Notes under the pieces: generated by a model | Told to the model about the DNA's origin: nothing | The model's input: only the letters and a program-made list of their open reading frames with translations | The model's database searches: none | Origin: Halalkaliarchaeum sp. AArc-CO | GTDB taxonomy: Archaea > Halobacteriota > Halobacteria > Halobacteriales > Haloferacaceae | NCBI RefSeq assembly: GCF_024972735.1 | Contig: NZ_CP087723.1 | Coordinates: 992,001 to 1,056,000 of the forward strand | Length of the DNA: 64,000 nucleotides | Direction: 5' to 3' | Shown here: positions 1 through 64,000 of the stretch, one piece after another | How the letters are laid out: every line of letters starts with the position of its first letter | Numbering within the stretch: position 1 is the stretch's first letter | Translations under genes and position numbers: made by a program

Positions 1-1940
1 TCGAGGTCGTCGACGGCGACCGACTGCGGCGCTCTGTTCGCCCCTGGATCGAGACTCGAATGTTTCCGGTCGATCGTTACCGACTCGCTGTCGTACCGAA
101 TTCTCGTCTGCTCGGCACCGTCGGGGGTCGCACAGACGAGGAATCCGACCTCGGATGCATCGCCGACCTCGAGGGTCGCCTCGATCTCGATCGACCGGCC
201 TGCCGCGTCCAACCGGCGCGTCTCGTCGTCCAGGTCGACGCGACCCCGGCACAGCCGGCGCTCCCGAAGTTCGGAAAACTCACGAATCGGACGCTGGTGG
301 AGGCGATTCCTCTCTACGGACAGTTCCCGTGGAACCGACAGCGTTCCCGCCCAGCCGGCATCCCACTGACGGCTGATGCCTCTGGCTTCCGGGATCCAGC
401 CGAACGTAACCGTCCGATCGCCATCGTGCAGCGATTGGGGCGCGTAGAAGTCGCCTGGATCGAGCGTCCCGCGCCGGCTTTCGCGGAACTGACCGGCGTC
501 GGCGTCGAACTCTCCGAGGAAGTACAGTACCGTCTCGTAGTTGGAGACGTGGAGGAGGTGACTGTCGTCCAACTCGAGCAGTTCTGGACACTCCCACACC
601 GTTCCGGGCGTCTCCCAGTCCCCCACCAGCACGGGCCCCAGGTACTCCCAGTTCCGCAGGTCCGACGATTTATACAGGATGACGGTTCCGCCGACGTCCT
701 CCAGGCCTGCGCCGATCAGCTGATACCAGTACCCGTCGGCCTGCCAGATCGCGTGATCGCGGAACTCGGCGTGCCAGTGTTCTGTCGAGAGCAGATCCAG
801 TTCCGACGGTGGCTGTTCGATAACTGGGTTGTCGTCGTCAGGAACCCACGTGGAGAGCTCGCCGTCGGCTGCAGTCGCCAGACACGGGAGCTGCCACCGG
901 TCGCGCCCGCCCGTGTATACGATCCGGGCGGTTCCGTCGTCGTCGACCGCACATCCCGACCAGCAGCCGTCCCGGTCGGGTCCCGACGGGGTGGGGGACA
1001 GCGCCACAGATCTGTCCTCCCAGTGGAGGAGGTCGTCGCTCACCGCGTGTCCCCAGTGAATCGTATCGTGGTGGGGACCACCGGGATTGTACTGATAGAA
1101 GACGTGGTATCGATCGTTCCACCGAATACAGCCGTTCGGATCGTTGAGCCAGTTTGCGGGCGGGCAGACGTGGTAGTGTGGCCGGTGTGGATCGTCGTCC
1201 AGTTCGCGCCGATGGTCGAGGAGACCGGCCGCGTCGACGGGCCGACCGGCGGTCAGGTCGAACGTCGCGTCCCCGGCCAGGAACTGAAGTCCGTTCTTCA
1301 CGATCCGTTCGCGGCTCGCCTCCGTGTCCTCCGCGTCCGCGCCCGAAAACGCCATTCCCTGCCCGATTCCGACGACTGTCCCCTCGCCGACGCGCCACTG
1401 CAGGCCCCCAAGCTCACTCGGCACGTCCGTCTCGCCGCGGACGGTGCCGGCCAGCACGTCCGCCCGTTCGGGGAGGACGTTCTCGTATCGCGCGTACGGT
1501 GCGGGATCGCCGGCCGGCTGGGTGTGATGTCGAAGCCCGGTCAATCCCGCGAGGATCGGATGGTCCGCATACACTGACTTCCAGAGGACTCCCGTCGGTT
1601 CCTCTACTGGTTCCGTGCCCGTCGCGTCCGGCGGGACGGGGTCGATTCCGAGCGCTGAAACCTGTGCGACCGCACGGGAGGTCAAAAGGAGGCCGCCGCC
1701 GTCTTCCAGAAACGACTGGAACGCCGGGGCACAGTCTGCAATCTCTCGGGGGGTCGCGATCGGTTCGTTGGCGTGCCACCAGATCACGTCGAGTCCCGCG
1801 AGTCTGTCACCATCGGAAACGGCGTCGAGTTCTATCCGTTCCGTGTCGAATTCGGTTCGACACCACGTGAGAGCCGCCCGTTCCTCCGTGTCGAGTTCGC
1901 CGACAGCAAGGAAACCGACGGCCGCATCGGAGGTGTCCAT
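1..1940 (-). CDS. Glycoside hydrolase family 32 beta-fructosidase, 3' end cut by window edge
   Basis: The reading frame opens at an ATG at 1940 and is still open at base 1 (646 codons seen). Family GH32 hydrolyses beta-fructosides such as sucrose, levan or inulin. The motifs are clear: a nucleophile motif WLNDPNG (Asp267), FYQYNP, the transition-state motif FRDH (Asp395; canonically RDP) and the acid/base motif WECPELL (Glu450). The 128- and 55-residue spacings match the yeast invertase spacing of 128 and 53. About 240 residues precede the catalytic domain; they read like a glutamine-amidotransferase or ThuA-type fold, which is inference. No signal peptide is visible, so the enzyme is probably cytoplasmic. 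A PfkB kinase that could phosphorylate the released fructose lies 13 kb away. The long open frame on the other strand (60-1577) is its shadow. Confidence 0.9.
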   Translation of the reverse strand, partial: MDTSDAAVGFLAVGELDTEERAALTWCRTEFDTERIELDAVSDGDRLAGLDVIWWHANEPIATPREIADCAPAFQSFLEDGGGLLLTSRAVAQVSALGIDPVPPDATGTEPVEEPTGVLWKSVYADHPILAGLTGLRHHTQPAGDPAPYARYENVLPERADVLAGTVRGETDVPSELGGLQWRVGEGTVVGIGQGMAFSGADAEDTEASRERIVKNGLQFLAGDATFDLTAGRPVDAAGLLDHRRELDDDPHRPHYHVCPPANWLNDPNGCIRWNDRYHVFYQYNPGGPHHDTIHWGHAVSDDLLHWEDRSVALSPTPSGPDRDGCWSGCAVDDDGTARIVYTGGRDRWQLPCLATAADGELSTWVPDDDNPVIEQPPSELDLLSTEHWHAEFRDHAIWQADGYWYQLIGAGLEDVGGTVILYKSSDLRNWEYLGPVLVGDWETPGTVWECPELLELDDSHLLHVSNYETVLYFLGEFDADAGQFRESRRGTLDPGDFYAPQSLHDGDRTVTFGWIPEARGISRQWDAGWAGTLSVPRELSVERNRLHQRPIREFSELRERRLCRGRVDLDDETRRLDAAGRSIEIEATLEVGDASEVGFLVCATPDGAEQTRIRYDSESVTIDRKHSSLDPGANRAPQSVAVDDL

Positions 1941-2317
1941 CAGATCACGACAGGCACACCGGAGAGTTAAGTGATGCGGGAACAGATCGGCCTAGCGGTC
2001 TTCGGTCGGTTCATCGGAGCGGAGTCAGTCTGACGGTTCCTCTTCGGTTCGTCTGGCACAGAGCGTCACTGAATATATCCCGAGGCTGTTGCGAACTGGA
2101 TTGGAATGTCATAACACCACTTGTATTATGAAGGGCCATTATTGAAGGATTTTGAATATTTCTCACGGACGTACAACGTGGAAAAGGATCATATGGGAAA
2201 AAGAGGGCTCTACGCTCGTCTGGCGCCAATTCCAGAAAACTTGTAATATTTGATCGAAACATCCATATGTTAAGGCCAGGTCACCTTTACTTGATGCCAG
2301 AAGAGCACGAGGTACCC
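1941..2317. other. AT-rich intergenic segment between GH32 and lipoprotein genes
   Basis: This stretch separates divergent genes. Bases 2101-2160 hold only 19 G or C of 60, far below the neighbouring genes. It must contain both promoters; a TATA-like tgtaatattt lies near 2243. A short open frame on the minus strand (2011-2262) has no haloarchaeal codon bias and no recognisable motif, so I do not call it. No convincing insertion-sequence ends are seen. Confidence 0.5.
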
Positions 2318-3262
2318 ATGGAAGGAGAAAAATCGAGGGAACGTCCCGGTTTATCCGTCCGCCGCCGTGGCGTGCTGGCGGGGACGGCCGGTTTCGCGTC
2401 TGTCGCGCTCGCCGGCTGTGCCGGCGACGAGGAGCCGACGCCGGAACCGACCCCCGAGCCGACGCCGACCGAGGAACCGACGCCGGAGCCCGAGAACTAC
2501 GTCGTCACCGACGACATCATTGCCGGCTCCGCGTACATCCCGGAGGGGACTGGTGGATTCGCTCAGGCGTGTTCCCCCCAGCGGAATTTCATCCCGGAGA
2601 TGCAAGCGGTGTTCAAGATCGGCGTGTGGGACCCAGCGACGGGTGACATCGTCGGCGCCGACGTGATCGACGAGGCAACCGTCGCGATCGACGGCGGTCC
2701 GTCCGTCGAACTCGAGTTCGACGACGAGGACGCCGAGTGGTCGGGTAGTTGGCCGATCCCGGAGGATCAGGAGCCGGGCACGGTTTCCTATGAAGTGCAG
2801 GTCACCAACGAGGGCGAGTACCGCAACGTCGGCATCCTCGACAGCGAACTCGAAATCATCGAGTTCGACGACCCGAAGAACTACGTCGTCACCGACGACA
2901 TGTACGCCGGATCCTCGGGAATCCCGGACGACGCGCAGTTCGTCTCGGCGTGTGGCCCCTCGCGGGCGTTCGTTCCGGGCATGATGGCCGGCTTCGACAT
3001 CGGCGTTTACGACGGTTCCACCGGCGAACCCGTCGGACCGGACGTGATCGACGAGGCGACGCTCATCATCGACGACCGCGACATCGAACGGGACCTCGAG
3101 TGGGAGGAAGACGACGGCGAAGACCTCCACTGGAACGCCACCTGGCACATCCCGGATGACGCCGAGACTGGGACGGTCACCTACGAAGTCGAAATCACCA
3201 ACGAGGGCGAGTTCTACAACGTCGGCGTGCTGGAAAGCGAATTCGAGATCATCGAAGGGTAG
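2318..3262 (+). CDS. Tat-type lipoprotein with two copies of an unrecognised domain
   Basis: The N terminus carries a twin-arginine stretch (SVRRRGVLAG) followed by a lipobox LAGC with Cys34, so the protein is probably exported folded and lipid-anchored outside the membrane, as is usual in haloarchaea. I start at 2318 because that places the RR motif near residue 15; in-frame ATGs at 2267 and 2294 would give an over-long N region. A Pro/Thr/Glu linker (residues 36-59) precedes two copies of about 127 residues, beginning NYVVTDD at residues 60 and 188. Both share AC-x-P-x-R-x-F-x-P-x-M, an IGV(W/Y)D strand and DVIDEAT, and one conserved Cys each. I do not recognise the family. It converges on the Ig-like/CoxG operon, whose largest protein is also built from duplicated beta-domains. 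Confidence 0.85.
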   Translation: MEGEKSRERPGLSVRRRGVLAGTAGFASVALAGCAGDEEPTPEPTPEPTPTEEPTPEPENYVVTDDIIAGSAYIPEGTGGFAQACSPQRNFIPEMQAVFKIGVWDPATGDIVGADVIDEATVAIDGGPSVELEFDDEDAEWSGSWPIPEDQEPGTVSYEVQVTNEGEYRNVGILDSELEIIEFDDPKNYVVTDDMYAGSSGIPDDAQFVSACGPSRAFVPGMMAGFDIGVYDGSTGEPVGPDVIDEATLIIDDRDIERDLEWEEDDGEDLHWNATWHIPDDAETGTVTYEVEITNEGEFYNVGVLESEFEIIEG

Positions 3263-3340
3263 CTTCGAACTTCGCGCAACCGCCCTATAGATAATCTCTT
3301 ATTTGTCGTTCGGACCGACGATTCGACAGCCGACCGGCCG

Positions 3341-3919
3341 TCAGGTTTCTTTCGGTTCGACTTCGGACCTGATGTTTTCGAAGTACGTTTCCATGTCGGA
3401 TTTCACGATCGACCTGACCAGCCCGTCGGTGAGGCCGGCGACGCCGGCCACGCCACCCGTGAGGTCGATGTCGACCGTGTACGCCATGTCGACGACCCCG
3501 TCGTCCGTTTCGCTCATCTCCATGGCGGCGATCACGTCGAACTGGCTTCCGGTCGTCGAATCGTAGGCGTTGCCGTCGGCGACGATCCAGTCGGGCTCGT
3601 GCATCTCGACCAGCTCTGCCTCGCCAGATACCGAAAGCGTCAACCGACTTACCCCCCGGGTGATCTCGAAGGTGTAACGGCGCTGGGAGAGTTGTTCGAC
3701 GTCGTCTGCCCCTGGAACACAGTGGACGAGGTTTTCCGGTTCGGAGACGAACGTCCACAGATCGTCTTTCGACGCGTCGAACCGGACTGTTCCGTCGAAC
3801 GACAGTCCACCGTCGGACTGGCCCTCGTCCCCGCCGTCGTCGTCAGTTGCCGTCCCGTGTTCGGGTTGCTGTTCCTCGGCCGTGTCTGGTGTCCCGGATC
3901 CGTTCCTGGTGAAATTCAT
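3341..3919 (-). CDS. SRPBCC family protein, CoxG-like
   Basis: This 192-residue protein has a low-complexity acidic N-terminal tail of about 45 residues. The rest is a START/SRPBCC (CoxG-like, PF06240-type) fold, visible as FDGTVRF, a helix with DDLWTFVSEP, then CVPGADD and a long C-terminal helix. CoxG proteins help maturation or membrane recruitment of aerobic CO dehydrogenase, but no CO dehydrogenase subunit is in the window, so the partner here is unknown. I choose the ATG at 3919 because it overlaps the stop of the upstream gene as ATGA, indicating translational coupling; the longer frame to 4048 starts with residues that only shadow that gene. Confidence 0.8.
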   Translation of the reverse strand: MNFTRNGSGTPDTAEEQQPEHGTATDDDGGDEGQSDGGLSFDGTVRFDASKDDLWTFVSEPENLVHCVPGADDVEQLSQRRYTFEITRGVSRLTLSVSGEAELVEMHEPDWIVADGNAYDSTTGSQFDVIAAMEMSETDDGVVDMAYTVDIDLTGGVAGVAGLTDGLVRSIVKSDMETYFENIRSEVEPKET

Positions 3920-4200
3920 GGTGGCTCCGCGTGTGGGTTCGGTCGCTCCGCCCGGTCTGGCTGTTCGTTCGACCGTCCGTCGATTCGGTCGCGTCCCGGT
4001 TCCGGCCGTCTGTGAGGCGCCTGCCGCTTTCGGTGATCCCGTCGCCACGTCTGAGCGAACCTGTGGAACGTTTCCTCCCCGGAGTACTTCTCTGCGTCGT
4101 GATCTACGACGTACTCGTCCATCTCGACCAGCAGGTCGTCGGGTTCGGGCCCGAGCTGTCGGACGAACCCCGCGTTGTGTTCCGGGAGGATTTCGTTCAT
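3916..4200 (-). CDS. Small protein of unknown function in CoxG-like operon
   Basis: This encodes 94 residues, an acidic first half (contains LLVEMDEYVVDHDAEKY) and a basic, Pro/Arg-rich second half. I recognise no domain. The support is positional: it starts 25 bases after the Ig-like gene ends, and its stop overlaps the start of the CoxG-like gene by four bases (ATGA). The N-terminal 55 residues look like real protein by composition. The C-terminal tail could be an out-of-frame extension after a frameshift, so the true gene may be shorter or damaged. Confidence 0.55.
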   Translation of the reverse strand: MNEILPEHNAGFVRQLGPEPDDLLVEMDEYVVDHDAEKYSGEETFHRFAQTWRRDHRKRQAPHRRPEPGRDRIDGRSNEQPDRAERPNPHAEPP

Positions 4201-4225
4201 AGGGTCTCGCGGCGCGTGGCGCAGC

Positions 4226-5662
4226 TTACTCCGTGATCTTGAACGCGAAGTGCGCCGCCGGGAGGGGACGGATCGGATGGTTGTCCAGATACGAGAGGTG
4301 CGGCTTCAGCTCGAAGTCCGGTTCGTCCTCCTGCACCTGGAAGAAGCTCGGGTAGACGTCGATAAAGTGCCACCCCGGCTCGCCGGCCGCCTGCAGGACA
4401 GTCCGGTTCACCGCGGCTTCCAGCCCGCAGATGTATCCGAGGGGCTTGTTGTCGTACACGAAGTAGTAGGCGTTCCCGTAGGTGGGCCAGCCCACACCGG
4501 AGATCTCGATCTCGATCTCCGTGCCTGCGGGACCCTCCGTCGGAGAGAACGTCTCGATCCGCGGCTGCATCATAAAGCCCGTCTTCGCCACTGATTTCCC
4601 GTCGATCTCGGCGGTGATCGGTCGGGTGGCGCCGATGTCGGTCGGGATCTCGACTTCGACCTGGAACGCGCCGTCCTCGTCGGTCGTCACCGACGGCAGC
4701 GCGTCCGGCATCGGCACGGGCGTGATGTCGATCCCCTTCACGCGGTGTCCCTCGTGGCTGTGCCAGATCAGGTCCACCTCGGTGTCTGCGGGGAAGTTCC
4801 GTCCGGTGATGAACGCGTCCGTCCCGGGCTGACCGGAGGTCGGCGAGATCTCCAGCTCCGCGTCGGTCTCCTCGTCGATATCGGGCAGGTGCACGCTGAG
4901 TGGCCCCTCGTCCCACATCGGGTCGAGCCACGCCGACTCCGGCTCGGATTCGGGCTCGGTGACCTCCACGGTCCAGGAGGACTTGCGCCCCCCTGCGACT
5001 GGACCGAACGGCGACTGGGTGTTGTTCTGGAGGAACGGCACCCCGCGATAGTTGCGCCACACCTGCAGGACGTGCTTTCCGGGCGGCCCAACGGCCCGCA
5101 CTTCGGCGGTCGCGGTTCCGCGGTTCTGCACGCCGGTCATGATCCCGACCATTCCGTTGTCCCAGGCGATCTGGTAGTTGTTCGTGATCACGTTCGGGCC
5201 GAGTCCGTAGCCGGTCACGGTGAAGAATTCACCCATCTCGGCCTCGGTCCGATCGATTTCGAACCACGGGAGGATCTTGAGCTTCGTCTCCGCCAGAGTG
5301 GTCTCGTCGTCGCCGGCCGGTCGTAGTTCGATCCGGTGTTCCCCGCCGTAGTCCTCCGGAATCTGCCACTCCTCGGTGAACCGCCCGTTCTCGTCGCTCG
5401 TGATCGACGTCAACTGCTCTTTCCGGGGCTGGTACTGTGCACCCACGACTTCGTTTGCCTTGAGTACGCCCCACATTCCCTCCGCGGTGTGCCAGATCAC
5501 GTCGACGTCGGCATTCTCCGGGAGGTTTCGTCCTTCCAGCGTAACGGTGTCCCCGACGTACGCCTCCGCGTCGCTCACTACCAGCGTTCCGCGGTGCTCG
5601 GACCGCCCTTCCCTGTGTTTGTCGATCCGTTCTCGAACTTCCGGAGATATCCCGTCGTCCAT
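4226..5662 (-). CDS. Tandem Ig/IPT-like beta-sandwich protein, internally duplicated
   Basis: This 478-residue protein consists of Ig/IPT-like beta-domains. Two stretches are clearly duplicates: GRNLPENADVDVIWHTAEG (residues 44-62) and GRNFPADTEVDLIWHSHEG (287-305), each introduced by a V-G-D-T-V-T or P-G-T-D-A-F type strand and followed by a second module ending in a Trp- or Tyr-rich strand with a D-N turn. It therefore reads as two pairs of domains. No signal peptide or transmembrane helix is visible, unusual for this fold in archaea, so it is either cytoplasmic or uses a non-standard export route. It is first gene of an operon with a small protein and a CoxG-like protein. The substrate or partner is unknown. 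Confidence 0.8.
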   Translation of the reverse strand: MDDGISPEVRERIDKHREGRSEHRGTLVVSDAEAYVGDTVTLEGRNLPENADVDVIWHTAEGMWGVLKANEVVGAQYQPRKEQLTSITSDENGRFTEEWQIPEDYGGEHRIELRPAGDDETTLAETKLKILPWFEIDRTEAEMGEFFTVTGYGLGPNVITNNYQIAWDNGMVGIMTGVQNRGTATAEVRAVGPPGKHVLQVWRNYRGVPFLQNNTQSPFGPVAGGRKSSWTVEVTEPESEPESAWLDPMWDEGPLSVHLPDIDEETDAELEISPTSGQPGTDAFITGRNFPADTEVDLIWHSHEGHRVKGIDITPVPMPDALPSVTTDEDGAFQVEVEIPTDIGATRPITAEIDGKSVAKTGFMMQPRIETFSPTEGPAGTEIEIEISGVGWPTYGNAYYFVYDNKPLGYICGLEAAVNRTVLQAAGEPGWHFIDVYPSFFQVQEDEPDFELKPHLSYLDNHPIRPLPAAHFAFKITE

Positions 5663-5885
5663 AGTTTTAGTTTACAGATTATCTGTTATATGGTTTTCCA
5701 TAGGTGGCTGCAGCAGGTGATTCGGGTGACTGTTCTGGCACTGAAATTTAAGTCAATTGAAAACACAGTCCACCGTACGGACGCGGGGTGTGCGATGGTC
5801 GAACTGGGGGTCCGGTACCGAACAAACTGGGGGACCGGTTCCGAACAGGTCGGCGTCGTCGACCGTCTCGCCCGTAGATCGTTCC

Positions 5886-6359
5886 ATGGCTTCACGTTCG
5901 CAGCTCGGAGGAGCAAACGACGCTGCCGCGCCAGTCGTGGGTATCGTTCTGCTCGTCGCGCTCGTGGTCGCACTCGCGACGCTCGTGGGTTTCTCTGTGC
6001 TGGGATTGGGGGGCATCGTCGACAGTAGCCCCAGTACAACCTGGAGCGGGGCGGTCGTCGAACCGTCCCCCGAATCTGGCGACGTGTTCCTGGAGTTTAC
6101 ACATCGGGGTGGCGACACAGTGGCGGCCGACAATCTTGACGCAGTGATCCTTTCGGGAGACGGCAACGCCTCGCTGGGTGCCGTCACATCCGAATCGGAC
6201 CGGTTGTCTGCGGGGGACACGGTGGGGATCGAGATCGAGGGGGAACCGGAAAGCGAGTTGTCTCGGGACACCGAGATCGCCCTCGTGTGGGAAATCGAGG
6301 ATCGATCGGCTATTCTGGCGGAGATGACGCTCGAAGAAGCTGTCGTGATCGAAGAGTAG
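5886..6359 (+). CDS. Archaeal type IV pilin-like protein
   Basis: This 157-residue protein begins with a short polar leader followed by a hydrophobic helix (PVVGIVLLVALVVALATLVG), the signature of the archaeal pilin N-terminal domain (PF07790 type). The leader would be cut by prepilin peptidase and the helix packs into a pilus or anchors the protein. The remainder is an acidic beta-rich head. I start at 5886, since the longer frame from 5757 adds residues with no such logic. It stands alone, divergent from the Ig-like operon across a 223-base AT-rich gap, and ends one base before the convergent PTPS-like gene. Confidence 0.85.
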   Translation: MASRSQLGGANDAAAPVVGIVLLVALVVALATLVGFSVLGLGGIVDSSPSTTWSGAVVEPSPESGDVFLEFTHRGGDTVAADNLDAVILSGDGNASLGAVTSESDRLSAGDTVGIEIEGEPESELSRDTEIALVWEIEDRSAILAEMTLEEAVVIEE

Positions 6360-6360
6360 T

Positions 6361-6738
6361 TCAAAGCGCCGTTTCGTAGCCGGCTGCGGCTTCTTCGTCT
6401 TCCCACATCACGACCCGAACCCTGTCGGCTGCGGCCGGGTCGACGTGGTCCAGGAGGGTTTCACAGGCAATTCGTGAAAAGTGCTCGACGCTTGGATTGC
6501 GCCCCTCGAAGGCGGGTTTATCGTTGAGCGTCTCGTCCGCGTATCGTTCCCGGACGGCGTCGATCCCGGCTTTTACGTCGTCGATGTCGACCAGATAGCC
6601 GTATTCGCCGAGCTGGTCGCCCTCGAACGTCGCCTCCATCTCGAACTGATGGGAGTGCAGTTTCCCTTCGGGACCCGGATCCGGCACCGTCAGATAGTGC
6701 TGGGCGATGAACGACTCTGTCACCGTAACTGAATACAT
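6361..6738 (-). CDS. 6-pyruvoyl-tetrahydropterin synthase / 6-carboxytetrahydropterin synthase-like protein
   Basis: This 125-residue protein has the PTPS (QueD) fold. The three zinc-binding histidines are visible as His14 in QHYLTV and His28 and His30 in KLHSHQFEME. The family acts on dihydroneopterin triphosphate. The segment between His14 and His28, where QueD and classical PTPS enzymes keep their catalytic Cys, has none, so this protein may not catalyse the standard reaction. A conserved Glu lies in NPSVEHFS. It follows an MDR dehydrogenase and GTP cyclohydrolase III on the same strand (97-base gap), which points to a shared pterin or pyrimidine-type pathway. Confidence 0.85.
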   Translation of the reverse strand: MYSVTVTESFIAQHYLTVPDPGPEGKLHSHQFEMEATFEGDQLGEYGYLVDIDDVKAGIDAVRERYADETLNDKPAFEGRNPSVEHFSRIACETLLDHVDPAAADRVRVVMWEDEEAAAGYETAL

Positions 6739-6835
6739 ACTCGCGGATACGAATTCTTCGGTAAAGAGTCTGCTCCACAGTTCGTGTTCGACGTCTCCGG
6801 ACCGTCGTGTTCGCTTTCCCGTCGATCAGTGCCGC

Positions 6836-7840
6836 TCAGTATTCGAACAGCGTAGTGACGACGCCATCCGATTTGTCTGCCAGTCGCTCGTAAGCGATCT
6901 CGGCGTTCGATAGCGGCTCCCGATGGGTGATGAGCGGCTCCGTGTCGAAGTCTTCGAGCAGTTCCCATGCAGTCGAAAGCCGCCGATCGGCGTCCCACCT
7001 GCCGCGCAGGGCCGGATCGACGGTGCTCACCTGGCTACTCTCGATGGTAATTCGGTTCCGATGGAACTCGGCTCCGAGATCCAGCGTGGCCTCCTTGGTT
7101 CCGTACCACGATCCGACGACGATCCGGCCGTCGTAGCCGGCCGTGTGGATCGCATCGTCGAGGGCCTCCGGGTTGCCCGAGACCTCGAACGCTAGGTCGG
7201 TTCCGGCGCCCTCTGACTCGGAATCGTACTGCTCCTCCAGCGCAGCGGGGGCGATCGCCCTGTCGACCCCGAGACGACGGGCGAGTTTGCGGCGCGTTTC
7301 CACGGGGTCGATTGCGACGAGCTGATCCAGCGGGAACCTGGTGAGAAGTTCAGTTGTGAGCAGCCCGACTGTCCCCTGCCCGAATACGGCGACGCGTTCT
7401 CCCAGCCGCGGCCCCCCATCGTGGACGAAGTTAATGGCCGTCTCGACGAGTGGCAACAGCGTGGCTGACTGGCTCTCGATCCCATCGGGTACCGGAACCA
7501 CCTCCTCGGGAGAGGCGAGGAAGTGGCTCTCGTGGGGATTGAACGCGAACACGCGTTGTCCGGCCCACTCTTCGGGAACGTCCTGGCCGACTTCGTCGAC
7601 GACGCCGACGGCCGCGTAGCCGTATCGCAGCGGGTAGGTAAATCGCCCGGAAAACGCCGGCAGGCTCTCGTCTATCGGCAGTCGTTCGGGTGCTTCACCC
7701 CGATAGATCAGCAGTTCGGTTCCGCTACTGATCGCGGAGACGGTCGTTTCGACCCGGAGCTGGTTCCGACCCGGGGTGGGACGTTCCGCGCGCTCGAGTT
7801 CGACCTCCCCCGGAGCCACGAAGGAGAGCCGGCGGCGCAT
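6836..7840 (-). CDS. MDR-superfamily dehydrogenase lacking usual zinc ligands
   Basis: This 334-residue medium-chain dehydrogenase/reductase has a GroES-like N half (SSGTELLIYRG) and a Rossmann half with the nucleotide motif GQGTVGLL. Its architecture resembles BchC-type and threonine-dehydrogenase-like proteins, but the Cys/His pattern for catalytic and structural zinc is absent. The start codon overlaps the GTP cyclohydrolase III stop (TGATG at 7842-7838), so the two are translationally coupled, and the PTPS-like gene follows. The coupling suggests it reduces or oxidises a pterin or pyrimidine-derived intermediate; the substrate is unknown. Confidence 0.85.
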   Translation of the reverse strand: MRRRLSFVAPGEVELERAERPTPGRNQLRVETTVSAISSGTELLIYRGEAPERLPIDESLPAFSGRFTYPLRYGYAAVGVVDEVGQDVPEEWAGQRVFAFNPHESHFLASPEEVVPVPDGIESQSATLLPLVETAINFVHDGGPRLGERVAVFGQGTVGLLTTELLTRFPLDQLVAIDPVETRRKLARRLGVDRAIAPAALEEQYDSESEGAGTDLAFEVSGNPEALDDAIHTAGYDGRIVVGSWYGTKEATLDLGAEFHRNRITIESSQVSTVDPALRGRWDADRRLSTAWELLEDFDTEPLITHREPLSNAEIAYERLADKSDGVVTTLFEY

Positions 7841-8616
7841 CAGTCGCCGGCAGCCGCGTGTTCTGTCGCGAACTCGACAGTCGTTCCCTCGTATCGACAG
7901 TCCTCGAGTGCGTGTTTCGCCGCGAACCCGGCCTTGTGCGGCGATTCACCGGTCCCTACGCCGACTTTCAACTGAACGTCCACGGCGTCGGCCACGTGAT
8001 CGATCGCGTCCTGGTATTCGTCGACACTCAGCTCTGGGCAGACCGCGATGATGTTGTCGCCGCCGACGAAGAACGACAGCGCGCCGTGCGCCTCCCGCAT
8101 GTATCGCATCAGCTCTGCGTAGCCGTGTTCGATGTGGATGAACGAATCGAACTCGTTGAGGCGGTCGGTGTACTTTTCGGTCGCGTCGTTCACGTCGAAA
8201 TGAGCGATCTGGAGATCGTCGCCTGCGGTGGGTTCCCGGAACGACCCCGAAAAGACCTCCTTGCGATCGCTGTCCTGGGCACTACCGGCGCGCTGGAGTC
8301 GTTCTGTCGCGTTTTCGAGCGCTTCGGAGGGTTGCGAGTCGACATCCACGCCGAGACTCACCGTCACTGGATAGCGGTTTCGGATCGACTCCTGTAGCGT
8401 GTGGTGGTCCGTTCGGTCGATCCCGTTGGTGACCGCAACCATGTTGTCGAACCGGGTGAAGAAAACGTAGCCGTCGCGGCTGCCGATGAACTGCGCGAGG
8501 TCGGCGAACAGTCGCGACTGCAGGGTCTGGAGATCCATCTCCCGTCGCGGCTCCGGCGACACCGTCCAAGGGCCGTAGTTGTCGATCTGAACCAGCGTAA
8601 TCTGTGTGTTCGTCAC
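7840..8616 (-). CDS. arfA: GTP cyclohydrolase III (archaeal, FAPy-forming)
   Basis: This 258-residue protein matches archaeal GTP cyclohydrolase III, which opens the guanine ring of GTP and keeps the formyl group, giving 2-amino-5-formylamino-6-ribosylaminopyrimidinone 5'-phosphate for riboflavin and F420 synthesis. It has the two nucleotidyl-cyclase-like halves of that family: the N half begins QITLVQIDNYGPWT and holds GYVFFTRFDNM; the C half holds SFFVGGDNIIAVCPE. The start is a GTG at 8616, giving the usual family length. It is coupled to the downstream MDR dehydrogenase. A creatininase-family protein of the ArfB type, the next enzyme of this route, is at 24241-25026. Confidence 0.9.
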   Translation of the reverse strand: MTNTQITLVQIDNYGPWTVSPEPRREMDLQTLQSRLFADLAQFIGSRDGYVFFTRFDNMVAVTNGIDRTDHHTLQESIRNRYPVTVSLGVDVDSQPSEALENATERLQRAGSAQDSDRKEVFSGSFREPTAGDDLQIAHFDVNDATEKYTDRLNEFDSFIHIEHGYAELMRYMREAHGALSFFVGGDNIIAVCPELSVDEYQDAIDHVADAVDVQLKVGVGTGESPHKAGFAAKHALEDCRYEGTTVEFATEHAAAGD

Positions 8617-8775
8617 TGTATCCTTCTTTCGGGTTCCCGGTACTTTGGTTCTTTCCGTTAGTCTCGGCCAATGAGGACGGTTCTCGGAACTGGCCGCTGT
8701 TCCAGGTTCGTTTTCGACCGACGGGAGCCGTCCGGGACCGGGACGTTCAACTCCGTTCCGGTCGTACGACGGTCC

Positions 8776-9567
8776 ATGGAATACCGAGGTGCTGTCCTCG
8801 ACGTCGACGGGACCGTCGTCCGTGGGGACGAACCGATCCCCGGGGCCCCGGACGGCGTTCGGCGACTCCGTTCGGCCGGCGTCGAACCGCTGTTCGTCTC
8901 CAATAATCCGAGCAAGGCTCCTCCGGCGTACGTCCGTCGGCTCTCTCGGGCGGGATACGACGTCGACGTCGATCACGTCGTTACTGCCGGCACTGTATCG
9001 ACGGCGTACCTCGAGCGTCACCACCCCGATGATTCGATCTATCTGGTCGGCGAGACGGGACTCGCACGGCAACTCAGGGAAGTCGGGCTTTCGCTTTCCT
9101 CGGACCCCAGTGTCGCCGACGTCGTGGTCGTGTCCCTGGATCGAGAGTTCGATTACGAGGAACTGTGTGCCGTCCAGTGGGCGCTGGAGGACGACGACGT
9201 TCGATTTTACGGCACCGACCCGGACGTGGTGATTCCGGCGGCGGAACGGAACGTCCCTGGGTCTGGAGCGTTGATAAACGCCGTCGTGGACGTCACCGGT
9301 CGACAGCCGGACGCGGTGTTCGGCAAGCCGAACGAACCGACGCGACGCGCAATCTTCGAGCGATTCGACTACGATCCGGGCGACTGTTTCGTCGTCGGCG
9401 ACCGGCTCGATACCGACATCGCGCTCGGCAACGAGGCCGGGATGACGACCGTGCTCGTCCGGACAGGGGTCACGGACGCCGAAGCCCTCGCGAACGCCGA
9501 GATTCAGCCCGACTACGTCCTGGACTCGCTCGCCGGGATCGATCGGGTGTTGGACGGCGATTCCTGA
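8776..9567 (+). CDS. HAD-superfamily (NagD-like, class IIA) phosphatase
   Basis: This 263-residue protein shows the HAD motifs in order: LDVDGTVV with the nucleophile Asp near the N terminus, SNNPSKAP (motif II), GKPNEPT with the conserved Lys (motif III) and VGDRLDTDIALG (motif IV). The cap lies between motifs II and III, as in class IIA enzymes such as NagD and phosphoglycolate- or p-nitrophenyl-phosphatases. The substrate cannot be read from sequence. I start at 8776 because LDVDGT must lie close to the N terminus; the frame is open back to 8671. It is divergent from arfA with a 159-base gap. Confidence 0.9.
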   Translation: MEYRGAVLDVDGTVVRGDEPIPGAPDGVRRLRSAGVEPLFVSNNPSKAPPAYVRRLSRAGYDVDVDHVVTAGTVSTAYLERHHPDDSIYLVGETGLARQLREVGLSLSSDPSVADVVVVSLDREFDYEELCAVQWALEDDDVRFYGTDPDVVIPAAERNVPGSGALINAVVDVTGRQPDAVFGKPNEPTRRAIFERFDYDPGDCFVVGDRLDTDIALGNEAGMTTVLVRTGVTDAEALANAEIQPDYVLDSLAGIDRVLDGDS

Positions 9568-9608
9568 GGCGTTCCACCGTTCTCGAGCGCGTCCCTTCCC
9601 GGTCCTTC

Positions 9609-10007
9609 TTAAAATGCGTCGCCGTGTGCAGTGATCTCTGCGCGCAGTCCTGGGCGAACCGCCGAGTGGACGTGGCAGATATCCTTGCCCCGGTCGACGA
9701 TCTCCTCGAGTTCCTCGTCGCTCAAGTCGAGTTCGACGTGGAGATCCCACCGAATTGCGGCGAGGTCGTCGTCGTCATCGAGATCGGCGGACGCGTCAAT
9801 CTGGAGCTTTCCGAGGTCGTCGTGACCGCGCTGTCGTCCGGCGACCCGGAGCGCGGGGAGGTAACAGGACGCGTACGTCGCGACGAGGGCCTGATTCGCA
9901 GTCGGTCCCTCCTCGCCCGTGGCGTCGATCGAGAGATCGAACTCGCCGACGTGGCTCGAACAGTGGTACCCTTCCTCACACACCGTGCTGGTTTCGATAT
10001 CCGTCAT
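9609..10007 (-). CDS. OsmC family peroxiredoxin-like protein
   Basis: This 132-residue protein belongs to the OsmC/Ohr family of thiol-dependent proteins. The two family cysteines are visible in ASCYLPALRVAG and DICHVHSAV. Family members reduce organic hydroperoxides or act in sulfur metabolism. It stands alone between convergent and tandem neighbours. OsmC as against Ohr subclass is not decided from the sequence. Confidence 0.88.
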   Translation of the reverse strand: MTDIETSTVCEEGYHCSSHVGEFDLSIDATGEEGPTANQALVATYASCYLPALRVAGRQRGHDDLGKLQIDASADLDDDDDLAAIRWDLHVELDLSDEELEEIVDRGKDICHVHSAVRPGLRAEITAHGDAF

Positions 10008-10115
10008 TGCAACTACGTATTGGTCGGAACCGTCCTAAAGGTTGCTTCCGGGGGGTCGTCTGGATTGCAAAAACGGGCTTCTCCGAGCCGGCGGTTGGGG
10101 TCGTGATCGTGGTCT

Positions 10116-10841
10116 TCACTCGAGGCTGAACGTCTCGTCGCCTTCGAGGACGCGGACCTCGGCGTCGCTGCCGGTCGCTTTCACCTCGCGGACGAAGTCG
10201 TCGGTGTCGATCTCGATCGGCGGGAACGTGTCGTAGTGCATCGGGAACGCGTAGTCGACGTCGAGCCAGTCGACCGCGATCGCCGCCTGGGTCGGACCCA
10301 TGGTGAAGTGGTCGCCGGCCGGAACGGCGGCGGCGTCGGGTTCGAGGAACGGTCCGATCACGTCGCGCATCTCGCTCATCAGGCTCGTGTCGCCGGCGTG
10401 ATAGAACGTCGTCGCGTCGGGATCGGCTTCCTGTGTCGGTTTTTTGTCAGAAATGACGAAGCCGGCAGGCATTCCGGCGCTCGTCTCGTAGCCGGTTTCG
10501 ATGCCGTTGGTGTGGTCTGCCCGGACCATCGTAACGAAGGCGTCGCCACACTCGACGGTACCGCCGAGGTTCATCCCCATGCCGCCGACGGCGTCCTCGA
10601 AGCCGAAGTTGTCCTCGGCGTATGAGACCAGTTCCGGGACTGCGACGAGCGTTGCCTCGGAGAACTCGCCTGCGTGGGCGACGTGATCGGCGTGCCCGTG
10701 GGTGAGCAGGACGTAATCCGGCTGATCGACGTCCGCCGGATCAAGATCCGTCTTCGGGTTGTCGAAGAACGGATCGATCAACAGCGACGTTTCACCGACC
10801 GTTACGTGCCAGGTGGAGTGGCCGTGCCAGGTGAGTTCCAT
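10116..10841 (-). CDS. Metallo-beta-lactamase-fold hydrolase, UPF0173 type
   Basis: This 241-residue protein begins [13 protein letters not shown], typical of UPF0173, and carries the dinuclear metal motif THGHADHV. Later ligands appear in YHAGDTSLM and MHYDTFPP. The family has hydrolase activity on phosphodiester or ester substrates but its physiological role is not settled. I start at 10841, since the family begins at this strand; the open frame extends to 10889. It is a single gene between OsmC and the PKD protein. Confidence 0.9.
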
Positions 10842-10937
10842 AGCCAGTCGATACACCTCGCCGACAGGTAATAAAAGTCGTTGATACATTCCGAACGGTC
10901 CCTGCCACGTACAACGAATTTCTGCCGTGGCGCGGGG

Positions 10938-13436
10938 TCAGGAACACCCCTCGTCTTCGAGTTCTCCCTCGCCGCTTCCGCAGGCGACGACGCGTTCGGA
11001 CACCTCGCCGATCACATCAATCTCGTCGGTGTTCGGTGGGGTGAGACTCACCTGGTCGATCTCCCGTTCGACCTCCTTTTCCCACTCGTAGGTGGTCGTG
11101 GTTTCGTAGTCGAGTTTCTCGTACACGCCGTACTCGATTTCGTCGGTGTAGGTACGTTCCCATCGGTGGAGATCCTGTCGATCGTACTCGGGGACGCGGT
11201 ACTCGTAGTACACCTCCGGGGTACTCGTCGTTCGTTCCCAGAGGTATTCGGTGCTATAGGTAGGGTATTCGAACTTGTACTCCCGGCTGGTATCGCTTTT
11301 CCACACCGTTCGTTCGCCCCAGTCGATGCATCTGCCATTCCCGAACCAGCTGTTCGTTCGCTCCTTGCAGTACCGTTCGGTTTCGGTGTAGTAGTCGGTC
11401 ACCGTCCTGGAGTCGACGACCCGCCAGCCGGCCGCCGGGGCTCGTCGTGACGACCGCCAGGTCGACCCGGTCCCGTCGCGAACCTGTCCGGTGGATCGAA
11501 CCCGCGACCATCCCGAGCCAGAGGGTCGAGAGGTGCTCCGTTCCCGCTCGGTGGTCGTGTGGTAGTTCGTCGTCGTCCCGACGTAGGTGCCGTCGTTGGG
11601 AGCGAGACTCCGGTGGGGAACCTCGACGTGGTCGTAGCCCACGATCCGAGTTTCGCTGTCGACTGTCCGTTCGGCCATCGACCAGTCGCTTCCCGGCCAG
11701 TTTGCGGCCACCCGGGTTTCCCGACGCTGTTCGGTTTCGGTCTCGGTTCCGATCCGTCGCCAGTCGTCCGATAGCAGGGCGTCGGGGTTCTGCTCGTCGC
11801 GGATGCGCGTTTCCTCTCGGTCGACTACCTCTTCGTCGATCGACTCGATGCCGGCCTTTTCCCAGCCCTCGCCGGGATCGTCTTCCGAAACGTATTCGGC
11901 GACTGCAGTCGTTCTCTCGGTGTAGTGGTACTCGGTGTAGGAGTCGAAGGTGACGGTTACTTGCGTTTGGTCACTTGTGTCCTGAAATTCTTTTCCAGAA
12001 AGCCACACTGAATAAGTCCCAGGAGAACTATATTGATGTGTTATTGTATATGTATTCCCACCACACAACCGTGATCCCTGGCAATCGTCTGCATATAGAT
12101 TTAAAGAACTGCCATCGCCGAAATTGATTTCATAGAGATCTTCATGATCTGCCGGCGTCGTTGCTGTCTCAATCTCAAAAGTAGCAGTCAGCGTTGAATC
12201 TTCAATCTCCTGTATTTGGACATAATCTTCACCATGGCTAACTGTTGGCCCTTGAATCACTACGGTTTCCTCATATCTGTCTATTCTCCCAAACTGATCA
12301 ACAACTTTTACTTCAACATTGTATTCTCTACTAACTGGTTCATGTATCTCATAAAAATGAGTTGCTGAAGGTCGCGAGGTTTTAGTCTTGGACCCATCTC
12401 CAAAATTCCACATGTATGTTAAATCTTGTCCATTTGATGAATCCACATCTGCCGAAAATTGGATCGATTCTTGTGGGACTGCGGTTAATAACGCCTTTTC
12501 TACTTGTCTATCCAAATAATCCTGTACTTCTATTGTTGGATCATTACCAGCATATTGAGTACTAGTTTCTAAACCAGTAACCTCGTGTTCCGGCTCATCT
12601 GTAACTTCTGGAGTTTCTGCGTCGGGTTCTACAACTGTAACTCCCTTCTCAACTGAGACTTCATCACCGAAGTTGGTTGTGCCAAGGACTGTAATCTTCC
12701 CAGAATCTGCCTTCTGGTCACTAAATGAGATGTCTTGTGTTGTTCCAGATCCGAGATAAATATCTTGGCCCGACGTATATTCCCAATCGTACTCGGTTAT
12801 CTCACCACTACTTTCCACTTCGTAAGTATGCTCTGTTCCCTGTACGACTACTGAAGGTCCGGAAATTCTCAAGTCAATAGGATCTTGATCTGTTCCATCA
12901 GATCCGGTTGTTTCTTCAGGTTCATCCGGATTTTCAGGCTCATCTGAAGCAGGGGCTGGTGTTGGATCGCTTCCAGAACCATCGTCTGGATTGGACGAGG
13001 GAGCCTCTGAGGTGTCATCTGTGTCATTTGTTTCATCCGGTCCGTTGTCGGACTGTCCCGGCTCATCCTCAGACGAGTCCGCAATCTCCACCAAAACTTC
13101 CACGTAATCTTCGCTCACCTCGTCGTTCGTACCAATCACTTCGACCGTAAAGCGCCATTCGCCGGCGGAATCTGGCACATAGGTGTGTCTCACTGAATCG
13201 CCACCCTCAAGACGTTCTCGCTCCCCGCCAGGCGGAGTGACGTACCACTGGAACCCGTCGATATCCCCGCTCACCGCCCGCGACCCACTCGCGTCGAGAT
13301 ACACGGTCTCCCCGAGATCGACGGACCTGTCCAGGCCCGCGTCGGCCATCGGCTCGGTTTCGTCCGCTACTACTACGGCCGTCGAACCCACGGCTGCGAC
13401 GACCAACAACACCGCGAATACCTTCCTGCCGTCCAT
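10938..13436 (-). CDS. Large secreted PKD-domain protein with compositional mosaic and W-repeats
   Basis: This 832-residue protein starts with a Sec-type signal (FAVLLVVAAVGSTAVVV). Then come a PKD-like domain (about 28-115), an Asp/Pro/Thr-rich linker (about 118-195), an Ig-like domain (196-285), two PKD domains with NFGDGS turns (about 330-490) and a 330-residue C-terminal region rich in Tyr, Trp, Arg and Glu. That region repeats a G-x-W type turn (GEGW, GSDW, GSGW, AAGW and SDDW) with charged strands between, and ends with a Cys pair. It is probably a surface adhesin or stalk. DNA for residues about 117-494 is much lower in GC than both ends, as if a central block was exchanged. No C-terminal membrane anchor is seen. 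Confidence 0.85.
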   Translation of the reverse strand: MDGRKVFAVLLVVAAVGSTAVVVADETEPMADAGLDRSVDLGETVYLDASGSRAVSGDIDGFQWYVTPPGGERERLEGGDSVRHTYVPDSAGEWRFTVEVIGTNDEVSEDYVEVLVEIADSSEDEPGQSDNGPDETNDTDDTSEAPSSNPDDGSGSDPTPAPASDEPENPDEPEETTGSDGTDQDPIDLRISGPSVVVQGTEHTYEVESSGEITEYDWEYTSGQDIYLGSGTTQDISFSDQKADSGKITVLGTTNFGDEVSVEKGVTVVEPDAETPEVTDEPEHEVTGLETSTQYAGNDPTIEVQDYLDRQVEKALLTAVPQESIQFSADVDSSNGQDLTYMWNFGDGSKTKTSRPSATHFYEIHEPVSREYNVEVKVVDQFGRIDRYEETVVIQGPTVSHGEDYVQIQEIEDSTLTATFEIETATTPADHEDLYEINFGDGSSLNLYADDCQGSRLCGGNTYTITHQYSSPGTYSVWLSGKEFQDTSDQTQVTVTFDSYTEYHYTERTTAVAEYVSEDDPGEGWEKAGIESIDEEVVDREETRIRDEQNPDALLSDDWRRIGTETETEQRRETRVAANWPGSDWSMAERTVDSETRIVGYDHVEVPHRSLAPNDGTYVGTTTNYHTTTERERSTSRPSGSGWSRVRSTGQVRDGTGSTWRSSRRAPAAGWRVVDSRTVTDYYTETERYCKERTNSWFGNGRCIDWGERTVWKSDTSREYKFEYPTYSTEYLWERTTSTPEVYYEYRVPEYDRQDLHRWERTYTDEIEYGVYEKLDYETTTTYEWEKEVEREIDQVSLTPPNTDEIDVIGEVSERVVACGSGEGELEDEGCS

Positions 13437-13638
13437 CGGAATATGTGGTCCTACTCCGATCTTATCTTAAATAGTTTTGTATAAAATAAAGGTAGATGTG
13501 AATATATTGAATCTTCGGAATTCTGGATTATTTTGTGAAATTCACCGACTGTCAGAAGCCGGCAGCCGCTCGTCGTGACCGTTCTCTGTTGAAAACTTTT
13601 GGCGGTGAAATCGGTTGCGCGGTAGCCGATCGAGCCGC

Positions 13639-13923
13639 TCAGTGCTGGTGACCGAGCGCTTCCGAGAGCGGCATACCGAACCGCTCTTCGAACAGTTCCT
13701 CGACGGTGTTGTTCATCTCGACGACGTCGGCCGGCGGTTCGCCTTCGGAGTGATGGACCATCGCGTGCGCCTGTTGGGCCATCGCCTGCAGCACGATATC
13801 TGTGATCACGTGCGTCGGGTTTTCGCCCTGCTCGGTCATCGTGTCGACGAGCCCTGCCGGTAGCTCTACTGTGTCCTCGTTGCCGTCCGGTCCGGTTACG
13901 GTGTAGGTTTCAGTTTCTCCCAT
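13639..13923 (-). CDS. Conserved small haloarchaeal protein
   Basis: This 94-residue acidic protein starts MGETETYTVTGPDGNE and ends near a His-rich tail (EALGHQH). The middle (THVITDIVLQAMAQQAHAMVHH) is helical and His-rich. It resembles small conserved haloarchaeal proteins of unknown function; I do not name a family with confidence. The start at 13923 gives a sensible N terminus, although the frame is open to 14046 through an AT-rich promoter region. Confidence 0.75.
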   Translation of the reverse strand: MGETETYTVTGPDGNEDTVELPAGLVDTMTEQGENPTHVITDIVLQAMAQQAHAMVHHSEGEPPADVVEMNNTVEELFEERFGMPLSEALGHQH

Positions 13924-14088
13924 GGGGCCGACGACGCATTCCACACGTAAGGCTCTGTGGAACTTCCGGAACGAACCCCGCCGCTCGTCGACTGATCCAC
14001 CGAGTATATTACCAATAGTACTAATATATAAGAAATAAATAACCATCAGTAACCGATAAGTGGTATTCGCTCCAACGGCTGACGTGCC

Positions 14089-15246
14089 ATGTCACACAGT
14101 ACCGAACGCATCTCGACGACGCACGTCGGGAGCCTCCCCCGCCCGGAGGATCTGCTCCCGTACTTCGAGCGCATACAGGCCGGCGAGGAGATCGACGAGG
14201 AAGCCTTCGAAGCGGCGGTCAGGGAGGCGACGGAGGAGGCGGTCCGCCGACAGGAGGAGGTCGGGATCGACGTCGCAACCCATGGGGAACAGGGGCGACT
14301 TTCGTTCGTCACGTACGTCGTAAACCGGCTCACCGGTTTCGAGGGCGAAGTACCGGCGATACAGTGGGCCGATCTCGAGGAGTATCCGGAGTACGCTCGG
14401 CAGGTTCCGACGTTCCGGGAGTGGTCGGAGCCGGGGGCGACGATTCCGGCCGCCTCCGGGCCGATCGAGTACGACGGCGAGGCCGAGACCAAGGCGGAGC
14501 TCGACCGGTTCGAGGCCGCCATCGAGGAGACCGGCGCCGAGTTCGAAGAGACGTTCGTGACGGCGGCCGCACCGGGAACCGTCGCTGCCTACGTCGGAAA
14601 CACCCACTACGACAGCCACGAGGAGTACCTCTTTGCGGTCGCGGACGCGATCGCCACCGAGTACGAACTGATCGCCGACTCGGGGGCGACGCTCCAGATC
14701 GACGCCCCGGACCTGCTCGGAGGGCGGCATCTCAAGTTCAAGGACCGCTCCGAGTCGGAATTCGTCGAGGTCGTGGCAACCCACGTCGAAGCCCTCAATG
14801 AAGCGCTCGCGAACGTGCCGGCAGAGCAGGTTCGGATCCACACCTGCTGGGGGAACTACGAGGGGCCACACCACCACGATATCTCGCTGGAGACGGTCCT
14901 GCCCGAAATCTACGAGGCAGACGTCGGGGGGCTTTTGATCGAGCAGGCGAACCCGTGCCACCAGCACGACTACACAGTTTTCGAGGAGCATGGCGTCCCC
15001 GACCGCTGGCAACTGATCCCGGGGGTGATCGACGTCACGGTCAATTACATCGAACCCCCGGCGGTGATCGCCGACCGCATCGAGCGGTTCGTCGACGCCG
15101 TCGGCGATCCCGATCGGATCCTCGCGGGCGCAGACTGCGGGCTCGGCACGTTTGCCGGCTTCGGGGCGGTCCATCCCGAAATCGCCTGGAAGAAGCTGGA
15201 CGCCCTCGCCGACGGGGCGAAACTGGCGAGCGAACGGGTGTACTGA
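14089..15246 (+). CDS. MetE-like (cobalamin-independent methionine synthase C-terminal fold) protein
   Basis: This 385-residue protein has the TIM-barrel fold of the zinc-dependent methyltransferase half of MetE. The start (STTHVGSLPRP), a metal-site segment HTCWGNYEGPHHHDI, GVIDV and DCGLGTF are typical. True MetE zinc sites use His, Cys, Glu and Cys; here the His-x-Cys and a later ADCG are kept. This subgroup lacks the N-terminal half of bacterial MetE and includes uncharacterised proteins, so the methyl donor and acceptor are uncertain. A carbohydrate kinase follows 68 bases later, but nothing links the two functionally. Confidence 0.8.
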   Translation: MSHSTERISTTHVGSLPRPEDLLPYFERIQAGEEIDEEAFEAAVREATEEAVRRQEEVGIDVATHGEQGRLSFVTYVVNRLTGFEGEVPAIQWADLEEYPEYARQVPTFREWSEPGATIPAASGPIEYDGEAETKAELDRFEAAIEETGAEFEETFVTAAAPGTVAAYVGNTHYDSHEEYLFAVADAIATEYELIADSGATLQIDAPDLLGGRHLKFKDRSESEFVEVVATHVEALNEALANVPAEQVRIHTCWGNYEGPHHHDISLETVLPEIYEADVGGLLIEQANPCHQHDYTVFEEHGVPDRWQLIPGVIDVTVNYIEPPAVIADRIERFVDAVGDPDRILAGADCGLGTFAGFGAVHPEIAWKKLDALADGAKLASERVY

Positions 15247-15314
15247 CGCGATTTCGACTCCGGGATGATCCGGCTCTCGACAGCCCTTTGGTGGCCGCCG
15301 CCGACCACCGTGTT

Positions 15315-16355
15315 ATGTGGGACGACACGTTCGGCAGCGACTCGGATCCGTCGTCAGATCCGTCCGTTCTGGTCGTCGGTGAGACGCTCGTCGATTTCAT
15401 CCCCGAGACCCCTGGGCCGCTTCCCGACGTCGAAACGTTCCATCGCCGTGCGGGAGGTGCTCCCGCTAACGTCGCGGTCGGGCTTTCCCGACTCGGCGTC
15501 ACCCCGGCGTTCTGGACCCGGGTCGGCGACGATCCGTTCGGTGACTTCCTCCGACGAACGCTCGAGGCGGCGGGGATCCCCGACGAACTCGTCGAGATCG
15601 ATCCCCGCGCCAAAACCGGGCTCGCGTTCGTGAGCCTCGATCCGGACGCAGACCGAGCGTTCAGCTTCCACCGCGACCGCAGCGCCGACACCCGACTCCA
15701 GTCCGGACGAATCGACGACGAACGCCTCGAAGGGACAGACTGGCTTCACGCCGGCGGCGTCACGCTCGCCGACGATCCCGGTCGGGAAGCGACGTTCGAT
15801 ATCCTCGAACGCGCCGGTGGCACCGACACAACGGTTTCGTTCGATCCCAACGCCCGTCCGGAACTGTGGGACGAGTACGACTTCGCCGACAGCGTCGACC
15901 GGGCTTTCGGCCTCGCGGACGTCGTAAAGACGTCCCGGGAGGATCTCGAGGCGGCGGGATACGACTGCGAACTCGACGACGAACAACTGGTCCGAAGCGT
16001 CGCCGACGACGGCCCCCACACGGTGTTTCTCACCCTCGGCTCCGCGGGTGCGGTCGCGTATGCGACTCCCGATGCCCCGTGGTTCGACGACGCCCACAGG
16101 CCCGGTGACGGGGAGAGATCCGCTGACGCAGTCGTCCGACACGACGGTTACCCGGTCGATGCAGTCGACACGACCGGCGCCGGCGACGGGTTCTTCGCGG
16201 GCGCGATCGCGGCCCTCTCGAACGACGAACCGCTCCCGATGGCTCTGGAGTTCGCGGGCGCGGTCGCGGCGGTGACGACCACCGAACCCGGGGCGATGAC
16301 GGCGCTGCCGACCCGCAAAGAGGTTGCGGCGTTTCGGAAACAGTTCGAGAGGTAG
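15315..16355 (+). CDS. PfkB-family carbohydrate kinase, fructokinase-like
   Basis: This 346-residue ribokinase-family sugar kinase has the N-terminal motif GGAPANVAVGLSRLG and the C-terminal DTTGAGDGFFAGA with catalytic Asp in the GAGD motif. The GETLVDFIP opening and overall pattern resemble fructokinase. The ATG at 15315 is chosen because upstream residues of the open frame only shadow the previous gene. Phosphorylating fructose would fit the GH32 enzyme at the left edge. The substrate remains inferred. Confidence 0.88.
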   Translation: MWDDTFGSDSDPSSDPSVLVVGETLVDFIPETPGPLPDVETFHRRAGGAPANVAVGLSRLGVTPAFWTRVGDDPFGDFLRRTLEAAGIPDELVEIDPRAKTGLAFVSLDPDADRAFSFHRDRSADTRLQSGRIDDERLEGTDWLHAGGVTLADDPGREATFDILERAGGTDTTVSFDPNARPELWDEYDFADSVDRAFGLADVVKTSREDLEAAGYDCELDDEQLVRSVADDGPHTVFLTLGSAGAVAYATPDAPWFDDAHRPGDGERSADAVVRHDGYPVDAVDTTGAGDGFFAGAIAALSNDEPLPMALEFAGAVAAVTTTEPGAMTALPTRKEVAAFRKQFER

Positions 16356-16443
16356 CTCGACCGCCCGGGTGGACGACCGCGACGAGGAAACCGCCGGACT
16401 TTATACGGCCCATTAATTCTGAACGGCTGATGCGGGGGCAGCA

Positions 16444-17949
16444 ATGAGTCGCGACGAGGCGACGTTCGTAGAGTACGGTATCGACGATAAACCACCCCTT
16501 TCCACTTCTCTCGGTCTCGGAGTCCAGCATTACCTCACGATGGTGGGGGCTAACATCGCAGTCCCGCTGTTGCTCGCGGGGGCACTGGGGATGCCCCAGG
16601 AACTGTGGGGGCGATTCATCGGTACCTTCTTCGTGGTCTCGGGGATCGCGACGCTCGCCCAGACCACGTTCGGGAACAGGTACCCGATCGTTCAGGGTGC
16701 GCCGTTTTCCCTCCTTGCACCGGCGCTTGCGGTGATCGGGGTCGCACAGGCCACCGGTCACGACTGGAACGGAGCGTTGCTCCAACTCCAGGGGGCGATC
16801 GTCGCCGCCGCGATGGTCGAGGTAGCGGTCGGCTACTTCGGACTGGTGGGGAAGGTCCGGGAGTATCTCTCCCCGGTCGTGATCGCGCCGACGATCGCGC
16901 TGATCGGGCTGGCGCTGTTCGACGCCCCGCAGGTGTCGACTGCGACTCAGGACTGGTGGCTGCTGGGGCTTACCCTCGTGTTGATCGTCGGGTTCTCACA
17001 GTACCTCGACGCGGCACACCGGGCGTTCCGGCTTTATCCGGTCGTCCTCGGGATCGTCGGGGCGTATCTCGTCGCGCTGGCGCTTTCGGTGACGGGACAC
17101 TACGCGCCCGGCATGCCGGGATACGTCGAACACGGCATCGATGTCTGGATGGAAGGCGGCCTCGTGATGGCGATCTACCCGCTGCAGTGGGGGACCGCGA
17201 TCGGGTTCGAAACCGCCTTCATCATCGGGATGCTCGCCGGGATCGCTGCCTCGATAATCGAAAGCCTGGGCGACTACTACGCGGTCGCCCGCCTGTCGGG
17301 CTCGGCCGCGCCCAGCGCAAAGCGGATCAACCACGGCATCGGCATGGAGGGACTCATGAACGTCTTCTCCGGACTGATGGGGACCGGTGGATCGACTTCC
17401 TACTCCGAGAACATTGGCGCGATCGGCCTCACGGGTGTCGCCTCGCGCTACGTCGTGCAGGTGGGTGCGGCGGTGATGCTCGTGGTCGGATTCCTCGGCC
17501 CGTTCGGCAACCTGATTCGGACGATCCCGGATCCGATCGTCGGAGGGCTGTACGTCGCGATGTTCGGGCAGATCGTCGCTGTCGGGCTGGCGAACCTGAA
17601 ACACGTCGATCTCGAATCACAGCGCAACCTCTTCGTGGTCGGACTCGCCATGTTCACCGGGCTCGCAGTTCCCGCCTACATGGACAACGTCGGCGACGTC
17701 GAGGCGCTCCAGCAGGGAATGGCCGAAGTGACGCTTTTGGGCCCGGTTCTCGGGACGGAGGCTATCTCGACGACGATCTTCGTGATTGGCTCGACCGGTA
17801 TGGCAGTCGGCGGGCTGGTTGCCCTCCTGCTCGACAATACCATCGAGGGAACCCGCGAGGAGCGCGGCCTCGAGGAGTGGGAGAAGACCGCGGAAACCGA
17901 CTCACAGTTCGTTTCCGCGTACGATCGGTTCGTCCGCAGCAACGATTGA
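16444..17949 (+). CDS. Uracil/xanthine permease (NCS2 family)
   Basis: This 501-residue membrane protein has the features of the nucleobase:cation symporter-2 family: about 14 hydrophobic segments, LGVQHYLTMVGANIAVPLLL near the N terminus, QGAPFSLLAPALAVIGV, and the signature around SGSAAPSAKRINHGIG followed by GGSTSYSENIG with the substrate-contacting Glu. It imports uracil, xanthine or a related base. It stands alone, followed by a tandem repeat array. Confidence 0.92.
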   Translation: MSRDEATFVEYGIDDKPPLSTSLGLGVQHYLTMVGANIAVPLLLAGALGMPQELWGRFIGTFFVVSGIATLAQTTFGNRYPIVQGAPFSLLAPALAVIGVAQATGHDWNGALLQLQGAIVAAAMVEVAVGYFGLVGKVREYLSPVVIAPTIALIGLALFDAPQVSTATQDWWLLGLTLVLIVGFSQYLDAAHRAFRLYPVVLGIVGAYLVALALSVTGHYAPGMPGYVEHGIDVWMEGGLVMAIYPLQWGTAIGFETAFIIGMLAGIAASIIESLGDYYAVARLSGSAAPSAKRINHGIGMEGLMNVFSGLMGTGGSTSYSENIGAIGLTGVASRYVVQVGAAVMLVVGFLGPFGNLIRTIPDPIVGGLYVAMFGQIVAVGLANLKHVDLESQRNLFVVGLAMFTGLAVPAYMDNVGDVEALQQGMAEVTLLGPVLGTEAISTTIFVIGSTGMAVGGLVALLLDNTIEGTREERGLEEWEKTAETDSQFVSAYDRFVRSND

Positions 17950-17980
17950 CCGCGGACTGTCGATGCTCCTCCGTCAGTCT

Positions 17981-18087
17981 CGCCCCCTGTTTCGCTCTCG
18001 CCCCCTGTTTCGCTCTCGCCCCCTGTTTCGCTCTCGCCCCCTGTTTCGATCTCATCCCCTGTTTCGATCTCGTCCCGATTTCGATCT
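17981..18087. repeat. Tandem 18-bp repeat array, about six copies
   Basis: The unit is cgccccctgtttcgctct. Three perfect copies start at 17981, 17999 and 18017, followed by three increasingly altered ones (18035, 18053 and 18071). The array fills the gap between the uracil permease stop and the aldo/keto reductase start, so it lies in the 3' UTR of one and the promoter region of the other. The degenerating order from left to right suggests slippage growth. Confidence 0.9.
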
Positions 18088-18129
18088 CGTCCCCGGATTC
18101 TTTCTTTGCGGGGTGTGTACCCGACTACT

Positions 18130-18936
18130 ATGAGTCGGCTCGACTTGCCGCAGATCGGTCTCGGTACGTCCGGAAACGACGAGTTCGAGGAGTGTGCCGA
18201 GACGGTAAGAGCGGCCCTGGATGTGGGGTATCGTCACGTCGACACCGCCCAGATGTACGACAACGAGGCTGCCGTCGGCGAGGGAATCCGCCGGAGCGAC
18301 GTCGACCGGGAGGCGGTCACGATCGCGACGAAGATCCACCCGGACAACCTCGCGTACGAGGACGTCTTGAAAACTGCCGAGGAGAGCCTCGACCGGCTCG
18401 GTGTCGACGCGGTCGATCTCCTGTACGTCCACTGGCCGATCTCCGCGTACGACCCGTCCGAGACACTCCAGGCCTTCGACGAACTCGTCGAGGAAGGGGT
18501 CGTCGATCACGTCGGCGTCTCGAACTTCTCTCCCTCGCTCGTCGAGGAGGCCCAACAGCACCTGGAGGCTCCGATCGTCGCCAACCAGGTCGAGTGCCAT
18601 CCCCTGTTGCCACAGCAGACCCTCCGGGCACACGCCCACGAACACGGCTACGAACTCGTCGGCTACTCCCCACTGGGGCAAGGGGAACTGCTCGAGGAAC
18701 CGCTGCTGTCGGAAATCGCTGCGGAGTACGACGCGACGCCGGCACAGATCGCGCTGTCGTGGGCGATCGCCAGGGGCGTGACCCCGATCCCGAAAGGTCG
18801 AGGCGATCATCTCCGTGAAAATCTCGCGTCGGTTGGGCTCGATTTGCGTGCTGCCGACGTCGCCCGGATCGACGAACTCGACCAGCGGACCCGGTTCGTC
18901 GATCCCGACGCCGCTCCGTGGAACGAGGGATCGTAA
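18130..18936 (+). CDS. Aldo/keto reductase
   Basis: This 268-residue NADPH-dependent aldo/keto reductase has the family pattern IGLGTSG, the catalytic Asp and Tyr in VDTAQMYDNE, the Lys in TKIHPDN, the His in DLLYVHWP, and the cofactor region GYSPLGQG with IPKGRGDHLREN. It reduces aldehydes or keto-sugars; the substrate is not predictable. The ATG at 18130 puts the first strand in place; an upstream in-frame ATG at 18106 overlaps promoter sequence. Confidence 0.92.
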   Translation: MSRLDLPQIGLGTSGNDEFEECAETVRAALDVGYRHVDTAQMYDNEAAVGEGIRRSDVDREAVTIATKIHPDNLAYEDVLKTAEESLDRLGVDAVDLLYVHWPISAYDPSETLQAFDELVEEGVVDHVGVSNFSPSLVEEAQQHLEAPIVANQVECHPLLPQQTLRAHAHEHGYELVGYSPLGQGELLEEPLLSEIAAEYDATPAQIALSWAIARGVTPIPKGRGDHLRENLASVGLDLRAADVARIDELDQRTRFVDPDAAPWNEGS

Positions 18937-19004
18937 CGTCGATCCCCGACGCGGGTCCGTCGGTCCCCACAACCTATACGTCAGCGCCCCCATCCTGTAC
19001 CTGA

Positions 19005-21794
19005 ATGTGCGGTAGGGAACTGCTCGCGGAGGCGTCCGCCGCCGCCGAGTTTTCGTTCGACCCCCATGAGGTCGAGATCCGAGATGGCGGCGTTCTCGAG
19101 CGTCTGTCCCCAGTGGTCAGAGAGTGGTGGATCGACCAGTTCGGGGAGTACGTTCCACGAAACGGGGGGTTTTTCACCCCGCCCCAGCGCGAGGCGATTC
19201 CGCTGATCGAAGACGGGACGAACGTGCTGGTGGCCGCCCCGACCGGGAGCGGAAAAACTCTCGCCTCCTTTACCGCGATCATCGACGAACTGTACCGGCG
19301 AGACCGAACGAACGGGCTCGAAAACGCCGTTTACTGTCTGTACGTTTCTCCGCTGAAATCGCTCGCGAACGACGTCCACCGCAATCTTACCGTCCCGCTT
19401 TCGGGGATCACCGAGCGACTCGAGGAACGGGGAATCGACGCGGAGATCAGACACGCAATCAGACACGGCGACACCGACGACCGGGAACGCCAGCGGATGC
19501 TCGAGGAGACGCCCCACATCCTCAACACCACCCCGGAGACGCTCGCGATCCTGCTCAACGCGCCGAAGTTCAGGGAGAGGCTCCGACACGTCGAGTACGT
19601 GATCGTCGACGAAATCCACAGTCTCGCAGACAACAAACGCGGCACTCATCTGTCGGTGTCGCTCGAACGACTCGAGGACCTCGCGGACGTCTCCCTCACC
19701 CGGATCGGCTGTTCGGCGACCGTCGAACCGCTCTCGGCGATGGCGGAGTTCCTGGTGGGATGCGAGTTCGACTCGGCGTCCGGGGGTGGTTCGATGGTTC
19801 CTCGAGACTACGAGATCGTCGACACGCGATTCGTGCGCGACTTCGACCTCCAGCTGGAGTGCCCCACGCACGACCTCATCGGCGAGTCGAGGGACGTCGT
19901 CACGGACCGCTTTTACGACCGACTCGACGAACTGGTCGACTCGCACACGAATACGCTGGTGTTTACCAACACGCGGTCGGGCGCAGAACGGGTCCTCCAC
20001 AACCTGCGAGAACGGTTCGACGCCTACGACGAGAACAACTCCGGCTGCCATCACGGTTCCATCTCGAAGGATCGCAGACAGTCGATCGAACGCAAACTCA
20101 AGGAGGGGGAACTCGACGTCGTCACGACCTCGACGAGCCTCGAACTCGGCATCGACATGCCGCATCTCGATCTCGTCGTTCAGGTGGGCTCCCCCAAATC
20201 CGTCGCGGCGCTGCTCCAGCGAGTCGGCCGTGCCGGCCACCGTCTCGGTGAAACCGTCGAGGGACGGGTGATCGCGCTCGAGCGAGACGAACTCGTCGAG
20301 TGTGCGGTGATGCTCCGGAAGGCAGAGGAAGGGTTCGTCGACCGGGTGTTCGTCCCGGAGAACCCCCTCGATGTCGCCGCCCAGCACGTGTACGGGATGG
20401 CGATCGCCGGGGTCCGTCCCGAAGCGGATCTGAAGGAAACGCTCCGGCGGGCCTACCCGTATCGGGAGCTTGACGACGCCGACTGGGAGCGACTGCTCCG
20501 GTATCTCACCGCCGACTACGACGGGCTCGAAGACCGGAACGTCTACGCGAAAGTCTGGCGAGATACCAACGATCCCCCCGACGGGGAGCACCATTACCCC
20601 GAATACGACGTCGGAGAGTCGCTGATCGGCAAGCGTGGTCGGCTCGCCCGGGTGATCTACATGACGAACATCGGGACGATTCCGGATTCGTTCACCTGTG
20701 GGGTGTTCACCAGGGGGGACCAAGAATGGGTCGGCGACCTCGACGAGTCGTATCTGGACACCCTCGATCCCGGCGACGTGTTCGTGCTCGGCGGGAGGCG
20801 GTTCGAATACCGGTATCGACGAGGGTCGAAAGTGTACGTCGATCCGACGTCCAACCGTCCCACTGTCCCCTCCTGGTACTCGGAACGGCTCCCGCTGTCG
20901 TACGATCTCGGCCGGGAGATTCTCGCCTTCCAGGCGGAAGCCTGCGACCGGCTCGAATCGGGCGGGCATCCCGGACTCCGAACCTGGCTCCGGGAGTTTC
21001 CTCTCGACGAAAACAGCGTCCGGGCCCTCGCCCGGACCTACGACCAACAGCGCCGGTATGCCGGGATCGAAAGCGTCGCCACGCCGGAACGGATGGTCGT
21101 CGAGGAGGTCCGCGACCGCGACCGGTATCGCCGGCACTACCACGTCCACTCGATCTACGGCCGACGGTTCAACGACGGGCTCTCCAGGCTCGTGGCCCAT
21201 CGCTGTTCCCGGCGCGCGACGACGAACGTCCAGGTGGCCGTCGCCGACAACGGCTTCACCGTCTCGATGCCGCTGAACCGCCGGGTCGACGTCGCGGACG
21301 TGCTCTGCGATCTCGATCCCGGCGACGCTCCGGGGGACCTCAGGGAGGCGCTTTCGGCAACCGATCTCCTGGAGCGGTACTTCCGGATCAACGCCACCCG
21401 GTCGCTGATGGTGCTCAAAAACTACAAGGGCCACGAGAAATCCGCCGCCAGACAGCAAGTCTCCGCGGAGATGCTCCTGTCTTTCGCGCGGGATCTCGAG
21501 GACTTCGCCGTCCTGGAGGAGACGTACCGGGAGATCATGGAGGACAAACTCGATCTGGCCGGGATCCGTGAGGTTCTGAAATCGATCCAGTCGGGAGATA
21601 TCGAAGTCGAAACCTGCCGGCTCGACGCCCCGTCACCTCGAGCGTTCGGGCTGGCGACGCTCTCTGCCAGCGACGTCGTGCTCGCGGAAGACGAGTCGGC
21701 GGTTCTCCGGGAGTTTCACGAGCGTGTTCGAGCTGAGATCGGAGAATCGAACGGCGAGAGATCCTTCGATCCAGCCGGCGACGGCGACGCGTGA
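19005..21794 (+). CDS. lhr: Lhr-type large ATP-dependent DNA helicase
   Basis: This 929-residue superfamily 2 helicase has motif I APTGSGKT at about residue 78, motif II DEIH near 203, motif III CSAT, and motif VI QRVGRAGHR. The C-terminal part has the Lhr-specific winged-helix and beta domains (for example FFTPPQREAIPLI early on and the SMPLNRRVDVADVL region late). Length and motifs match the Lhr core, a 3'-5' helicase active in recombination and replication repair. A TATA-like cctatacg lies about 35 bases upstream, consistent with a leaderless transcript. Confidence 0.92.
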   Translation: MCGRELLAEASAAAEFSFDPHEVEIRDGGVLERLSPVVREWWIDQFGEYVPRNGGFFTPPQREAIPLIEDGTNVLVAAPTGSGKTLASFTAIIDELYRRDRTNGLENAVYCLYVSPLKSLANDVHRNLTVPLSGITERLEERGIDAEIRHAIRHGDTDDRERQRMLEETPHILNTTPETLAILLNAPKFRERLRHVEYVIVDEIHSLADNKRGTHLSVSLERLEDLADVSLTRIGCSATVEPLSAMAEFLVGCEFDSASGGGSMVPRDYEIVDTRFVRDFDLQLECPTHDLIGESRDVVTDRFYDRLDELVDSHTNTLVFTNTRSGAERVLHNLRERFDAYDENNSGCHHGSISKDRRQSIERKLKEGELDVVTTSTSLELGIDMPHLDLVVQVGSPKSVAALLQRVGRAGHRLGETVEGRVIALERDELVECAVMLRKAEEGFVDRVFVPENPLDVAAQHVYGMAIAGVRPEADLKETLRRAYPYRELDDADWERLLRYLTADYDGLEDRNVYAKVWRDTNDPPDGEHHYPEYDVGESLIGKRGRLARVIYMTNIGTIPDSFTCGVFTRGDQEWVGDLDESYLDTLDPGDVFVLGGRRFEYRYRRGSKVYVDPTSNRPTVPSWYSERLPLSYDLGREILAFQAEACDRLESGGHPGLRTWLREFPLDENSVRALARTYDQQRRYAGIESVATPERMVVEEVRDRDRYRRHYHVHSIYGRRFNDGLSRLVAHRCSRRATTNVQVAVADNGFTVSMPLNRRVDVADVLCDLDPGDAPGDLREALSATDLLERYFRINATRSLMVLKNYKGHEKSAARQQVSAEMLLSFARDLEDFAVLEETYREIMEDKLDLAGIREVLKSIQSGDIEVETCRLDAPSPRAFGLATLSASDVVLAEDESAVLREFHERVRAEIGESNGERSFDPAGDGDA

Positions 21795-21830
21795 TACTGA
21801 TTGTGAGTTCCGACGCGAACGACCCCCGAG

Positions 21831-23513
21831 TCACACCGCCTCCGGCTTGTACTCGCCGAACTCTTCCCGGAGGACGTCGCTTATCTCCTGGACGGTGGCG
21901 TACGCTTTCACCGCCTCGAGGATCGGCGGCAGCACGTTCTCCTCGCCCCTCGCCGCGTCCCGAACGTGTGCGAGCGCGGCGTCGACTGCCTCGTCGTCGC
22001 GATCGCTTTTCACCTCCTGCAGCCGCCGGCGCTGGCGACGTTCGTCCGCCTCGGACACCTCCTCGAGTTTGATTTCCGGATCCTGGTCGTCGACGATGTA
22101 CTCGTTTACCCCAACGATCACGCGCTCGCCGGTTTCGATCTCGCGCTGGCGCTCGTAGGCGACGTCCTGGATCTGCCGCTGGACCCACTGGCTCTCGATC
22201 GCATCGAGCATCCCGCCCCGCTCGTCGACCTCTTCGATGAGTTCCCGTGCCTCCGATTCGATCTGGTCGGTCAGCGACTCGACGTAGTAGGATCCCGCGA
22301 GCGGATCGATCGTGTCGGCGACCCCCGACTCGTGGGCGAGGATCTGCTGGGTCCGGAGGGCGGTCCGCACGGACTGTTCGGTCGGCAGCGCGAGCGCCTC
22401 GTCTTTCCCGTTGGTGTGCAGCGACTGTGTACCTCCCAGGACCGCGGCCATCGCCTGGTAGGCGACCCTGACGACGTTGTTCTCGATCTGCTGGGCGGTC
22501 AGCGTCGAGCCGCCGGTCTGGGTGTGGAACCGCAATTGCTTCGAGGCAGGCTTCTCGGCGTCGAACCGCTCGTCCACCAGTCGCGCCCACAGCCGGCGGG
22601 CGGCGCGGAACTTCGCGGCCTCCTCGAAGACGTTGTTGTGCGCGTTGAAGAAAAACGACAGTTGCGGGGCGAACTCGTCGACCTCGAGTCCGGCGTCGAT
22701 CGCCGCCTCGACGTACTCGATCCCGTTTCCGAGAGTGAACGCTACCTCCTGGGCGGCCGTCGAGCCGGCCTCACGGATATGGTATCCAGAAATCGAGATG
22801 GTGTTGAATTTCGGGGTCTCCTCGGCACAGAACGCAAAGAGGTCGGTGATCAGCCGCATCGACGGCTTCGGCGGATAAATAAAGAGGTTTCGGGCGACGT
22901 ACTCTTTCAGGATATCGTTTTGAACGGTCCCCCGGAGCTGTTCCCGTGGAACACCCTGACGGTCACCGATCGCGACGTACATTGCAAGCAGGATCGGCGC
23001 CGGCGCGTTGATCGTCATGGACGTCGACACCTCGTCGAGGGGGATCCCGTCGAACACCGTCTCGAAGTCCTCGAGAGTATCGATGGCGACTCCGGATCGG
23101 CCGACCTCCCCCTGTGCCATCTCGGCGTCGGAGTCGTAACCCATCTGCGTGGGCAGGTCGAACGCCATCGACAGCCCCGAGGAGCCCTGCTCGATGAGAT
23201 ACTGGAACCGTTCGTTCGTCTCGCGGGCGGTCCCCATTCCCGCGTACTGGCGCATCGTCCATAGCCGCCCGCGATGCATCGTGGAGTAGACGCCGCGTGT
23301 AAACGGCTCTTCGCCGGGGAACCCGAGATCCTCCTCGTAATCGACACCCTCGATATCGGTGGGGGTGTACAGTCGTTGTACCTCCTCGCCCCCGGTGTCG
23401 GTCGCGAACGCCTCCTTGCGTTCCCCGAACCGTTCCAGCGTCGGCGAGAGGGTCTCTTCCTCCCAGGCCTCCTTCGCCGAGCGGATCCGTTCGAGCTCCT
23501 CGGGGTCGAACAT
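21831..23513 (-). CDS. mcmA: Methylmalonyl-CoA mutase, large (catalytic) subunit
   Basis: This 560-residue protein is the TIM-barrel substrate-binding subunit; the B12-binding domain of the fused enzyme is absent, as in archaea that encode it separately. Recognisable segments are [43 protein letters not shown] and [18 protein letters not shown]. It interconverts methylmalonyl-CoA and succinyl-CoA in propionate or carbon assimilation. I start at 23513 to match family length; the frame is open into the divergent gene. A cttaag box near 23538 may serve both directions. Confidence 0.93.
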
Positions 23514-23574
23514 ACCCGAAGGATCACCGGGGACGAACTTAAGGGTTGAAGGCGACGGACCGAAAGACACCTGT

Positions 23575-24240
23575 ATGACCCATCGATCCGACACACTCGA
23601 GTCGTTCCTCCAAGCGACTGCTCCCGAACCGACGCCCCTCCAGCGGGAGATGGCGGAGACGGCAACCGAGCTCTCGTTTCCGATCGTCGGCCCCGTCGCC
23701 GGCGCCGTGCTCGCCCAGGTCACGCGCCTGACTGATGCCGATCGGGTTTTCGAGTTCGGTTCGGGGTTCGGCTACTCGGCGACGTGGTTCGTTCGCGGTG
23801 GTGCAACGGACGTCGTCTGCACCGAATTCGACGAGGACGAGGTCCAGCTCGGCCGGGAGCTCGTCGCCGACGCGGGTCTCGACGAGCGGATCACCTTCGA
23901 GTACGGCGACGCAATGGAAACGGTGACACAGTACGACGGGCCGTTCGACGCGGTACTCATCGACCACCAGAAACACCGGTACGTGGACGCCTACGACGCA
24001 GTCAAGCCAACGCTCTCCGACTCAGCAGTCGTCGTTGCCGACAACGTGGTCCGGGGACCGTTGGACTTCGAGACGCTTGCGGCACACTTCAGCGACGGCA
24101 CCCCGTTACCGAGCCAGGAGGAGGACGAAGGAACCTGGGGAATTGGCACCTATCTGAACCGGGTGAGAGAAGACGACGATTCCGAGACGGTGCTCCTTCC
24201 TGTTGGATCGGGGCTTGCGGTGTCGACCGTCACTCGGTGA
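23575..24240 (+). CDS. SAM-dependent O-methyltransferase
   Basis: This 221-residue protein is a class I methyltransferase of the catechol-O-methyltransferase-like group. The SAM motif [13 protein letters not shown], the acidic end of strand 2 (CTEFDEDEV) and the metal-site-like [13 protein letters not shown] are visible. It probably methylates a small hydroxylated molecule; the substrate is unknown. It is divergent from methylmalonyl-CoA mutase (61-base gap), and its stop directly abuts that of the creatininase-like gene. Confidence 0.88.
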
Positions 24241-25026
24241 TCACCGACGATCGGCGCCGACGTGCGGCTCCGGCATGAGGTCCTCGAACGGCTGGTCGCC
24301 GAGCCACTCCAGAAGCGCGACCAGCTGGTCGGTCGCCGCCTCGAACAGCTGTTTCCCTTTTTCAGGGGTCGCGTCCGTCTGGTCGCCGAAGACGCCGTTT
24401 TTCGAGTTGTCGATCGCGTCGTAGAACGTTCGGGCGCCGAACTTCCGTGAATCCGTGTCTTCGAGGTCGACGACGCCGCCGTCGCGTGCGTCGAGGAGCC
24501 TGTCTTCGTCGACCAGTTCGCGTGCGACGTGCATGATCATCGACGTCTCCTTTGGCCCGCCGTGGGGCCCCGGATGCTCGAACAGCTCCTCGACGAGGTC
24601 CGGGATCGATTCGTTCCACATCCACTCGATTGCGTACGCCGTCCGGTCCTCACGGAGTCGCCTGCCGACCTCCCGGAGCGGTTCCACGTTGCCGCCGTGT
24701 GCGTTGACGAATACGACTCGGTCGATTCCGTGATACGTCAGGCTTCGGGTGAGGCTCTCGACGTAGGATCGGAATGCGGGCGGATCGACCCACAGGGTGC
24801 CGTCGAACTGACGGTGGTGGGAACTCACGCCGACGTCGACGGTCGGAGTACAGACGTGACCGGTTCGCTCGGTCGCTGCCCGAGCGAGCGACTCCGCGAT
24901 GAGGTGGTCGGTCGCGAGCGGCAGGTGGGGTCCGTGCTGTTCGGTCGATCCGAGCGGAACCACTGCGAGGGTCTCCCCTGCCATCTCTTCGTTCAACTCG
25001 GGCCAGGTCCGGTCCGCGAGGTACAT
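24241..25026 (-). CDS. Creatininase-family amidohydrolase, probable ArfB-type FAPy deformylase
   Basis: This 261-residue creatininase-fold metalloenzyme has GSTEQHGPHLPLATD (metal ligands Glu, His and Asp), FVNAHGGN and a late Glu in PKETSMI. In archaea one member of this family, ArfB, removes the formyl group from the product of GTP cyclohydrolase III in riboflavin and F420 synthesis. Because arfA is 16 kb away in this window, that role is plausible but inferred. The start at 25026 gives the usual N terminus (YLADRTWPEL). Confidence 0.82.
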   Translation of the reverse strand: MYLADRTWPELNEEMAGETLAVVPLGSTEQHGPHLPLATDHLIAESLARAATERTGHVCTPTVDVGVSSHHRQFDGTLWVDPPAFRSYVESLTRSLTYHGIDRVVFVNAHGGNVEPLREVGRRLREDRTAYAIEWMWNESIPDLVEELFEHPGPHGGPKETSMIMHVARELVDEDRLLDARDGGVVDLEDTDSRKFGARTFYDAIDNSKNGVFGDQTDATPEKGKQLFEAATDQLVALLEWLGDQPFEDLMPEPHVGADRR

Positions 25027-25147
25027 GGTCGTCAATCCGGCCGGGGCACCATCAATTGCGGCGGTTCGGGACGGGTTCGCCGGCAGGCGGGCGCTGCTTT
25101 CGGACGGCTTCGCCAATCTTTTGCTCCGTGGGCCCGACCGTGCGGGT

Positions 25148-25543
25148 ATGTTTGGAGGCGGCGGGATGAACCCGCGAAAGATGAAACAGATGATGAAGCA
25201 GATGGGTATCGACGTCACCGAGCTCGATGCCACCGAGGTGGTCATCCGTACCGAAGGCGGGGAAGATCTCGTCTTCGACGCGCCGCAGGTCACGCGGATG
25301 GACGCCCAGGGACAGCAGACCTACCAGATCGTCGGGGAACCCACCCGACGGGATGCGACGGCGGTTCCGGGGGAGGAAGCCGAGACTGCCGATACTGAAG
25401 AGGAAGATACAGACGACGGCGGCATTCCGGACTCGGACGTCGAGATCGTCGCCGCACGAGCCGGCGTTCCCGAATCGGCTGCCCGCGAGGCTCTGGAGGC
25501 AGAGGACGGCGATCTGGCGGCCGCGATCAACCGGCTGGAGTAG
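25148..25543 (+). CDS. nac: Nascent polypeptide-associated complex protein (archaeal NAC)
   Basis: This 131-residue protein begins with the archaeal NAC signature FGGGGMNPRKMKQMMKQMG, followed by the NAC beta-barrel (VVIRTEGGEDLVFDAPQV), an acidic linker and a C-terminal UBA domain (VAARAGVPESAAREALEAE). It binds nascent chains at the ribosome exit. TrmI follows six bases later, the usual archaeal arrangement, so the pair is almost certainly co-transcribed. Confidence 0.95.
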   Translation: MFGGGGMNPRKMKQMMKQMGIDVTELDATEVVIRTEGGEDLVFDAPQVTRMDAQGQQTYQIVGEPTRRDATAVPGEEAETADTEEEDTDDGGIPDSDVEIVAARAGVPESAAREALEAEDGDLAAAINRLE

Positions 25544-25549
25544 GCGGCA

Positions 25550-26299
25550 GTGTTCCTGCTCGTCCACGACGACAGGGAGTACCTCCGCGCCCCCGGCGAG
25601 GAGCTTCAGACCGATCTCGGCGTGTTGACGGTCCCCGAGGACGTCGAGTCGGGCGACGCCCTCGAGACCCATCTCGGAACGACCTTCCACGTCAGAGAGC
25701 TCCGCGGCCCGGATCTGTTCGACCACCTGGATCGGACGGGAGCGCCGATGATGCCTCGGGACATCGGTCTCCTGATCGGCCACACCGGTGCTGCGGCGGG
25801 CGATCGGGTGCTCGACGCCGGCACTGGAACGGGGATTCTGGCGGCGTATCTCGGGCGGATCGGTGCCGAGGTGACGACCTACGAGCGTGACCCGGAGTTC
25901 GCACAGCAGGCGCGGGAGAACATGGACGTCGCCGGCGTCACCGACTGCGTCGACGTTCGGACCGGCGACCTGACCGACGAACTCGACGAACTGATCGTGA
26001 CGGTCGACGCCGGCGACCGGGAGCGGTTCGACCTGCTCACGCTCGACACCGCGGACGCGGCGGCGATCGTCGGACGGGCGCCCGAGCTACTCGTTCCCGG
26101 CGGCTTCCTCGCGGTCTACTCGCCGTTCGTCGAACACACTCGCGAGGTGGTCGAAGCGGCCCGCGAGGCGGAGCTTTCGGAGATCGAGACGTTCGAGACG
26201 ATCCAGCGTCGGATGCAGTTCGACGATCGGGGATCGCGTCCGAACACAGCCGGCGTCGGTCACACCGGATATCTAACGTTCGCTCGCCGCCTTTTTTGA
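25550..26299 (+). CDS. trmI: tRNA (adenine-N1)-methyltransferase TrmI
   Basis: This 249-residue methyltransferase has an N-terminal beta-domain and a Rossmann domain with VLDAGTGTGILAAYLG. The PMMPRDIGLLIGHTG stretch before the SAM motif is typical of TrmI/Trm61, which makes m1A at positions 57/58 of archaeal tRNA. The start is a GTG at 25550, six bases after the NAC stop. Confidence 0.92.
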   Translation: MFLLVHDDREYLRAPGEELQTDLGVLTVPEDVESGDALETHLGTTFHVRELRGPDLFDHLDRTGAPMMPRDIGLLIGHTGAAAGDRVLDAGTGTGILAAYLGRIGAEVTTYERDPEFAQQARENMDVAGVTDCVDVRTGDLTDELDELIVTVDAGDRERFDLLTLDTADAAAIVGRAPELLVPGGFLAVYSPFVEHTREVVEAAREAELSEIETFETIQRRMQFDDRGSRPNTAGVGHTGYLTFARRLF

Positions 26300-26352
26300 G
26301 ATCGTCCGGTTCGGGCGGCCGCTCGACGGCGGTCGGATCTCGCCGCCGGAAG

Positions 26353-27612
26353 CTACCGTTCGAGAATCCGCAACGCCGCTCCTCCCAGTAACCGGAGGGG
26401 TCGAACGAGGTAGTAGATCGGATGGAAGGGACCGGAGAGCGGGAGCAACCGATACTCCGGGAGACTGGGATGGAGCGGCCCGGATCGGATCAACGACCCG
26501 AACGTCTCGACGGGAGAGTCACTTGCTTTCGCGTTGTATCGGATCCGCTCGAACCCTCCGGGTCGGGTCGTTCGCCCCCGAGCCAGATCCGACACGATTT
26601 CTTCGATCAGCCTCCGGGATCGGCCATCCGCCCGGAGCCGTCGGTCGACGGACACGGGGAGGTCGATGTCCCACAGTGCATTCGCGAGCCCGGCTCCGAG
26701 GAGAAATTTTCGCTCGAGTCGGTGCGTTTGCGCCCGCTGTAACAGCTCATCCCACGGGGCGGGCGTCCGCACGACTGTCCACGCGAAGTCGGCGATCCAC
26801 TTCAGCAGGTGCCAGCGGTGTTTCGTGCCGTGAAACGCCAGAACCAGCAGCCGATCGATCGGATCCAGTGTGGGGAGTTCAGTTCCCGAGAGGTGGATCG
26901 TGTCCCGACGGCTCCAGAGCGCTTCGAAATCCAGTGGAAACGGACGATCCATGTCGCCGACGTGCCACCGGATTTCCACGGTAGTTTCCTCTCGCTGGAG
27001 CTGGTACTCGTTGACGATCGGCATCGTGAACCTCCCTCCGAGGAGAGCGACATCGCCTTTTCGCGGGAGCGATCCCTCCCAGGAGTACCCTCTCTCTTCG
27101 AGGAGGTCGATGGCTCGAGTGACGTCTTCCCTGTGAACGACGACATCGAGATCACCGTACTCGCGAAGTGACACATCGCCATACGTAAACGCCGCCAACA
27201 CCGGCCCCTTGAACGGAAGCGCCCGGAGTCCTTCCTCCTCGAACCCGATGAGGATCTGTCGGAGTTCGTCCGTGTCTCGGAGGGTTCGAATGGCGTTCGA
27301 ACGAACCCGGTTTCGCAGTTTTTCTTCGACGCTCTCGGGAACCTCGATGCCTCCCAGGCTGCTGTCGGCGGACTGTCTGAGTCGCCGGTGCACGAGCGGT
27401 GCGACCCCGTGATCCGTTGTGAGGGCCAGGAACCGGCCCCAGTCCAGTTCCGACGGGGGCTGTAACCGCGGCGGTCCGGGACCGTCTTCTGTCGGCTCTT
27501 TCGGCGGCCGTGTACAGTGGACGAGCAGTTCGACAGCAGGCAACACGTCCGGCCCACGATCTGACGAGCTTTCATCGCGCGTGTCGAGTCTCGGAAGTGC
27601 CGTCCCCGTCAC
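26353..27612 (-). CDS. Nucleotidyltransferase-family protein of a lasso-type RiPP cluster
   Basis: This 419-residue protein matches the uncharacterised nucleotidyltransferase family (PF14907 type): GVAPLVHRRLRQ, then FKGPVLAAFTYGD and the catalytic acidic pair in REYGDLDVVV. Such proteins recur in lasso-peptide clusters with HPr-kinase-like proteins. The reaction is unproven; transfer of a nucleotide or phosphate to a peptide is one idea. The start codon overlaps the stop of the kinase-like gene by four bases (ATGA), so it is last in a coupled operon. A C-terminal Arg/Leu-rich amphipathic stretch could bind membrane. Confidence 0.85.
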   Translation of the reverse strand: MTGTALPRLDTRDESSSDRGPDVLPAVELLVHCTRPPKEPTEDGPGPPRLQPPSELDWGRFLALTTDHGVAPLVHRRLRQSADSSLGGIEVPESVEEKLRNRVRSNAIRTLRDTDELRQILIGFEEEGLRALPFKGPVLAAFTYGDVSLREYGDLDVVVHREDVTRAIDLLEERGYSWEGSLPRKGDVALLGGRFTMPIVNEYQLQREETTVEIRWHVGDMDRPFPLDFEALWSRRDTIHLSGTELPTLDPIDRLLVLAFHGTKHRWHLLKWIADFAWTVVRTPAPWDELLQRAQTHRLERKFLLGAGLANALWDIDLPVSVDRRLRADGRSRRLIEEIVSDLARGRTTRPGGFERIRYNAKASDSPVETFGSLIRSGPLHPSLPEYRLLPLSGPFHPIYYLVRPLRLLGGAALRILER

Positions 27613-28535
27613 GGACGCTCACCGAGATTTCGTTCCCCCCGGACGCCGAGGTCATTTTCCACGAGGGCTATCACGTCCGAAAACACGTCCAGCCGTCGTC
27701 GACGCCGGAGCCGTTTGACCGGAACTGATTTTGCGAGCGAAACCGCTCGCGTGAAGTTTTCACGGGCGTAGTCGCTCTCCTGGTGGAGGCTGACCGTGTA
27801 CGTGTTCTCGATCAGTTCCAGTACCTGTTCGCTTGCAGGGGCCGGGGCGATCTCTTCGCGTTGGGCGTCCTCGAGGAGGTAAATACGCCGGAGCGGTACC
27901 GCCTCGACCGGCTGTTTGTGGCAAAGCCCGTAGAAGTGTCGATCCCGGGACTCACAGATGTTCTCTGGCGGATCGACCGAAAGACCGAATCGCTCGACCG
28001 TGGCCGGTTCCAGCTTTATGGAGGGGAACCCGCTATGGACCGTCGGCTCGTCCACCCGTTCGATCGCTGCCACGTCGTCGCTGAGGACCCGATGTCCGGC
28101 CGCCAGAAACGCGGTGGCGGTGGTCGTCTTCCCCTGTCCGGAGGTTCCAGCGAAGACGACAGCACCGTCACCGATCTCGACTGCACTGGCGTGCAAGACG
28201 AAGAACCCCCGCTGGTGCAACAGGTGGTTGAACGCCGGTCCCACTACGACGTGACGAACGATCTCTCCGTGGACATGGTCCAGCGAATCCACGACGATCT
28301 CGCGACCATCCCGTATCAGTACACTCGCGACCTCGTAGGTGAGGCGGTAGTCCCCCTCTGGAGTCACGGACACCGCACCGTTTTCTCCACCGTTGTTCTG
28401 CACACTTCCGCGCCGTACGACCACGTCCGGGTCGTCGTGGTCCGATCCGTCACCAGGGGCTAGCTCCGGAAGCGGGATCTCCGATACGACGGAGAGTCCG
28501 AACGCCTCGTAGCTGTTCGTCCGACGGAGAGTCAT
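27609..28535 (-). CDS. HPr-kinase/lasso-kinase-like P-loop protein
   Basis: This 308-residue protein carries a Walker A motif GTSGQGKT (residues 130-137), an upstream LHASAVEI strand and a downstream LSDDVAAI with paired Asp, the arrangement seen in HPr kinase and in lasso-peptide tailoring kinases such as that of paeninodin clusters. Those enzymes phosphorylate a Ser on the peptide, but the predicted core here has no Ser or Thr, so a different acceptor is likely. It overlaps both neighbours by ATGA, the small upstream ORF and the nucleotidyltransferase. Confidence 0.88.
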   Translation of the reverse strand: MTLRRTNSYEAFGLSVVSEIPLPELAPGDGSDHDDPDVVVRRGSVQNNGGENGAVSVTPEGDYRLTYEVASVLIRDGREIVVDSLDHVHGEIVRHVVVGPAFNHLLHQRGFFVLHASAVEIGDGAVVFAGTSGQGKTTTATAFLAAGHRVLSDDVAAIERVDEPTVHSGFPSIKLEPATVERFGLSVDPPENICESRDRHFYGLCHKQPVEAVPLRRIYLLEDAQREEIAPAPASEQVLELIENTYTVSLHQESDYARENFTRAVSLAKSVPVKRLRRRRRLDVFSDVIALVENDLGVRGERNLGERP

Positions 28536-28801
28536 GCTCTCGTCCCGGGATCGAGGAGCGTCCGAGTCGACACGTCCGCTACGGTGATGGACAGCCCCGT
28601 AACTGCCGCCGTGATCTGGCGCCCTGTACTGCCGTCGACGTTCATATCTTCAGCCTGGAGACTGGGACCCATTAGTATGGAGTCGCTATCAGGGAGGGAC
28701 GATAGCGCCAGCGGCGGATTTCGCTCGGGAGTCGCGCATCCAGCCGAGCTCGACCCTGCTGAAGCAGGGGTCGGCCGGTACTGTGCGTGCTCGTTCGACA
28801 C
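28532..28801 (-). CDS. Small unknown ORF coupled to lasso-kinase-like gene
   Basis: From a GTG at 28801 this frame gives 89 residues; shorter starts are ATG at 28672 (46 residues) and ATG at 28645 (37 residues). I recognise no domain; the C-terminal part reads QITAAVTGLSITVADVST. The support is that its stop overlaps the kinase-like start by four bases (ATGA), just as the kinase-like gene overlaps the next. It sits where lasso clusters often hold the cyclase gene, so it could be a remnant 3' end or a new small component. A 6-bp hairpin with TGAA loop at 28754-28769 lies inside its first third, which favours a downstream start. Confidence 0.4.
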   Translation of the reverse strand: MSNEHAQYRPTPASAGSSSAGCATPERNPPLALSSLPDSDSILMGPSLQAEDMNVDGSTGRQITAAVTGLSITVADVSTRTLLDPGTRA

Positions 28802-28850
28802 GCGCTCCAGAAATGACTTCGGCCGAGTCAGTCCGTCCGCCCGTTATCGT

Positions 28851-28946
28851 GGCTGTCGTAGCCCGTTACCGGATGGACAAGCCGCCGACGATCCAACGGA
28901 GGATCCCGCCGACGAGCCCGCCGACCGACAACTCGCTACGACAGCC
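28851..28946. repeat. 12-bp inverted repeat enclosing 72 bases
   Basis: The left arm is ggctgtcgtagc (28851-28862) and the right arm is its exact reverse complement (28935-28946). The enclosed bases include a minus-strand micro-frame (28931-28866, TTG start) for a 21-residue Gly-rich hydrophobic peptide with three GG pairs. The repeat lies just downstream of the precursor stop at 28958, so in RNA it could form a long-loop hairpin. Confidence 0.6.
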
Positions 28947-28957
28947 TGTTCGAGTCG

Positions 28958-29050
28958 CTAATATTCTTCGTCGTGGCCGTAATGTTCGTCTTGCGTCAGT
29001 TCTTCGACTTTCCCGTGGGTTTCGACTTTCGGCGGTTGGTAGTCTTTCAT
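28958..29050 (-). CDS. Lasso-type RiPP precursor peptide (30 residues)
   Basis: An ATG at 29050 opens a 30-codon frame ending in TAG. The first 20 residues follow the leader rule for lasso precursors, Y-x-x-P then Gly then L-T: YQPPKVETHGKVEELT. A leader Thr at position -2 predicts cleavage after Gln20, leaving the ten-residue core DEHYGHDEEY. The core has acidic side chains at 7-9, where lasso rings close, but is too short for ring plus tail, has no Ser/Thr and starts with Asp. Genes for the leader-binding protein and leader peptidase lie just upstream. A TATA-like box at 29090-29097 and a hairpin (gggtgtggcaccc, 29051-29063) precede the ATG. Confidence 0.75.
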   Translation of the reverse strand: MKDYQPPKVETHGKVEELTQDEHYGHDEEY

Positions 29051-29097
29051 GGGTGTGGCACCCGGCTATTTTTTGTTCAGTGCCGGTATTGTTATAA
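29051..29097 (-). promoter_or_regulatory. Promoter and 5' hairpin of precursor peptide gene
   Basis: On the minus strand a TATA-like GTTATAAC (29097-29090) sits about 40 bases before the precursor ATG, so transcription would begin near 29067. The last 13 bases before the ATG form a perfect 5-bp hairpin (GGGTG, loop CCA, CACCC), which could affect translation initiation. Confidence 0.5.
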
Positions 29098-29234
29098 CTC
29101 GCTTAGCGAACGTTTCACGCGATACTCGTCGATTGTGGTCGCGATAATTCGGCGTGTACGTCGTTAATCGCCGGTTATCGGGGACCCAATTCGATCCTTC
29201 CGGGACTGCCGTCTCGTCTGTCGGGGTACCCGGA

Positions 29235-29675
29235 TCAAAACAGGGACTGGAACCGTCGATCTGCATCCCTCTCCGTCAGAATCCGGTACTCAGCGAGGTC
29301 GTCGAGCTCACCGATCAGGACGGAACCGTCCCGTTCGATCCACGCGTGAGCGTGGAATTCGCCGTGTTTTCTGGTTACGCCGAGTTTGAGTTCTGCCCGG
29401 TGGCCGTTCGCCTCGAGCAGCGCTTTTCCGACGATCGCTTTCATCAGACACGTCGGCGAGAACGGTGCCCGGCGGTGTACGGCCTCCACAGCAGCCGCGA
29501 TCGCGCCGGGGGCGACCTGCCGGAAAGGAGGGGCCCTGGCTGCGACGGGCTCGACGATCCGACGTGTCGCGTCCCATCGGAGAACCGGAAGCAGTAGCCT
29601 CGTCGAGGACAAAAGCACCGCTGCTGTCGCTATCAGCGTCCTCGATGGCCGATCTGTCTCACTTTGAATATTCAT
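29235..29675 (-). CDS. Lasso peptide B2-type leader peptidase (transglutaminase-like)
   Basis: This is a transglutaminase-like cysteine protease of the lasso B2 family, which removes the leader from precursor peptides. From the ATG at 29675 it has 146 residues: an N-terminal hydrophobic stretch, Cys76 in SPTCLMKAI, His110 in FHAHAWIE and an acidic residue in GELDDLAEYRIL, giving the Cys-His-Asp triad. The frame is open to 29711, but 29675 leaves a 17-base overlap with the PqqD-like gene upstream, a credible coupling. Length and order (B1 then B2) match split lasso systems. Confidence 0.9.
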   Translation of the reverse strand: MNIQSETDRPSRTLIATAAVLLSSTRLLLPVLRWDATRRIVEPVAARAPPFRQVAPGAIAAAVEAVHRRAPFSPTCLMKAIVGKALLEANGHRAELKLGVTRKHGEFHAHAWIERDGSVLIGELDDLAEYRILTERDADRRFQSLF

Positions 29676-29955
29676 CCACTGTTTCGAGAAGACCCGTGTC
29701 GCCCAGTTCACGGAGGAACTGGAGGACGTCCTCTTCGCAGCGCTCGGGCTCGACGTCGTAGGTTTCCGCGACCGATCGTTGTATCTCGCGTACTCTCGTC
29801 GGCTCTTGAATCGACTCCCAGATCTCCGGTCCGGTCCCTGTGAGGCTCTGGTAGCTTCCCTCCTCCTCGTTGTACACCACCACTTCGTCGTCGAGAGTCG
29901 TGGCGAGCGAACTGTCGTTTGCGACCACGAGGGAGTCGGGAGTGAGATTCGTCAT
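29659..29955 (-). CDS. PqqD-like RiPP recognition element (lasso B1 type)
   Basis: This 98-residue protein has the PqqD fold: DDEVVVYNEEEGSYQSLTGT, then EIWESIQEP and a winged helix ending in LGDTGLLE. Such proteins bind the leader peptide, contacting its Tyr-x-x-Pro motif, and hand it to the B2 peptidase. It is first gene of the minus-strand pair B1-B2 and overlaps B2. The leader of the downstream precursor-like peptide has the motif expected for this partner. Confidence 0.9.
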   Translation of the reverse strand: MTNLTPDSLVVANDSSLATTLDDEVVVYNEEEGSYQSLTGTGPEIWESIQEPTRVREIQRSVAETYDVEPERCEEDVLQFLRELGDTGLLETVDEYSK

Positions 29956-30030
29956 GGCGATATAAACGAATAGAGGTCCGATAGTTATCCGGTGGTTACC
30001 GAGCGTCCGTTCCCCTGCAGACCGAGTCGA

Positions 30031-30507
30031 TCATTCGGTCACGTCCACGACCGTCGCCGCAGCACGCGAGCGCAGCGTCTCCGGATCGATCGGGAACACG
30101 GCTTCCGGCGTCCCCGCGGCGGCGTACACCGTATCGAACTCTGCCAGGGCCGGATCGAACAGGACGGGCACCTCCGTGTCGTGGCAGATCGGTGGGACGC
30201 CCCCGATCGACCAGCCGATCTCGTCGGCGACGCGGCCGGGATCGGCCATCGTCGTTCTTTCGGATGAGGCGTCGAAGCGGTCGGCGACGGCTGCGAGATC
30301 GACCCGGTTGGCACCGCTTGTGATCGCGACTACCAGGTCGCCGTCGGCGTCGACGACGATGCTGCTCGCGATCTGAGCGACGTCACACTCGAGTGCTTCG
30401 GCGGCGTCGGCTGCCGTTTTGGTTCCTTCCGGGAACTCCAGTACGTCGATATCGAGTCCGTATTTCTCCTTCGCCCGGTCGACGAACGCCTCGACACGTG
30501 AATGCAT
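30031..30507 (-). CDS. YbaK/EbsC-family aminoacyl-tRNA deacylase
   Basis: This 158-residue protein belongs to the YbaK/ProX family, which hydrolyses mischarged tRNAs such as Cys- or Ala-tRNA-Pro. The pattern ECDVAQIASSIVV, a central SGANRVD and the conserved SIGGVPPICHD loop are visible. I start at the ATG at 30507, giving the family N terminus HSRVEAFV. It stands alone upstream of the lasso-type cluster, without evident functional link. Confidence 0.9.
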   Translation of the reverse strand: MHSRVEAFVDRAKEKYGLDIDVLEFPEGTKTAADAAEALECDVAQIASSIVVDADGDLVVAITSGANRVDLAAVADRFDASSERTTMADPGRVADEIGWSIGGVPPICHDTEVPVLFDPALAEFDTVYAAAGTPEAVFPIDPETLRSRAAATVVDVTE

Positions 30508-30605
30508 GACACTTGCCTGTTTCGTGTGTGGGTGAAATTCTTTTTGAACTCTGGGATACGTTTTTCCCTTCTTCAACCGAGTGTAGGTCGTACGGACGAG
30601 CCACC

Positions 30606-31022
30606 ATGGTCGAATCGTACAATCCCCAGTTCGAATACGACGGGCTCCCGGTCGTTTGTGCGGCGGTGACGGCGATCGTTCTCGGCGCGGTTGCGATCCT
30701 GGTCGTCGGGCGACCAGCGTGGATTCTACCGATCGGCTTCCTGTCGGGCGCCGTCGCCGCGATGACGGGTGAGTTTTCCGGGGTCCCCGCGAACAACGGA
30801 CTGCTCGGGGTCGTAATTGCGCTGTTCCCGATCTACGGGTACGCCGTGATCTATCGGCTCTCCGTGACTCCCGCTACCGGCGGTGACGCCGCCTTTTTCA
30901 GTGTCGTGTTCGCCGTCCTCGATATCGTCGTTTACGGCCCATTGATGCTTCTCATGGCATATCTCGGCGGTATTGTAGTCGACTCACTCCGACGACGGCT
31001 CGAGGCACCCCTGGGATATTGA
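30606..31022 (+). CDS. Small four-helix membrane protein
   Basis: This 138-residue protein has four hydrophobic segments, two Gly-rich hairpins (ILPIGFLSGAVAAMTGEF and YGPLMLLMAYLGGIVVDSL) and a basic C-terminal tail. It resembles the haloarchaeal DUF5518-type membrane proteins, a guess from the Gly pattern. No function is visible. It is divergent from the YbaK gene. Confidence 0.75.
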   Translation: MVESYNPQFEYDGLPVVCAAVTAIVLGAVAILVVGRPAWILPIGFLSGAVAAMTGEFSGVPANNGLLGVVIALFPIYGYAVIYRLSVTPATGGDAAFFSVVFAVLDIVVYGPLMLLMAYLGGIVVDSLRRRLEAPLGY

Positions 31023-31061
31023 TGTACTGGCGGATCTCTGAAGGCCGACACCGCTCCTCGA

Positions 31062-31694
31062 TCACGACGTCGATCGAATCAACCGCAGCAGCTCCGATCG
31101 ATCGGCTTCCGGATCCAGGTACTCAGCAAGCGCTTCCGCGTCGTTTTCGTCGGTTCGACTCCTGGACCCCGTCCCGACTCTGTCACCGTCGTCGCCGATC
31201 AGTTCTCTCGGATACGCTCCCCCAGCAAGAATGTATTCCCGATCTCCGGGACGGACTGCGAGGGCTGCACGGGCGGCGACGTCGACGCCGAGGCCCGGTA
31301 CCGGGACAATTGCGTCGAACTGGGTCATCCTGGCCAACGTACCCCTGATTTCGAGCGTTCGTCTCCCCGTCCGGCTCACCGATTCGAACCCCCGCTCGTG
31401 GAGTTTTCGTTCGAAGGCAGCCATCGCGTTCGACTCCACGATCCTGGTCAGGACGGTGGACGTCGACGTTCGTGGAGTAAGACGGAGTCGTGAGACGACG
31501 TAAAATCGCCAAACAGTGTCGGCATTCGATCCAATCGATTCTCGGATCCGTCGTCGTCGCGTTTCGTCCTCGTAGACGATCGTGTGTGCGTTGACGGCAA
31601 TTGGGCCGGCCTGGAACGGTCGCTCGGTTCGATCTTCGATGGGCCGCCAGCCCTCGAGAAGTGCTTCCGGCACTCTCGGCGCCGGTACGTCCAT
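31062..31694 (-). CDS. Conserved haloarchaeal protein of unknown function
   Basis: This 210-residue protein has an alpha-beta pattern with GWRPIEDRTERPFQAGPI, AHTIVYEDE, a long helical FERKLHERGFESV and an acidic C-terminal tail. It resembles haloarchaeal DUF6517-type proteins but I am not certain. It starts 26 bases after the diphthine-ammonia ligase-like gene and is likely co-transcribed with it. I start at the ATG at 31694 because earlier residues of the frame only shadow that gene. Confidence 0.7.
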   Translation of the reverse strand: MDVPAPRVPEALLEGWRPIEDRTERPFQAGPIAVNAHTIVYEDETRRRRIRESIGSNADTVWRFYVVSRLRLTPRTSTSTVLTRIVESNAMAAFERKLHERGFESVSRTGRRTLEIRGTLARMTQFDAIVPVPGLGVDVAARAALAVRPGDREYILAGGAYPRELIGDDGDRVGTGSRSRTDENDAEALAEYLDPEADRSELLRLIRSTS

Positions 31695-31720
31695 GTTCCC
31701 GCGAAACGCGCCACAGTACT

Positions 31721-32473
31721 TCAGTGTTCGCCGAGCCACGCGTCCGTGATCCGGAGCCGTCCGCGCGTGCCGTCCCATTCGGTCTGGTATTCGAGTCGGA
31801 TCGGTCGCTCCATGTGCGGGGCGTCGGTCACCAGCGTCTCGAACTCGCCACCCTCGCCCAGCACGTGAACGCCGTATTCCTCGTTGAGTTCCTGCAACTC
31901 TGCGAGCGCAGCCGCATCGAGTGTCCGTCCGAGCCAGGATTCGTCGAGTCCGTAGGCGGCCACCTGCACGATCGTGATCTCGAAGCCGGCGTCGATCATC
32001 GCCTCGCCGAGTGCGACCGGATCCCGCTGCCACAGCGGTGCAAAGAGCTCGATCCCCAGTCGGTTACACAGTCCGTCGATCCGGCTGGTCTGGTACTCGC
32101 TTTCGACGGCGCCTGCCGTTACCCCGACGAGTTCACAGTCGAGTTCCGTCCGGAGCTCCCGGATTGCGGCCTCGAGCGGTTCGATCTCCCGGTCGCCCTG
32201 TGCGCCGGAATCGGTCGCCGCATCCGTCCCGAACGCCCCGGGCTCGACGTCGACGAGCGGGAGCCCGATGCTCTCGGCGGCGAGTTCGGCCAGCCGAGTC
32301 GCCGGGACGTGGTACATGTACGAATCGCCCTCCGGATGGACCGTGAGCAGGTGGGTCACGTTCAACCCTTCCTCGAGCGCCCGGTACAGCGCCCACGAGG
32401 AGTCTTTTCCGCCCGAAAAGAGGCTCACCCAGCACCCGGTCGCGTCGACCTCGTCGCCGCCGTCGTCGGCCAT
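31721..32473 (-). CDS. dph6: Diphthine--ammonia ligase (ATP-pyrophosphatase)
   Basis: This 250-residue PP-loop ATPase starts with SLFSGGKDSSWALY and carries VGVTAGAVESEYQ and a C-terminal GEGGEFETLV. It belongs to the family that amidates diphthine to diphthamide on elongation factor 2. The start at 32473 puts the PP-loop near the N terminus. A gene of unknown function follows in the same direction. Confidence 0.9.
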   Translation of the reverse strand: MADDGGDEVDATGCWVSLFSGGKDSSWALYRALEEGLNVTHLLTVHPEGDSYMYHVPATRLAELAAESIGLPLVDVEPGAFGTDAATDSGAQGDREIEPLEAAIRELRTELDCELVGVTAGAVESEYQTSRIDGLCNRLGIELFAPLWQRDPVALGEAMIDAGFEITIVQVAAYGLDESWLGRTLDAAALAELQELNEEYGVHVLGEGGEFETLVTDAPHMERPIRLEYQTEWDGTRGRLRITDAWLGEH

Positions 32474-32550
32474 ACCTCCGTTTGCAGGCCGACACCCAAG
32501 GCGGTTCCGGGTCGCCCCTGTCTTCGGCACCGAAACGGCTGACCGTCTCG

Positions 32551-33051
32551 TCACCGATCGAGATACTCCTGCTGAACCGCGACTACGTCCGTCGAGTCAT
32601 CGCAGGCGGCGTACCTCCGAAGTGGCTCCTCGTTGAGTTCGAGGAACGTCTCCCCCCAGGTGAACTTCGAGAGGATTTCCTCGGCGTGGTGGCGATCGCC
32701 GAGAATGACGAGCGCAGCCGCGAGCGCCTCGACGGTGGTGAGCCTGAGCGGACGTCCGAAGTTGACGGGGTTTGCAGCCACGAGATACGGCAGCGCCCGG
32801 TGTTCTCCCGGCAACGTGAACCGGGCCTCGCCGGCCGATTCCCAGGAACAGTCGAGCGCGATCAGGGCGCCGCTTTCGACGGTCTCGGCGTCGGACGGCG
32901 AGAGCGCCCGCTCGGCGTGAGGGTTCAAAACGACCCCGTACGGCGTCGCCCGGTCCGAGCGGTGAAGTGTCGCGAGATCGAACCGGGCGAGTTTCCGGGC
33001 CGTACATTTCTCTGGGTCGTCGTCGCCCTCGTACCGGACGTGGAGTTCCAC
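32551..33051 (-). CDS. tsr3: Tsr3-like (DUF367) rRNA aminocarboxypropyltransferase
   Basis: This 166-residue protein matches DUF367/Tsr3, which transfers the acp group from SAM to a hypermodified pseudouridine in small-subunit rRNA. Segments [22 protein letters not shown] and [13 protein letters not shown] are characteristic. The start is a GTG at 33051, giving [12 protein letters not shown], rather than the ATG further upstream. Confidence 0.9.
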
Positions 33052-33127
33052 GTTACAGCTACCCGGTCGACGTTCAAAAGGGGATCGCTCACGGTGGATT
33101 AAAGGCGGCGCCCGCCACACTCCGAGC

Positions 33128-33502
33128 ATGGACGCCGCCGACGACGGGACGACGGTCGCTCGACCTACGGACGGTTCCGACCGCGATACGGTCGCAAGCT
33201 ATTATGCGGCGATCGACGCTCACGACTACGATCGGCTCGCCTCCCTCCTCGCGTCGTCGTTCGTCCACTACCGTCCGGATCGTACCCTCGACGGTCGCGA
33301 GACGTTCGTGAGATTCATGCGGGAGGATCGCCCGATGACCGAGACGACTCACGAGATCGATGCGATCTACCCGAACGGGCACGGAGTCGCAGCCCAGGGA
33401 CGATTGCTGGACGCCGCCGGCGAGGAGCTGTTCGCGTTCGTCGACGTGTTTTCGATCGACGGCGAGGGCCGTATCGAGACGCTGTACACGTACACCAGGT
33501 GA
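33128..33502 (+). CDS. SnoaL/NTF2-like protein
   Basis: This 124-residue protein has the cone-shaped NTF2-like pattern: [37 protein letters not shown] and a terminal [17 protein letters not shown]. Members are isomerases, cyclases or binding proteins; the substrate is unknown. It is divergent from the tsr3 gene and convergent with acyl-CoA dehydrogenase. Confidence 0.82.
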
Positions 33503-33547
33503 GTGACCCGGGCGCTACGGGGTGGTTATTTCACCGCCACTGGGCGG

Positions 33548-34690
33548 TCACTTCAACAGCTCGCGGGCGATGGTGTTCCGCAGGACTTCGCTCGTTCCCT
33601 CGTAGATCTCGTTGAGTTTGGCGTCCCGATAGTATCGCTCCACCGGGAAGTCGGCGGTGTAGCCGTAGCCGCCGTGGATCTGGATCGCCTCGTTTGCGAC
33701 CTCCCGGGAGACCTCGCTGGCGTGCAGTTTCGCCTGGGCGGCCTCCTTGATGTACGGCTCGCCGCGCTCTTTCAAGTCGGCAGCCTTGTGCATCAGTAGT
33801 TTGGCGGTCTGGACTTTGGTGTCCATGTCGGCGAGTTTGTGCTGAATCGCCTGGAACTGTGAGATCGGCTGGTCGAACTGTTCGCGATCCTGAGCGTATG
33901 CGGTCGCGTCCTCGAGCGCCGCCCGGGCGATTCCGACGCTGCGGGCGGCGATCGTGATCCGGCCGGCGTTGAGCGTCTTCAGTGCCTGGATGAAGCCGTC
34001 CCCCTCCTCGCCCAGCAGTCGCGACTCTGGAACGTACAGCCCGTCGAACCGGAGTTCGGCGGTTGGACAGCCCTTGTCGCCGAGTTTCTTTTCGGTCCCC
34101 TCGACGTGGAAGCCGTCGTCCTCCTCGGGCCGCACGACGAACGAGGAGATCCCCCGGTTTCCGGCGTCCGGATCGGTCTTCGCGAAGACGACCACGGTGT
34201 CCGCGACCGAGCCGTTGGAGATCCACAGCTTCTCCCCGTCGATCAGATAGCCGTCGCCGTGGGGTTCGGCTGTCGTCGTCATCGCCGGGACGTCCGAGCC
34301 GGCGCCGGCCTCCGAGAGCGCGAACGCGCCGATGTCTTCGCCCATGTTCAGCGGCGTCAGGAACGTCTCCTTCTGCTCGCCGTCTCCGAACTCGAACAGC
34401 ATGTTGCCCGCAAGTGACGTGTGTGCTGCGACGATCGTCCCGACGCCGCCGGAGCCGCGGGCAATCTCCTCCAGGCCGATCGCGTACGAGTGATAGTCCA
34501 GCCCAGCGCCACCGTACTCTTCGGGGAACGGCATTCCCATCAGGCCGAGTTCCGCCATCTCGTCTATCAGGTCGGCCGGGAACTCGTCGTCCTCGTCGAT
34601 CTCGTCGGCGATCGGGACGATCTCTTCGTCGACGAACTCCGAAACCATGTCGCGGATCTGACGCTGTTCCGCGGAGAGTGAAAGCTCCAT
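33548..34690 (-). CDS. Acyl-CoA dehydrogenase
   Basis: This 380-residue flavoenzyme oxidises acyl-CoA to enoyl-CoA. The pattern is complete: [14 protein letters not shown] (FAD/substrate), [16 protein letters not shown], a middle [17 protein letters not shown] and the C-terminal [19 protein letters not shown] with catalytic Glu in [10 protein letters not shown]. The ATG at 34690 gives the canonical N terminus. It is a single gene; the preferred chain length is not predictable. Confidence 0.95.
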
Positions 34691-34796
34691 ACTCGAACGT
34701 CACCCGCGTCGGATTTAGTCGTTATCACATAAACGTTGATGAACGTCCCCGTCCAGGGATCGTTCTTGCGGTTCATCCGGCGTGCACGTGCCACGA

Positions 34797-34808
34797 CACT
34801 TTTTAGCC
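34797..34808 (+). promoter_or_regulatory. TATA box of squalene synthase-like gene
   Basis: The sequence actttttagccc is centred about 30 bases before the ATG at 34835, the expected distance for a leaderless haloarchaeal transcript. Confidence 0.55.
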
Positions 34809-34834
34809 CTGACGCAGTACGTATCCGTATCCTA

Positions 34835-35902
34835 ATGATCGGAGACCCCCGTTCGCCCGGCACGCCCGACCTCGAGTGGTGTTTCGAGGCGGTTCAGGGA
34901 GTGTCACGAACGTTTGCGTTGACCGTGGACGTACTGGACGAACCGATGGAAACACACATCTGTCTCGGCTATCTCCTCTGTCGCGTCGCAGACACCGTCG
35001 AGGACGCGGGCCACATCCCACCCGACGAGCAGGCGGAACTACTCCGGCTGTACGGTCGAGCGGTCGACCCGGAAGATCCCACCGAGATGGTGACGTTCAG
35101 GGAGGCAGTCGACGAGTATCTCCCGGGACCGACAGAGCGAAACGACGACTGGGTCGTGGTGGCTCACTCGCCGACGGTCGCCGCGACGTTCGAGGAGTTG
35201 CCGTCGGACGTCCGGAGCGCGATCGTTCCGCCCGTGCTCGAACTGGTCGACGGCATGGCGATGTTCGTCGAACGCCACGCCGACAACGGCGGGCTCCGGA
35301 TCACCGATCGAGCCGAACTGGAGGAGTACTGTTACTACGCCGCCGGGACGGTCGGCAACCTCATCACAAACCTCCTTACCCGGGGCGATCTGACCGACGA
35401 ACGGGCCGCCAGGCTCTACGACACCGCCGAGGAGTTCGGACTGCTGTTGCAGCTCGTCAACGTCTCGAAGGACGTCTACGACGATTACACCGAAGAGAAC
35501 AACGTGTATCTCCCCGCGGAGTGGCTGGAGGACGAAGGGGTTCCACAGGAGGAGGTAATCGAGCCGGAACACCGCGAGAGTACCGCCGCAGTCGTCGAGC
35601 GCACGACCGAGTACGCCCGGTCGTTCCTCGATGACGCACAGACGTATCTGGAGACGATGCCGTTGTCCCACGGCAACACAGTCGCAGCCTGGGGAGTCCC
35701 CTATCTCCTTGCAGTCGGGACCCTCCGGGAGGTCGGCAGCCGTCCAGAGGACGCGGTGCGCGATGCGGACGTGAAGGTGTCGAGACAGGAAGTGTTCGCG
35801 GTGATCACCGAGATGACCGACGACAGCCGGGAATCACTTTCCCACCTCCGGGATATCATCTCCCGACAGCCGTATCATCGGGCAATCTCGACCGCCGATT
35901 GA
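34835..35902 (+). CDS. Squalene/phytoene synthase family protein, squalene synthase-like
   Basis: This 355-residue prenyl synthase condenses two farnesyl (or geranylgeranyl) diphosphates. The first Asp-rich motif is DTVED at residues 53-57 and the second is VNVSKDVYDDYTEENNVYLP further on. YYAAGTVGNLI is also typical. The acidic motif and length favour squalene synthase over phytoene synthase; haloarchaea make squalene and carotenoids from these. It starts at ATG 34835. Confidence 0.88.
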   Translation: MIGDPRSPGTPDLEWCFEAVQGVSRTFALTVDVLDEPMETHICLGYLLCRVADTVEDAGHIPPDEQAELLRLYGRAVDPEDPTEMVTFREAVDEYLPGPTERNDDWVVVAHSPTVAATFEELPSDVRSAIVPPVLELVDGMAMFVERHADNGGLRITDRAELEEYCYYAAGTVGNLITNLLTRGDLTDERAARLYDTAEEFGLLLQLVNVSKDVYDDYTEENNVYLPAEWLEDEGVPQEEVIEPEHRESTAAVVERTTEYARSFLDDAQTYLETMPLSHGNTVAAWGVPYLLAVGTLREVGSRPEDAVRDADVKVSRQEVFAVITEMTDDSRESLSHLRDIISRQPYHRAISTAD

Positions 35903-35956
35903 CCGTTTCTTCTGTTCCAACCCCATCCAACCCGAAACGGTCCGACCGACGAGCTG

Positions 35957-36517
35957 TCACTCGTTTTGTTTCTCGCGCCACGCGTTCAGATACGGCCGGT
36001 CACGGCTGTCCGACGGCACCGTCGTGAACCACTGTGCGTCCGAGATCTCCCCGTCCGGATCGTCGATCACCGTTCGTTCGTTTCTCGCTAGCGCCTCGAA
36101 GATCGGCATGACCCCCCACGTCTCGTGGGCGTCGCTTTCGATTTCGACGGTCACGAGCAGAGCCAACCCGTCGTACTCCGCCTCGATGCCCGCCTCCTCG
36201 GCGAGTTCACGTCTCGCTGCTTCCCGAAACGTCTCGTCGCGGGCCACCTCGCCCCCGGGGAGCACCCACTGGTTGATTCCGTCGTGCCGGACGAGCAGGA
36301 CGTCTCCATCCTCACGATGGACAATCGTGTGTGCTCCGTACGGTGCGCCGCTGAGCCGGATCCGTTCTGCGAGCGTTCGGAACCGACGGCGGGACACTCG
36401 CCGAGACTGCCGCTTCACGAGGTAGTCGTCGTACCGCGTCCGGAGCTGGTGGGCGGCCTGTTCGGCCCGCTGGCTCGCGGTGTCGGCCAGAAACCACAGG
36501 TCGTCGATGCTCGTCAT
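35957..36517 (-). CDS. Nudix hydrolase
   Basis: This 186-residue protein has a complete Nudix box: GGEVARDET followed by [15 protein letters not shown] preceding QWVLPGGEV and later [10 protein letters not shown] are typical. The N-terminal 50 residues are a basic helical extension ([14 protein letters not shown]). It hydrolyses a nucleoside diphosphate linked to another group; the substrate is unknown. Confidence 0.9.
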
Positions 36518-36712
36518 CCGTGTTCACCTCGTCGATGTCGAGCGAACGGGTGGGTCCACGGGGAATCGCCGACCGCAGTGGAGGGTCCCGTTCACGTGGT
36601 ACTGTTGGCAAGACGGGGGAAAGAGTCTTCGGCGTCGAATCGCTGCCGTGACGGGGCTGTGTCGCCGTCCCGATTCCGGCGGGCTTTTTAGTTCGCCCCG
36701 GATACGACGCGT

Positions 36713-36937
36713 ATGAGCTTCGAGAAGGAAGATCAGGTCGTCTTGAACGACAAACACAGCGAACACGACGGCGAGACGGGGACGATCACGCAGGTGATGG
36801 AGACGATGTTCGGCGATGCGACGTACACCGTGAGCTTCGAGGACGGCCAGGAGACCGGCGTCCCCGAGGAGTCGCTGGAGCCAGCCGGCGACGGAGCCGA
36901 GGGTGACGACGCCGACGCCGAAGAAACTGAAGAGTAG
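36713..36937 (+). CDS. Small KOW-like acidic protein
   Basis: This 74-residue protein has an SH3/KOW-like start (FEKEDQVVLNDKHSEHDGETGTI) followed by a beta turn (SFEDGQETGVPEESL) and a strongly acidic tail. Similar small haloarchaeal proteins are common; function unknown. It is divergent from the Nudix gene. Confidence 0.75.
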   Translation: MSFEKEDQVVLNDKHSEHDGETGTITQVMETMFGDATYTVSFEDGQETGVPEESLEPAGDGAEGDDADAEETEE

Positions 36938-36944
36938 TTCGAAC

Positions 36945-37445
36945 TCACTCGCGCCGGCTGTTTTCCCTCACCGTCCCGCCCACTACCAGCGCCGCCCCGA
37001 TGATGACCAGGTTCTTGACGATGTACTGTCCCTCGACGGTCAACGCGTGGGGGAACGTGACGAACGCCACGTCGGGCAGCAACACCAGCGGCAGAAACGT
37101 TCCCGGCATCTGGAGGAAAAGCAAGAAGATCCCGATCCGGATCAGCGGCCGATACAGCAGACACAGCCCGATCATCACCTCCCAGACGCCCAGCACGGGA
37201 ACGAATATCTCGGGCGGAACGAGGTAGACGGTCGCCGCGACGAGATCCGCAGCCGGGCTGACGCCGAACACCTTCAGGCCGCCGAACCAGACGAAGACGA
37301 TCCCGAGCGCGATCCGCAACACCGGAACGCTCCAACGGTCCATCCAGGCAGCGATGTTCCTGTCGACTGCTTCCAGGCGGGTCGAGCTTCCGATCAGCCG
37401 GTCGATGCCCGACTCCAGCCGCTCGGAGACGGATGCGTCAGTCAT
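36945..37445 (-). CDS. DoxX-family membrane protein
   Basis: This 166-residue protein has four hydrophobic helices, including LRIALGIVFVWFGGLKVFGV and VLGVWEVMIGLCLLY, the DoxX/DoxD pattern. DoxX proteins take part in respiratory or redox processes such as quinone-linked sulfur or peroxide defence, but the role here is unknown. The N-terminal 38 residues are soluble and acidic. Confidence 0.88.
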   Translation of the reverse strand: MTDASVSERLESGIDRLIGSSTRLEAVDRNIAAWMDRWSVPVLRIALGIVFVWFGGLKVFGVSPAADLVAATVYLVPPEIFVPVLGVWEVMIGLCLLYRPLIRIGIFLLFLQMPGTFLPLVLLPDVAFVTFPHALTVEGQYIVKNLVIIGAALVVGGTVRENSRRE

Positions 37446-37557
37446 AACGACTTGCGTAAGGGCTGGCCGGGAAAGAACCCGTCGATCCCCGGGGAGAACG
37501 GTCCACGCCGGCGGGCAAGCGGCAGCGTTTTTCCCTGGGTGTGCCTACTCGTCGGTA

Positions 37558-38001
37558 ATGGCTTCCGTTCCGTTTCACTACGTCGACCTCAGGACGTTCT
37601 GCTACGCCACGGAGGACGAAAAGCGAGTCGAGGAGGCGCTTCGGACGTTTCTCCCCGAGGAGTTCGAGATCGATCGGGTAGAAAACGAGGGACACCACGG
37701 GGACCGGATCGTCGTTCTCTCCGCGAGAGTGGAGAACGCCGACGAGATCCGGCACGTCCTGGCTCGACTCGCGTCGCTTTCGGAAATCGATCGCGTAATC
37801 GACCAGCTCGACCAGCGCGTCGACGAGAACTGCTCGCTGTTTCTCCGCCTGGACAAACAGGCTGCATTCGGCGGGGACGTCCGGCTCGGCGAGGGGATCA
37901 CGCTCCGCGCGAAGGTGGAGGCGTACCCCGCGAAGAAACCGAACGCCGTCGCGAACGCTCGAGAGGTGCTGGAGACGATCGAAGCCGACGAGTCCGGGTG
38001 A
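37558..38001 (+). CDS. Archaeal RNA-binding protein (COG1325-type)
   Basis: This 147-residue protein begins FHYVDLRTFCYATEDEKRVEEAL and resembles the archaeal RNA-binding family of exosome-associated proteins (COG1325). It has an alpha-beta pattern with DQRVDENCSLFLRLDKQAAF. No catalytic motif is seen. It stands alone between DoxX and MscS genes. Confidence 0.82.
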   Translation: MASVPFHYVDLRTFCYATEDEKRVEEALRTFLPEEFEIDRVENEGHHGDRIVVLSARVENADEIRHVLARLASLSEIDRVIDQLDQRVDENCSLFLRLDKQAAFGGDVRLGEGITLRAKVEAYPAKKPNAVANAREVLETIEADESG

Positions 38002-38072
38002 CCGCCGCCGACGAATCGCCGAGCGATATTCGGACGGGAAACGCTTTTTCCCGGTGAGGGAGACGACGGGGT

Positions 38073-39083
38073 ATGGACGCAGTGACTGCGACCACCGCGA
38101 TCTCTCGACTACTGCTGCAAGCTGACGGGGGTCCGCCCGGTCGGCAGATCCTCCCGGAGTCGATCTCTGTCACGGGTATGGAGTATCTCGTCGCCCTGGT
38201 CGCGCTCGTCGCCGGGATCTACCTCTCGAAGTTTCTGCTGCGGCTGCTCGGCCGTCCGATCGCCCGGCAGTTCGCTCGCCCGAGTATCGCCCAGACGGTG
38301 CTCCGAGGAGTCCGGCTGTCCGCAATCGTGCTCACCCTGTTTTTCGCCGGCTGGCTCGCCGGCCTCACGTTTCCGGACATCGTGCTCTCGGTCGCGGTGT
38401 TCTCTGCAGTAGTGGGTATTATCCTCGCGCCGCTGGTGGGATCGATCATCAACGGGCTGTTCGTTCTCGCAGACCAGCCGTTCGAGATCGGCGACATGAT
38501 CGAACTCGACGACGGCACGCAGGGGTTCGTCGAGGACATGACGATCCGGTACACCAAGATATTCACGCTGGACAACACGTTCCTCGTCATTCCGAACGCC
38601 AACATCCGGGATCGGGACGTCACCAACTACTCGGCGGAGGACGAACGAACCCGACTGTCGCTTCCGCTTTTGATTACCTACGAGTCGGATCTCTCGCAGG
38701 CACGTCAGTTGATGGAACGGGCGGCCCGGCGCTGCGACGCTGTCATCGACGGCGGCCCCGATATCCGGATCGGCTCTGCACGGTATCCCGCGTCGCCGAC
38801 CTGCTACGTCGACGAGTACGCCGACGACGGTGTGTTGCTCACGCTGCGGTACTGGGCGAAAAAGCCGTACCGGCTGGTGTCGGTCCGGTCCGAGGTGCAG
38901 ACGAACATCTGGGAGGCGCTCGAAGACGACGACGTCGACGTCGACGTCGCGTACCCCCACCAGCATCTCATCTTCGACGAGACCAGCGGGCGCGCGGAGG
39001 TCGCAGTCTCGGAGGCGTCCGGGCTCGATCTGTCGGACGTCGAGACCGGTCGGCCGGTCGACCCCTCCAGCGACGGCGGTTGA
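38073..39083 (+). CDS. MscS-type mechanosensitive channel
   Basis: This 336-residue protein has three hydrophobic helices; the third carries the Gly/Ala-rich pore motif (VAVFSAVVGIILAPLVGSII) and is followed by the beta-domain ADQPFEIGDMIELDDG, then FLVIPNANIRDRDVTNYS. The MscS family releases solutes on osmotic downshock. The cytoplasmic C-terminal domain and an acidic tail complete it. Confidence 0.9.
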   Translation: MDAVTATTAISRLLLQADGGPPGRQILPESISVTGMEYLVALVALVAGIYLSKFLLRLLGRPIARQFARPSIAQTVLRGVRLSAIVLTLFFAGWLAGLTFPDIVLSVAVFSAVVGIILAPLVGSIINGLFVLADQPFEIGDMIELDDGTQGFVEDMTIRYTKIFTLDNTFLVIPNANIRDRDVTNYSAEDERTRLSLPLLITYESDLSQARQLMERAARRCDAVIDGGPDIRIGSARYPASPTCYVDEYADDGVLLTLRYWAKKPYRLVSVRSEVQTNIWEALEDDDVDVDVAYPHQHLIFDETSGRAEVAVSEASGLDLSDVETGRPVDPSSDGG

Positions 39084-39120
39084 TTCTCCCGTCCCTGACA
39101 GGGAAACCCCCGGACGACGG

Positions 39121-41061
39121 TCAGGGGAAGGGGTGGTACTTCCTGTCGAGTCGTGGCTCGAACCCCATCGTCTCGGGGACGGTTTTGGCCCGTTCGCCGA
39201 AGAAGGGATCACCGGTGAAAAGCGGCTGTGCCCCCGGAATCACGACGCGCACACCCTCGAACCCGAGCGCTTCTACGTCGCGAGTGGTCGTGCGTGCGGC
39301 GTACGCTTCCATCCCCGCGTTCTCGAGCCGTTCGAGAACCGCCTGTAGTTCCGGCCACCCCGAACGCTCCGGATCACCGAGCGTTCCCGCCGGGACGCTC
39401 GCGTCCGCCTCGAGAAACGCCCTCGCCTCCTTCGGGAATCCTGCGTATCGTCCGATTGCGCCCCCCTGTTCGTCGGCGCGTTCGGGGCCCATCGCGCGCA
39501 GCTCCGTCCAGTTTTGTAGCGCTTCCGAGAGCGCAGATCGGGCGGCAGCGACCGGATCCAGTCGGGCACCCGATCCGGCGGCAAACGCCGGCCAGTCGTC
39601 GGAATCCGGATCGACGGGGGCCGGACATGACGTCGGATCCCGGTGGACTGCCGCGGCGACGATCGGGACGTCGACGTCCTGGGTAACCAGAAGCATTGAG
39701 ACCGAAAGGGACTCGGCTCGGGCCCGTTTCCGCAAGTCCGAGAGCTCGCCGTCGAATTCGAGTTCGAGCGGTTCGAACGTCGAGTACCACGCGAGCATCG
39801 TCGCGTCACGTTCGAGCACCTCGTACAGTCCAGAGAGGACGGCTTCGATCGTCGAATTCCCCAGCCCGAGTCCGGTGGTGATCGCCGGCTTGAGCTTTCG
39901 TTCCACGGGTGGATAGAAGACGGATTCTGCGGGTAGCCACGCCGACTCGCCGTCGACTGTGTCCTCCGTCGGTTCGGTTTCCGATACCGTGTCCGGGTCT
40001 TCGCTCGTCTCTACCTCCGTATCGGCGTTCAGCTCCGTATCGGCGTTCAGCTCCGTATCGGCGTTCAGAATGGTTCCGCGCACCCACGTGCGCGAATCGC
40101 TTTCCGTCCCCTCGTCTTTCGTCCCCTGGTCCTCCGAGGCGGTGGTCTCTCCGCCGTCCCTCTCGCGGGTCCGTTCGGGAGTGACGAACGCGTCGGGGCC
40201 GACGATCCGTCCGTCCACTTCCTCCCGAAGCGTCACGGCAGACGCGGTCCGGAACCCGTCACCTCGGTAGACGCCGGCGCAGTACCGTTCGAGTCCCTCG
40301 CCGAGCGCCTTCATGAACGCCCGGTTCCAGTCGGTGTCTGCGCCGCCGGCGAACTCGGCGGCCCTCGCGTCGCTGAACTCTCTGGTGTCGGCGGTGGCAG
40401 CGACGTAGTAGGGAATCGGGAACGACTCGCGCTCGCCGACCTGCGAGACGAGGCCGATCCGGTCGTCGACTGCCCGCTCGGCGCGGCCGAGTGCGTCTTC
40501 GAGTGACGGATCGTCTCCGTCTGCAGCCGATCTCGAGGTCGGGAGCGGTATCCGACGATCGGCGTCGCCGACCTGTGGTTCGTCAGGTCCGGTGCAGTTA
40601 CAGCCCGGAACCGGCAACAGGCGTCGTTCCCGTCCGGGCTCCTCGAGGACGGTATCACCGAGGTCTTCGCCCGAAAGCGACCGGATGAGTCGGCGTGCGG
40701 CGGCGGCGCCGGCGTACCGAACCGCCGATCTGACCCCCCGGGCGGTCTCGACTGGCTCGGCGCTTCCGGCCGCAACGCGGGTCCGGAGGCAGTCGTAACA
40801 GGCACGGTCGAACAGGGTGACCGCGGCGTCGATCTCCGCGAGCGGATAGCCGCCGAGGCCGCCGATCTCGACGGCGACCCACCGATCCAGTGCCGCGTCG
40901 GCCGTTTCGAAGACGTCGTCTCCGGCGGTTCCGACCACGATCGCCCGATCGAACCCGGAAAGCAGCGACGCTTCTACGGCGAACACGTTCGCGTCCACGT
41001 CCGCGAGACCCGTCTCCGCCGCGTCCGCGGCCGGGCTGTCGCCGACTACTGCGATGTCCAT
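39121..41061 (-). CDS. YcaO-domain cyclodehydratase fused to E1-like partner domain
   Basis: This 646-residue protein has an N-terminal ocin-ThiF/E1-like domain (AVVGDSPAADAAETG, then DRACYDCLRTRVA and CNCTGP) and a C-terminal YcaO domain. YcaO features are GLGNSTIEAVLSGLYEVLER, the ATP-site Glu residues, GSGARLDPVAAARSALSEAL and a C terminus ending HPFP. YcaO enzymes use ATP to make azolines or thioamides from peptides or proteins. A tandem 18-bp repeat (40019-40071) encodes three copies of ELNADT in the linker. No precursor peptide, dehydrogenase or TfuA partner is next to it. The start at 41061 is the ATG that yields the domain start. Confidence 0.88.
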   Translation of the reverse strand: MDIAVVGDSPAADAAETGLADVDANVFAVEASLLSGFDRAIVVGTAGDDVFETADAALDRWVAVEIGGLGGYPLAEIDAAVTLFDRACYDCLRTRVAAGSAEPVETARGVRSAVRYAGAAAARRLIRSLSGEDLGDTVLEEPGRERRLLPVPGCNCTGPDEPQVGDADRRIPLPTSRSAADGDDPSLEDALGRAERAVDDRIGLVSQVGERESFPIPYYVAATADTREFSDARAAEFAGGADTDWNRAFMKALGEGLERYCAGVYRGDGFRTASAVTLREEVDGRIVGPDAFVTPERTRERDGGETTASEDQGTKDEGTESDSRTWVRGTILNADTELNADTELNADTEVETSEDPDTVSETEPTEDTVDGESAWLPAESVFYPPVERKLKPAITTGLGLGNSTIEAVLSGLYEVLERDATMLAWYSTFEPLELEFDGELSDLRKRARAESLSVSMLLVTQDVDVPIVAAAVHRDPTSCPAPVDPDSDDWPAFAAGSGARLDPVAAARSALSEALQNWTELRAMGPERADEQGGAIGRYAGFPKEARAFLEADASVPAGTLGDPERSGWPELQAVLERLENAGMEAYAARTTTRDVEALGFEGVRVVIPGAQPLFTGDPFFGERAKTVPETMGFEPRLDRKYHPFP

Positions 41062-41211
41062 GTCCCATCCACGGCCATGGAGGGCAAAAATCATCGGCAT
41101 CGCCCCGAAGCGCTGTCGCCCCGAAACGCTGTCGCCCCGAAGCGCTTGCATCCGTGGGACAACTGTCGTTCGAGCGAGAGGCTTAACGCCACGGACACGC
41201 AACGGACGCTT

Positions 41212-41658
41212 ATGCCGACTGTTACGCTCATCGGAACCCGCCTCGCGGAGCCCGGCCGCGAGTTCGTCTATCGGGGGGAGTCTCCGGCGTGTGAGGGATG
41301 TCCCTACCGGGCGCAGTGTCTGAACCTCACGGAGGGGCGGCGCTACCGCGTCGCCGGCGTGCGAGAGAACACGCAGGTGCTCGACTGTGCCGTCCACGAC
41401 GAGGGGGTGCAGGCGGTCGAAGTAGAACCCGCGCCCGTCCGCGCGAACGTCCCGTCGCGCGGGGTGTACGCCGGTTCGCGCGCCTCGCTTGCGGGGCCGT
41501 GTCCGCACACCGACTGTCCGAGCCACGAGTACTGCGTCCCGGAGGGTGCTGAATTCGACGGGGAGTACCGCATCGGGGAAGTGATCGGCGAACCCCCGCA
41601 CGATTACTGTGCACTCGATCGAGATCTCACGCTTGTCGAGTTCGCACCAGAAGAGTAG
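41212..41658 (+). CDS. UPF0179 family Cys-rich protein
   Basis: This 148-residue protein has Cys pairs in PACEGCPYRAQC and CPHTDCPSHEYC and is of the UPF0179 family of conserved archaeal proteins. The Cys pattern suggests zinc or iron-sulfur binding, but no activity is known to me. It is divergent from YcaO with a 150-base gap. Confidence 0.85.
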   Translation: MPTVTLIGTRLAEPGREFVYRGESPACEGCPYRAQCLNLTEGRRYRVAGVRENTQVLDCAVHDEGVQAVEVEPAPVRANVPSRGVYAGSRASLAGPCPHTDCPSHEYCVPEGAEFDGEYRIGEVIGEPPHDYCALDRDLTLVEFAPEE

Positions 41659-41701
41659 TTGGTTTCCGGCTGGTCGTCCGATCCAGCCGCAATTTCGACT
41701 C

Positions 41702-42511
41702 CTATCCGAGGGTTCCGACCTTCGTCGCGGCGTATCCGAAGACGTCCTCGTAGCCGTAGGCCGACAGCAACACCGGATAGAAGTCCCGATCGGCGACCGC
41801 CTCGGAGCCGTCGGCGACGGCGAACTGTTCGCCGGCGTGCACCTGGTCGAAGTTCCGTGCGAACACCTCGTACCGTTCCGCCGGCGGCTTCGGCAGCTTC
41901 TCCTGGAGTCTGAACACCCGGATCCCCTCGCCGTTTCCGGCGTCGGTCCGGACGGGTTCCTCGGCACTCGGCGGTGACATCGCACCGGTCGCAGTGAGGA
42001 ACGCACGGATCAGCCAGTAGCCGTTGTCTGCGGCCTCTTTACTTCCCTGGAGGCCACACTCGACTTCGACGGTGTGGGCGTGTTCGATGAGACGACCGTC
42101 GGTGAACCGGTCGGTCTCGATGAGGACGTCGACCGGAAGGTGTGGAACGACCCCCCGGATCACCTCGTCGACGGTGTCACACAGCGCGAACGGCTCCGCG
42201 TACGACTGCGTCGAGTGTAAAGAGAGGACGGTACAGCCCCGGAGTTCGGCGGCGAGGTGGTGAGCGAGCCGTCCCTCGTGGCTGTCGGCGTCCAGCGATC
42301 CCGGGAACGCCCGGTTGAGATCCTCGTCGAGATACCGCACTCCGGCCGCGAGCGCCTCCTCGTTGGCGACGACGAACTTCACTGGGCGGTCGAGATCGGG
42401 TTCGTCCGACAGGAACCGGTCGATCGCGTCAGGCCCGCACGGCTCGTCGCCGTGGACGCCACCCACGACCGCGACCTCCGGCGTTCCCTCACCCAGCTCC
42501 GTGATTCTCAT
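41702..42511 (-). CDS. Succinylglutamate desuccinylase/aspartoacylase-like hydrolase
   Basis: This 269-residue zinc hydrolase has His20 and Glu23 in GGVHGDEP, Asn66-Arg67 in DEDLNRAFPG and His99 in LSLHSTQSY, the metal and substrate pattern of the AspA/AstE (M14-like) family. The family cleaves N-acyl amino acids. The substrate here is unknown. Confidence 0.88.
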   Translation of the reverse strand: MRITELGEGTPEVAVVGGVHGDEPCGPDAIDRFLSDEPDLDRPVKFVVANEEALAAGVRYLDEDLNRAFPGSLDADSHEGRLAHHLAAELRGCTVLSLHSTQSYAEPFALCDTVDEVIRGVVPHLPVDVLIETDRFTDGRLIEHAHTVEVECGLQGSKEAADNGYWLIRAFLTATGAMSPPSAEEPVRTDAGNGEGIRVFRLQEKLPKPPAERYEVFARNFDQVHAGEQFAVADGSEAVADRDFYPVLLSAYGYEDVFGYAATKVGTLG

Positions 42512-42564
42512 TTGCGGATGATCGGGTACCGACGGATTTCAACCGCACGGTTTCTTCGAGTCCG

Positions 42565-43104
42565 TCACTCGTCGAGCCGTTCGGCAAACTCGTAATCGGC
42601 CGGGTACGCCTCGGGAGTGTGTCCGTCGAGCGTAATCTGCCAGTCGTCGATCGTGGAGGGATCGTCCAGCGCCTCCCGGACCGTGGTTTTGACGTCGGCG
42701 ACGTCGACGCCGTAGAAGTCCTCCGGTACCGAATGGAGGTACTGCAGGGCTGTCTCGAAGAGCGACCGCATCCCCTCGTCGTTATCGAAGTCGGCGTGCT
42801 TGTACGCGCCTGCGGCCACCTGCACCATCCCATGGAGGAACGCGGACTCGGTCGTTCCGCTGCCGTAGTTGAACCACTCGTCCTCGAAGCAGTCGTGAGA
42901 TTCGTGATACGCGCCCGCGTTGAACAGTCTGATCCCGTGTTCGACTGCCCGCCTGAGCGTCGCATGTTCCCAGTAGCCTCCCTGTGGTTCCGGCTCACCG
43001 TCCATCGAGCCGGGCCCCTCTTGCCGGTCGGAACGTCCCGGGTTCCACCCCGTCGGGTTTCCCAGCGGCGGGGCGACGCTCGGGTCCCGGGTGTGGTCGT
43101 CCAT
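42565..43104 (-). CDS. DUF309 family protein
   Basis: This 179-residue protein has a flexible N-terminal 40 residues and a helical DUF309 domain with [19 protein letters not shown] and [19 protein letters not shown]. The family function is not known. The start at 43104 gives MDDHTRDP. It is separated from tRNA-Leu by a short gap on the other strand. Confidence 0.88.
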
Positions 43105-43175
43105 ACCCCCCGTTAGGGACGGACGGCCTAAAACCGATGGCTTAAACCGGATCCGTCGAGAACTCACGGCTGCGT

Positions 43176-43259
43176 GCGAGGGTAGCCAAGCCTGGAAACG
43201 GCGGCGGACTCAAGATCCGCTCCTGTAGAGGTCCAAGGGTTCAAATCCCTTCCCTCGCA
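43176..43259 (+). tRNA. tRNA-Leu (CAA)
   Basis: This 84-nt type II tRNA has the acceptor GCGAGGG pairing with CCCTCGC, a D-arm with AGCC, a 7-nt anticodon loop CTCAAGA (anticodon CAA), a long variable arm and a T-loop TTCAAAT. The discriminator is A and no CCA is encoded. Its last 23 bases (43238-43260, with one following T) are repeated in the array just downstream. Confidence 0.95.
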
Positions 43260-43260
43260 T

Positions 43261-43607
43261 GCGTGTCAAAGCACAAATGCACCGGGGAAGGATTTGAATC
43301 AGGGAGCGCCTCCGGCGCGACCGTGGTTCAAATCCCTTCCCTCGCATGCGTGTCAAAGCACAAATGCACCGGGGAAGGATTTGAATCAGGGAGCGCCTCC
43401 GGCGCGACCGTGGTTCAAATCCCTTCCCTCGCATGCGTGTCAAAGCACGAATGCACCGGGAAGGATTTGAATCAGGGAGCGCCTCCGGCGCGACCGTGGT
43501 TCAAATCCCTTCCCTCGCATGCGTGTCAAAGCACAAATGCACCGGGGAAGGATTTGAATCAGGGAGCGCCTCCGGCGCGACCGTGGTTCAAATCCCTCCC
43601 CTCGCAT
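43261..43607 (+). repeat. Four tandem 86-87 bp units derived from the tRNA-Leu 3' end
   Basis: Units start at 43261, 43348, 43435 and 43521. Each ends with the 23-bp tRNA-Leu 3' sequence ggttcaaatcccttccctcg plus cat; unit 4 carries one change (ccctccc). Each also contains an inverted, imperfect copy (aggatttgaatca), so a unit can fold back on itself. The middle has gcgcctccggcgc, a perfect hairpin. Units are nearly identical (unit 3 lacks one G and has one A-to-G change). The open frames in this array are artefacts. Confidence 0.95.
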
Positions 43608-43736
43608 CGTCGGGGCCACACCCCGTGATGCGGAAGACCCGGAGCGGTCTTCCCTCGCAAAACCCTTCGTTTTCCGTGTTCGAACAGCGGCGACGCCGGC
43701 GTCACAGTTAACATCGTACGGTCGATAGGGTACTCC

Positions 43737-44102
43737 ATGAGTTCCGAAGCGGCCGAAAACGCCCCAGCGACTCCAGTCGAGGTGACCGAGGTGGCCGCGG
43801 AGAAGGCGCTGACGTTGATGGAGGGGGAAGGTATGGACATCGACGTCGGCGGACTGCGGCTGTTCGTCCAACAGGGTGGCTGTGCCGGCCTCTCGTACGG
43901 GATGCGGTTCGACGACGAGCCGGAAGCCGACGACGAGATCACCGAACACCACGGGCTACGGGTGTTCGTCGATCCGGCGAGTCTGAAGTACATCGGCGGC
44001 TCGAAACTGGACTACGAGGACGGGCTCCAGGCCGAGGGGTTCCACGTGGAAAACCCGAACGTCGTCTCCGAGTGTGGTTGCGGCGAGTCGTTCCGGACCT
44101 GA
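43737..44102 (+). CDS. IscA/HesB-type iron-sulfur cluster assembly protein
   Basis: This 121-residue A-type carrier has the three family cysteines: Cys49 in QQGGCAGLSYG and Cys113 and Cys115 in SECGCGESF. It delivers Fe-S clusters to apoproteins. The acidic N-terminal extension is usual in haloarchaea. It lies between the tRNA-Leu repeat array and TBP. Confidence 0.93.
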   Translation: MSSEAAENAPATPVEVTEVAAEKALTLMEGEGMDIDVGGLRLFVQQGGCAGLSYGMRFDDEPEADDEITEHHGLRVFVDPASLKYIGGSKLDYEDGLQAEGFHVENPNVVSECGCGESFRT

Positions 44103-44132
44103 TCGCGACGGAACCCCGTCGTCGACTGGCGC

Positions 44133-44693
44133 TCAGCCGAGGAGTCCGAGGCTCTCGATCCGGTCGACGATCTCCACGACGGCTTCCTCGGCGTCGGAGG
44201 TGTGTTTTCCGCCGGTGATGACGATCTTCCCCGAGCCGAAAAGCAGGATGACGACGTCCGGGTCGTCCATCCGGTAGACGAGACCCGGGAACTGTTCCGG
44301 CTCGTACTCTACGTCTTCGAGCCCGAGGCCGATCGCGAGCGCGTTGAGGTTCAGCGTGTGCCCCAGGTCGGCGCTGGAGACGATGTTCTGGACGGTGATC
44401 TCGGGGTCCTCTTCGACGGGGATCTGTAGATCCCGGAGCTTTTCGAAGATGATGCCGAGCGCTTCGTGGACGTCGTCGATACTTTTCGCGCCCGTGCAGA
44501 CGATCTTTCCCGAGCGGAAGATCAGCGCGGCAGCTTTCGGGTCCTGCGTCCGGTAGACGAGCCCGGGAAAGTTGTCCGGGTTGAAATCGGCGCCCGGAAG
44601 GTCCTCCGCGAGCGCTTCCAGGTCGAGCTCCTGCCCGATGCCGGTCGATGCAACTACGTTCTGGATTTCGATGGATTCGGCGGGTTCCGTCAT
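44133..44693 (-). CDS. tbp: TATA-box-binding protein
   Basis: This 186-residue transcription factor consists of two direct repeats of the saddle fold, each with FPGLVYR and a DNA-contact strand: SGKIVCTGAKS and SGKIVITGGKH. It binds TATA boxes and recruits TFB and RNA polymerase. I start at 44693 (MTEPAESIEI), giving standard length. A TATA box lies about 28-36 bases upstream. Confidence 0.96.
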   Translation of the reverse strand: MTEPAESIEIQNVVASTGIGQELDLEALAEDLPGADFNPDNFPGLVYRTQDPKAAALIFRSGKIVCTGAKSIDDVHEALGIIFEKLRDLQIPVEEDPEITVQNIVSSADLGHTLNLNALAIGLGLEDVEYEPEQFPGLVYRMDDPDVVILLFGSGKIVITGGKHTSDAEEAVVEIVDRIESLGLLG

Positions 44694-45220
44694 CGCTTCG
44701 CTTTTTAATGCACGCCCCTCCCTTATAAACCGCGGTGTTATAAACCGAATTCGCGGCGTGGCGATCCGTTTTCGAACCGGAGACGGCGGACGACAGGCCA
44801 TACGACGTTTGATCCGAGCGGCGCCTCTCGGAATGATGTCGGCCGTGCTTTATAACGGTCTGACACGAGCGAGTGACCCATGAAACTCCGTGACGAGGCG
44901 GCGATGGAACGACGGGGTTAAGTGGTCGACTCTCCTCGGTTGGAATGCGAACGCCCCGGGGCGACCCGGGGTCCGATCCCTCCCGATGGGAGGGGTCGAC
45001 CGCGTCCGATCCGATGCCCTTATCAGTACGAGGGCACTCGGATCGTGATGCGAACGAAAGATGAGGATTGCGCCCCTGCGGTCCGCCGTAAGACGCGTTC
45101 TGATGTGAGCCGCGATCGTTCGGTGTCACCCCCGATGTCGGTGGCAGCGAACGTGGACCTTGCAATGGTGAGTAGACACTTCGTGTCTATTCCCGCCACC
45201 CCCCTGCATTATGCAGGGAC
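44694..45220 (+). promoter_or_regulatory. rRNA operon promoter and leader region
   Basis: This 527-base region precedes the 16S gene. TATA-like elements are ctttataac (44848-44856), gggttaagtgg (44915-44925) and cccttatca (45017-45025), consistent with the multiple tandem promoters of haloarchaeal rRNA operons. A strong 8-bp-type hairpin (cccctgcattatgcaggg, about 45201-45218) sits directly before 16S. The blocks gaacg and aatgg (45148-45172 area) have complements just after 16S and may form the processing stem. Confidence 0.6.
44719..44730 (-). promoter_or_regulatory. TATA box of tbp
   Basis: On the minus strand GTTTATAAGG lies about 28-37 bases before the tbp ATG at 44693, the usual distance for a leaderless transcript. 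A second TTTATAA copy is at 44738-44744. Confidence 0.6.
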
Positions 45221-46692
<1,472 letters not shown>

Positions 46693-46872
46693 ACAGACCG
46701 GGACGCTGTGGATCACTCCACAGCGCCCATTCACTGTGGCGTTCCCAGACGGGAACTCCACGAGGTGGAGGAAGCTCCACGCTTCGCCCATTCGACATCC
46801 GGGGCACTTACGAACGATCGCGGCTCACAGCAGCTTCCCGACCACGCGCGGACAGGACGCGTGGCCGGGGGA
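46693..46872 (+). other. 16S-tRNA-Ala spacer
   Basis: This 180-base spacer has a perfect hairpin (cgctgtggatcactccacag, 46702-46721), then GC-rich sequence before tRNA-Ala. No gene is seen. Confidence 0.7.
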
Positions 46873-46944
46873 GGGCCCGTAGCTCAGTGGTAGAGTGCCT
46901 CCTTTGCAAGGAGGATGCCCTGGGTTCGAATCCCAGCGGGTCCA
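46873..46944 (+). tRNA. tRNA-Ala (TGC)
   Basis: This 72-nt tRNA sits in the 16S-23S spacer, its usual archaeal place. Acceptor GGGCCCG pairs with CGGGTCC; the anticodon loop TTTGCAA gives anticodon TGC between CCTCC and GGAGG; the T-loop is TTCGAAT. Discriminator A, no CCA encoded. Confidence 0.96.
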
Positions 46945-47156
46945 TGCCCGCCCATCGTTTCGAATCGCGCCCCTTATGGGGGCGGATCCGGAACGGTGGG
47001 ATGGACGACCGATGCACCATCCCGCGAGAGCGAGGATGGGAAGGGTTCGAGATCGCCGCCCGTCCACACCCGGGTGGCATCGATGACGCCGTGTGTACGT
47101 GCAATCCAGACGCCCACTGAACCCGCTTTGCGGGTCGTGGACGTATACAATTACAG
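46945..47156 (+). other. tRNA-Ala to 23S spacer
   Basis: The 212-base spacer ends near the start of 23S (helix 1). It contains imperfect inverted repeats that should form the 23S processing stem with sequence beyond 50087, but I could not settle a bulge-helix-bulge. Confidence 0.5.
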
Positions 47157-50086
<2,930 letters not shown>

Positions 50087-50156
50087 GTAGACGGCCACGC
50101 CGGAAGGCGGGTTCAGGCGGAAGCTGGATTGCACGGACACACAGGCAGAAGTATAA

Positions 50157-50199
50157 CCGATCCAGGTGGGGAGACGACGGTTCGAGTCCGTCGATCGGC
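50157..50199 (+). ncRNA. tRNA-like minihelix in 23S-5S spacer (possible tRNA remnant)
   Basis: The segment carries a perfect T-arm: GACGG, seven-base loop TTCGAGT, CCGTC (50176-50192), followed by gatcggc. Upstream at 50157 lies ccgatc, complementary to gatcgg. The D-arm and anticodon arm are missing. This looks like a collapsed tRNA in the spacer. Haloarchaeal operons often have tRNA-Cys after 5S; none is seen there. Confidence 0.45.
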
Positions 50200-50200
50200 G

Positions 50201-50322
50201 TAGAGGCGGCCAGAGCGGTGGGGAAACACCCGTACCCATACCGAACACGGAAGTTAAGCCCACAAGCGTTGCGGGGAGTACTGGAGTGTGCGAACCTCTG
50301 GGAAATCCGGATCGCCGCCTCG
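50201..50322 (+). rRNA. rrf: 5S ribosomal RNA
   Basis: The ends pair as GAGGCGGC (50203-50210) with GCCGCCTC (50314-50321). The interior has CCCGTACCCATACCGAACAC and AGTACTGGAGTGTGCGA, typical of archaeal 5S RNA. Ends are accurate to one or two bases. Confidence 0.95.
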
Positions 50323-50346
50323 TCATTCATACTTCATACTCGTAGT

Positions 50347-50397
50347 CAGAGAGAGATCGTAGAGAGGGTTCAGTGTCTCTCTCTGCGTATTTATTCA
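50347..50397 (+). terminator. Candidate terminator hairpin after 5S
   Basis: A perfect 10-bp stem CAGAGAGAGA (50347-50356) pairs with TCTCTCTCTG (50376-50385) around a 19-base loop, followed by cgtatttattc. It lies 25 bases after 5S and probably ends the rRNA transcript. Archaeal termination needs only a T-rich tract, so the stem itself is suggestive. Confidence 0.5.
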
Positions 50398-50513
50398 CAG
50401 TCGGAGAGTGGCAACGCTCGCAGTATCGGCCAGCACCGACCGTTTCTCCTGCCGATAGCTTCTCCTACCGATATACTTATACTAGCACGGAACTCGCTTG
50501 TATATAACTTGAA

Positions 50514-51476
50514 ATGATCTCCGACCGGCCTGTCGTCCCCGCCCCGGGAACGATGACCCTCGTTTGCGACAGCCCCGGGGGAGCCGTCCCGCCGACAGCG
50601 GCGGTGGAGGACCGCGCGCTCGCGGTGCTGTTCGACCACGACGCGGAAGGCTGGCGGCGCCGTTGGCGGCGGGAGTCCAGCTGGGTGCCGGAGCGGGAGG
50701 CGTACGTCGACGTCCACGACATCGCGAGAGGGGGCGCCGGTGGGGTAGTCGAGGGGGGATCGGACGGGTCGGCAGCCACGCCCGGGGGGCTCCAGTCGGA
50801 GCCGCAGCCGGGGACGCCGTCGATCCCGGGCACGCGGATCTCTTCGGACGGAAACGTCGCGTTGACCGCGCTGTCTCGACCCGTCAGCGCAGCCGGCGTA
50901 CTGGGGGCCGCACGGAGCTACGTCGATCGGTGGGGGGCTGCGGGGTACGCCCCGATCGTGTACGTCGATTCGCTGTCGGGTCTACTCGTCGACGACGACG
51001 TAGACGGTGTGGCTGACGCGCTCGAAGCGCTTTCGGCGTCAATTTCCGCGACCGAAGCGACGCTGTACGCGTATTGTGACTTCGAAGCGGTCGAGACCGC
51101 GTCGTTCGAGCGACTTCGCGCACCGTTCGATTCGGTGGTTGAGGGGCCCAAAGCACACCTCGCCGACGACCTGTCGACGACCATCGAGCGGTTCCGACGC
51201 GAGGAGCCGACGAAGTACGGCTACCTCCGGCAGCACTGGCGGGAGGCCAAACGCGGGATCGAGGCGTGCGGGCGGAACTACCCACAGGCTAGACAGATCC
51301 ACGCGTCGCTGGAGGAGCCGACGACGACGCCCCGGACGCTCGGTGCCGCGCTGGGTGCGCTCGTCGAGTTCGACGTCATCGGACGGTGGGGCGAAACCGT
51401 AAGCGCCACGCGGTACGACCTCACCACTTACGACGCCGAACGGCTGGAGGCGATCGGCCGACTCCTCGAGGAGTGA
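50514..51476 (+). CDS. DUF7504-like haloarchaeal protein with C-terminal winged helix
   Basis: This 320-residue protein has an N-terminal RecA/KaiC-like core without a Walker A motif (ALTALSRPVSAAGVLGAARSY, IVYVDSLSGLLVDDD) and a C-terminal winged helix (YGYLRQHWREAKRGIEACG and RTLGAALGALVEFDVIGRW). It fits the haloarchaeal family I know as DUF7504; function unknown, possibly signalling. A TATA-like cgatatacttatac lies about 40 bases upstream. Confidence 0.75.
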   Translation: MISDRPVVPAPGTMTLVCDSPGGAVPPTAAVEDRALAVLFDHDAEGWRRRWRRESSWVPEREAYVDVHDIARGGAGGVVEGGSDGSAATPGGLQSEPQPGTPSIPGTRISSDGNVALTALSRPVSAAGVLGAARSYVDRWGAAGYAPIVYVDSLSGLLVDDDVDGVADALEALSASISATEATLYAYCDFEAVETASFERLRAPFDSVVEGPKAHLADDLSTTIERFRREEPTKYGYLRQHWREAKRGIEACGRNYPQARQIHASLEEPTTTPRTLGAALGALVEFDVIGRWGETVSATRYDLTTYDAERLEAIGRLLEE

Positions 51477-51487
51477 ACCGTCCCTTT

Positions 51488-52009
51488 TCAGGGTTCCGTC
51501 CCGTCGGGGGCCGGCGTCGACTCGATCGTCTCCGCCAGCAACGACAGGGCGCCGCGGGCGCTCGCGTCCTTGATCTCCGCCCGGTCGCCGTCGAAGACGT
51601 CCCGTTTCACCCGGGCGAACGACTCCCCGGTTCCCCACGGGGCGGCGTACGCGACCCCGAGATACACGAGTCCGACGGGCTTGTCCTCGGTGCCGCCCGA
51701 CGGGCCCGCGATCCCTGTGGCGGCGACGCCCCAGGTCACGTCGGCGACGTCCCGGACGCCGCGGGCCATCGCGCGGGCGACGGGTTCGCTGACCGCCCCG
51801 TGTTCGTCGAGTGCTTCCCGCGGTACGGCGAGTTCCCCCCGTTTGGCGTCGTAGGCGTACGTGACGATCCCCCGGTCGAAGTAGTCGCTCGCGCCGGGAA
51901 CGTCCGTGAGCAGATCCGAGACGTGGCCGCCGGTGAGGGATTCGGCGACGGCGACGGTCTCCCCGCGCTCGCGCAACAGGGTTCCGACACGGCGTTCGAT
52001 TCGGTCCAT
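51488..52009 (-). CDS. pncC: CinA C-terminal / PncC nicotinamide-nucleotide amidase
   Basis: This 173-residue protein has ESLTGGHVSDLLTDVPGAS with the catalytic Ser, then GVAATGIAGPSGGTEDKPVG, the CinA C-terminal signature. It deamidates nicotinamide mononucleotide in NAD recycling. It stands alone, divergent from the PfpI-like gene, and is convergent with the DUF7504-like gene. Confidence 0.9.
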   Translation of the reverse strand: MDRIERRVGTLLRERGETVAVAESLTGGHVSDLLTDVPGASDYFDRGIVTYAYDAKRGELAVPREALDEHGAVSEPVARAMARGVRDVADVTWGVAATGIAGPSGGTEDKPVGLVYLGVAYAAPWGTGESFARVKRDVFDGDRAEIKDASARGALSLLAETIESTPAPDGTEP

Positions 52010-52050
52010 ACGTCCACTGGTGGAGCCCCGTCAAAAGAAGCCTCGGGGAC

Positions 52051-52113
52051 GTGACCGCCGACTACAAGAACGTGACCGCCGACTACAAGAACGTGACCGC
52101 TGACTACAAGAGG
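52051..52113 (+). repeat. Three tandem 21-bp repeats
   Basis: The unit gtgaccgccgactacaagaa(c) is present at 52051-52071 and 52072-52092, with a variant at 52093-52113 (gctgactacaagagg). It lies between divergent promoters of pncC and the PfpI-like gene. A 21-bp period could expose protein-binding sites on one face of the helix. Confidence 0.85.
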
Positions 52114-52133
52114 GTTGCCCCCTCACAGCGCGT

Positions 52134-52841
52134 GTGAACGTGGACTGCCATCCCGACGGAACGACCGTCCACATCCTGCTTTACGACGGGTTCGACGAAC
52201 TGGACGGGATCGGCCCCTACGAGGTGTTCGACTACGCCCGGGAGTTCGGCGCCGGGATCGACCCCAGCTACCGGACGCTCGAGCCTACAGAGCAGGTCAC
52301 AGCCAGCCACGGGACGCGGATCGTCCCGGACGGGACGCTTCCCGAACCGGACGATCCCGACGCACCCGACCTGCTCGTGGTTCCCGGCGGCGGCTGGAAC
52401 GCGCGCGACGAGGAGGCCTCGGCGTGGGTGCAGGCCCAGCGTGGCGACCTCCCGCGCGCGCTCTCGGCTCACCACCGGGCCGGCGCGCGCGTGGCTGGGG
52501 TGTGTACCGGCGGGATGCTGCTCGCGACCGCCGGGCTGACGGACGATCGACCCGCGGTGACACACAAAAGCGCTCTGACGGAACTCCGGAGGACCGGTGC
52601 GGACGTGCGGGAGGCCCGGGTCGTCGACGACGGCGACCTGCTCACTGCCGGGGGGGTCACCTCCGGACTCGATCTCGCCCTCCACCTGGTCGAACGGATC
52701 GCCGGTCGCGACGTCGCCGATCGGATCGCGACGGTGATCGAGTACGACCGCCGGTTCGACGTCGTCCGAACCGACCGGGCCGACGCCGCAGACGGTCGTG
52801 ACGGGGCCGAAAGCGGGCGTGACGACGCCGAGTTTGACTGA
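52134..52841 (+). CDS. DJ-1/PfpI-family protein
   Basis: This 235-residue protein has the glutamine-amidotransferase-like fold with nucleophile Cys in VAGVCTGGMLLA and LLVVPGGGW. Start is a GTG at 52134. The C-terminal 30 residues form a charged Asp/Arg tail. Family members are proteases, deglycases or isonitrile hydratases; the exact activity is unknown. Confidence 0.85.
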   Translation: MNVDCHPDGTTVHILLYDGFDELDGIGPYEVFDYAREFGAGIDPSYRTLEPTEQVTASHGTRIVPDGTLPEPDDPDAPDLLVVPGGGWNARDEEASAWVQAQRGDLPRALSAHHRAGARVAGVCTGGMLLATAGLTDDRPAVTHKSALTELRRTGADVREARVVDDGDLLTAGGVTSGLDLALHLVERIAGRDVADRIATVIEYDRRFDVVRTDRADAADGRDGAESGRDDAEFD

Positions 52842-52968
52842 TCGCTGATGTAATCGACTGCAGTGATCTTTCCTGTTGGGGGAACCGTAACCCGTTGCGT
52901 CAAGGGCCGGATCGATGCAACCGGGATCGGTTACCTGACACTGTAGTGTGGTAACATTCCTATCCTCA

Positions 52969-52977
52969 ATATTTAAC
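52969..52977 (+). promoter_or_regulatory. TATA box of superoxide dismutase
   Basis: The sequence atatttaac is centred about 40 bases before the sod start at 53013. Confidence 0.5.
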
Positions 52978-53012
52978 AGGATTCCGTCCTAGTACACATT
53001 CGGTGAGATAGT

Positions 53013-53615
53013 ATGACAGACTACGAACTCGATCCGTTGCCGTACGACTACGACGCCCTCGAACCGCACATCTCCGAGCAGGTGCTGGAGTGGCACCACG
53101 ACACCCACCATCAAAGCTACGTGAACGGCTGGAACAGTGCCGAAGAGGAACTCGAGGCGAACCGCGAGGCGGGCGACTTCTCGTCGTCTGCAGGTGCGAT
53201 CCGATCGGTCACGCACAACTCGTCGGGGCACATCCTCCACGACCTGTTCTGGCAGAACATGAGCCCCGACGGCGGCGACGAGCCGACCGGCGCGCTCCGC
53301 GAGCGAATCGAGGAGGACTTCGGCTCCTACGAGGCGTGGCGCGGCGAGTTCGAGGCGGCCGCGAAGGGTGCCTCCGGCTGGGCGCTTTTGGTGTACGACA
53401 CGTTCTCGAACCAGCTTCGAAACGTCGTCGTCGACAAACACGACCAGGGCGCGATCTGGGGCGGTCACCCGATCCTGGCGCTGGACGTCTGGGAACACTC
53501 CTACTACCACGACTACGGACCGGCCCGCGGGGAGTTCATCGAGAACTTCTTCGAAGTCGTCGACTGGGAGGAGCCGTCCCGGCGCTGTGAAGAGGCCGTC
53601 GAGCTGTTCGAGTGA
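53013..53615 (+). CDS. sod: Superoxide dismutase (Mn/Fe type)
   Basis: This 200-residue enzyme has the four metal ligands His28 (EWHHDTHHQSYV), His76 (GHILHDLFW), Asp158 and His162 (DVWEHSYYHDY). It dismutates superoxide in the cytoplasm. The haloarchaeal enzymes usually use manganese. Length and motifs are standard. Confidence 0.95.
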   Translation: MTDYELDPLPYDYDALEPHISEQVLEWHHDTHHQSYVNGWNSAEEELEANREAGDFSSSAGAIRSVTHNSSGHILHDLFWQNMSPDGGDEPTGALRERIEEDFGSYEAWRGEFEAAAKGASGWALLVYDTFSNQLRNVVVDKHDQGAIWGGHPILALDVWEHSYYHDYGPARGEFIENFFEVVDWEEPSRRCEEAVELFE

Positions 53616-53719
53616 GTCGATAGTCGGCCGTCGATCGTCGGCGATCGACTCCGATCGTCGACACACTGCTGACACAGCGACCTCGCATTTTTATCGGTCC
53701 CGGGCCCATAGCCGGTCGC

Positions 53720-54031
53720 ATGCCGAAGCCGAAGTCCGAAGCCGGTCGTCTGTATCCCTGCGATTTCTACACACCAGACGAGCTTTTCGACCCCGACGAA
53801 CTGTACACTGTACCGGAGATCGCCAGGCTGCTGCAGGAACTGGAGCCCGACGCGGAGCTCGACGACGCCACCGAGGGGGTGTTGCTCGACTGGGCGATCC
53901 CGTGGGTGATGGTCCACGCCGACGACCTTGTGGTCGCCGAACCCGGCGACGAGGGGGAGCCGGGCTACTACGGGCTCAAGACCGACGCCGACCGCGAGCG
54001 GTTCGCCGAACGATCCGGGGACGACGACTGA
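53720..54031 (+). CDS. Small conserved haloarchaeal protein, first of a four-gene operon
   Basis: This 103-residue acidic protein (KSEAGRLYPCDFYTPDELFD, VPEIARLLQELEPDAELDD and VLLDWAIPWVMVHADDLV) matches a conserved haloarchaeal family I know as DUF5827; I could not check. It is 18 bases before the P-loop protein, so the two are probably co-transcribed. Confidence 0.8.
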   Translation: MPKPKSEAGRLYPCDFYTPDELFDPDELYTVPEIARLLQELEPDAELDDATEGVLLDWAIPWVMVHADDLVVAEPGDEGEPGYYGLKTDADRERFAERSGDDD

Positions 54032-54049
54032 ACGGTCGACGCCCCGCAG

Positions 54050-54970
54050 ATGTCTCCAATGAATTCACAGCCGACAGTGCTGGTCGTGGGCGACGCGAGA
54101 GTCGACGCCGGCAAGACGACGTTTTCGGTCGGGCTGCTCGACCGACTCGGGAAGGCGACGGCCAGGGGGGAACCGTCGCCGGTCGGATTCAAACCCCGAG
54201 CGGGCAACGACTACTGGTTCGACCACGACGACGTTCGCGCCGCAATCGAGGAGGGTCAACTCTACGGCAAGGACGCGCGACGGCTGGCGGAGACGTCCGG
54301 TGGATTCGATTCGTCGGGCGTCCCCTCGGCGATCGAACGCATCAACCCGGTCCACCGTCTCTGGCGTCCGACGCCCGGCCGGACCGGAATGTTGGGCGAG
54401 GCGGACCGCACGGCGCTCGTCGATCGCGTGACGCTGGGCGGGGAGACGACGTATCTCGTCAACGGAGCCGCCGAGGTCGAGGGGCTGATTCCGGCACCGA
54501 TCTCCGAGCGGTTGTCCCTCGCGGACGCCCGACGGGTGGGATCGGTCGCCGAGTTCAACGAGGCCATGCGGGAACTGCATCTCCCGGCGTTCGATCGGCT
54601 GGCCGACCGGATCGCAACGGTAGACGGAACGCGGCCGGTCGTCATCGAGTCGTACGGTGACATCGCCGTCCCCCTCCAGAACATGCGGGAGGTCATCGAA
54701 CTGGACGTCGTCGCGGCGGTGGCGCCCTCGCGGCTGCGGGTGTACCGTGGCGATCGGTGGCTTCGAGCCCGATCGGTCGCCAGCGGGAGTCCCCGGGAGG
54801 GACGCCTCGAGGAGCGCACCGCGCGCGTCGCGGAGATGGTAGAGCCGGTCGCGACGCGAGAACTCCCCGCGCTTCCGTCCCGCGTCCGCGCGGATGCGGG
54901 CGGGATCGCCGAGGCGTACGCCGACGCCTACGAGGCGGTTCTCGAACAGGTTAAACCCGACCGGGGATAA
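54050..54970 (+). CDS. P-loop ATPase/GTPase of unknown role
   Basis: This 306-residue protein has a Walker A GDARVDAGKTTFS at the N terminus, then a long alpha-beta region with DRTALVDRV and VVIESYGDIAVPLQ (Walker-B-like). It resembles a predicted P-loop ATPase group seen in haloarchaea. Spacing on both sides is short (18 and 9 bases), so it sits in the operon with the small protein, DUF5800-like and YchF genes. Confidence 0.8.
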   Translation: MSPMNSQPTVLVVGDARVDAGKTTFSVGLLDRLGKATARGEPSPVGFKPRAGNDYWFDHDDVRAAIEEGQLYGKDARRLAETSGGFDSSGVPSAIERINPVHRLWRPTPGRTGMLGEADRTALVDRVTLGGETTYLVNGAAEVEGLIPAPISERLSLADARRVGSVAEFNEAMRELHLPAFDRLADRIATVDGTRPVVIESYGDIAVPLQNMREVIELDVVAAVAPSRLRVYRGDRWLRARSVASGSPREGRLEERTARVAEMVEPVATRELPALPSRVRADAGGIAEAYADAYEAVLEQVKPDRG

Positions 54971-54979
54971 GAGACTGAT

Positions 54980-55177
54980 ATGACGATTCTTTCCTTCGAC
55001 GAGGACGGCGTCGACGTCGTGTACGAGGGAACGGAGTTCAGGCTCGACAAGGAGATGATACAGGAGGCGACCGGGAAGAGCTGGCCCGACGTCACCGACC
55101 ACGAGGTCATCAAGCTTGTCGAACCCGAGCCGGAACTGTCCGGGGAGCCCCGGCGTGTGCAGGACATCATCCGATGA
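54980..55177 (+). CDS. DUF5800-like small protein
   Basis: This 65-residue protein starts TILSFDEDGVDVVYEG and ends with RRVQDIIR. I recognise it as DUF5800, function unknown. It begins 9 bases after the P-loop gene and its stop overlaps the YchF start (ATGA), so it is coupled to YchF. Confidence 0.8.
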   Translation: MTILSFDEDGVDVVYEGTEFRLDKEMIQEATGKSWPDVTDHEVIKLVEPEPELSGEPRRVQDIIR

Positions 55178-56355
55178 TTACGGTCGCACTCGCGGGCAAG
55201 CCCAACGCCGGCAAGTCCACGTTCTTTACGGCGGCGACGATGGCCGACGTCGACGTCGGAAACTACCCGTTTACGACGATCGACGCCAATCGCGGGATCG
55301 CACACGTCCGGACGGAGTGTCCGTGTCTCGATCTCGGGGACAGATGTGGCAACGAGCGGTGTCGGGACGGCAAGCGATACGTTCCGATCGAACTCGTCGA
55401 CGTCGCCGGCCTCGTCCCCGGCGCCCACGAAGGGAGAGGGCTGGGGAACCAGTTCCTCGATCAGTTGACGAACGCCGACGTTATTCTCAACGTCGTCGAC
55501 GCCTCCGGGGGAACCAACGCCGAGGGGGAGCCCGTCGACGTCGGAACGTACGATCCGATGGAGGAGGTCGACTTCATCGAAGAGGAAATGGACCGGTGGC
55601 TGGTCGGGATCGTCGACCGCAACTGGGAGTCGATCGAGCGGAAATCCAGGTCGCCGAACTTCGACATCGACGAGGCGCTCTCGGAGATGCTCACCGGCTT
55701 CGGCGCGACCGAAGCCGACGTCGGGGCCGTCCTCCGGGAGTTCGAGTATCCACCTGATCCCAAAAACTGGACGGACGAACACCGGGAGACGCTCGCGCGG
55801 GCGGTCCGCCGGCAGACGAAACCGCTGGTGCTGGTCGCGAACAAGGCCGACGTCGCACCCGAGGAGAACCTCCAGCGGTTGCTGGAGGCGGACCGACCGG
55901 TGGTGCCGGCGTCTGCGGAGGGGGAGCTCGCGTTGCGTCGGGCCTCGCAGGCGGGTGCCGTCGAGTACGATCCGGGCGATGAGGCGTTCGAAATCGTCGG
56001 CGACCTCACCGACGCCCAGCGCGGCGGCCTCGAGACAGTCCGGGAACTCGTCCAGCGGCAGGGTGGAACGGGAGTCCAGGAGTCGCTGAACGCGGCCGTC
56101 TACGACCTGCTCGACGTCGTCACTGTCTACCCCGTTCAGGATGCCGGGAAGTGGACCGACGGCCAGGGGAACGTGCTTCCCGACGCACACCTGTTGCCCC
56201 GCGGATCGACGCCCAGGGATCTCGCCTTCGAGATCCATTCCGACATCGGCGAGGGCTACCTCCACGCGGTCGACGCCAAATCCGAGCGACGTATCTCCGA
56301 CGAGTACGAACTCTCTGAAGGCGACGTCGTCAAGATCGTCTCGACGGCGAACTGA
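55174..56355 (+). CDS. ychF: YchF/Obg-like GTPase
   Basis: This 393-residue GTPase has the G1 motif ALAGKPNAGKSTFF, a switch region DVAGLVPGAHEGRG, the G4 motif NKAD, and a C-terminal TGS domain (ARD-type HSDIGEGYLHAV and SEGDVVKIVS). Family members bind GTP or ATP and act on ribosomes and stress responses. It is the last gene of the four-gene operon. Confidence 0.92.
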   Translation: MITVALAGKPNAGKSTFFTAATMADVDVGNYPFTTIDANRGIAHVRTECPCLDLGDRCGNERCRDGKRYVPIELVDVAGLVPGAHEGRGLGNQFLDQLTNADVILNVVDASGGTNAEGEPVDVGTYDPMEEVDFIEEEMDRWLVGIVDRNWESIERKSRSPNFDIDEALSEMLTGFGATEADVGAVLREFEYPPDPKNWTDEHRETLARAVRRQTKPLVLVANKADVAPEENLQRLLEADRPVVPASAEGELALRRASQAGAVEYDPGDEAFEIVGDLTDAQRGGLETVRELVQRQGGTGVQESLNAAVYDLLDVVTVYPVQDAGKWTDGQGNVLPDAHLLPRGSTPRDLAFEIHSDIGEGYLHAVDAKSERRISDEYELSEGDVVKIVSTAN

Positions 56356-56384
56356 TCGGGTCGACGAACTGATCGGGTTCGGGA

Positions 56385-58598
56385 TCACTCACTGCCCACC
56401 GGTGAGGGCCGTACGGCCTCCAGCGCCGCCCGGAAGTGATCCGCGGAAAGCAACAGTTCTTCGGCGTGGTCGTTCGCCTCGGTGCCCTCGTAGCTGTCGG
56501 CGATCTCCTGGATCGCGAGCAGCGCCGCCTCCCGGCAGACGGCGGTGAGATCCGCCCCGGAGTATCCCTCGGTTTCGTCGGCGATCTCCTCCAGGTCGAC
56601 CTCCTCGGCGAGCGGTTTCCCGCGGGTGTGCACCTCGAGGATCGCGAGCCTGGCGTCGCGGTCTGGGATCGGCACCTCGACGTGGGTTTCCAGCCGTCCC
56701 GGGCGGAGCAGCGCGTCGTCGAGCGCGTCCCGCCGGTTCGTCGCCGCGAGGACGACGAGGTTGGGGTTGTCGGCCGTACGGTCGAGTTCGGTGAGCAGCT
56801 GCGAGACGACCCGCTCGCCGACGCCGGAGTCTGCGCCGAGCGCGTCCCGGTCGCCGGCGACGGCGTCGATCTCGTCGAAAAAGAGGATGCTCGGTGCGGC
56901 CTGTCTGGCCCGTTCGAACACCTCGCGGACGGCCTTCTCGGACTCTCCGACGTACCGATCGAGTAGTTCGGGGCCGTCGACGCGGATGAAGTTCACCTGG
57001 CTTTCGCCCGCGATCGCCCGCGCCAGCAAGGTCTTGCCGGTGCCGGGTGGGCCGTACAGCAGGATCCCGGTCGGGGGTGTGGTGTTGGCCGCCTCGAAAA
57101 GCGGCGCGTACGTCAGCGGCCAGGTGACCGCGCGTTCGAGCTTCCGTTTGGCGCCCTCGAGCCCGCCGACGTCGTCGAACACCGTCGAGGGGGTCTCGGC
57201 GACGTGTTCCCGCATCGCGCTGGGTTCGACGGCCGCCATCGCGGCTTCGAAGTCCCGTTTTCTCACCTCTACCCCGCTTAGCGATTCGCCCGCGTCTCTG
57301 GCCCGGCGCAGCGCCGTCATCGCCGCCTCCTTCACCAGGCTCTCGAGGTCGGCACCGACGAACCCGTGAGTCCGGGCGGCGAGTTTGTCGACGTCGACGT
57401 CCTCGGAAAGCGGCATCCGTCGGGTGTGAACCTCGAGGATCTCCCGGCGGCCCGCCTCCCCGGGGACGCCGATCTGGATCTCCCTGTCGAACCGTCCGCC
57501 GCGCCGGAGGGCGGTATCCAGCGTGTCCACTCGGTTGGTCGCGCCGATGACGATCACGTCGCCCCTGGCGTCGAGCCCGTCCATGAGCGAGAGGAGCTGA
57601 CCGACCACCCGGTTCTCGACGTCGCCGCCGTTGTCGCGCTTTCCGGCGATCGAGTCGAGTTCGTCGAAGAAGACGATCGCAGGCGCCTCCGCTTCCGCCT
57701 CCTGGAACACCTCCCGGAGGCGCTCTTCGCTTTCGCCTTTGTACTTCGACATGATCTCCGGGCCGTCGATGGTGATAAACGTGGCGTCGACCTCGTTTGC
57801 GACCGCGCGGGCGATCAGCGTCTTTCCGGTCCCGGGCGGGCCGTACAAGAGAACGCCCTTCGGCGGTTCGACGCCGAGTCTGGCGAACACCTCCGGCTCC
57901 GACAGCGGGAGTTCGATCATCTCCCGAACCAGCTCCAGCTCCTCGTCGAGGCCGCCGATGTCCTCGTAGGTCACCCCCGTCGTCGGCGCCGGCGTGGGCG
58001 TCACCTGGCCTTCGGTGTCGCCGTCGCTGCCACCCCGGTCGGCGACGGCACCGTCGGCGCTGCCGCCGGTCTGTGTCGACCTATCCGCGCCGGGCCGACC
58101 GTATTCGAGTCCGACGTCGGTGGCGTCGACGACGCGGACAGTTCCCGACGGATCCGTCTCGCTGACGAGAAACCGGATCCCGCCGAGCCGTTCGACGTGG
58201 ACCTGTTCGCCGGTCCGGAGCGGTCGGTCGCGAAGCTCCCTGGCGAGTGCGCGCTCGACTGCCTCCCGGCTCACGTCGATCGAAGCCAGTTCTGCCGGTG
58301 CGTCGAGGACGACCCGGTTCGCGTTCGTCACCGACACGGTCGAGAGGCGAACCGTCTCCCCGATCTTCGCGCCTGCGTTCGCGCGGGTGTCGGCGTCGAT
58401 CCGGACCTCGCCGTCGGAGACGTTCGCCCCGCCGGGCCATACCTTCGCGACCGCGGTTCGCTCCCCCTCGACGACCACCGTGTCACCGCTCAGCACGCCC
58501 AGCGTTCGGCGTGCCGACTCCGGAAGTCGGGCGATCCCCCGTCCGGCGTCGCGCTTCTGTGCGCCCCGAACGGTGAGTTCCAGGAACTCCTCGCTCAT
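56385..58598 (-). CDS. cdc48: CDC48/VAT AAA ATPase
   Basis: This 737-residue protein has the CDC48 N domain (residues 1-about 165), an acidic linker, and two AAA domains with Walker A GPPGTGKT at 253-260 and 516-523. Walker B is FFDELDS and FFDEIDA; arginine fingers are in the expected positions. The double-AAA ring unfolds ubiquitin-like-tagged or damaged proteins for degradation. It converges on ychF. Confidence 0.97.
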
Positions 58599-58666
58599 GG
58601 CGTTCGGTTGGTTCTCTCCCGGCTAAACGCTTGTCGTCGCGCTTTTGCTCGGCCAATCTCTCCGAC

Positions 58667-59200
58667 TCACTCCGGCGGTCCCGATCCCTCCCGCGGGGCC
58701 GCACCGTCGACCAGCCGCGTGAACCGGTCGACCAGCCGCTCTGCGACGCTCGGATCGAGCGTCGACAGCAACGTTCGGGTCGCTTCGGGCTTGACGGCGA
58801 CAACCGTGACTCGCCCCTTCGAGTCGTACCGTTTCTCGAGAACGCGATCTTCGGTTAGCCGATCGAGGTGCCACTCGACGGTGCTTCTGGCGACGTCCAA
58901 CTCCACTGTAATCGCGTCCGGGGCGATCGCGCCCGACTCGAGGACGAGCGCGACGATCGCCCGATCGGTCTCCCTGCGAAGCAGCGTGATCGCGGCCCGC
59001 TCCCACTCGTCGAACCCGTCCTCGAAGTAGTGGGTCTTCCCGTGGCGCTCCTCGGCGGTGACCTCTCCCCGGCGCAGGAGCTTCCGGAGGTGGTACTGCG
59101 TCTGTCCGGTTGCGAGATCCAGCTCTCGGACGATGGCACTGAAATGGACGCCGGGATTCGACCGCACGTACTCGGCGATCCGTCGCCTCACCTGGCTCAT
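58667..59200 (-). CDS. Tandem winged-helix transcriptional regulator
   Basis: This 177-residue protein has two helix-turn-helix segments: [20 protein letters not shown] near the N terminus and [19 protein letters not shown] in the second half. This double-domain form is common in haloarchaea. The regulated genes are unknown; divergent transcription toward the zinc-finger/aEF1B pair does not prove a link. Confidence 0.85.
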
Positions 59201-59345
59201 TCGCGTTACACCCAGTCAGGGCTGCGCATATTTATGGCCACGGGTCGCCGATCCCCGAACGTGGGTCCCGGAAGGTGGGTCCAGGTGGACCGCTCCGTCG
59301 CTCCCAAAGACAACCGTTAAAAGCAGCGCGCGGGTTTACACCTGT

Positions 59346-59525
59346 ATGAGCCAGAGTCAGCAACGGGAAGCGCGACACTGCGTTTCCTGTGGCATCCGCG
59401 TGTCCGGCAAGAACGCCGCCACGTTCGACTGTCCGGTCTGTGGAACCGAAGTTAGCCGTTGTGCGAAATGTCGAAAACAGAGCAACCTCTATGAGTGTCC
59501 CGACTGCGGCTTCAGGGGGCCCTGA
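59346..59525 (+). CDS. Small zinc-finger protein of the HVO_2753 type
   Basis: This 59-residue protein has four Cys-x-x-Cys pairs: CVSC, CPVC, CAKC and CPDC, binding two zinc ions. Its Haloferax homologue (HVO_2753) affects swarming and biofilm. It begins with [12 protein letters not shown] and is 2 bases upstream of aEF1B, so the two are co-transcribed. Confidence 0.9.
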
Positions 59526-59527
59526 AC

Positions 59528-59794
59528 ATGGGAAAGGTCGCAGCCAAACTCAAGGTGATGCCGCAGAGCCCGGAGATCGACCTCGACGCGCTCCAGGAGC
59601 GGCTCGAGGCCGCGCTGCCGGAGGGCGCGAAGATCCAGGGGTTCGAGCGCGACGACGTCGCGTTCGGCCTGGTCGCGCTTTTGCCGACGGTGATCGTCCC
59701 CGACGACGCGGGCGGCACCGAGGCCGTCGAGGAGGCGTTTTCGGGCGTCGACGACGTCGAATCCGTCTCCGTCGAGAACGTCGGGCGCATCTGA
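59528..59794 (+). CDS. aef1b: Elongation factor 1-beta
   Basis: This 88-residue protein is the archaeal nucleotide exchange factor for EF-1 alpha. [20 protein letters not shown] and [15 protein letters not shown] are typical. The ATG at 59528 is two bases after the zinc-finger stop. Confidence 0.95.
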
Positions 59795-59892
59795 ACCGGC
59801 CGTTCGGCGACAGCCCGTCGTCCGACCGACGGCCGTCCGGAGGCGTCGACGAAACTCCCTTTATGTAGCCCTCCCTATCACAGGAAGATACC

Positions 59893-61113
59893 GTGGACAC
59901 TGCCGACGTAGTCGGAGCGGCAAGACTTCCGGGCGAGCGCGCGAGGCTCGCAATCGTCGTGTGGGGCGTGTTGGTTTCCCAGGTGCTCCTTTATCCGGGC
60001 GTCGAGGACGTCATCGCGGCGCTGGGCGGACCACCGGGGATCCGTGCCGGGATGTGGTTCCTCGTCGCGGAGTTCGCCGCGTTCGTCGCGTTCGCGACGG
60101 TGTGGGGCGCCGCCAGCGACGCGCTCGGGCGACGTGTTCCTCTCGTCGTCGCCGGCGCCTTGGGGGGTGCGACTGCGTACCTGTTGTTGGCGACGCTTCC
60201 GTCTCTCGGCGTTGGATTCGGTGGCGTCCTGTTTGTCCGCGTGCTCGGGGGCGCACTCACGATCGGCGCTTTTTCGCTTTCGATCACGATGCTGATGGAC
60301 CTCTCGGGGGGACACGGTCGGAACATGGGCGCCGCCGGGATTGCCATCGGGGCGGGGGCGGGCCTGGGCGCCGTCGTCGGTGGGCGGCTCGCGACGATCG
60401 ATCCCCTCGCGCCCGTGTACGGCGGTGCGGTCGCCCTGGGTGCCGTGGCGGTGCTTGCAGCGACCGTCCCGGACCGCGCCTCGGGCGGCGCGCTCCCCGT
60501 CGCCGAGGTGCTTTCGGGGCTGTCCAGCCGGCCGCAGCTTTCGGTCCCGTACGCCTTCGGCTTCGTCGACCGGCTCACCGCCGGCTTCTTCTCCCTCGTC
60601 GGGGTGTACTACTTCCGGGACGTCTTCGAACTCGACGCGTTCGGTGCCGGGCTCACGCTGGCGCTGTTTTTCGTCCCGTTCGCGCTGTTGCAGTACCCGT
60701 TCGGCGTTCTCTCCGACCGGATCGGCCGGTTCCTTCCGGTGGTGGTCGGGTCGATCGGCTACGGCGTCGCGATCGCGTTCGTGGGGCTGTCGCCGACCTA
60801 CACGGTTGCGGCGCTGGGTATGGTCTTCGTCGGGATCTGTGGTGGCCTCGTTTCCCCGGCGACGCTCGCTCTCGTCACGGACGTCGCGGCCGTCGACGAG
60901 CGTGGGGCCGCGATGGGCGGGTTTAACGTGTTCGGCTCGCTGGGGTTTCTCGCGGGCTTTCTCGTCGGCGGGATCACGGCCGACGTGATCGGCTACCTCG
61001 AGGCGTTTCTGCTCGTGGGCGGGCTCGAGGTCGCGATCGCACTGGTCGCCGCGCGGGCGGTCCGGCGGATCGCCCCGGAGTCCGAGGTGGGCGTCCCGAC
61101 GGCCGGCGGATGA
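59893..61113 (+). CDS. MFS transporter
   Basis: This 406-residue protein has about 12 hydrophobic segments and the MFS loop motif ASDALGRRVPL between TM2 and TM3, repeated as SDRIGRFLPV in the second half. Start is a GTG at 59893. The substrate is unknown; drug or small-molecule efflux is a guess. Confidence 0.9.
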   Translation: MDTADVVGAARLPGERARLAIVVWGVLVSQVLLYPGVEDVIAALGGPPGIRAGMWFLVAEFAAFVAFATVWGAASDALGRRVPLVVAGALGGATAYLLLATLPSLGVGFGGVLFVRVLGGALTIGAFSLSITMLMDLSGGHGRNMGAAGIAIGAGAGLGAVVGGRLATIDPLAPVYGGAVALGAVAVLAATVPDRASGGALPVAEVLSGLSSRPQLSVPYAFGFVDRLTAGFFSLVGVYYFRDVFELDAFGAGLTLALFFVPFALLQYPFGVLSDRIGRFLPVVVGSIGYGVAIAFVGLSPTYTVAALGMVFVGICGGLVSPATLALVTDVAAVDERGAAMGGFNVFGSLGFLAGFLVGGITADVIGYLEAFLLVGGLEVAIALVAARAVRRIAPESEVGVPTAGG

Positions 61114-61125
61114 CCGACGCGAGCC

Positions 61126-62610
61126 TCACGCCGCCGCGATGTCGACCGTCGTTTCCCCGTCGACGACGAGGTTGTACGCGCCTTCGTCGTCGTTCCACAA
61201 CAGTAGGGTGTTTTGAAACTCGAGCACCGACCCGTACGGCGCCTCCCGGAGCGCCCGATTGAGTCCGGACTCGCGAGTGAGCACCGCATAGTGATCGAGC
61301 GTCTGGCTCCCGTCGCCGATCCTGAACAGCGGGTTCGCGTCCCCGTCGGCCAGGTTCTCGCTCAGTTTCACCGCGAGCAGATCGATCCGCCGGGTCACGT
61401 GTCGGTCGCTTTCGGCCATCCGGGCGTGTCGGTTCGGGTTCGCACGGATCGGGAACCGCCTCCGACCGTCCCGACGGAGAATCGAGTAGGAGTACTGTAC
61501 GTCGGCGTTTACGTATCGCCCTGGCTCGTCCTCGGGACCGCGCGGGGCAGCCTCGTCGAGCAGCCGCTGGAACGACGGCACCGCGAGGTCGGAGCCGACT
61601 GCAAACGACCACCCGCGATCGGACGGCTCCGCCCCGGGCCACAGCCGTAACTCCGGAGCGAAGACAGTGACGTTGTTCCTCTGATTCGCGACAGCACGTT
61701 CGACGTCCCTGAGGCCCGTCGAGGTTTCCAGGTCGGCCGGCGCGAGTGCCACGAGCGACCCGGAGTCCGCCAGGGCGTCGAGCCCCCGTTCGAGCTCCCG
61801 GCGTGGCGCTTCGAGTTCCGAGAGGACGTTACCGAAGACGACGAGGTCCCATCCTCCAGAGTCGACTTCGGGGGCGAGCGCCGCCGGGTCGACGTTTTCG
61901 ATCCGTTCGCGGTGTATTTCGGTTCTGAAGTTGCGATCGGTCTCCTCCAGGAGCGCTTCGAGGATCTCGACGTTGGCGCTCGGCTCGACGGCGTGATAAT
62001 CGACGATCGGGCCAGTGGCGTCCGGACTGTCTGTCGTTTCCGAGTCGTCGTCCGGCCTGCCGAACAGGTAGTCACAGAGCCCCAGCGCCGGGCCGCCGGT
62101 CCCCGCGCCGACGTCGAGCACTCGCAGGCTCCGGGGGAGCTGTCCGGGCTCTGCGAGCACCTCCAGTACGTACCCCATCACCGCGTAGTAGTCCGGGAGG
62201 TGGTATATCGCGTAGCCGAACGCGGCGTCCTCGTCGTAGGTGACGTCGTTTCCGTGGAAGTAGTCGGCTTTCAGGCGGTCGATGGTCGTCCGGAGGCGAT
62301 CGCCGGATTCTCCGGTGTGCCAGTTCGGGCCGTACTGGTCGACGAGCAACTCCTCGAGGGCGAACGCGTACGGCTCCGGGAACGACTCGGGATGCCACCC
62401 TGCGGGCCGGACTGTCCCGCCGTCGACGGGAACGAACGTGCCGTCCGCGCGCTCGAACAGCCCCAGGTCGAACGCCTCCTCGCGGAGGATTCGCCTGACT
62501 ACGCCTGGATGAGCGTTCCCCTCGAGGTAATCGACCAGCTCGTCCGGATCGATCGGACGGACGTGCCGGAGATACTTCGCGTTGTCCAAAACGGCGTCTC
62601 TGTCGATCAT
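61126..62610 (-). CDS. Rsm22-like SAM-dependent methyltransferase
   Basis: This 494-residue protein has a methyltransferase domain with LRVLDVGAGTGGPALGL and VVFGNVLSELE, embedded in an N-terminal helical extension and a C-terminal beta domain, like Rsm22-type proteins that modify or assist the small ribosomal subunit. The ATG at 62610 overlaps the prephenate dehydrogenase stop (TGATG), so the two are coupled. Confidence 0.8.
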   Translation of the reverse strand: MIDRDAVLDNAKYLRHVRPIDPDELVDYLEGNAHPGVVRRILREEAFDLGLFERADGTFVPVDGGTVRPAGWHPESFPEPYAFALEELLVDQYGPNWHTGESGDRLRTTIDRLKADYFHGNDVTYDEDAAFGYAIYHLPDYYAVMGYVLEVLAEPGQLPRSLRVLDVGAGTGGPALGLCDYLFGRPDDDSETTDSPDATGPIVDYHAVEPSANVEILEALLEETDRNFRTEIHRERIENVDPAALAPEVDSGGWDLVVFGNVLSELEAPRRELERGLDALADSGSLVALAPADLETSTGLRDVERAVANQRNNVTVFAPELRLWPGAEPSDRGWSFAVGSDLAVPSFQRLLDEAAPRGPEDEPGRYVNADVQYSYSILRRDGRRRFPIRANPNRHARMAESDRHVTRRIDLLAVKLSENLADGDANPLFRIGDGSQTLDHYAVLTRESGLNRALREAPYGSVLEFQNTLLLWNDDEGAYNLVVDGETTVDIAAA

Positions 62611-63425
62611 CACTCGTGTCTGTCTCTCCGGCGGTCGGTTCCAGCCTCGCGATACAGCTTCCGGAACGCCTCCCGATCTCCCCTCGCGTCGGCGATCCGT
62701 CGGGCGGCCTCGGCGACCGATTCGGCCCCGTCGAACGAACGCTGGATGTCGGCGTACACGTCCGGCGATCCCTCGGTGACCGTCTCTACGAGCCCCTCGA
62801 GCCGGCGGGACACCGGGGTGTGAAACTCCTCTCGGACGTCGGTATCGGCGGCGACGAGCCCGTACGCGAGGATGGCCGCGTGGGCGCTCGCCTGCACGGT
62901 CTCCATCGCTGCGTCGTGTTCGGCTGCGGTCGTCTCGAACACCTCGTTTCCGCCCGCACGGATCGCTTTGCGAACGGCCGAAAGCAACGGTCCGTCTTCG
63001 CCGGGGGCGAACGCGACGCTACCGGGAGTCCGAGGCGGTGCAAAAAGCGGATGAAAGCTGCCGTACTCGCGGACGGACTTTTCGGGGTCGGCCGCCGCCG
63101 ACCGCATCGCGGCAAGCGGCTGTTCCATCGTTCCGGCGACGTCGAACAGGGCGCCGTCGACAGCCGGTGCCCACTCGACGATCGCCGGTTCGACAGCCGG
63201 GATCGGCACGGCGAGACAGACTGCGTCGAACTGTTCCTTCGACCCCGGTTCGGCGTCCGTCGAATACACCGCTGCCTCGCGGCTGGCGGCGGCGTCTTCG
63301 GCCACGTCCCGGTCGGCGTCCGCGAAAGTCACCGAAACGTCTCCGTCGAAGACGTCCGGGGACGCCGCGACAGCGTCGGCGATCCACCGACCCATCTCTC
63401 CCGCACCGACCACGAGCAGGCGCAT
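62610..63425 (-). CDS. tyrA: Prephenate dehydrogenase
   Basis: This 271-residue protein has the Rossmann motif VVGAGEMGRWIA, DGALFDVAGTM and the prephenate site GSFHPLFAPP, typical of the archaeal TyrA, which oxidatively decarboxylates prephenate to 4-hydroxyphenylpyruvate in tyrosine synthesis. I choose the ATG at 63425, so the first strand follows at once; an ATG at 63437 is also possible. It is coupled to the Rsm22-like gene. Confidence 0.88.
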   Translation of the reverse strand: MRLLVVGAGEMGRWIADAVAASPDVFDGDVSVTFADADRDVAEDAAASREAAVYSTDAEPGSKEQFDAVCLAVPIPAVEPAIVEWAPAVDGALFDVAGTMEQPLAAMRSAAADPEKSVREYGSFHPLFAPPRTPGSVAFAPGEDGPLLSAVRKAIRAGGNEVFETTAAEHDAAMETVQASAHAAILAYGLVAADTDVREEFHTPVSRRLEGLVETVTEGSPDVYADIQRSFDGAESVAEAARRIADARGDREAFRKLYREAGTDRRRDRHE

Positions 63426-63565
63426 CAGTTCACCCATGAGGCGGGGTTCGGTTAAGCGGTTCGGATACGCGTCTGCCCGACATCTGGACGGTGCCCCAGT
63501 AGCTCGGTTCGACGTGGCGAACCGCTCCGGAAAGTATTTGCATCGGCTCTCGGGAAATAAGGCCA

Positions 63566-64000
63566 ATGAAACCCGAGCGGACAGAGCGGATGACCGAGTG
63601 GGAGACACGACCGTTCGAGGGCGGCTACGACGGCCTGCGCTCGCTCGTCGATCGCGGCTTTTCCGGTGCGGTTACCGACGGTTCGGCGTGGGCGATTCTC
63701 GTCAACGGACGGATCGTGGGCGTCCACGGTGGCGACCTCTCTACGTTCGAGGAGGCCGACGGAACCGCCTACGAGGCGCCGGACCCATCACTCGCGCTGC
63801 TTTTCGCGATGCAGGAGAGCAGCGGAGAGTCCAGGGCACAGTATTACACCGAGGAGACGCCGATATCCACCGTCGACGAGACGCTCTCGGAGGGGGGATT
63901 CACCGGGTACGTCGAACTCTCCGAGAACGTGCTCTCGGGGGATTACTACGTCGTCTACTCCGGTGGAAAGTCGACCGGAGTCGCCTTCGTCGGAAACAAC
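63566..64000 (+). CDS. Haloarchaeal protein of unknown function, cut by the right edge
   Basis: An ATG at 63566 opens a frame of 145 codons that is still open at the window end. The N-terminal part has FEGGYDGLRSLVDRGFSGAV and AILVNGRIVGVHGGDLSTFE, and a middle QYYTEETPISTVDETLSEGG. It resembles haloarchaeal DUF7527-type proteins, possibly regulatory, but I cannot confirm. A TATA-like aagtatttg lies about 35 bases upstream. Confidence 0.75.
   Translation, partial: MKPERTERMTEWETRPFEGGYDGLRSLVDRGFSGAVTDGSAWAILVNGRIVGVHGGDLSTFEEADGTAYEAPDPSLALLFAMQESSGESRAQYYTEETPISTVDETLSEGGFTGYVELSENVLSGDYYVVYSGGKSTGVAFVGNN

Follow-up and report, generated by a model that had tools for sequence, protein, structure and literature searches.

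A lasso-type gene set without a cyclase in a haloarchaeon: a probable operon for a short, linear, modified peptide

What does a set of lasso-peptide genes make when the cyclase is missing? The question is raised by Halalkaliarchaeum sp. AArc-CO. At positions 26353-29955 of the window (the whole stretch of DNA analysed, 64,000 nt), the minus strand encodes lasso-type machinery in the order B1-B2-precursor-K-N:

29659..29955, minus strand: B1, PqqD-type RiPP recognition element (RRE), 98 aa (PF05402, 64.5 bits)
29235..29675, minus strand: B2, lasso-type cysteine leader peptidase, 146 aa from ATG (PF13471, NF033537)
28958..29050, minus strand: precursor, 30 aa (leader motif YxxPxV...G.....T; homologous short ORFs in related loci)
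27609..28535, minus strand: K, HPrK-like peptide kinase, 308 aa (PF07475, TIGR04352, 1jb1)
26353..27612, minus strand: N, PF14907 nucleotidyltransferase-fold protein, 419 aa from GTG (PF14907, 194.6 bits)
26289..30034, no strand: extent of the island carrying these genes (absent from the same-genus genome G360; blastn of flanks)

With a probability of roughly two in three, these genes form a RiPP operon of lasso descent that lacks a cyclase and whose product is a short peptide, modified but linear.

In blastn against G360, the one same-genus genome compared, about 340 bp stand in place of the island; the flanking sequence, ending at 26288 on one side and resuming at 30035 on the other, matches at 83-85% identity. 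Profile searches find no further gene of known family in the island. It holds no transporter gene, so export, if any, would use another transporter. The K and N genes overlap by GTGA, not by the ATGA that the sequence-only reading had described for the last genes.

All motifs of B1, B2, K, and N are intact, as judged from family profiles and motif inspection. A PqqD-like leader-binding protein, a B2 peptidase with a Cys76-His110-acid triad, and a PF14907 nucleotidyltransferase had been proposed from the letters alone, and the profiles bear out all three. B1 is the sole PqqD match in its genome; it matches the lasso PqqD model NF033536 with an E value of 8e-18, yet under that model's cut-off. 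B2 scores 75 bits against PF13471 and 77.7 against NF033537 (lasso_biosyn_B2; cut-off 33). Its residues Cys76 and His110 hold for the ATG at 29675, and the acid lies within a GELDD stretch; an alternative GTG start at 29711 would give 158 aa. The proposed HPr-kinase-like protein fares less evenly: its catalytic residues (H115-K136-D153-D154) are intact and it matches the solved HPrK 1jb1 (1.7e-4), but its PF07475 score of 29.2 bits is below the cut-off of 33.3. Compared by model names and scores with the NCBIfam "HPr-rel-A system", B1 passes TIGR04353 (37.2 bits; cut-off 35), whereas K, at 39.2 bits, falls far under the TIGR04352 cut-off of 200. N carries a DLD motif at 154-156, and its structure model (pLDDT 78) matches the folds of MenT1, LnuA, ANT(2''), and FKRP.

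Which peptide do these proteins act upon? A precursor-like peptide had been claimed without coordinates; judged by its sequence, the true precursor is a 30-aa ORF (29050..28958) that the claim had missed. Its parts, and the corresponding Haloarcula core, are:

29050..28991, minus strand: precursor leader, 20 residues, MKDYQPPKVETHGKVEELTQ (YxxP motif, Thr at the penultimate leader position)
28990..28961, minus strand: predicted core, DEHYGHDEEY, 10 residues (cleavage site after the leader, predicted by analogy)
29088..29097, minus strand: TATA-box-like TTATAACAAT, about 40 nt upstream of the precursor start
Haloarcula: predicted core, WWDHDDGYGKWS (sequence-based prediction)

The leader motif occurs in one of 292 short ATG ORFs in the window and in none of 28,383 in 60 shuffled windows, so this is no chance match. 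No further precursor copies were found in the genome. A similar TATA-like element (e.g., CTATAACAAA) stands at equal spacing to the precursor in 10 Haloarcula loci. Among the Haloarcula precursors, 8 of 32 codons vary; the residue changes at the last codon only, and the other variation is synonymous. By this comparison, the Haloarcula precursor is under purifying selection. Two other ORFs were considered as precursors and rejected: a 66-aa ORF (29266..29066) has no family match; and an 89-aa ORF (28801..28532; ATG version 28645..28532), whose stop forms an ATGA overlap with the kinase gene, has neither a family match nor a relative in related loci.

No lasso cyclase lies between 26.3 and 30.6 kb, as the sequence-only reading had noted, or elsewhere in the window. 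A true lasso peptide could still form if the cyclase were encoded elsewhere in the genome, and Asn_synthase-domain proteins do occur at four places, including two AsnB-like proteins of 622 aa. However, of the two AsnB-like proteins one gives 77.7 bits with NF033535, the best score in the genome, and the other does not match the model; its cut-off is 525, which two real haloarchaeal cyclases clear with 581 and 651. Against a haloarchaeal cyclase profile, the genome's Asn_synthase proteins score 84 and 19 (real cyclases, about 520-1,110); another is LarE. Moreover, cyclase-bearing haloarchaea mostly keep the cyclase inside the same cluster, and the core here has only 10 residues. A distant cyclase, an option raised at the outset, is thus hardly credible. 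Another 11 genomes, including seven haloarchaea that carry cyclase-less loci, were scored stretch by stretch, and none reached the NF033535 cut-off.

Related loci were recovered by a profile scan of genome contigs with the N alignment; the same scan with B2 alone yielded no loci. The cyclase-less B1-B2-precursor-K-N set, with no adjacent lasso cyclase, is also present in 11 Haloarcula genomes, in G036, G472, and L137, and at two loci of G322; in G476, where the contig is truncated, the precursor is retained together with K and N. Outside Haloarcula, some of the haloarchaeal sets are rearranged or truncated. The 17 cyclase-less loci form one clade in the kinase tree (support 96/88), and 15 core members are grouped with support of 98/98 in the K tree and 100/99 in the N tree. 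Throughout the clade, K and N adjoin each other and the precursor. Bacterial relatives of N mostly have clear cyclases or lack B2. Loci L139 (Cylindrospermum), L150, and L163 contain B2, K, and N, with the cyclase absent from the examined stretch; strong though partial cyclase matches (415 and 486 bits) occur in the genomes of the latter two, which are therefore not clean parallels. A search of the open-access literature found no description of an archaeal lasso-like RiPP that lacks the cyclase.

These relatives bear on a second explanation: that a lasso cluster lost its cyclase and has decayed into a non-functional remnant. Its presence is patchy, the island being missing from G360, and the G472 cluster contains a frameshifted asparagine synthetase, on the opposite strand between the precursor and kinase genes. 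This canonical Cys-type protein was rejected as an ancestral lasso cyclase (it starts MCGIAG, has asn_synth_AEB as best match, scores weakly against NF033535, and spans two frames), but it is the one caveat to the absence of an adjacent cyclase in related strains. On the other side, all enzymes are intact and their catalytic motifs conserved, the Haloarcula precursor is under purifying selection, the cores are systematically short, and none of the 16 other kinase-clade loci has a lasso cyclase among its adjoining genes, so any loss would be ancestral. Recent loss and decay, also suggested earlier, are therefore very unlikely.

The cores themselves are distinctive. They span 8-17 residues in the cyclase-less loci (n=17) and 22-32 in cyclase-associated haloarchaeal precursors (n=28), without overlap; the associated p = 2e-8 is only indicative because related loci are not independent, and the set of cores depends on which ORFs we chose and on searching by motif. 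Lasso clusters of haloarchaea (e.g., G345, G104, G062, and G309) have homologues of B1, B2, K, and N together with the leader motif, but differ in their cyclase (520-1,110 bits), longer cores, many with GS near the C-terminus, and B2 motif. B2 motifs CL and HAW are conserved here: every one of the 17 cyclase-less loci with a B2 reads HAW, whereas the other 21 all read HSW. Paeninodin and pseudomycoidin, which are phosphorylated/glycosylated lassos, share B1, B2, an HPrK-like kinase, a nucleotidyltransferase-type enzyme, and a leader with [Y/W]xxP and Thr before the cut site. Unlike them, the present locus has no cyclase gene, a core too short to thread, and no C-terminal Ser acceptor. For a ring of 7-9 residues plus a threaded tail, 10 residues are too few; to our knowledge, known threaded lassos are all longer. 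With the cyclase also absent, no macrolactam is expected.

Linear products have a precedent: the linear polyphosphorylated peptides (LPP) of Bacillota, with a 45-aa core, a phosphorylated Ser3, and the precursor motif YxxPxVLxHQxIxFETxxS (Popov et al. 2026, PMC13381572). The earlier label of a new RiPP type was therefore too strong. Might the locus be a genuine LPP family member? Both have a discrete RRE, an HprK-like kinase, an NTP transferase, a YxxPxV leader, no cyclase, and an expected linear product (PMC13381572); ABC transporter genes are found in the G036 and G472 clusters, though not in the island. Yet the island, when searched, has the cysteine peptidase B2 (PF13471) where LPP has the SipW/SpI-like (signal-peptidase-like) LppS; the HQxIxFET leader extension is absent from the archaeal loci; and their short cores often lack Ser/Thr, the present one being free of Ser. 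By sequence match, B1 is closer to the solved lasso RREs PbaB1 (9x90, 7.5e-10) and TbiB1 (5v1u, 1.4e-9), at 42.5 and 41.6 bits, than to the solved LppB (9x8z, 3.8e-4), at 24.3 bits; it keeps Asp and Phe at positions aligned to LppB D70/F74. Family membership is quite improbable.

On the best reading, the product is a leader-guided linear RiPP that B2 cleaves and K and N modify, the archaeal equivalent of the Bacillota peptides. Leader removal with phosphorylation or nucleotidylation and no cyclisation is likewise the best supported of the options first put forward. The precursor would be made from its own promoter, as the TATA-like box suggests. B1 would bind the YxxPxV leader, consistent with the motif and the pocket residues, and K would phosphorylate the leader-held core. 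The acceptor is most likely tyrosine, we hypothesise, because the core lacks Ser/Thr and Tyr occurs in 16 of the 17 cores. Known HPrK-like peptide kinases target Ser, and the LPP S3Y variant is not phosphorylated (PMC13381572); a tyrosine acceptor, if true, would be uncommon for a peptide kinase of the HPrK type. By comparison with PsmN, an enzyme of its kind from a lasso cluster, N may then extend the phosphorylated residue with a nucleotidyl, sugar, or phospho-sugar group; in the LPP host, lppN deletion caused no change (PMC13381572). Finally, B2 would cut after Thr-Gln, releasing modified DEHYGHDEEY.

Alternatively, the peptide is only cleaved, while K and N serve a different substrate, for instance a glycan of the cell surface. 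Ser/Thr are missing from this core, as from 8 of the 17, and FKRP is among the fold matches of the modelled N. But K and N adjoin the precursor across the clade, and their homologues PsmK and PsmN modify a lasso peptide (PMC9266682), leaving this alternative unlikely.

On this reading, the loci show that a lasso pathway can lose its cyclase, keep the leader and the other three enzymes (peptidase, kinase, and transferase), and persist stably through archaeal evolution, apart from the route taken by LPP in Bacillota. Tentatively, the loci may even constitute a distinct archaeal RiPP class, possible though doubtful: linear 8-17-residue peptides that a lasso B2 sets free and that an HPrK-type kinase and a PF14907 protein modify on tyrosine rather than serine. 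In this strain, L137, and Haloarcula salina, the predicted cleavage would also leave an N-terminal X-X-His (copper/nickel-binding) motif. Cores this short, and the same operon in several named Haloarcula species, make the products and the PF14907 role directly testable.

One further element adjoins the precursor gene:

28851..28946, minus strand: long stem-loop right after the precursor (arms 28946..28935 and 28862..28851)

Its RNA fold has -64.7 kcal/mol (z = -4.8), and it is possibly an attenuator or a transcript-stabilising hairpin.

The locus comprises five minus-strand genes, ordered B1, B2, precursor, K, N:

29955..29659, minus strand: B1, PqqD-type RRE (PqqD match, 64.5 bits)
29675..29235 (from ATG), minus strand: B2, lasso-type leader peptidase (lasso B2 model, 77.7 bits; cut-off 33)
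29050..28958, minus strand: precursor, a 30-aa ORF (MKDYQPPKVETHGKVEELTQDEHYGHDEEY) in the B2-K gap
28535..27609, minus strand: K, HPrK-like kinase (score under the Pfam cut-off)
27612..26353, minus strand: N, PF14907 transferase (194.6 bits)

The catalytic residues Cys76 and His110 of B2, the H115-K136-D153-D154 motif of K, and the DLD motif of N (154-156) are intact. B1 is the sole PqqD match across the 3.18-Mb genome. Its nearest solved structures are the lasso RREs PbaB1 (9x90) and TbiB1 (5v1u); LppB (9x8z), the RRE for the linear polyphosphorylated peptides (LPP) of Bacillota, is farther off. B1 retains an Asp and a Phe aligned with D70 and F74 of LppB, the two residues in contact with the tyrosine and proline of the leader. 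The predicted N structure (pLDDT 78) matches the nucleotidyltransferases MenT1, LnuA, and ANT(2'') as well as FKRP, so N might transfer either a nucleotidyl group or a phospho-sugar.

The sequence-only reading mentioned a precursor without coordinates. One does exist: the 30-aa ORF, single-copy in the genome, matches the lasso leader motif Y-x-x-P-x-V-x3-G-x5-T, found in 1 of 292 short ATG ORFs of the window versus 0 of 28,383 in 60 shuffled windows. The B2-K gap of Haloarcula genomes encodes MKEYETPSVETYGTVEEKTNWWDHDDGYGKWS. Across 10 aligned copies, 8 of its 32 codons vary, and the sole residue change falls at the last codon (S to D); the flanking DNA, unlike the precursor residues, diverges. 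The Haloarcula loci and the window share a TATA-like box 40 nt upstream of the precursor, and a strong hairpin (-64.7 kcal/mol, z -4.8) lies 3' of the window precursor. Two other ORFs were rejected as precursors: one of 89 aa (ATGA overlap with K), lacking a family match and any relative at related loci, and one of 66 aa, lacking a family match.

The missing cyclase, the core of the earlier claim, is borne out. Four genomic sites encode PF00733 proteins, all of them outside the window, and the genome's best score against the lasso cyclase model NF033535 is 77.7 (cut-off 525); the same model gives 651 and 581 for two cyclases of haloarchaeal lasso clusters. The cut-off was reached in a single stretch by none of 11 further genomes tested.

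Of 392 Halobacteria sampled, 31 have a B2 that scores above cut-off, many of them with a cyclase in the same stretch. The stretch lacks a lasso cyclase in 11 Haloarcula genomes, G036, G472, G322 (two loci), G391, and the window; G472 carries a caveat. This genome, the closest complete relative, has a gene for an asparagine synthetase on the opposite strand, between the precursors and the kinase. Its product starts MCGIAG, best matches ordinary asparagine synthase, scores weakly against NF033535, and is split across two frames. It is more likely unrelated, yet among the observations it alone might hint at a former ligase. Decay is an unlikely explanation for the lack of a cyclase at the locus.

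MAG contig L137 carries B1-B2-precursor-K-N with no cyclase across 8.3 kb, and a short contig of G476 bears precursor, K, and N. In the kinase tree, the window falls with 16 further cyclase-less loci in a single clade (96/88); 15 core members group at 98/98 in the K tree and 100/99 in the N tree. The B2 motif is HAW in all 17 cyclase-less loci having B2, and HSW in 21/21 others. ABC transporters are present in the G036 and G472 clusters and absent from the window island. G391 falls outside the clade, and the long branches of its K and N hint at a possibly independent cyclase-less lineage. Its locus (L068, 9733-11178, plus strand) has three precursors between B2 and K, whose cores have GY or GYG within them or at the end (e.g. 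RGGG...GPIGYGQ), and no cyclase in 19 kb. The cyclase-less B1/B2/K/N locus of G322 (L053, 13726-17429, minus strand) has six tandem precursor paralogues with a MTYEKPTLETYGRVESLTQ-like leader, cores of 8-12 residues, and an SEP motif in five.

Core starts were set by a cut after Thr-x (Ser-x for G036). Cores span 8-17 residues in cyclase-less loci (n=17, excluding G391's three precursors, one with a core longer by eye) versus 22-32 in loci labelled cyclase-bearing (n=28), disjoint ranges; a few precursors may be absent, since the sets were our compilation from motif search and gap reading. Ser or Thr occurs in all cyclase-associated cores versus 9/17 cyclase-less cores, and Tyr in 16/17 of the latter. 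The p values (1e-4 and 2e-8) indicate direction only, because rows are related. The predicted window core (28961-28990) opens D-E-H, and a cut after Thr-Gln would leave a metal-binding X-X-His motif at the new N-terminus; the same holds for the cores of L137 (DHH) and of Haloarcula salina (WWH).

The locus displays a leader motif, RRE, peptidase, kinase motif, and transferase fold, and no cyclase; leader binding, step order, cleavage site, and core modification are what we infer. Pseudomycoidin is phosphorylated by PsmK, and hexoses on the phosphorylated Ser require PsmN (reviewed in PMC9266682). LPP precursors are polyphosphorylated at Ser3 and cleaved by the signal-peptidase-like LppS; an S3Y variant is not phosphorylated (PMC13381572). 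The window core has no Ser or Thr, so tyrosine is hypothesized as the most likely phosphate acceptor. The locus lacks two features that define lasso pathways and two that belong to LPP, and is therefore placed in neither family; we file it as a short-core archaeal relative of both pathways, dependent on B2 and lacking a cyclase. The original observation is real, and is strengthened by the true precursor and a conserved family; its novelty is weaker, as a 2026 paper had already put forward the cyclase-less idea for Bacillota (PMC13381572).

The flanking genes are 83-85% identical in one other same-genus genome, where they are ~340 bp apart versus 3.7 kb here. In the K and N trees, the nearest relatives belong to another family, which fits transfer; the difference may reflect gain here or loss in the same-genus genome.

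Cylindrospermum sp. FACHB-282 (L139, 1761-8152) has cyanobacterial B2, K, and N genes, an ABC-transporter-like ORF, and two precursors whose leaders are nearly identical, with GGSGGF cores; the fetched stretch holds no cyclase, and the genome none above the lasso cut-off. In G080 (L120, 8287-9423, plus strand), the gene of a lone HPrK-like kinase is immediately preceded by that of a 66-residue precursor, which pairs a YxxP leader with a core rich in Asp and Trp; B1, B2, and cyclase were not found within 18 kb. Four haloarchaeal stretches (L055, L061, L058, L113) hold lasso clusters that encode two cyclases along with several precursors; a GxHFSxVDGNSGTTGN core family occurs in L055 and L061, and also in L114.

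Follow-up and report, generated by a model that had tools for sequence, protein, structure and literature searches.

The accessible part of PMC12144867 names lasso peptides as one of the RiPP classes that are abundant in Archaea, and Haloferax volcanii as a laboratory host for archaeal RiPPs; PMC10105419 does not mention lasso peptides. Two described groups stand closest to the locus reported here. The first comprises paeninodin and pseudomycoidin, lasso peptides that are phosphorylated or phosphoglycosylated, with a WxxP motif in the paeninodin-like leaders (accessible part of PMC8498205). The second, the linear polyphosphorylated peptides (LPP), consists of linear phosphorylated relatives of lasso peptides which, in the available part of PMC13381572, are so far described from Bacillota only and rely on a different peptidase, a SipW-like signal peptidase. 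The LPP leader reads YxxPxVLxHQxIxFETxxS, and the core studied there is 45 residues long and phosphorylated on Ser3. In our searches of the open-licence literature, we found no description of an archaeal family that lacks a cyclase, contains the leader peptidase B2, and bears cores such as those described below.

The window (the whole stretch of 64,000 nucleotides analysed) holds a small gene, A, enclosed by the genes of a putative peptide-modifying system. The open reading frame (ORF) at 28958-29050 is a genuine gene, and its cluster is probably a cyclase-less archaeal offshoot of the lasso family, in which a short linear peptide would be decorated by a kinase (K) and a nucleotidyltransferase (N). 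The features concerned are as follows.

26353-27612, minus strand: N, nucleotidyltransferase of the NTP_transf_5 family, 419 aa (PF14907, 194.6 bits; cut-off 31.2)
27609-28535, minus strand: K, kinase of the HprK/PEPCK fold, 308 aa, scoring under the cut-offs that apply to the named HprK families
28958-29050, minus strand: A, precursor with leader MKDYQPPKVETHGKVEELTQ and predicted core DEHYGHDEEY (NF033521, 19.5 bits; cut-off 19)
29051-29063, minus strand: palindrome GGGTG-CCA-CACCC, immediately upstream of the start codon of A
29089-29095, minus strand: TATA-like box ATAACAA (shared form ATAACWA), 45 bases upstream of the start codon of A
29235-29711, minus strand: B2, transglutaminase-like leader peptidase, 158 aa (NF033537, 77.7 bits; cut-off 33)
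29659-29955, minus strand: B1, PqqD-like RiPP recognition element (RRE), 98 aa (PF05402, 64.5 bits; cut-off 23.4)

The precursor and its enzymes

Gene A encodes 30 residues, MKDYQPPKVETHGKVEELTQDEHYGHDEEY, followed by a stop codon; the coordinates and the lasso-type leader motif given in the initial annotation agree with both the ORF and its translation. The leader follows the pattern Y..P.V...G.....T. and thus contains the lasso signature YxxPx[LVI]...G...T(-2), while its score against NF033521, the lasso-leader model of NCBI, is a narrow pass, the precursors of four relatives reaching 14.0-18.7 bits and falling under the same cut-off of 19. According to the Thr(-2) rule, cleavage would take place after Gln20. 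The resulting core contains two His, two Tyr, and no Ser or Thr, as first described, and five acidic residues instead of the six then counted. A lasso fold needs a ring of 7-9 residues plus a threaded tail, and the ten residues of this core fall short of it.

The five genes lie on one strand in the order B1-B2-A-K-N, with A between B2 and K. That B1 and B2 genes accompany the precursor, as supposed from the letters, is confirmed by the models for PqqD (64.5 bits), Transglut_core3 (PF13471, 75 bits; cut-off 26) and lasso_biosyn_B2 (77.7 bits), all of which exceed their cut-offs. B1 matches three solved chains, namely PbaB1 (9x90, E 7.5e-10), TbiB1 (5v1u), and LppB (9x8z), and one of its Asp residues can be read, by alignment, as the counterpart of LppB Asp70, which bonds the leader Tyr (accessible part of PMC13381572). 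This Asp occurs in all 34 haloarchaeal B1 rows, those of cyclase-bearing loci included, and therefore does not set the clade of A-type clusters apart. In B2, Cys88 and His122 are present and invariant in nine sequences; a B2 profile found no match among solved structures.

A profile built from seven K sequences matches HprK with an E value of 4.6e-8. His115, the P-loop (Gly130-Thr138), and Asp153-Asp154 of K are intact and invariant in 23 sequences, and its predicted model (mean pLDDT 92) resembles PEPCK and HprK structures. Alignment of K against genome contigs returned at least 21 loci, all bacterial among the matches listed, and tblastn against plasmids gave 13 records, every one below 60% identity. 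The acidic pair Asp154/Asp156 of N is likewise present and is invariant in 14 sequences. None of the ten ORFs scanned at this locus encodes a SipW-like signal peptidase, B2 being found instead. Nor does any of the ten encode an ATP-grasp ligase or a radical SAM enzyme, as a graspetide or a PQQ/mycofactocin-type RiPP would have beside its precursor.

An open gene for an ABC protein of 598 aa lies 182 kb from the cluster in the same genome (C2:834637-836433). Its best matches are the transporters of the A-type clade (54% to that of genome G471), with those of some cyclase-bearing loci nearly as close (576 vs 639 bits); by this similarity, the displaced protein may belong with the cluster. An ORF that looks transposase-like by eye (L084, 10053-10895) adjoins the displaced transporter gene and could explain its separation.

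Relatives, selection, and flanking DNA

Taken by itself, the leader motif is weak evidence against chance: it occurs once in the six frames of the window, compared with a mean of 0.25 and a maximum of 2 in 40 first-order Markov simulations, and when the count is restricted to short ORFs that begin with ATG and carry the motif close to that end, it is one for the window and one for the 40 simulations pooled. Place and conservation are stronger evidence for a real gene. A leader-specific DNA pattern (Y..P.[VIL]ET[YH]G) was found in 19 of 391 haloarchaeal genomes, whereas the same pattern read backward, used as the control, was found in one of 391. In 14 of the 19, comprising the window's genome, G192, G166 (six copies), and 11 genomes of genus g34, A-type precursors lie beside B/K/N genes. 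The matches in G312, G278, G404, G217, and G147 are due to chance or to unrelated frames. Within family f3, the pattern was found in 17 of 146 genomes, which adds G471 (three copies) and G475; here, the matches in G278 and G404 were discarded as one and the same unrelated protein, and that in G459 because the letters show an in-frame TAA within the match.

The B2 model matched 33 of the 391 genomes, 31 of them above the cut-off, and the regions around these matches were compared together with one from G041 (the G299 region being just 9 kb long, and the window itself standing for its own genome). Loci L050 and L051 (G310 and G299), whose B2 scores lie under the cut-off, were omitted from the all-against-all comparison, the gene maps, and the trees. 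The expectation of the initial annotation that homologous small ORFs occur in syntenic loci was borne out: A homologues lie in related clusters of 14 further haloarchaeal genomes, all belonging to a single clade, as well as in G166. The arrangement is common to them in a wide sense. Eleven g34 genomes show B1-B2-A-K-N with an ABC transporter gene facing away; G192 and G475 have A just before K; and in G471 three A copies follow B1-B2 and are themselves followed by an AsnB-like gene, the transporter, K, and N. For G475, whose contig ends inside the transporter gene, there is neither a B1 nor a B2 row.

In maximum-likelihood trees, the leader-bearing loci form one clade for K (15 rows, support 98/97), for N (15 rows, 100/99), and for B1 (14 rows, 97/90). 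In the B2 tree, an outside long-branch row, L071, joins the 14 clade rows (15 rows, 95/91). The window belongs to family f1 and has its nearest tree rows in f3 genomes, which suggests a possible transfer of the cluster from one family to another. G166 likewise belongs to f1 but was kept as a group of its own: its precursors have the leader in common with the clade, while the K, N, and B1 of this genome fall outside it.

Some of the compared loci show further precursor arrangements. At L056 of G166 (14725-18428), six precursors have nearly constant leaders and differing short cores; four of the six contain Gly-Ser-Glu-Pro and five have the TATA-like box. L071 of G425 (10233-11678) is a cluster without a cyclase-family gene and with three precursors, one core of which contains a run of 19 glycines. 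A second precursor type, with an HFSxVDGNSGTTGNRG core, is present in the cyclase-bearing loci L058 (14992-15150) and L064 (5203-5346), where it adjoins a further kinase gene.

Sequence variation at A was analysed in ten g34 genomes, G289 being left out. Nine codons vary, eight of them synonymously only (one being the stop codon), and the sole non-synonymous change converts the last residue from Ser to Asp. Variation is greatest at third codon positions, and the mean pairwise nucleotide identity is 97% for the A ORF compared with 75-90% in five flanking stretches. Gene A is thus under purifying selection in these ten close genomes, where both leader and core are kept. A chance ORF was rejected on conservation and place, the motif alone contributing less to this verdict.

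These findings also bear on the idea of a lasso locus in decay, one that has lost its cyclase and whose other genes are remnants. The absence of a cyclase and the removal of the transporter from the cluster in the window's genome would agree with decay, but the five genes are open with their motifs intact, the whole clade is without a lasso cyclase, A is under selection in ten genomes, and the precursor has been multiplied to three copies in G471 and six in G166. Decay is, accordingly, a most improbable account.

The DNA upstream of A is partly shared as well. Of the 20 precursor copies examined, 18 have ATAACWA upstream; it stands at -43 to -47 within the clade (13/14) and at -56 to -59 in G166 (5/6). 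The palindrome GGGTG-N3-CACCC is found immediately upstream of the ATG or one base from it in the window, in G471 (3/3 copies), and in G475. G192 and G289 show forms with 4 bp, and five of the six G166 copies a CGGGG/CCCCG variant; the remaining seven g34 genomes in the sample have no 4-bp stem at this place. Random 32-mers of the window contain 5-bp stems in 18% and 4-bp stems in 47% of cases. As stems are this common by chance, the weight rests on the shared sequence and place of the palindrome, not on the stem alone.

Downstream, a long and nearly perfect hairpin (28851-28946, minus strand) begins 11 bases past the stop codon of A. It folds with -64.1 kcal/mol and a z score of -6.8 over 113 bases (z -3.45 for a 130-base stretch). 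The stretch 28540-28957 has itself as its single match in its own genome and short partial matches in 20 of 166 others, and among 16 other precursors folded no comparable downstream structure was seen. The hairpin may be a palindromic element that was inserted here, or a structure at the 3' end of the transcript. A short hydrophobic frame with a TTG start, LSVGGLVGGILRWIVGGLSIR (28866-28931, minus strand), is probably no gene because it sits within the hairpin.

Search for a lasso cyclase

A cyclase-family gene is present in 16 of the compared loci, one of which was scanned and gave 651.5 bits with NF033535; none was found in the clusters of the window, G166, G192, G425, or the g34 genomes. 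A profile of six locus cyclases was then run on 21 of the 34 B2-matching genomes. Its best scores were 508-1122 bits in six of them (G392, G072, G349, G223, G091, and G171, the last with the cyclase about 20 kb from B2) and at most 194 bits in the other 15, among them 73 in the window's genome (G000), 65 in G166, 27 in G192, and 75 in G425. The 11 g34 genomes gave 0-194 bits with this profile, there being no match at all in G266 and G206, which keep both the cluster and the precursor despite this. Pfam Asn_synthase was detected at five places in the window's genome, none of them within the window, and two distant proteins of that genome match the lasso cyclase weakly, scoring 77.7 and 21.7 bits with a model whose cut-off is 525. 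The macrolactam cyclase of lasso pathways (protein C), i.e., a lasso-type cyclase, is missing from the cluster and from the window's genome.

The initial annotation had judged the core too short for a lasso fold, and the two results agree: a short core fits a cluster without a lasso cyclase in a genome without a lasso-type cyclase match. An ordinary lasso peptide was rejected on both counts.

Within the G471 cluster lies an AsnB-like gene whose halves are in different frames (L138, 10415-12401). It scores 257 bits as AsnB (cut-off 267.1) and 125.7 as a lasso cyclase (cut-off 525); Pfam sees the amidotransferase half alone in that frame. The first half shares 44-49% identity with proteins in eight of the 11 g34 genomes, none of which was seen beside the A cluster. 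A role of this gene as a lasso cyclase is unsupported, given its higher score as AsnB and its split over two frames.

The core might nevertheless be cyclised by an enzyme resembling asparagine synthase whose gene lies outside the cluster; the product would then be a minimal lasso or a macrolactam that is very small and unthreaded. The core of A has acidic residues at positions 7-9, and position 9 is Asp in four cores of relatives (two of G471, and those of G475 and G192), which would fit a nine-residue ring; the AsnB-like gene in the cluster of a clade member and the two distant matches in the window's genome provide candidates. Their scores of 77.7, 21.7, and 125.7 bits are far from 525, though, the loci of both distant proteins look by eye like glycan synthesis, the G471 gene is broken between frames, G266 and G206 retain the system with no match to the profile, and a ten-residue core would leave a tail of 1-3 residues. 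Ring closure in trans is, on balance, unlikely.

Proposed pathway and comparison with known systems

With no macrolactam cyclase encoded alongside A, the ten-residue core would stay linear, and the reading that we favour as probable, that of a cyclase-less lasso offshoot, can be laid out as a sequence of steps. By family resemblance, B1 would bind the leader through Y-x-x-P-x-V, K would phosphorylate the core on the B1-bound precursor, and N would extend the phosphate by another group, probably a sugar, in the manner of paeninodin and pseudomycoidin. B2 would then cut after Gln20, with Thr at -2, and the product would be exported by the ABC transporter, whose gene is at the side of the cluster in relatives and about 180 kb off here. 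The joint logic of K and N is taken from these phosphorylated lasso peptides (accessible part of PMC8498205), and the order of steps and the chemistry also draw on work on Bsf and LPP (accessible parts of PMC10368454 and PMC13381572).

Comparison of the cores bears on which residue K may modify. The survey covered 15 distinct precursors, nine of them from the clade proper, with cuts placed from Thr(-2), or Ser in G192. Core length ranges from 8 to 17 residues. Among all 15, seven are without Ser or Thr, 14 contain Tyr, and four contain His; for the nine clade cores, the corresponding figures are seven, nine, and four, with Tyr-Gly in eight. An acidic residue stands no more than four positions before Tyr in each of these nine, and Tyr is the sole hydroxyl residue common to them. 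The C-terminal residue is Tyr in the window, Ser in nine of the ten close g34 genomes, and Asp in the tenth.

The first reading of the sequence had considered the acidic His/Tyr core suited to metal binding or to modification on Tyr, His, or acidic side chains. The composition of the A core is the one point in favour of a metal-binding peptide, and this proposal did not survive the comparison, since His is not conserved: it is present in just four of the nine distinct clade cores and in four of the 15 overall. Acidic residues are, moreover, usual in haloarchaeal proteins. We regard a metal-binding function as very improbable.

Seven of the nine clade cores lack Ser and Thr, whereas every one has a Tyr preceded by an acidic residue; from this comes the weak suggestion that the likeliest acceptor here might be the Tyr of acid-x-x-Tyr-Gly. 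K might be a tyrosine kinase, or might form acyl phosphates on acidic side chains, in which case the pathway would be chemically different and not just shortened. The same core statistics speak for such a kinase, as do the intact K and its own clade. Against it, LppK did not phosphorylate the S3T or S3Y variants (accessible part of PMC13381572), BsfK accepted S3T but not S3Y (accessible part of PMC10368454), and the shared Tyr may serve recognition or activity instead of accepting a phosphate. We consider a kinase of this type possible but doubtful. Equally tentative is the wider proposal of a haloarchaeal RiPP class that has kept the lasso leader, RRE, and B2 and given up the ring; in such a class, K would act on a minimal acid-x-x-Tyr-Gly core, at its Tyr or at acidic side chains, before N transfers a nucleotidyl group or a sugar.

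The cyclase-less offshoot that we prefer resembles the paeninodin and pseudomycoidin systems, as given in the accessible part of PMC8498205, in its B1, B2, K, and N families and in the C-terminal Ser of the commonest g34 core. It differs from them in the absence of a cyclase, in a core that is too short, in the C-terminal Tyr that A has in place of a Ser acceptor, and in its YxxP instead of WxxP leader. Closer at hand, haloarchaeal cyclase-bearing loci (such as L041, L058, and L062) share B1, B2, K, transporter, and leader families, and N in most; they are set apart by the cyclase, by longer cores with Ser or Thr, and by their position outside the B1/K/N clade.

With the LPP system of Bacillota, as far as the accessible part of PMC13381572 describes it, the A cluster has in common a discrete RRE with the Tyr-holding Asp (unspecific, as noted above), a YxxP leader, and an HprK-like kinase and NTP transferase in the absence of a macrolactam cyclase, K and N being encoded here without a lasso cyclase as well; a linear product would be a further likeness. 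The differences lie in the peptidase, which is B2 instead of the SipW-like enzyme, in the leader, which in the A family contains ETYG or ETHG and does not conform to the LPP motif, in the cores of 8-17 residues, and in the Ser acceptor, which the A core and most other distinct clade cores do not offer.

Taken together, the A system departs from lasso peptides in cyclase and core and from LPP in peptidase, leader, and Ser, yet it is like both in logic. It suggests that the module of lasso leader, RRE, and B2 can run without a lasso cyclase, in Archaea, and on cores of about ten residues, and it offers a clean test of an HprK-like peptide kinase that faces a core without Ser or Thr.

Follow-up and report, generated by a model that had tools for sequence, protein, structure and literature searches.

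A tandem array behind tRNA-Leu(CAA)

The window, a stretch of 64,000 nucleotides from Halalkaliarchaeum sp. AArc-CO, contains a tRNA-Leu(CAA) gene that is followed, with no gap, by four units of 87, 87, 86, and 87 bp, counted from the base after the discriminator. The features of the locus are as follows.

43176..43259, + strand: tRNA-Leu(CAA), mature part (Rfam; the ARAGORN call is 43175-43260)
43238..43259, + strand: tRNA tail block of 22 nt, from T-stem base 52 to discriminator base 73, copied in all units
43260..43346, + strand: unit 1 (spacer, 43260-43286; inverted T-arm, 43287-43300; core, 43301-43324; direct tail copy, 43325-43346)
43347..43433, + strand: unit 2, equal to unit 1 letter for letter (tail copy, 43412-43433)
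43434..43519, + strand: unit 3, 86 bp, with one substitution and one deleted G relative to unit 1 (tail copy, 43498-43519)
43520..43606, + strand: unit 4 (tail copy, 43585-43606, with one mismatch to the tRNA)
43628..43659, + strand: extra hairpin, ATGCGGAAGA...TCTTCCCTCGCA, 3' of the array, ending again in the acceptor 3' strand CCCTCGCA (boundaries set by eye)

TRF delimits the repeat at 43238-43607, with an 87-bp period, 4.3 copies, a 98% match, and a score of 719. In pairwise alignments, for which the frame was shifted by one base, the units have 84 to 87 of 87 columns in common: units 1 and 2 are identical, and the remaining pairs differ at one to three aligned positions. Each unit is closed by a 22-nt copy of tRNA bases 52 to 73 (0, 0, 0, and 1 mismatches to the tRNA), preceded by a short core with a small stem, AGGGAGCGCCTCCGGCGCGACCGT, and by an inverted T-arm, GAAGGATTTGAATC, with 2 to 3 mismatches in 14. 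The initial annotation, made from the letters alone, had described a tandem array of 86- to 87-bp units directly after the tRNA, derived from its 3' end and each holding one direct and one inverted copy; TRF, ARAGORN, and Rfam bear out the array, and the tails and inverted arms were seen in every unit. A single unit is predicted to fold at -46.2 kcal/mol (z = -6.3), and the tRNA together with the array lies far outside the shuffles (z = -11.2).

At the array locus, only the tRNA itself reaches the gathering cutoff of a known Rfam family, and a scan of 43160-43720 at E values up to 10 gave no match to RtT. A search with the Leu unit (E up to 0.001) found no match in the AArc-CO genome beyond this locus. 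The neighboring genes are ordinary in their Pfam matches (an Fe-S biosynthesis protein, TBP, a DUF309 protein, and a desuccinylase-type domain), one of the five neighboring ORFs scanned being without a Pfam match, and an rRNA operon is located further on from the array (Rfam). Counterparts of the hairpin at 43628-43659 follow the unit of the other genus member and recur at many of the related loci L006-L034. Elsewhere in the window, TRF detected an 18-bp tandem repeat of 6.6 copies at 17978-18094.

A repeat family linked to tRNA genes in Halobacteriales

The array in the window is one member of a Halobacteriales-wide repeat family, not a local oddity. One unit, used as a query, matched 150 of the 170 genomes of its taxonomic family, and a strict core pattern was present in 100 of 170 family genomes and in 226 of the 391 genomes of the class (66 of 86 genera). 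In the phylum sample, this pattern occurred in 42 of 81 genomes of the order Halobacteriales and in 0 of 311 genomes outside the order, a split counted by hand from the list; the pattern reversed, used as a control, gave zero matches among the rows examined. A second core, AGTCGCGCGCAGCG...GAGCACGTCT, was found in 202 of the 391 class genomes. Speaking against strict confinement to the order, a scan of all genome contigs yielded at least 80 loci, five of which are on bacterial MAG contigs (L193, L198, L200, L216, and L231); these were assumed to be chance matches and excluded from the counts over all loci.

Among 60 further loci from the one-unit search, ARAGORN identified a tRNA in 49. In these loci, the hairpin lies on the strand of the tRNA, often ∼40 bp downstream and sometimes further, the exceptions being alternative fuzzy palindrome matches at L039 and L053. 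Eight of the 11 loci without an ARAGORN tRNA were read by eye, and six of these resemble intron-bearing tRNA-Arg or tRNA-Trp, the other two resembling partial tRNAs. Leu, Glu, Ser, Arg, and Lys isoacceptors are among the hairpin-bearing tRNAs, and reading of the 3' arm identifies it as the tail of the respective tRNA. According to the initial annotation, the same unit at many unrelated loci would have made it a general repeat rather than a tRNA-derived one. The family is indeed widespread, but its members lie mostly behind tRNAs, each with the tail of its own tRNA, and beyond what that annotation had described, units built alike but with other tails are found behind many other tRNAs of the AArc-CO genome.

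In all loci then collected, a set enriched for hairpins, an own-tail copy lies downstream of 187 of the 256 distinct tRNAs. In AArc-CO, at least one good own-tail copy was found within ∼1 kb downstream of 17 of 43 distinct tRNAs (37 copies), and in the other species of the genus examined, the same holds for 12 of 43 (16 copies), against 0 of 43 in the upstream control of either genome. This two-genome tail scan misses units with more than 4 mismatches in 22; the other species was scored empty at Gly(GCC) and Arg(CCT), yet a spacer and an inverted arm are present there. Six unit-bearing tRNAs are common to the two species (Ala-CGC, Asp, one Gly-TCC, Leu-CAA, Lys-TTT, and Val-TAC), and across the two genomes, the number of copies per unit-bearing tRNA ranges from 1 to 5. 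In a genome of another family, 17 of 32 tRNAs (from 30 of its 46 tRNA loci) have 19 copies downstream, compared with 3 of 32 in the upstream control, every one of them in loci with more than one tRNA gene. Thus, the layout is shared by 28 to 53% of the examined tRNAs in three haloarchaeal genomes. Tails of foreign tRNAs were matched downstream in 79 of 1,806 pairings in AArc-CO and in 32 of 1,806 in the other species, which is put down to similar tails as a group, not case by case.

Linkage to tRNAs is not absolute, because some units occur without one. At L125 (G067:C1:1471935-1472459), eleven tandem 50-bp hairpin units of the same core family make up a strongly amplified, detached array; no tRNA was noted in the 1.8 kb read. 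Another case is a second Thr(CGT) unit (L126; G000:C2:1328230-1328272), which lies ∼2.9 kb from the first and has no tRNA seen before it; the segment between the two could be an inserted or rearranged piece. At L341 (G212), three tRNA-Gly(CCC) genes with tail copies are located close together, and whole tRNA genes seem to have been amplified along with the units. At L011, L016, L017, L023, L025, L026, L031, and L033, extra copies of tRNA-Leu(CAA) were noted by eye beside the unit; these are either partial or interrupted near the variable arm by a long palindromic insert.

In total, 286 units were found in the collected loci. In its general form, a unit is noncoding, roughly 80 to 180 bp long, and seated exactly at the mature tRNA end, and consists of a spacer (often a hairpin), an inverted T-arm, a hairpin core from a few shared types, and, as a direct copy, bases 52/53 to 73 of the tRNA; the first tail copy starts ∼65 to 130 bp behind the tRNA in most cases. 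The boundary profile, built on 46 copies selected to have no more than 2 mismatches within the block, shows identities to the tRNA of 0.98 to 1.00 from base 53 to base 73 and 0.89 at base 52. Outside the copied block, identity is 0.07 to 0.46 upstream and 0.39 to 0.65 downstream, the latter range being inflated because tandem units follow (behind the last unit of each array, in 29 arrays, it is 0.31 to 0.55). Given these sharp edges, the copied segment runs from the T-loop through the 3' strands of the T-stem and the acceptor stem to the discriminator.

A single core type (grouping by eye) recurs behind ten different AArc-CO tRNAs, and core sequences are conserved across genera. Of the 172 distinct core-1 units in all loci, 43 are off the standard T-loop pattern, several of them with a recurring one-base insertion (for example, ACAATCC or AACATCC). 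Of the 39 distinct spacers between tRNA and left arm in AArc-CO and its sister genome, 18 have a more stable predicted fold than their mononucleotide shuffles (z below -2), and several spacers have an inner motif in common, CTGCGA..GAGCAGTG, within a variable outer stem.

Unit differences between species and pairing within units

In a comparison of the two Halalkaliarchaeum species, what follows a unit in one matches what comes right after the identical tRNA in the other at Gly(GCC) (30/30), Asp(GTC) (30/30), and Leu(GAG) (29/30). The difference between the species is therefore one of whole units, joined exactly at the mature tRNA end, and would most simply be placed on the tRNA-proximal side. 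More than one unit could be the extra one: at Gly(GCC), equally good fits are obtained with the sequences that follow units 1, 2, and 3, and at Leu(GAG), the sequence that follows unit 1 is a nearly equal fit (26/30). Moreover, the other species has a shorter array rather than a bare site at Gly(GCC), because the spacer and inverted arm remain, and the comparison of two species is unpolarized, because deletion between the tRNA tail and a unit tail would mimic insertion. At Arg(CCG) and several other tRNAs, no such junction match was seen between the species. At Asp(GTC) and Arg(CCT), the spacer and left arm correspond between the species but the cores differ; cores are thus exchanged within otherwise matching units.

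At Leu(CAA), the copy count in the sister species, a check that the initial annotation had proposed, is one against four in AArc-CO: the single unit is followed by the matching flank (local score of 211 over ∼145 bp), and the unit is single in most of the related Leu(CAA) loci shown. With four near-identical units on one side and one orthologous unit with a matching flank on the other, tandem amplification of one unit therefore explains the array, which, judging from these alignments, was probably multiplied recently from one copy to four. The suggestion that the array might be a collection of integration scars does not fit this picture. Separate scars of larger elements, later deleted, are a very improbable origin and were dropped: integration into a tRNA does leave direct tail repeats, but the window units agree in 84 to 87 of 87 columns, the same compact anatomy recurs behind many tRNAs and in many genera, and covarying hairpins are not expected of scars.

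Pairing within the units was examined in 268 of the 286 units, those with no more than 5 left-arm mismatches in 14, which reduce to 204 distinct pairs. The left arm follows the tRNA-specific bases, with column 5 paired in 180 of 204 compared with a shuffled mean of 106 and columns 10 to 13 above every one of 1,000 shuffles; because it was gathered partly by hairpin searches, this set is not unbiased, unlike the two-genome scan. For a subset of 44 of the 81 hairpins whose inner part is 12 nt long, pairing reaches 94.7% of the cells, and the covariation score is 0.276 compared with 0.115 ± 0.009 for shuffled and at most 0.083 for slid alignments, a result limited by relatedness and by the choice of rows, which were hand-picked for variety.

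Wobble pairs were counted as an indication of whether the fold matters in RNA or in DNA. In the inner stem (42 distinct stems), there are 14 G-U pairs and 2 A-C pairs; real tRNA stems, for comparison, have 44 and 4. In the arms, the raw counts are 247 G-U and 106 A-C, with 119 of the G-U pairs from one nearly constant column, and without the two innermost columns, an exclusion decided after the table was seen, they are 113 and 106 (rates of 0.113 and 0.073; P = 0.0009, uncorrected for relatedness). Wobble is preferred in the T-stem part of the arms (0.240 versus 0.108) and shows no preference in the T-loop part (0.054 versus 0.040; P = 0.21). For the core, these counts lean towards a sense strand that is constrained, or at the least transcribed; for the arms they are mixed.

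In the folding model, which ignores modifications and folding during transcription, the native acceptor/T pairs of 29 tRNAs fall from 0.863 for the tRNA to 0.237 when the first unit is added. Shuffling of the left arm yields 0.218 (7 better and 6 worse of 29), whereas shuffling of the tail copy makes matters worse (0.062). In the model, the inverted arm therefore gives the tRNA no protection from the tail copy, and self-masking of the tail copy by this arm was dropped as an explanation given the small effect of left-arm shuffling; if anything, the tail copy may protect the tRNA from the inverted arm. Two further candidates were set aside. As a termination signal, TTTT occurs within 20 nt behind the tRNA in 5 of 17 AArc-CO tRNAs with units and in 8 of 26 without, and behind the last unit in 4 of 17, so that T-runs give no sign either way; a kink-turn in the core was dropped on hand reasoning only.

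Relation to tRNA-linked repeats and possible origin of the units

Our verdict is that the haloarchaeal units are an archaeal, palindromic variant of the tRNA-linked repeats (TLRs). In Escherichia coli, as excerpted from PMC8144298, 22 TLRs, first described in 1978, are found at ten loci, one to five each, and their last 18 to 19 bp are identical to the upstream tRNA or rRNA gene. Three TLRs of rRNA operons are transcribed and processed to RNAs that bind Hfq and CsrA in vitro, and before these findings, going by the same excerpts, TLRs had no known function (PMC8144298). The likeness is one of layout: the E. coli repeats (rttR at tyrTV; rrA, rrB, and rrF behind 5S) also lie directly behind tRNA or 5S genes, in numbers of one to five at each locus, and their last segment repeats the 3' end of the upstream gene (PMC8144298, in part). 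In the haloarchaeal units, the 3' end matches that of the upstream gene over the 22-nt tail with 0 to 1 mismatch and sharp edges, and tRNAs of the two genus genomes carry 1 to 5 copies.

For a direct comparison, 34 E. coli K-12 tRNAs, from eight loci hand-picked by coordinates rather than from the full TLR list, were scanned in the same manner, yielding 12 tail copies behind 10 tRNAs (three at tyrV and one each at argV, argZ, argQ, lysT, lysW, lysY, lysZ, lysQ, and lysV). Identity starts inside the T-loop, 4 to 5 nt after T54, in 12 of 12, whereas in haloarchaea the copied bases are 52/53 to 73; no CCA was seen after the haloarchaeal tails among those read. The inverted T-arm, regular in haloarchaea, is better than shuffles in only 5 of the 12 E. 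coli copies (the three at tyrV, lysQ, and lysV; P = 0.006 to 0.024) and no better in the other 7 (P = 0.26 to 0.97). The two domains thus have the layout in common, with the regular inverted arm, the shared cores, and the abundance being haloarchaeal. Convergence is as likely as common descent to account for this likeness of layout. A search of open-access PMC text for such repeats in archaea, the wording of which may have missed some, found none.

Other short haloarchaeal repeats differ from the units. Haloquadratum MITEs, PATEs, and small mobile repeats are likewise short and noncoding, with inverted repeats or palindromes, but by their description in part of PMC3119063, these elements are chromosome-wide and defined by their termini, whereas the units lie mostly behind tRNAs with the tail of that tRNA. 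Proviral attR remnants also consist of a partial tRNA copy downstream of a tRNA; however, the Haloquadratum case described in that source is 6.7 kb away, in contrast to units that start at ∼65 to 130 bp, are often repeated, and possess an inverted copy and a shared core (PMC3119063, in part). A partial tRNA copy beside a viral integrase serves as attP in an excerpt of PMC7230728.

Our preferred reading, to which we give about an even chance, is that these order-wide tRNA-linked repeats are small recombinogenic passengers of tRNA genes, with hairpins that are constrained, probably also in the read-through transcript of the tRNA. Unequal recombination or slippage between the 22-bp tail copies would change the copy number, such that recombination between tails could delete a unit without harm to the tRNA or multiply it, here from one to four; amplification and loss by this route are what we infer, not what was observed. 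Recombination anchored on the T-loop sequence, which is widely shared, may carry units and cores from one tRNA gene to another, with the tail of the new tRNA being duplicated when a unit arrives. The inverted arm could stay matched to the tail through quasi-palindrome correction, through selection on the folded form, or through both. Conversely, the excess of G-U over A-C in the inner stem (14 to 2) and the conservation of cores across genera are more than a neutral passenger needs.

The units might instead be functional trailer RNAs, transcribed with the tRNA, excised by tRNA end-processing enzymes, and acting as small RNAs or controlling tRNA maturation, a possibility we regard as tentative. 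Each unit ends in a tRNA-like 3' end, the inner-stem wobble counts are like those of tRNA stems, the hairpins covary strongly, the cores are conserved across genera (the second core in more than half of the class genomes), E. coli rRNA-operon TLRs are transcribed, processed, and bound by Hfq and CsrA in vitro, and the folding model suggests that units would disturb tRNA folding. Against a trailer RNA speak the T-loop part of the arms, which lacks a wobble preference, and the occupancy, which differs between the two species of the genus; furthermore, by reasoning, C-to-T mutation of the sense strand in transcribed DNA would also yield an excess of G-U.

In CRISPR arrays, new units are added next to a fixed leader. 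By analogy, tRNA genes might be the leaders of polarized arrays, in which a Cas1-independent activity would insert palindromic units at the mature tRNA end, duplicating the T-loop-to-end segment (∼20 to 22 bp) each time, so that arrays would grow on the tRNA-proximal side as CRISPR arrays do from the leader, and E. coli TLRs would be products of a like activity in Bacteria; we consider this rather unlikely. The likeness to casposon- and CRISPR-type arrays, in which a repeat is duplicated at each insertion, is only formal. Casposon target sites overlap tRNA 3' ends, by four to seven tRNA nucleotides in five euryarchaeal casposons (PMC4046053, in part), whereas the haloarchaeal overlap is 22 nt, the units contain no genes, and the AArc-CO genome has no Cas1 match. 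An array made by Cas1 itself was dropped: Cas1 (PF01867) had 0 matches in this genome (99.9% complete), with 9 of 14 control genomes positive.

It is quite unlikely that the units are mini-elements of an integrase, that is, that a tyrosine recombinase acting in trans inserts and excises them at an att site at the T-loop/tRNA end, with the direct and inverted T-arms as core sites. The exact tRNA-end junctions and the T-loop-bounded repeat would suit such an enzyme, tRNA 3' ends are preferred by archaeal integrases (PMC8371274, in part), and the AArc-CO genome has seven matches to Phage_integrase (PF00589). However, none of the seven is in the window, from which the initial annotation had correctly reported an integrase to be absent. 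Two (at 816.8 and 824.5 kb) follow tRNA-Thr(GGT), which is without a good tail copy, the unit-bearing Gly(CCC) being ∼3 kb away; four others on the same contig are, by their coordinates, separated by at least about 30 kb from the nearest unit-bearing tRNA, and the other contig holds the seventh. In addition, conservative recombination would need an element that contains a matching tail for each tRNA, yet one core lies behind ten different tails. Three unit patterns gave 0 matches in viral contigs, and the array was not matched in plasmids or phages at an E value of 1e-5, a looser plasmid search (E up to 10) aligning only the tRNA part or short stretches. The proposal that the array is a bank of att sites of MGEs was abandoned on these grounds.

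The units thus form a large comparative set for tRNA-linked repeats, with 286 members, occupied and unoccupied junctions, and core exchange, and with a precise boundary, from the T-loop to base 73, close to that of E. coli. They are also a warning that 22-bp tail copies behind haloarchaeal tRNAs are alone no proof of past integration. Finally, the origin of tRNA-linked repeats becomes testable in culturable haloarchaea.
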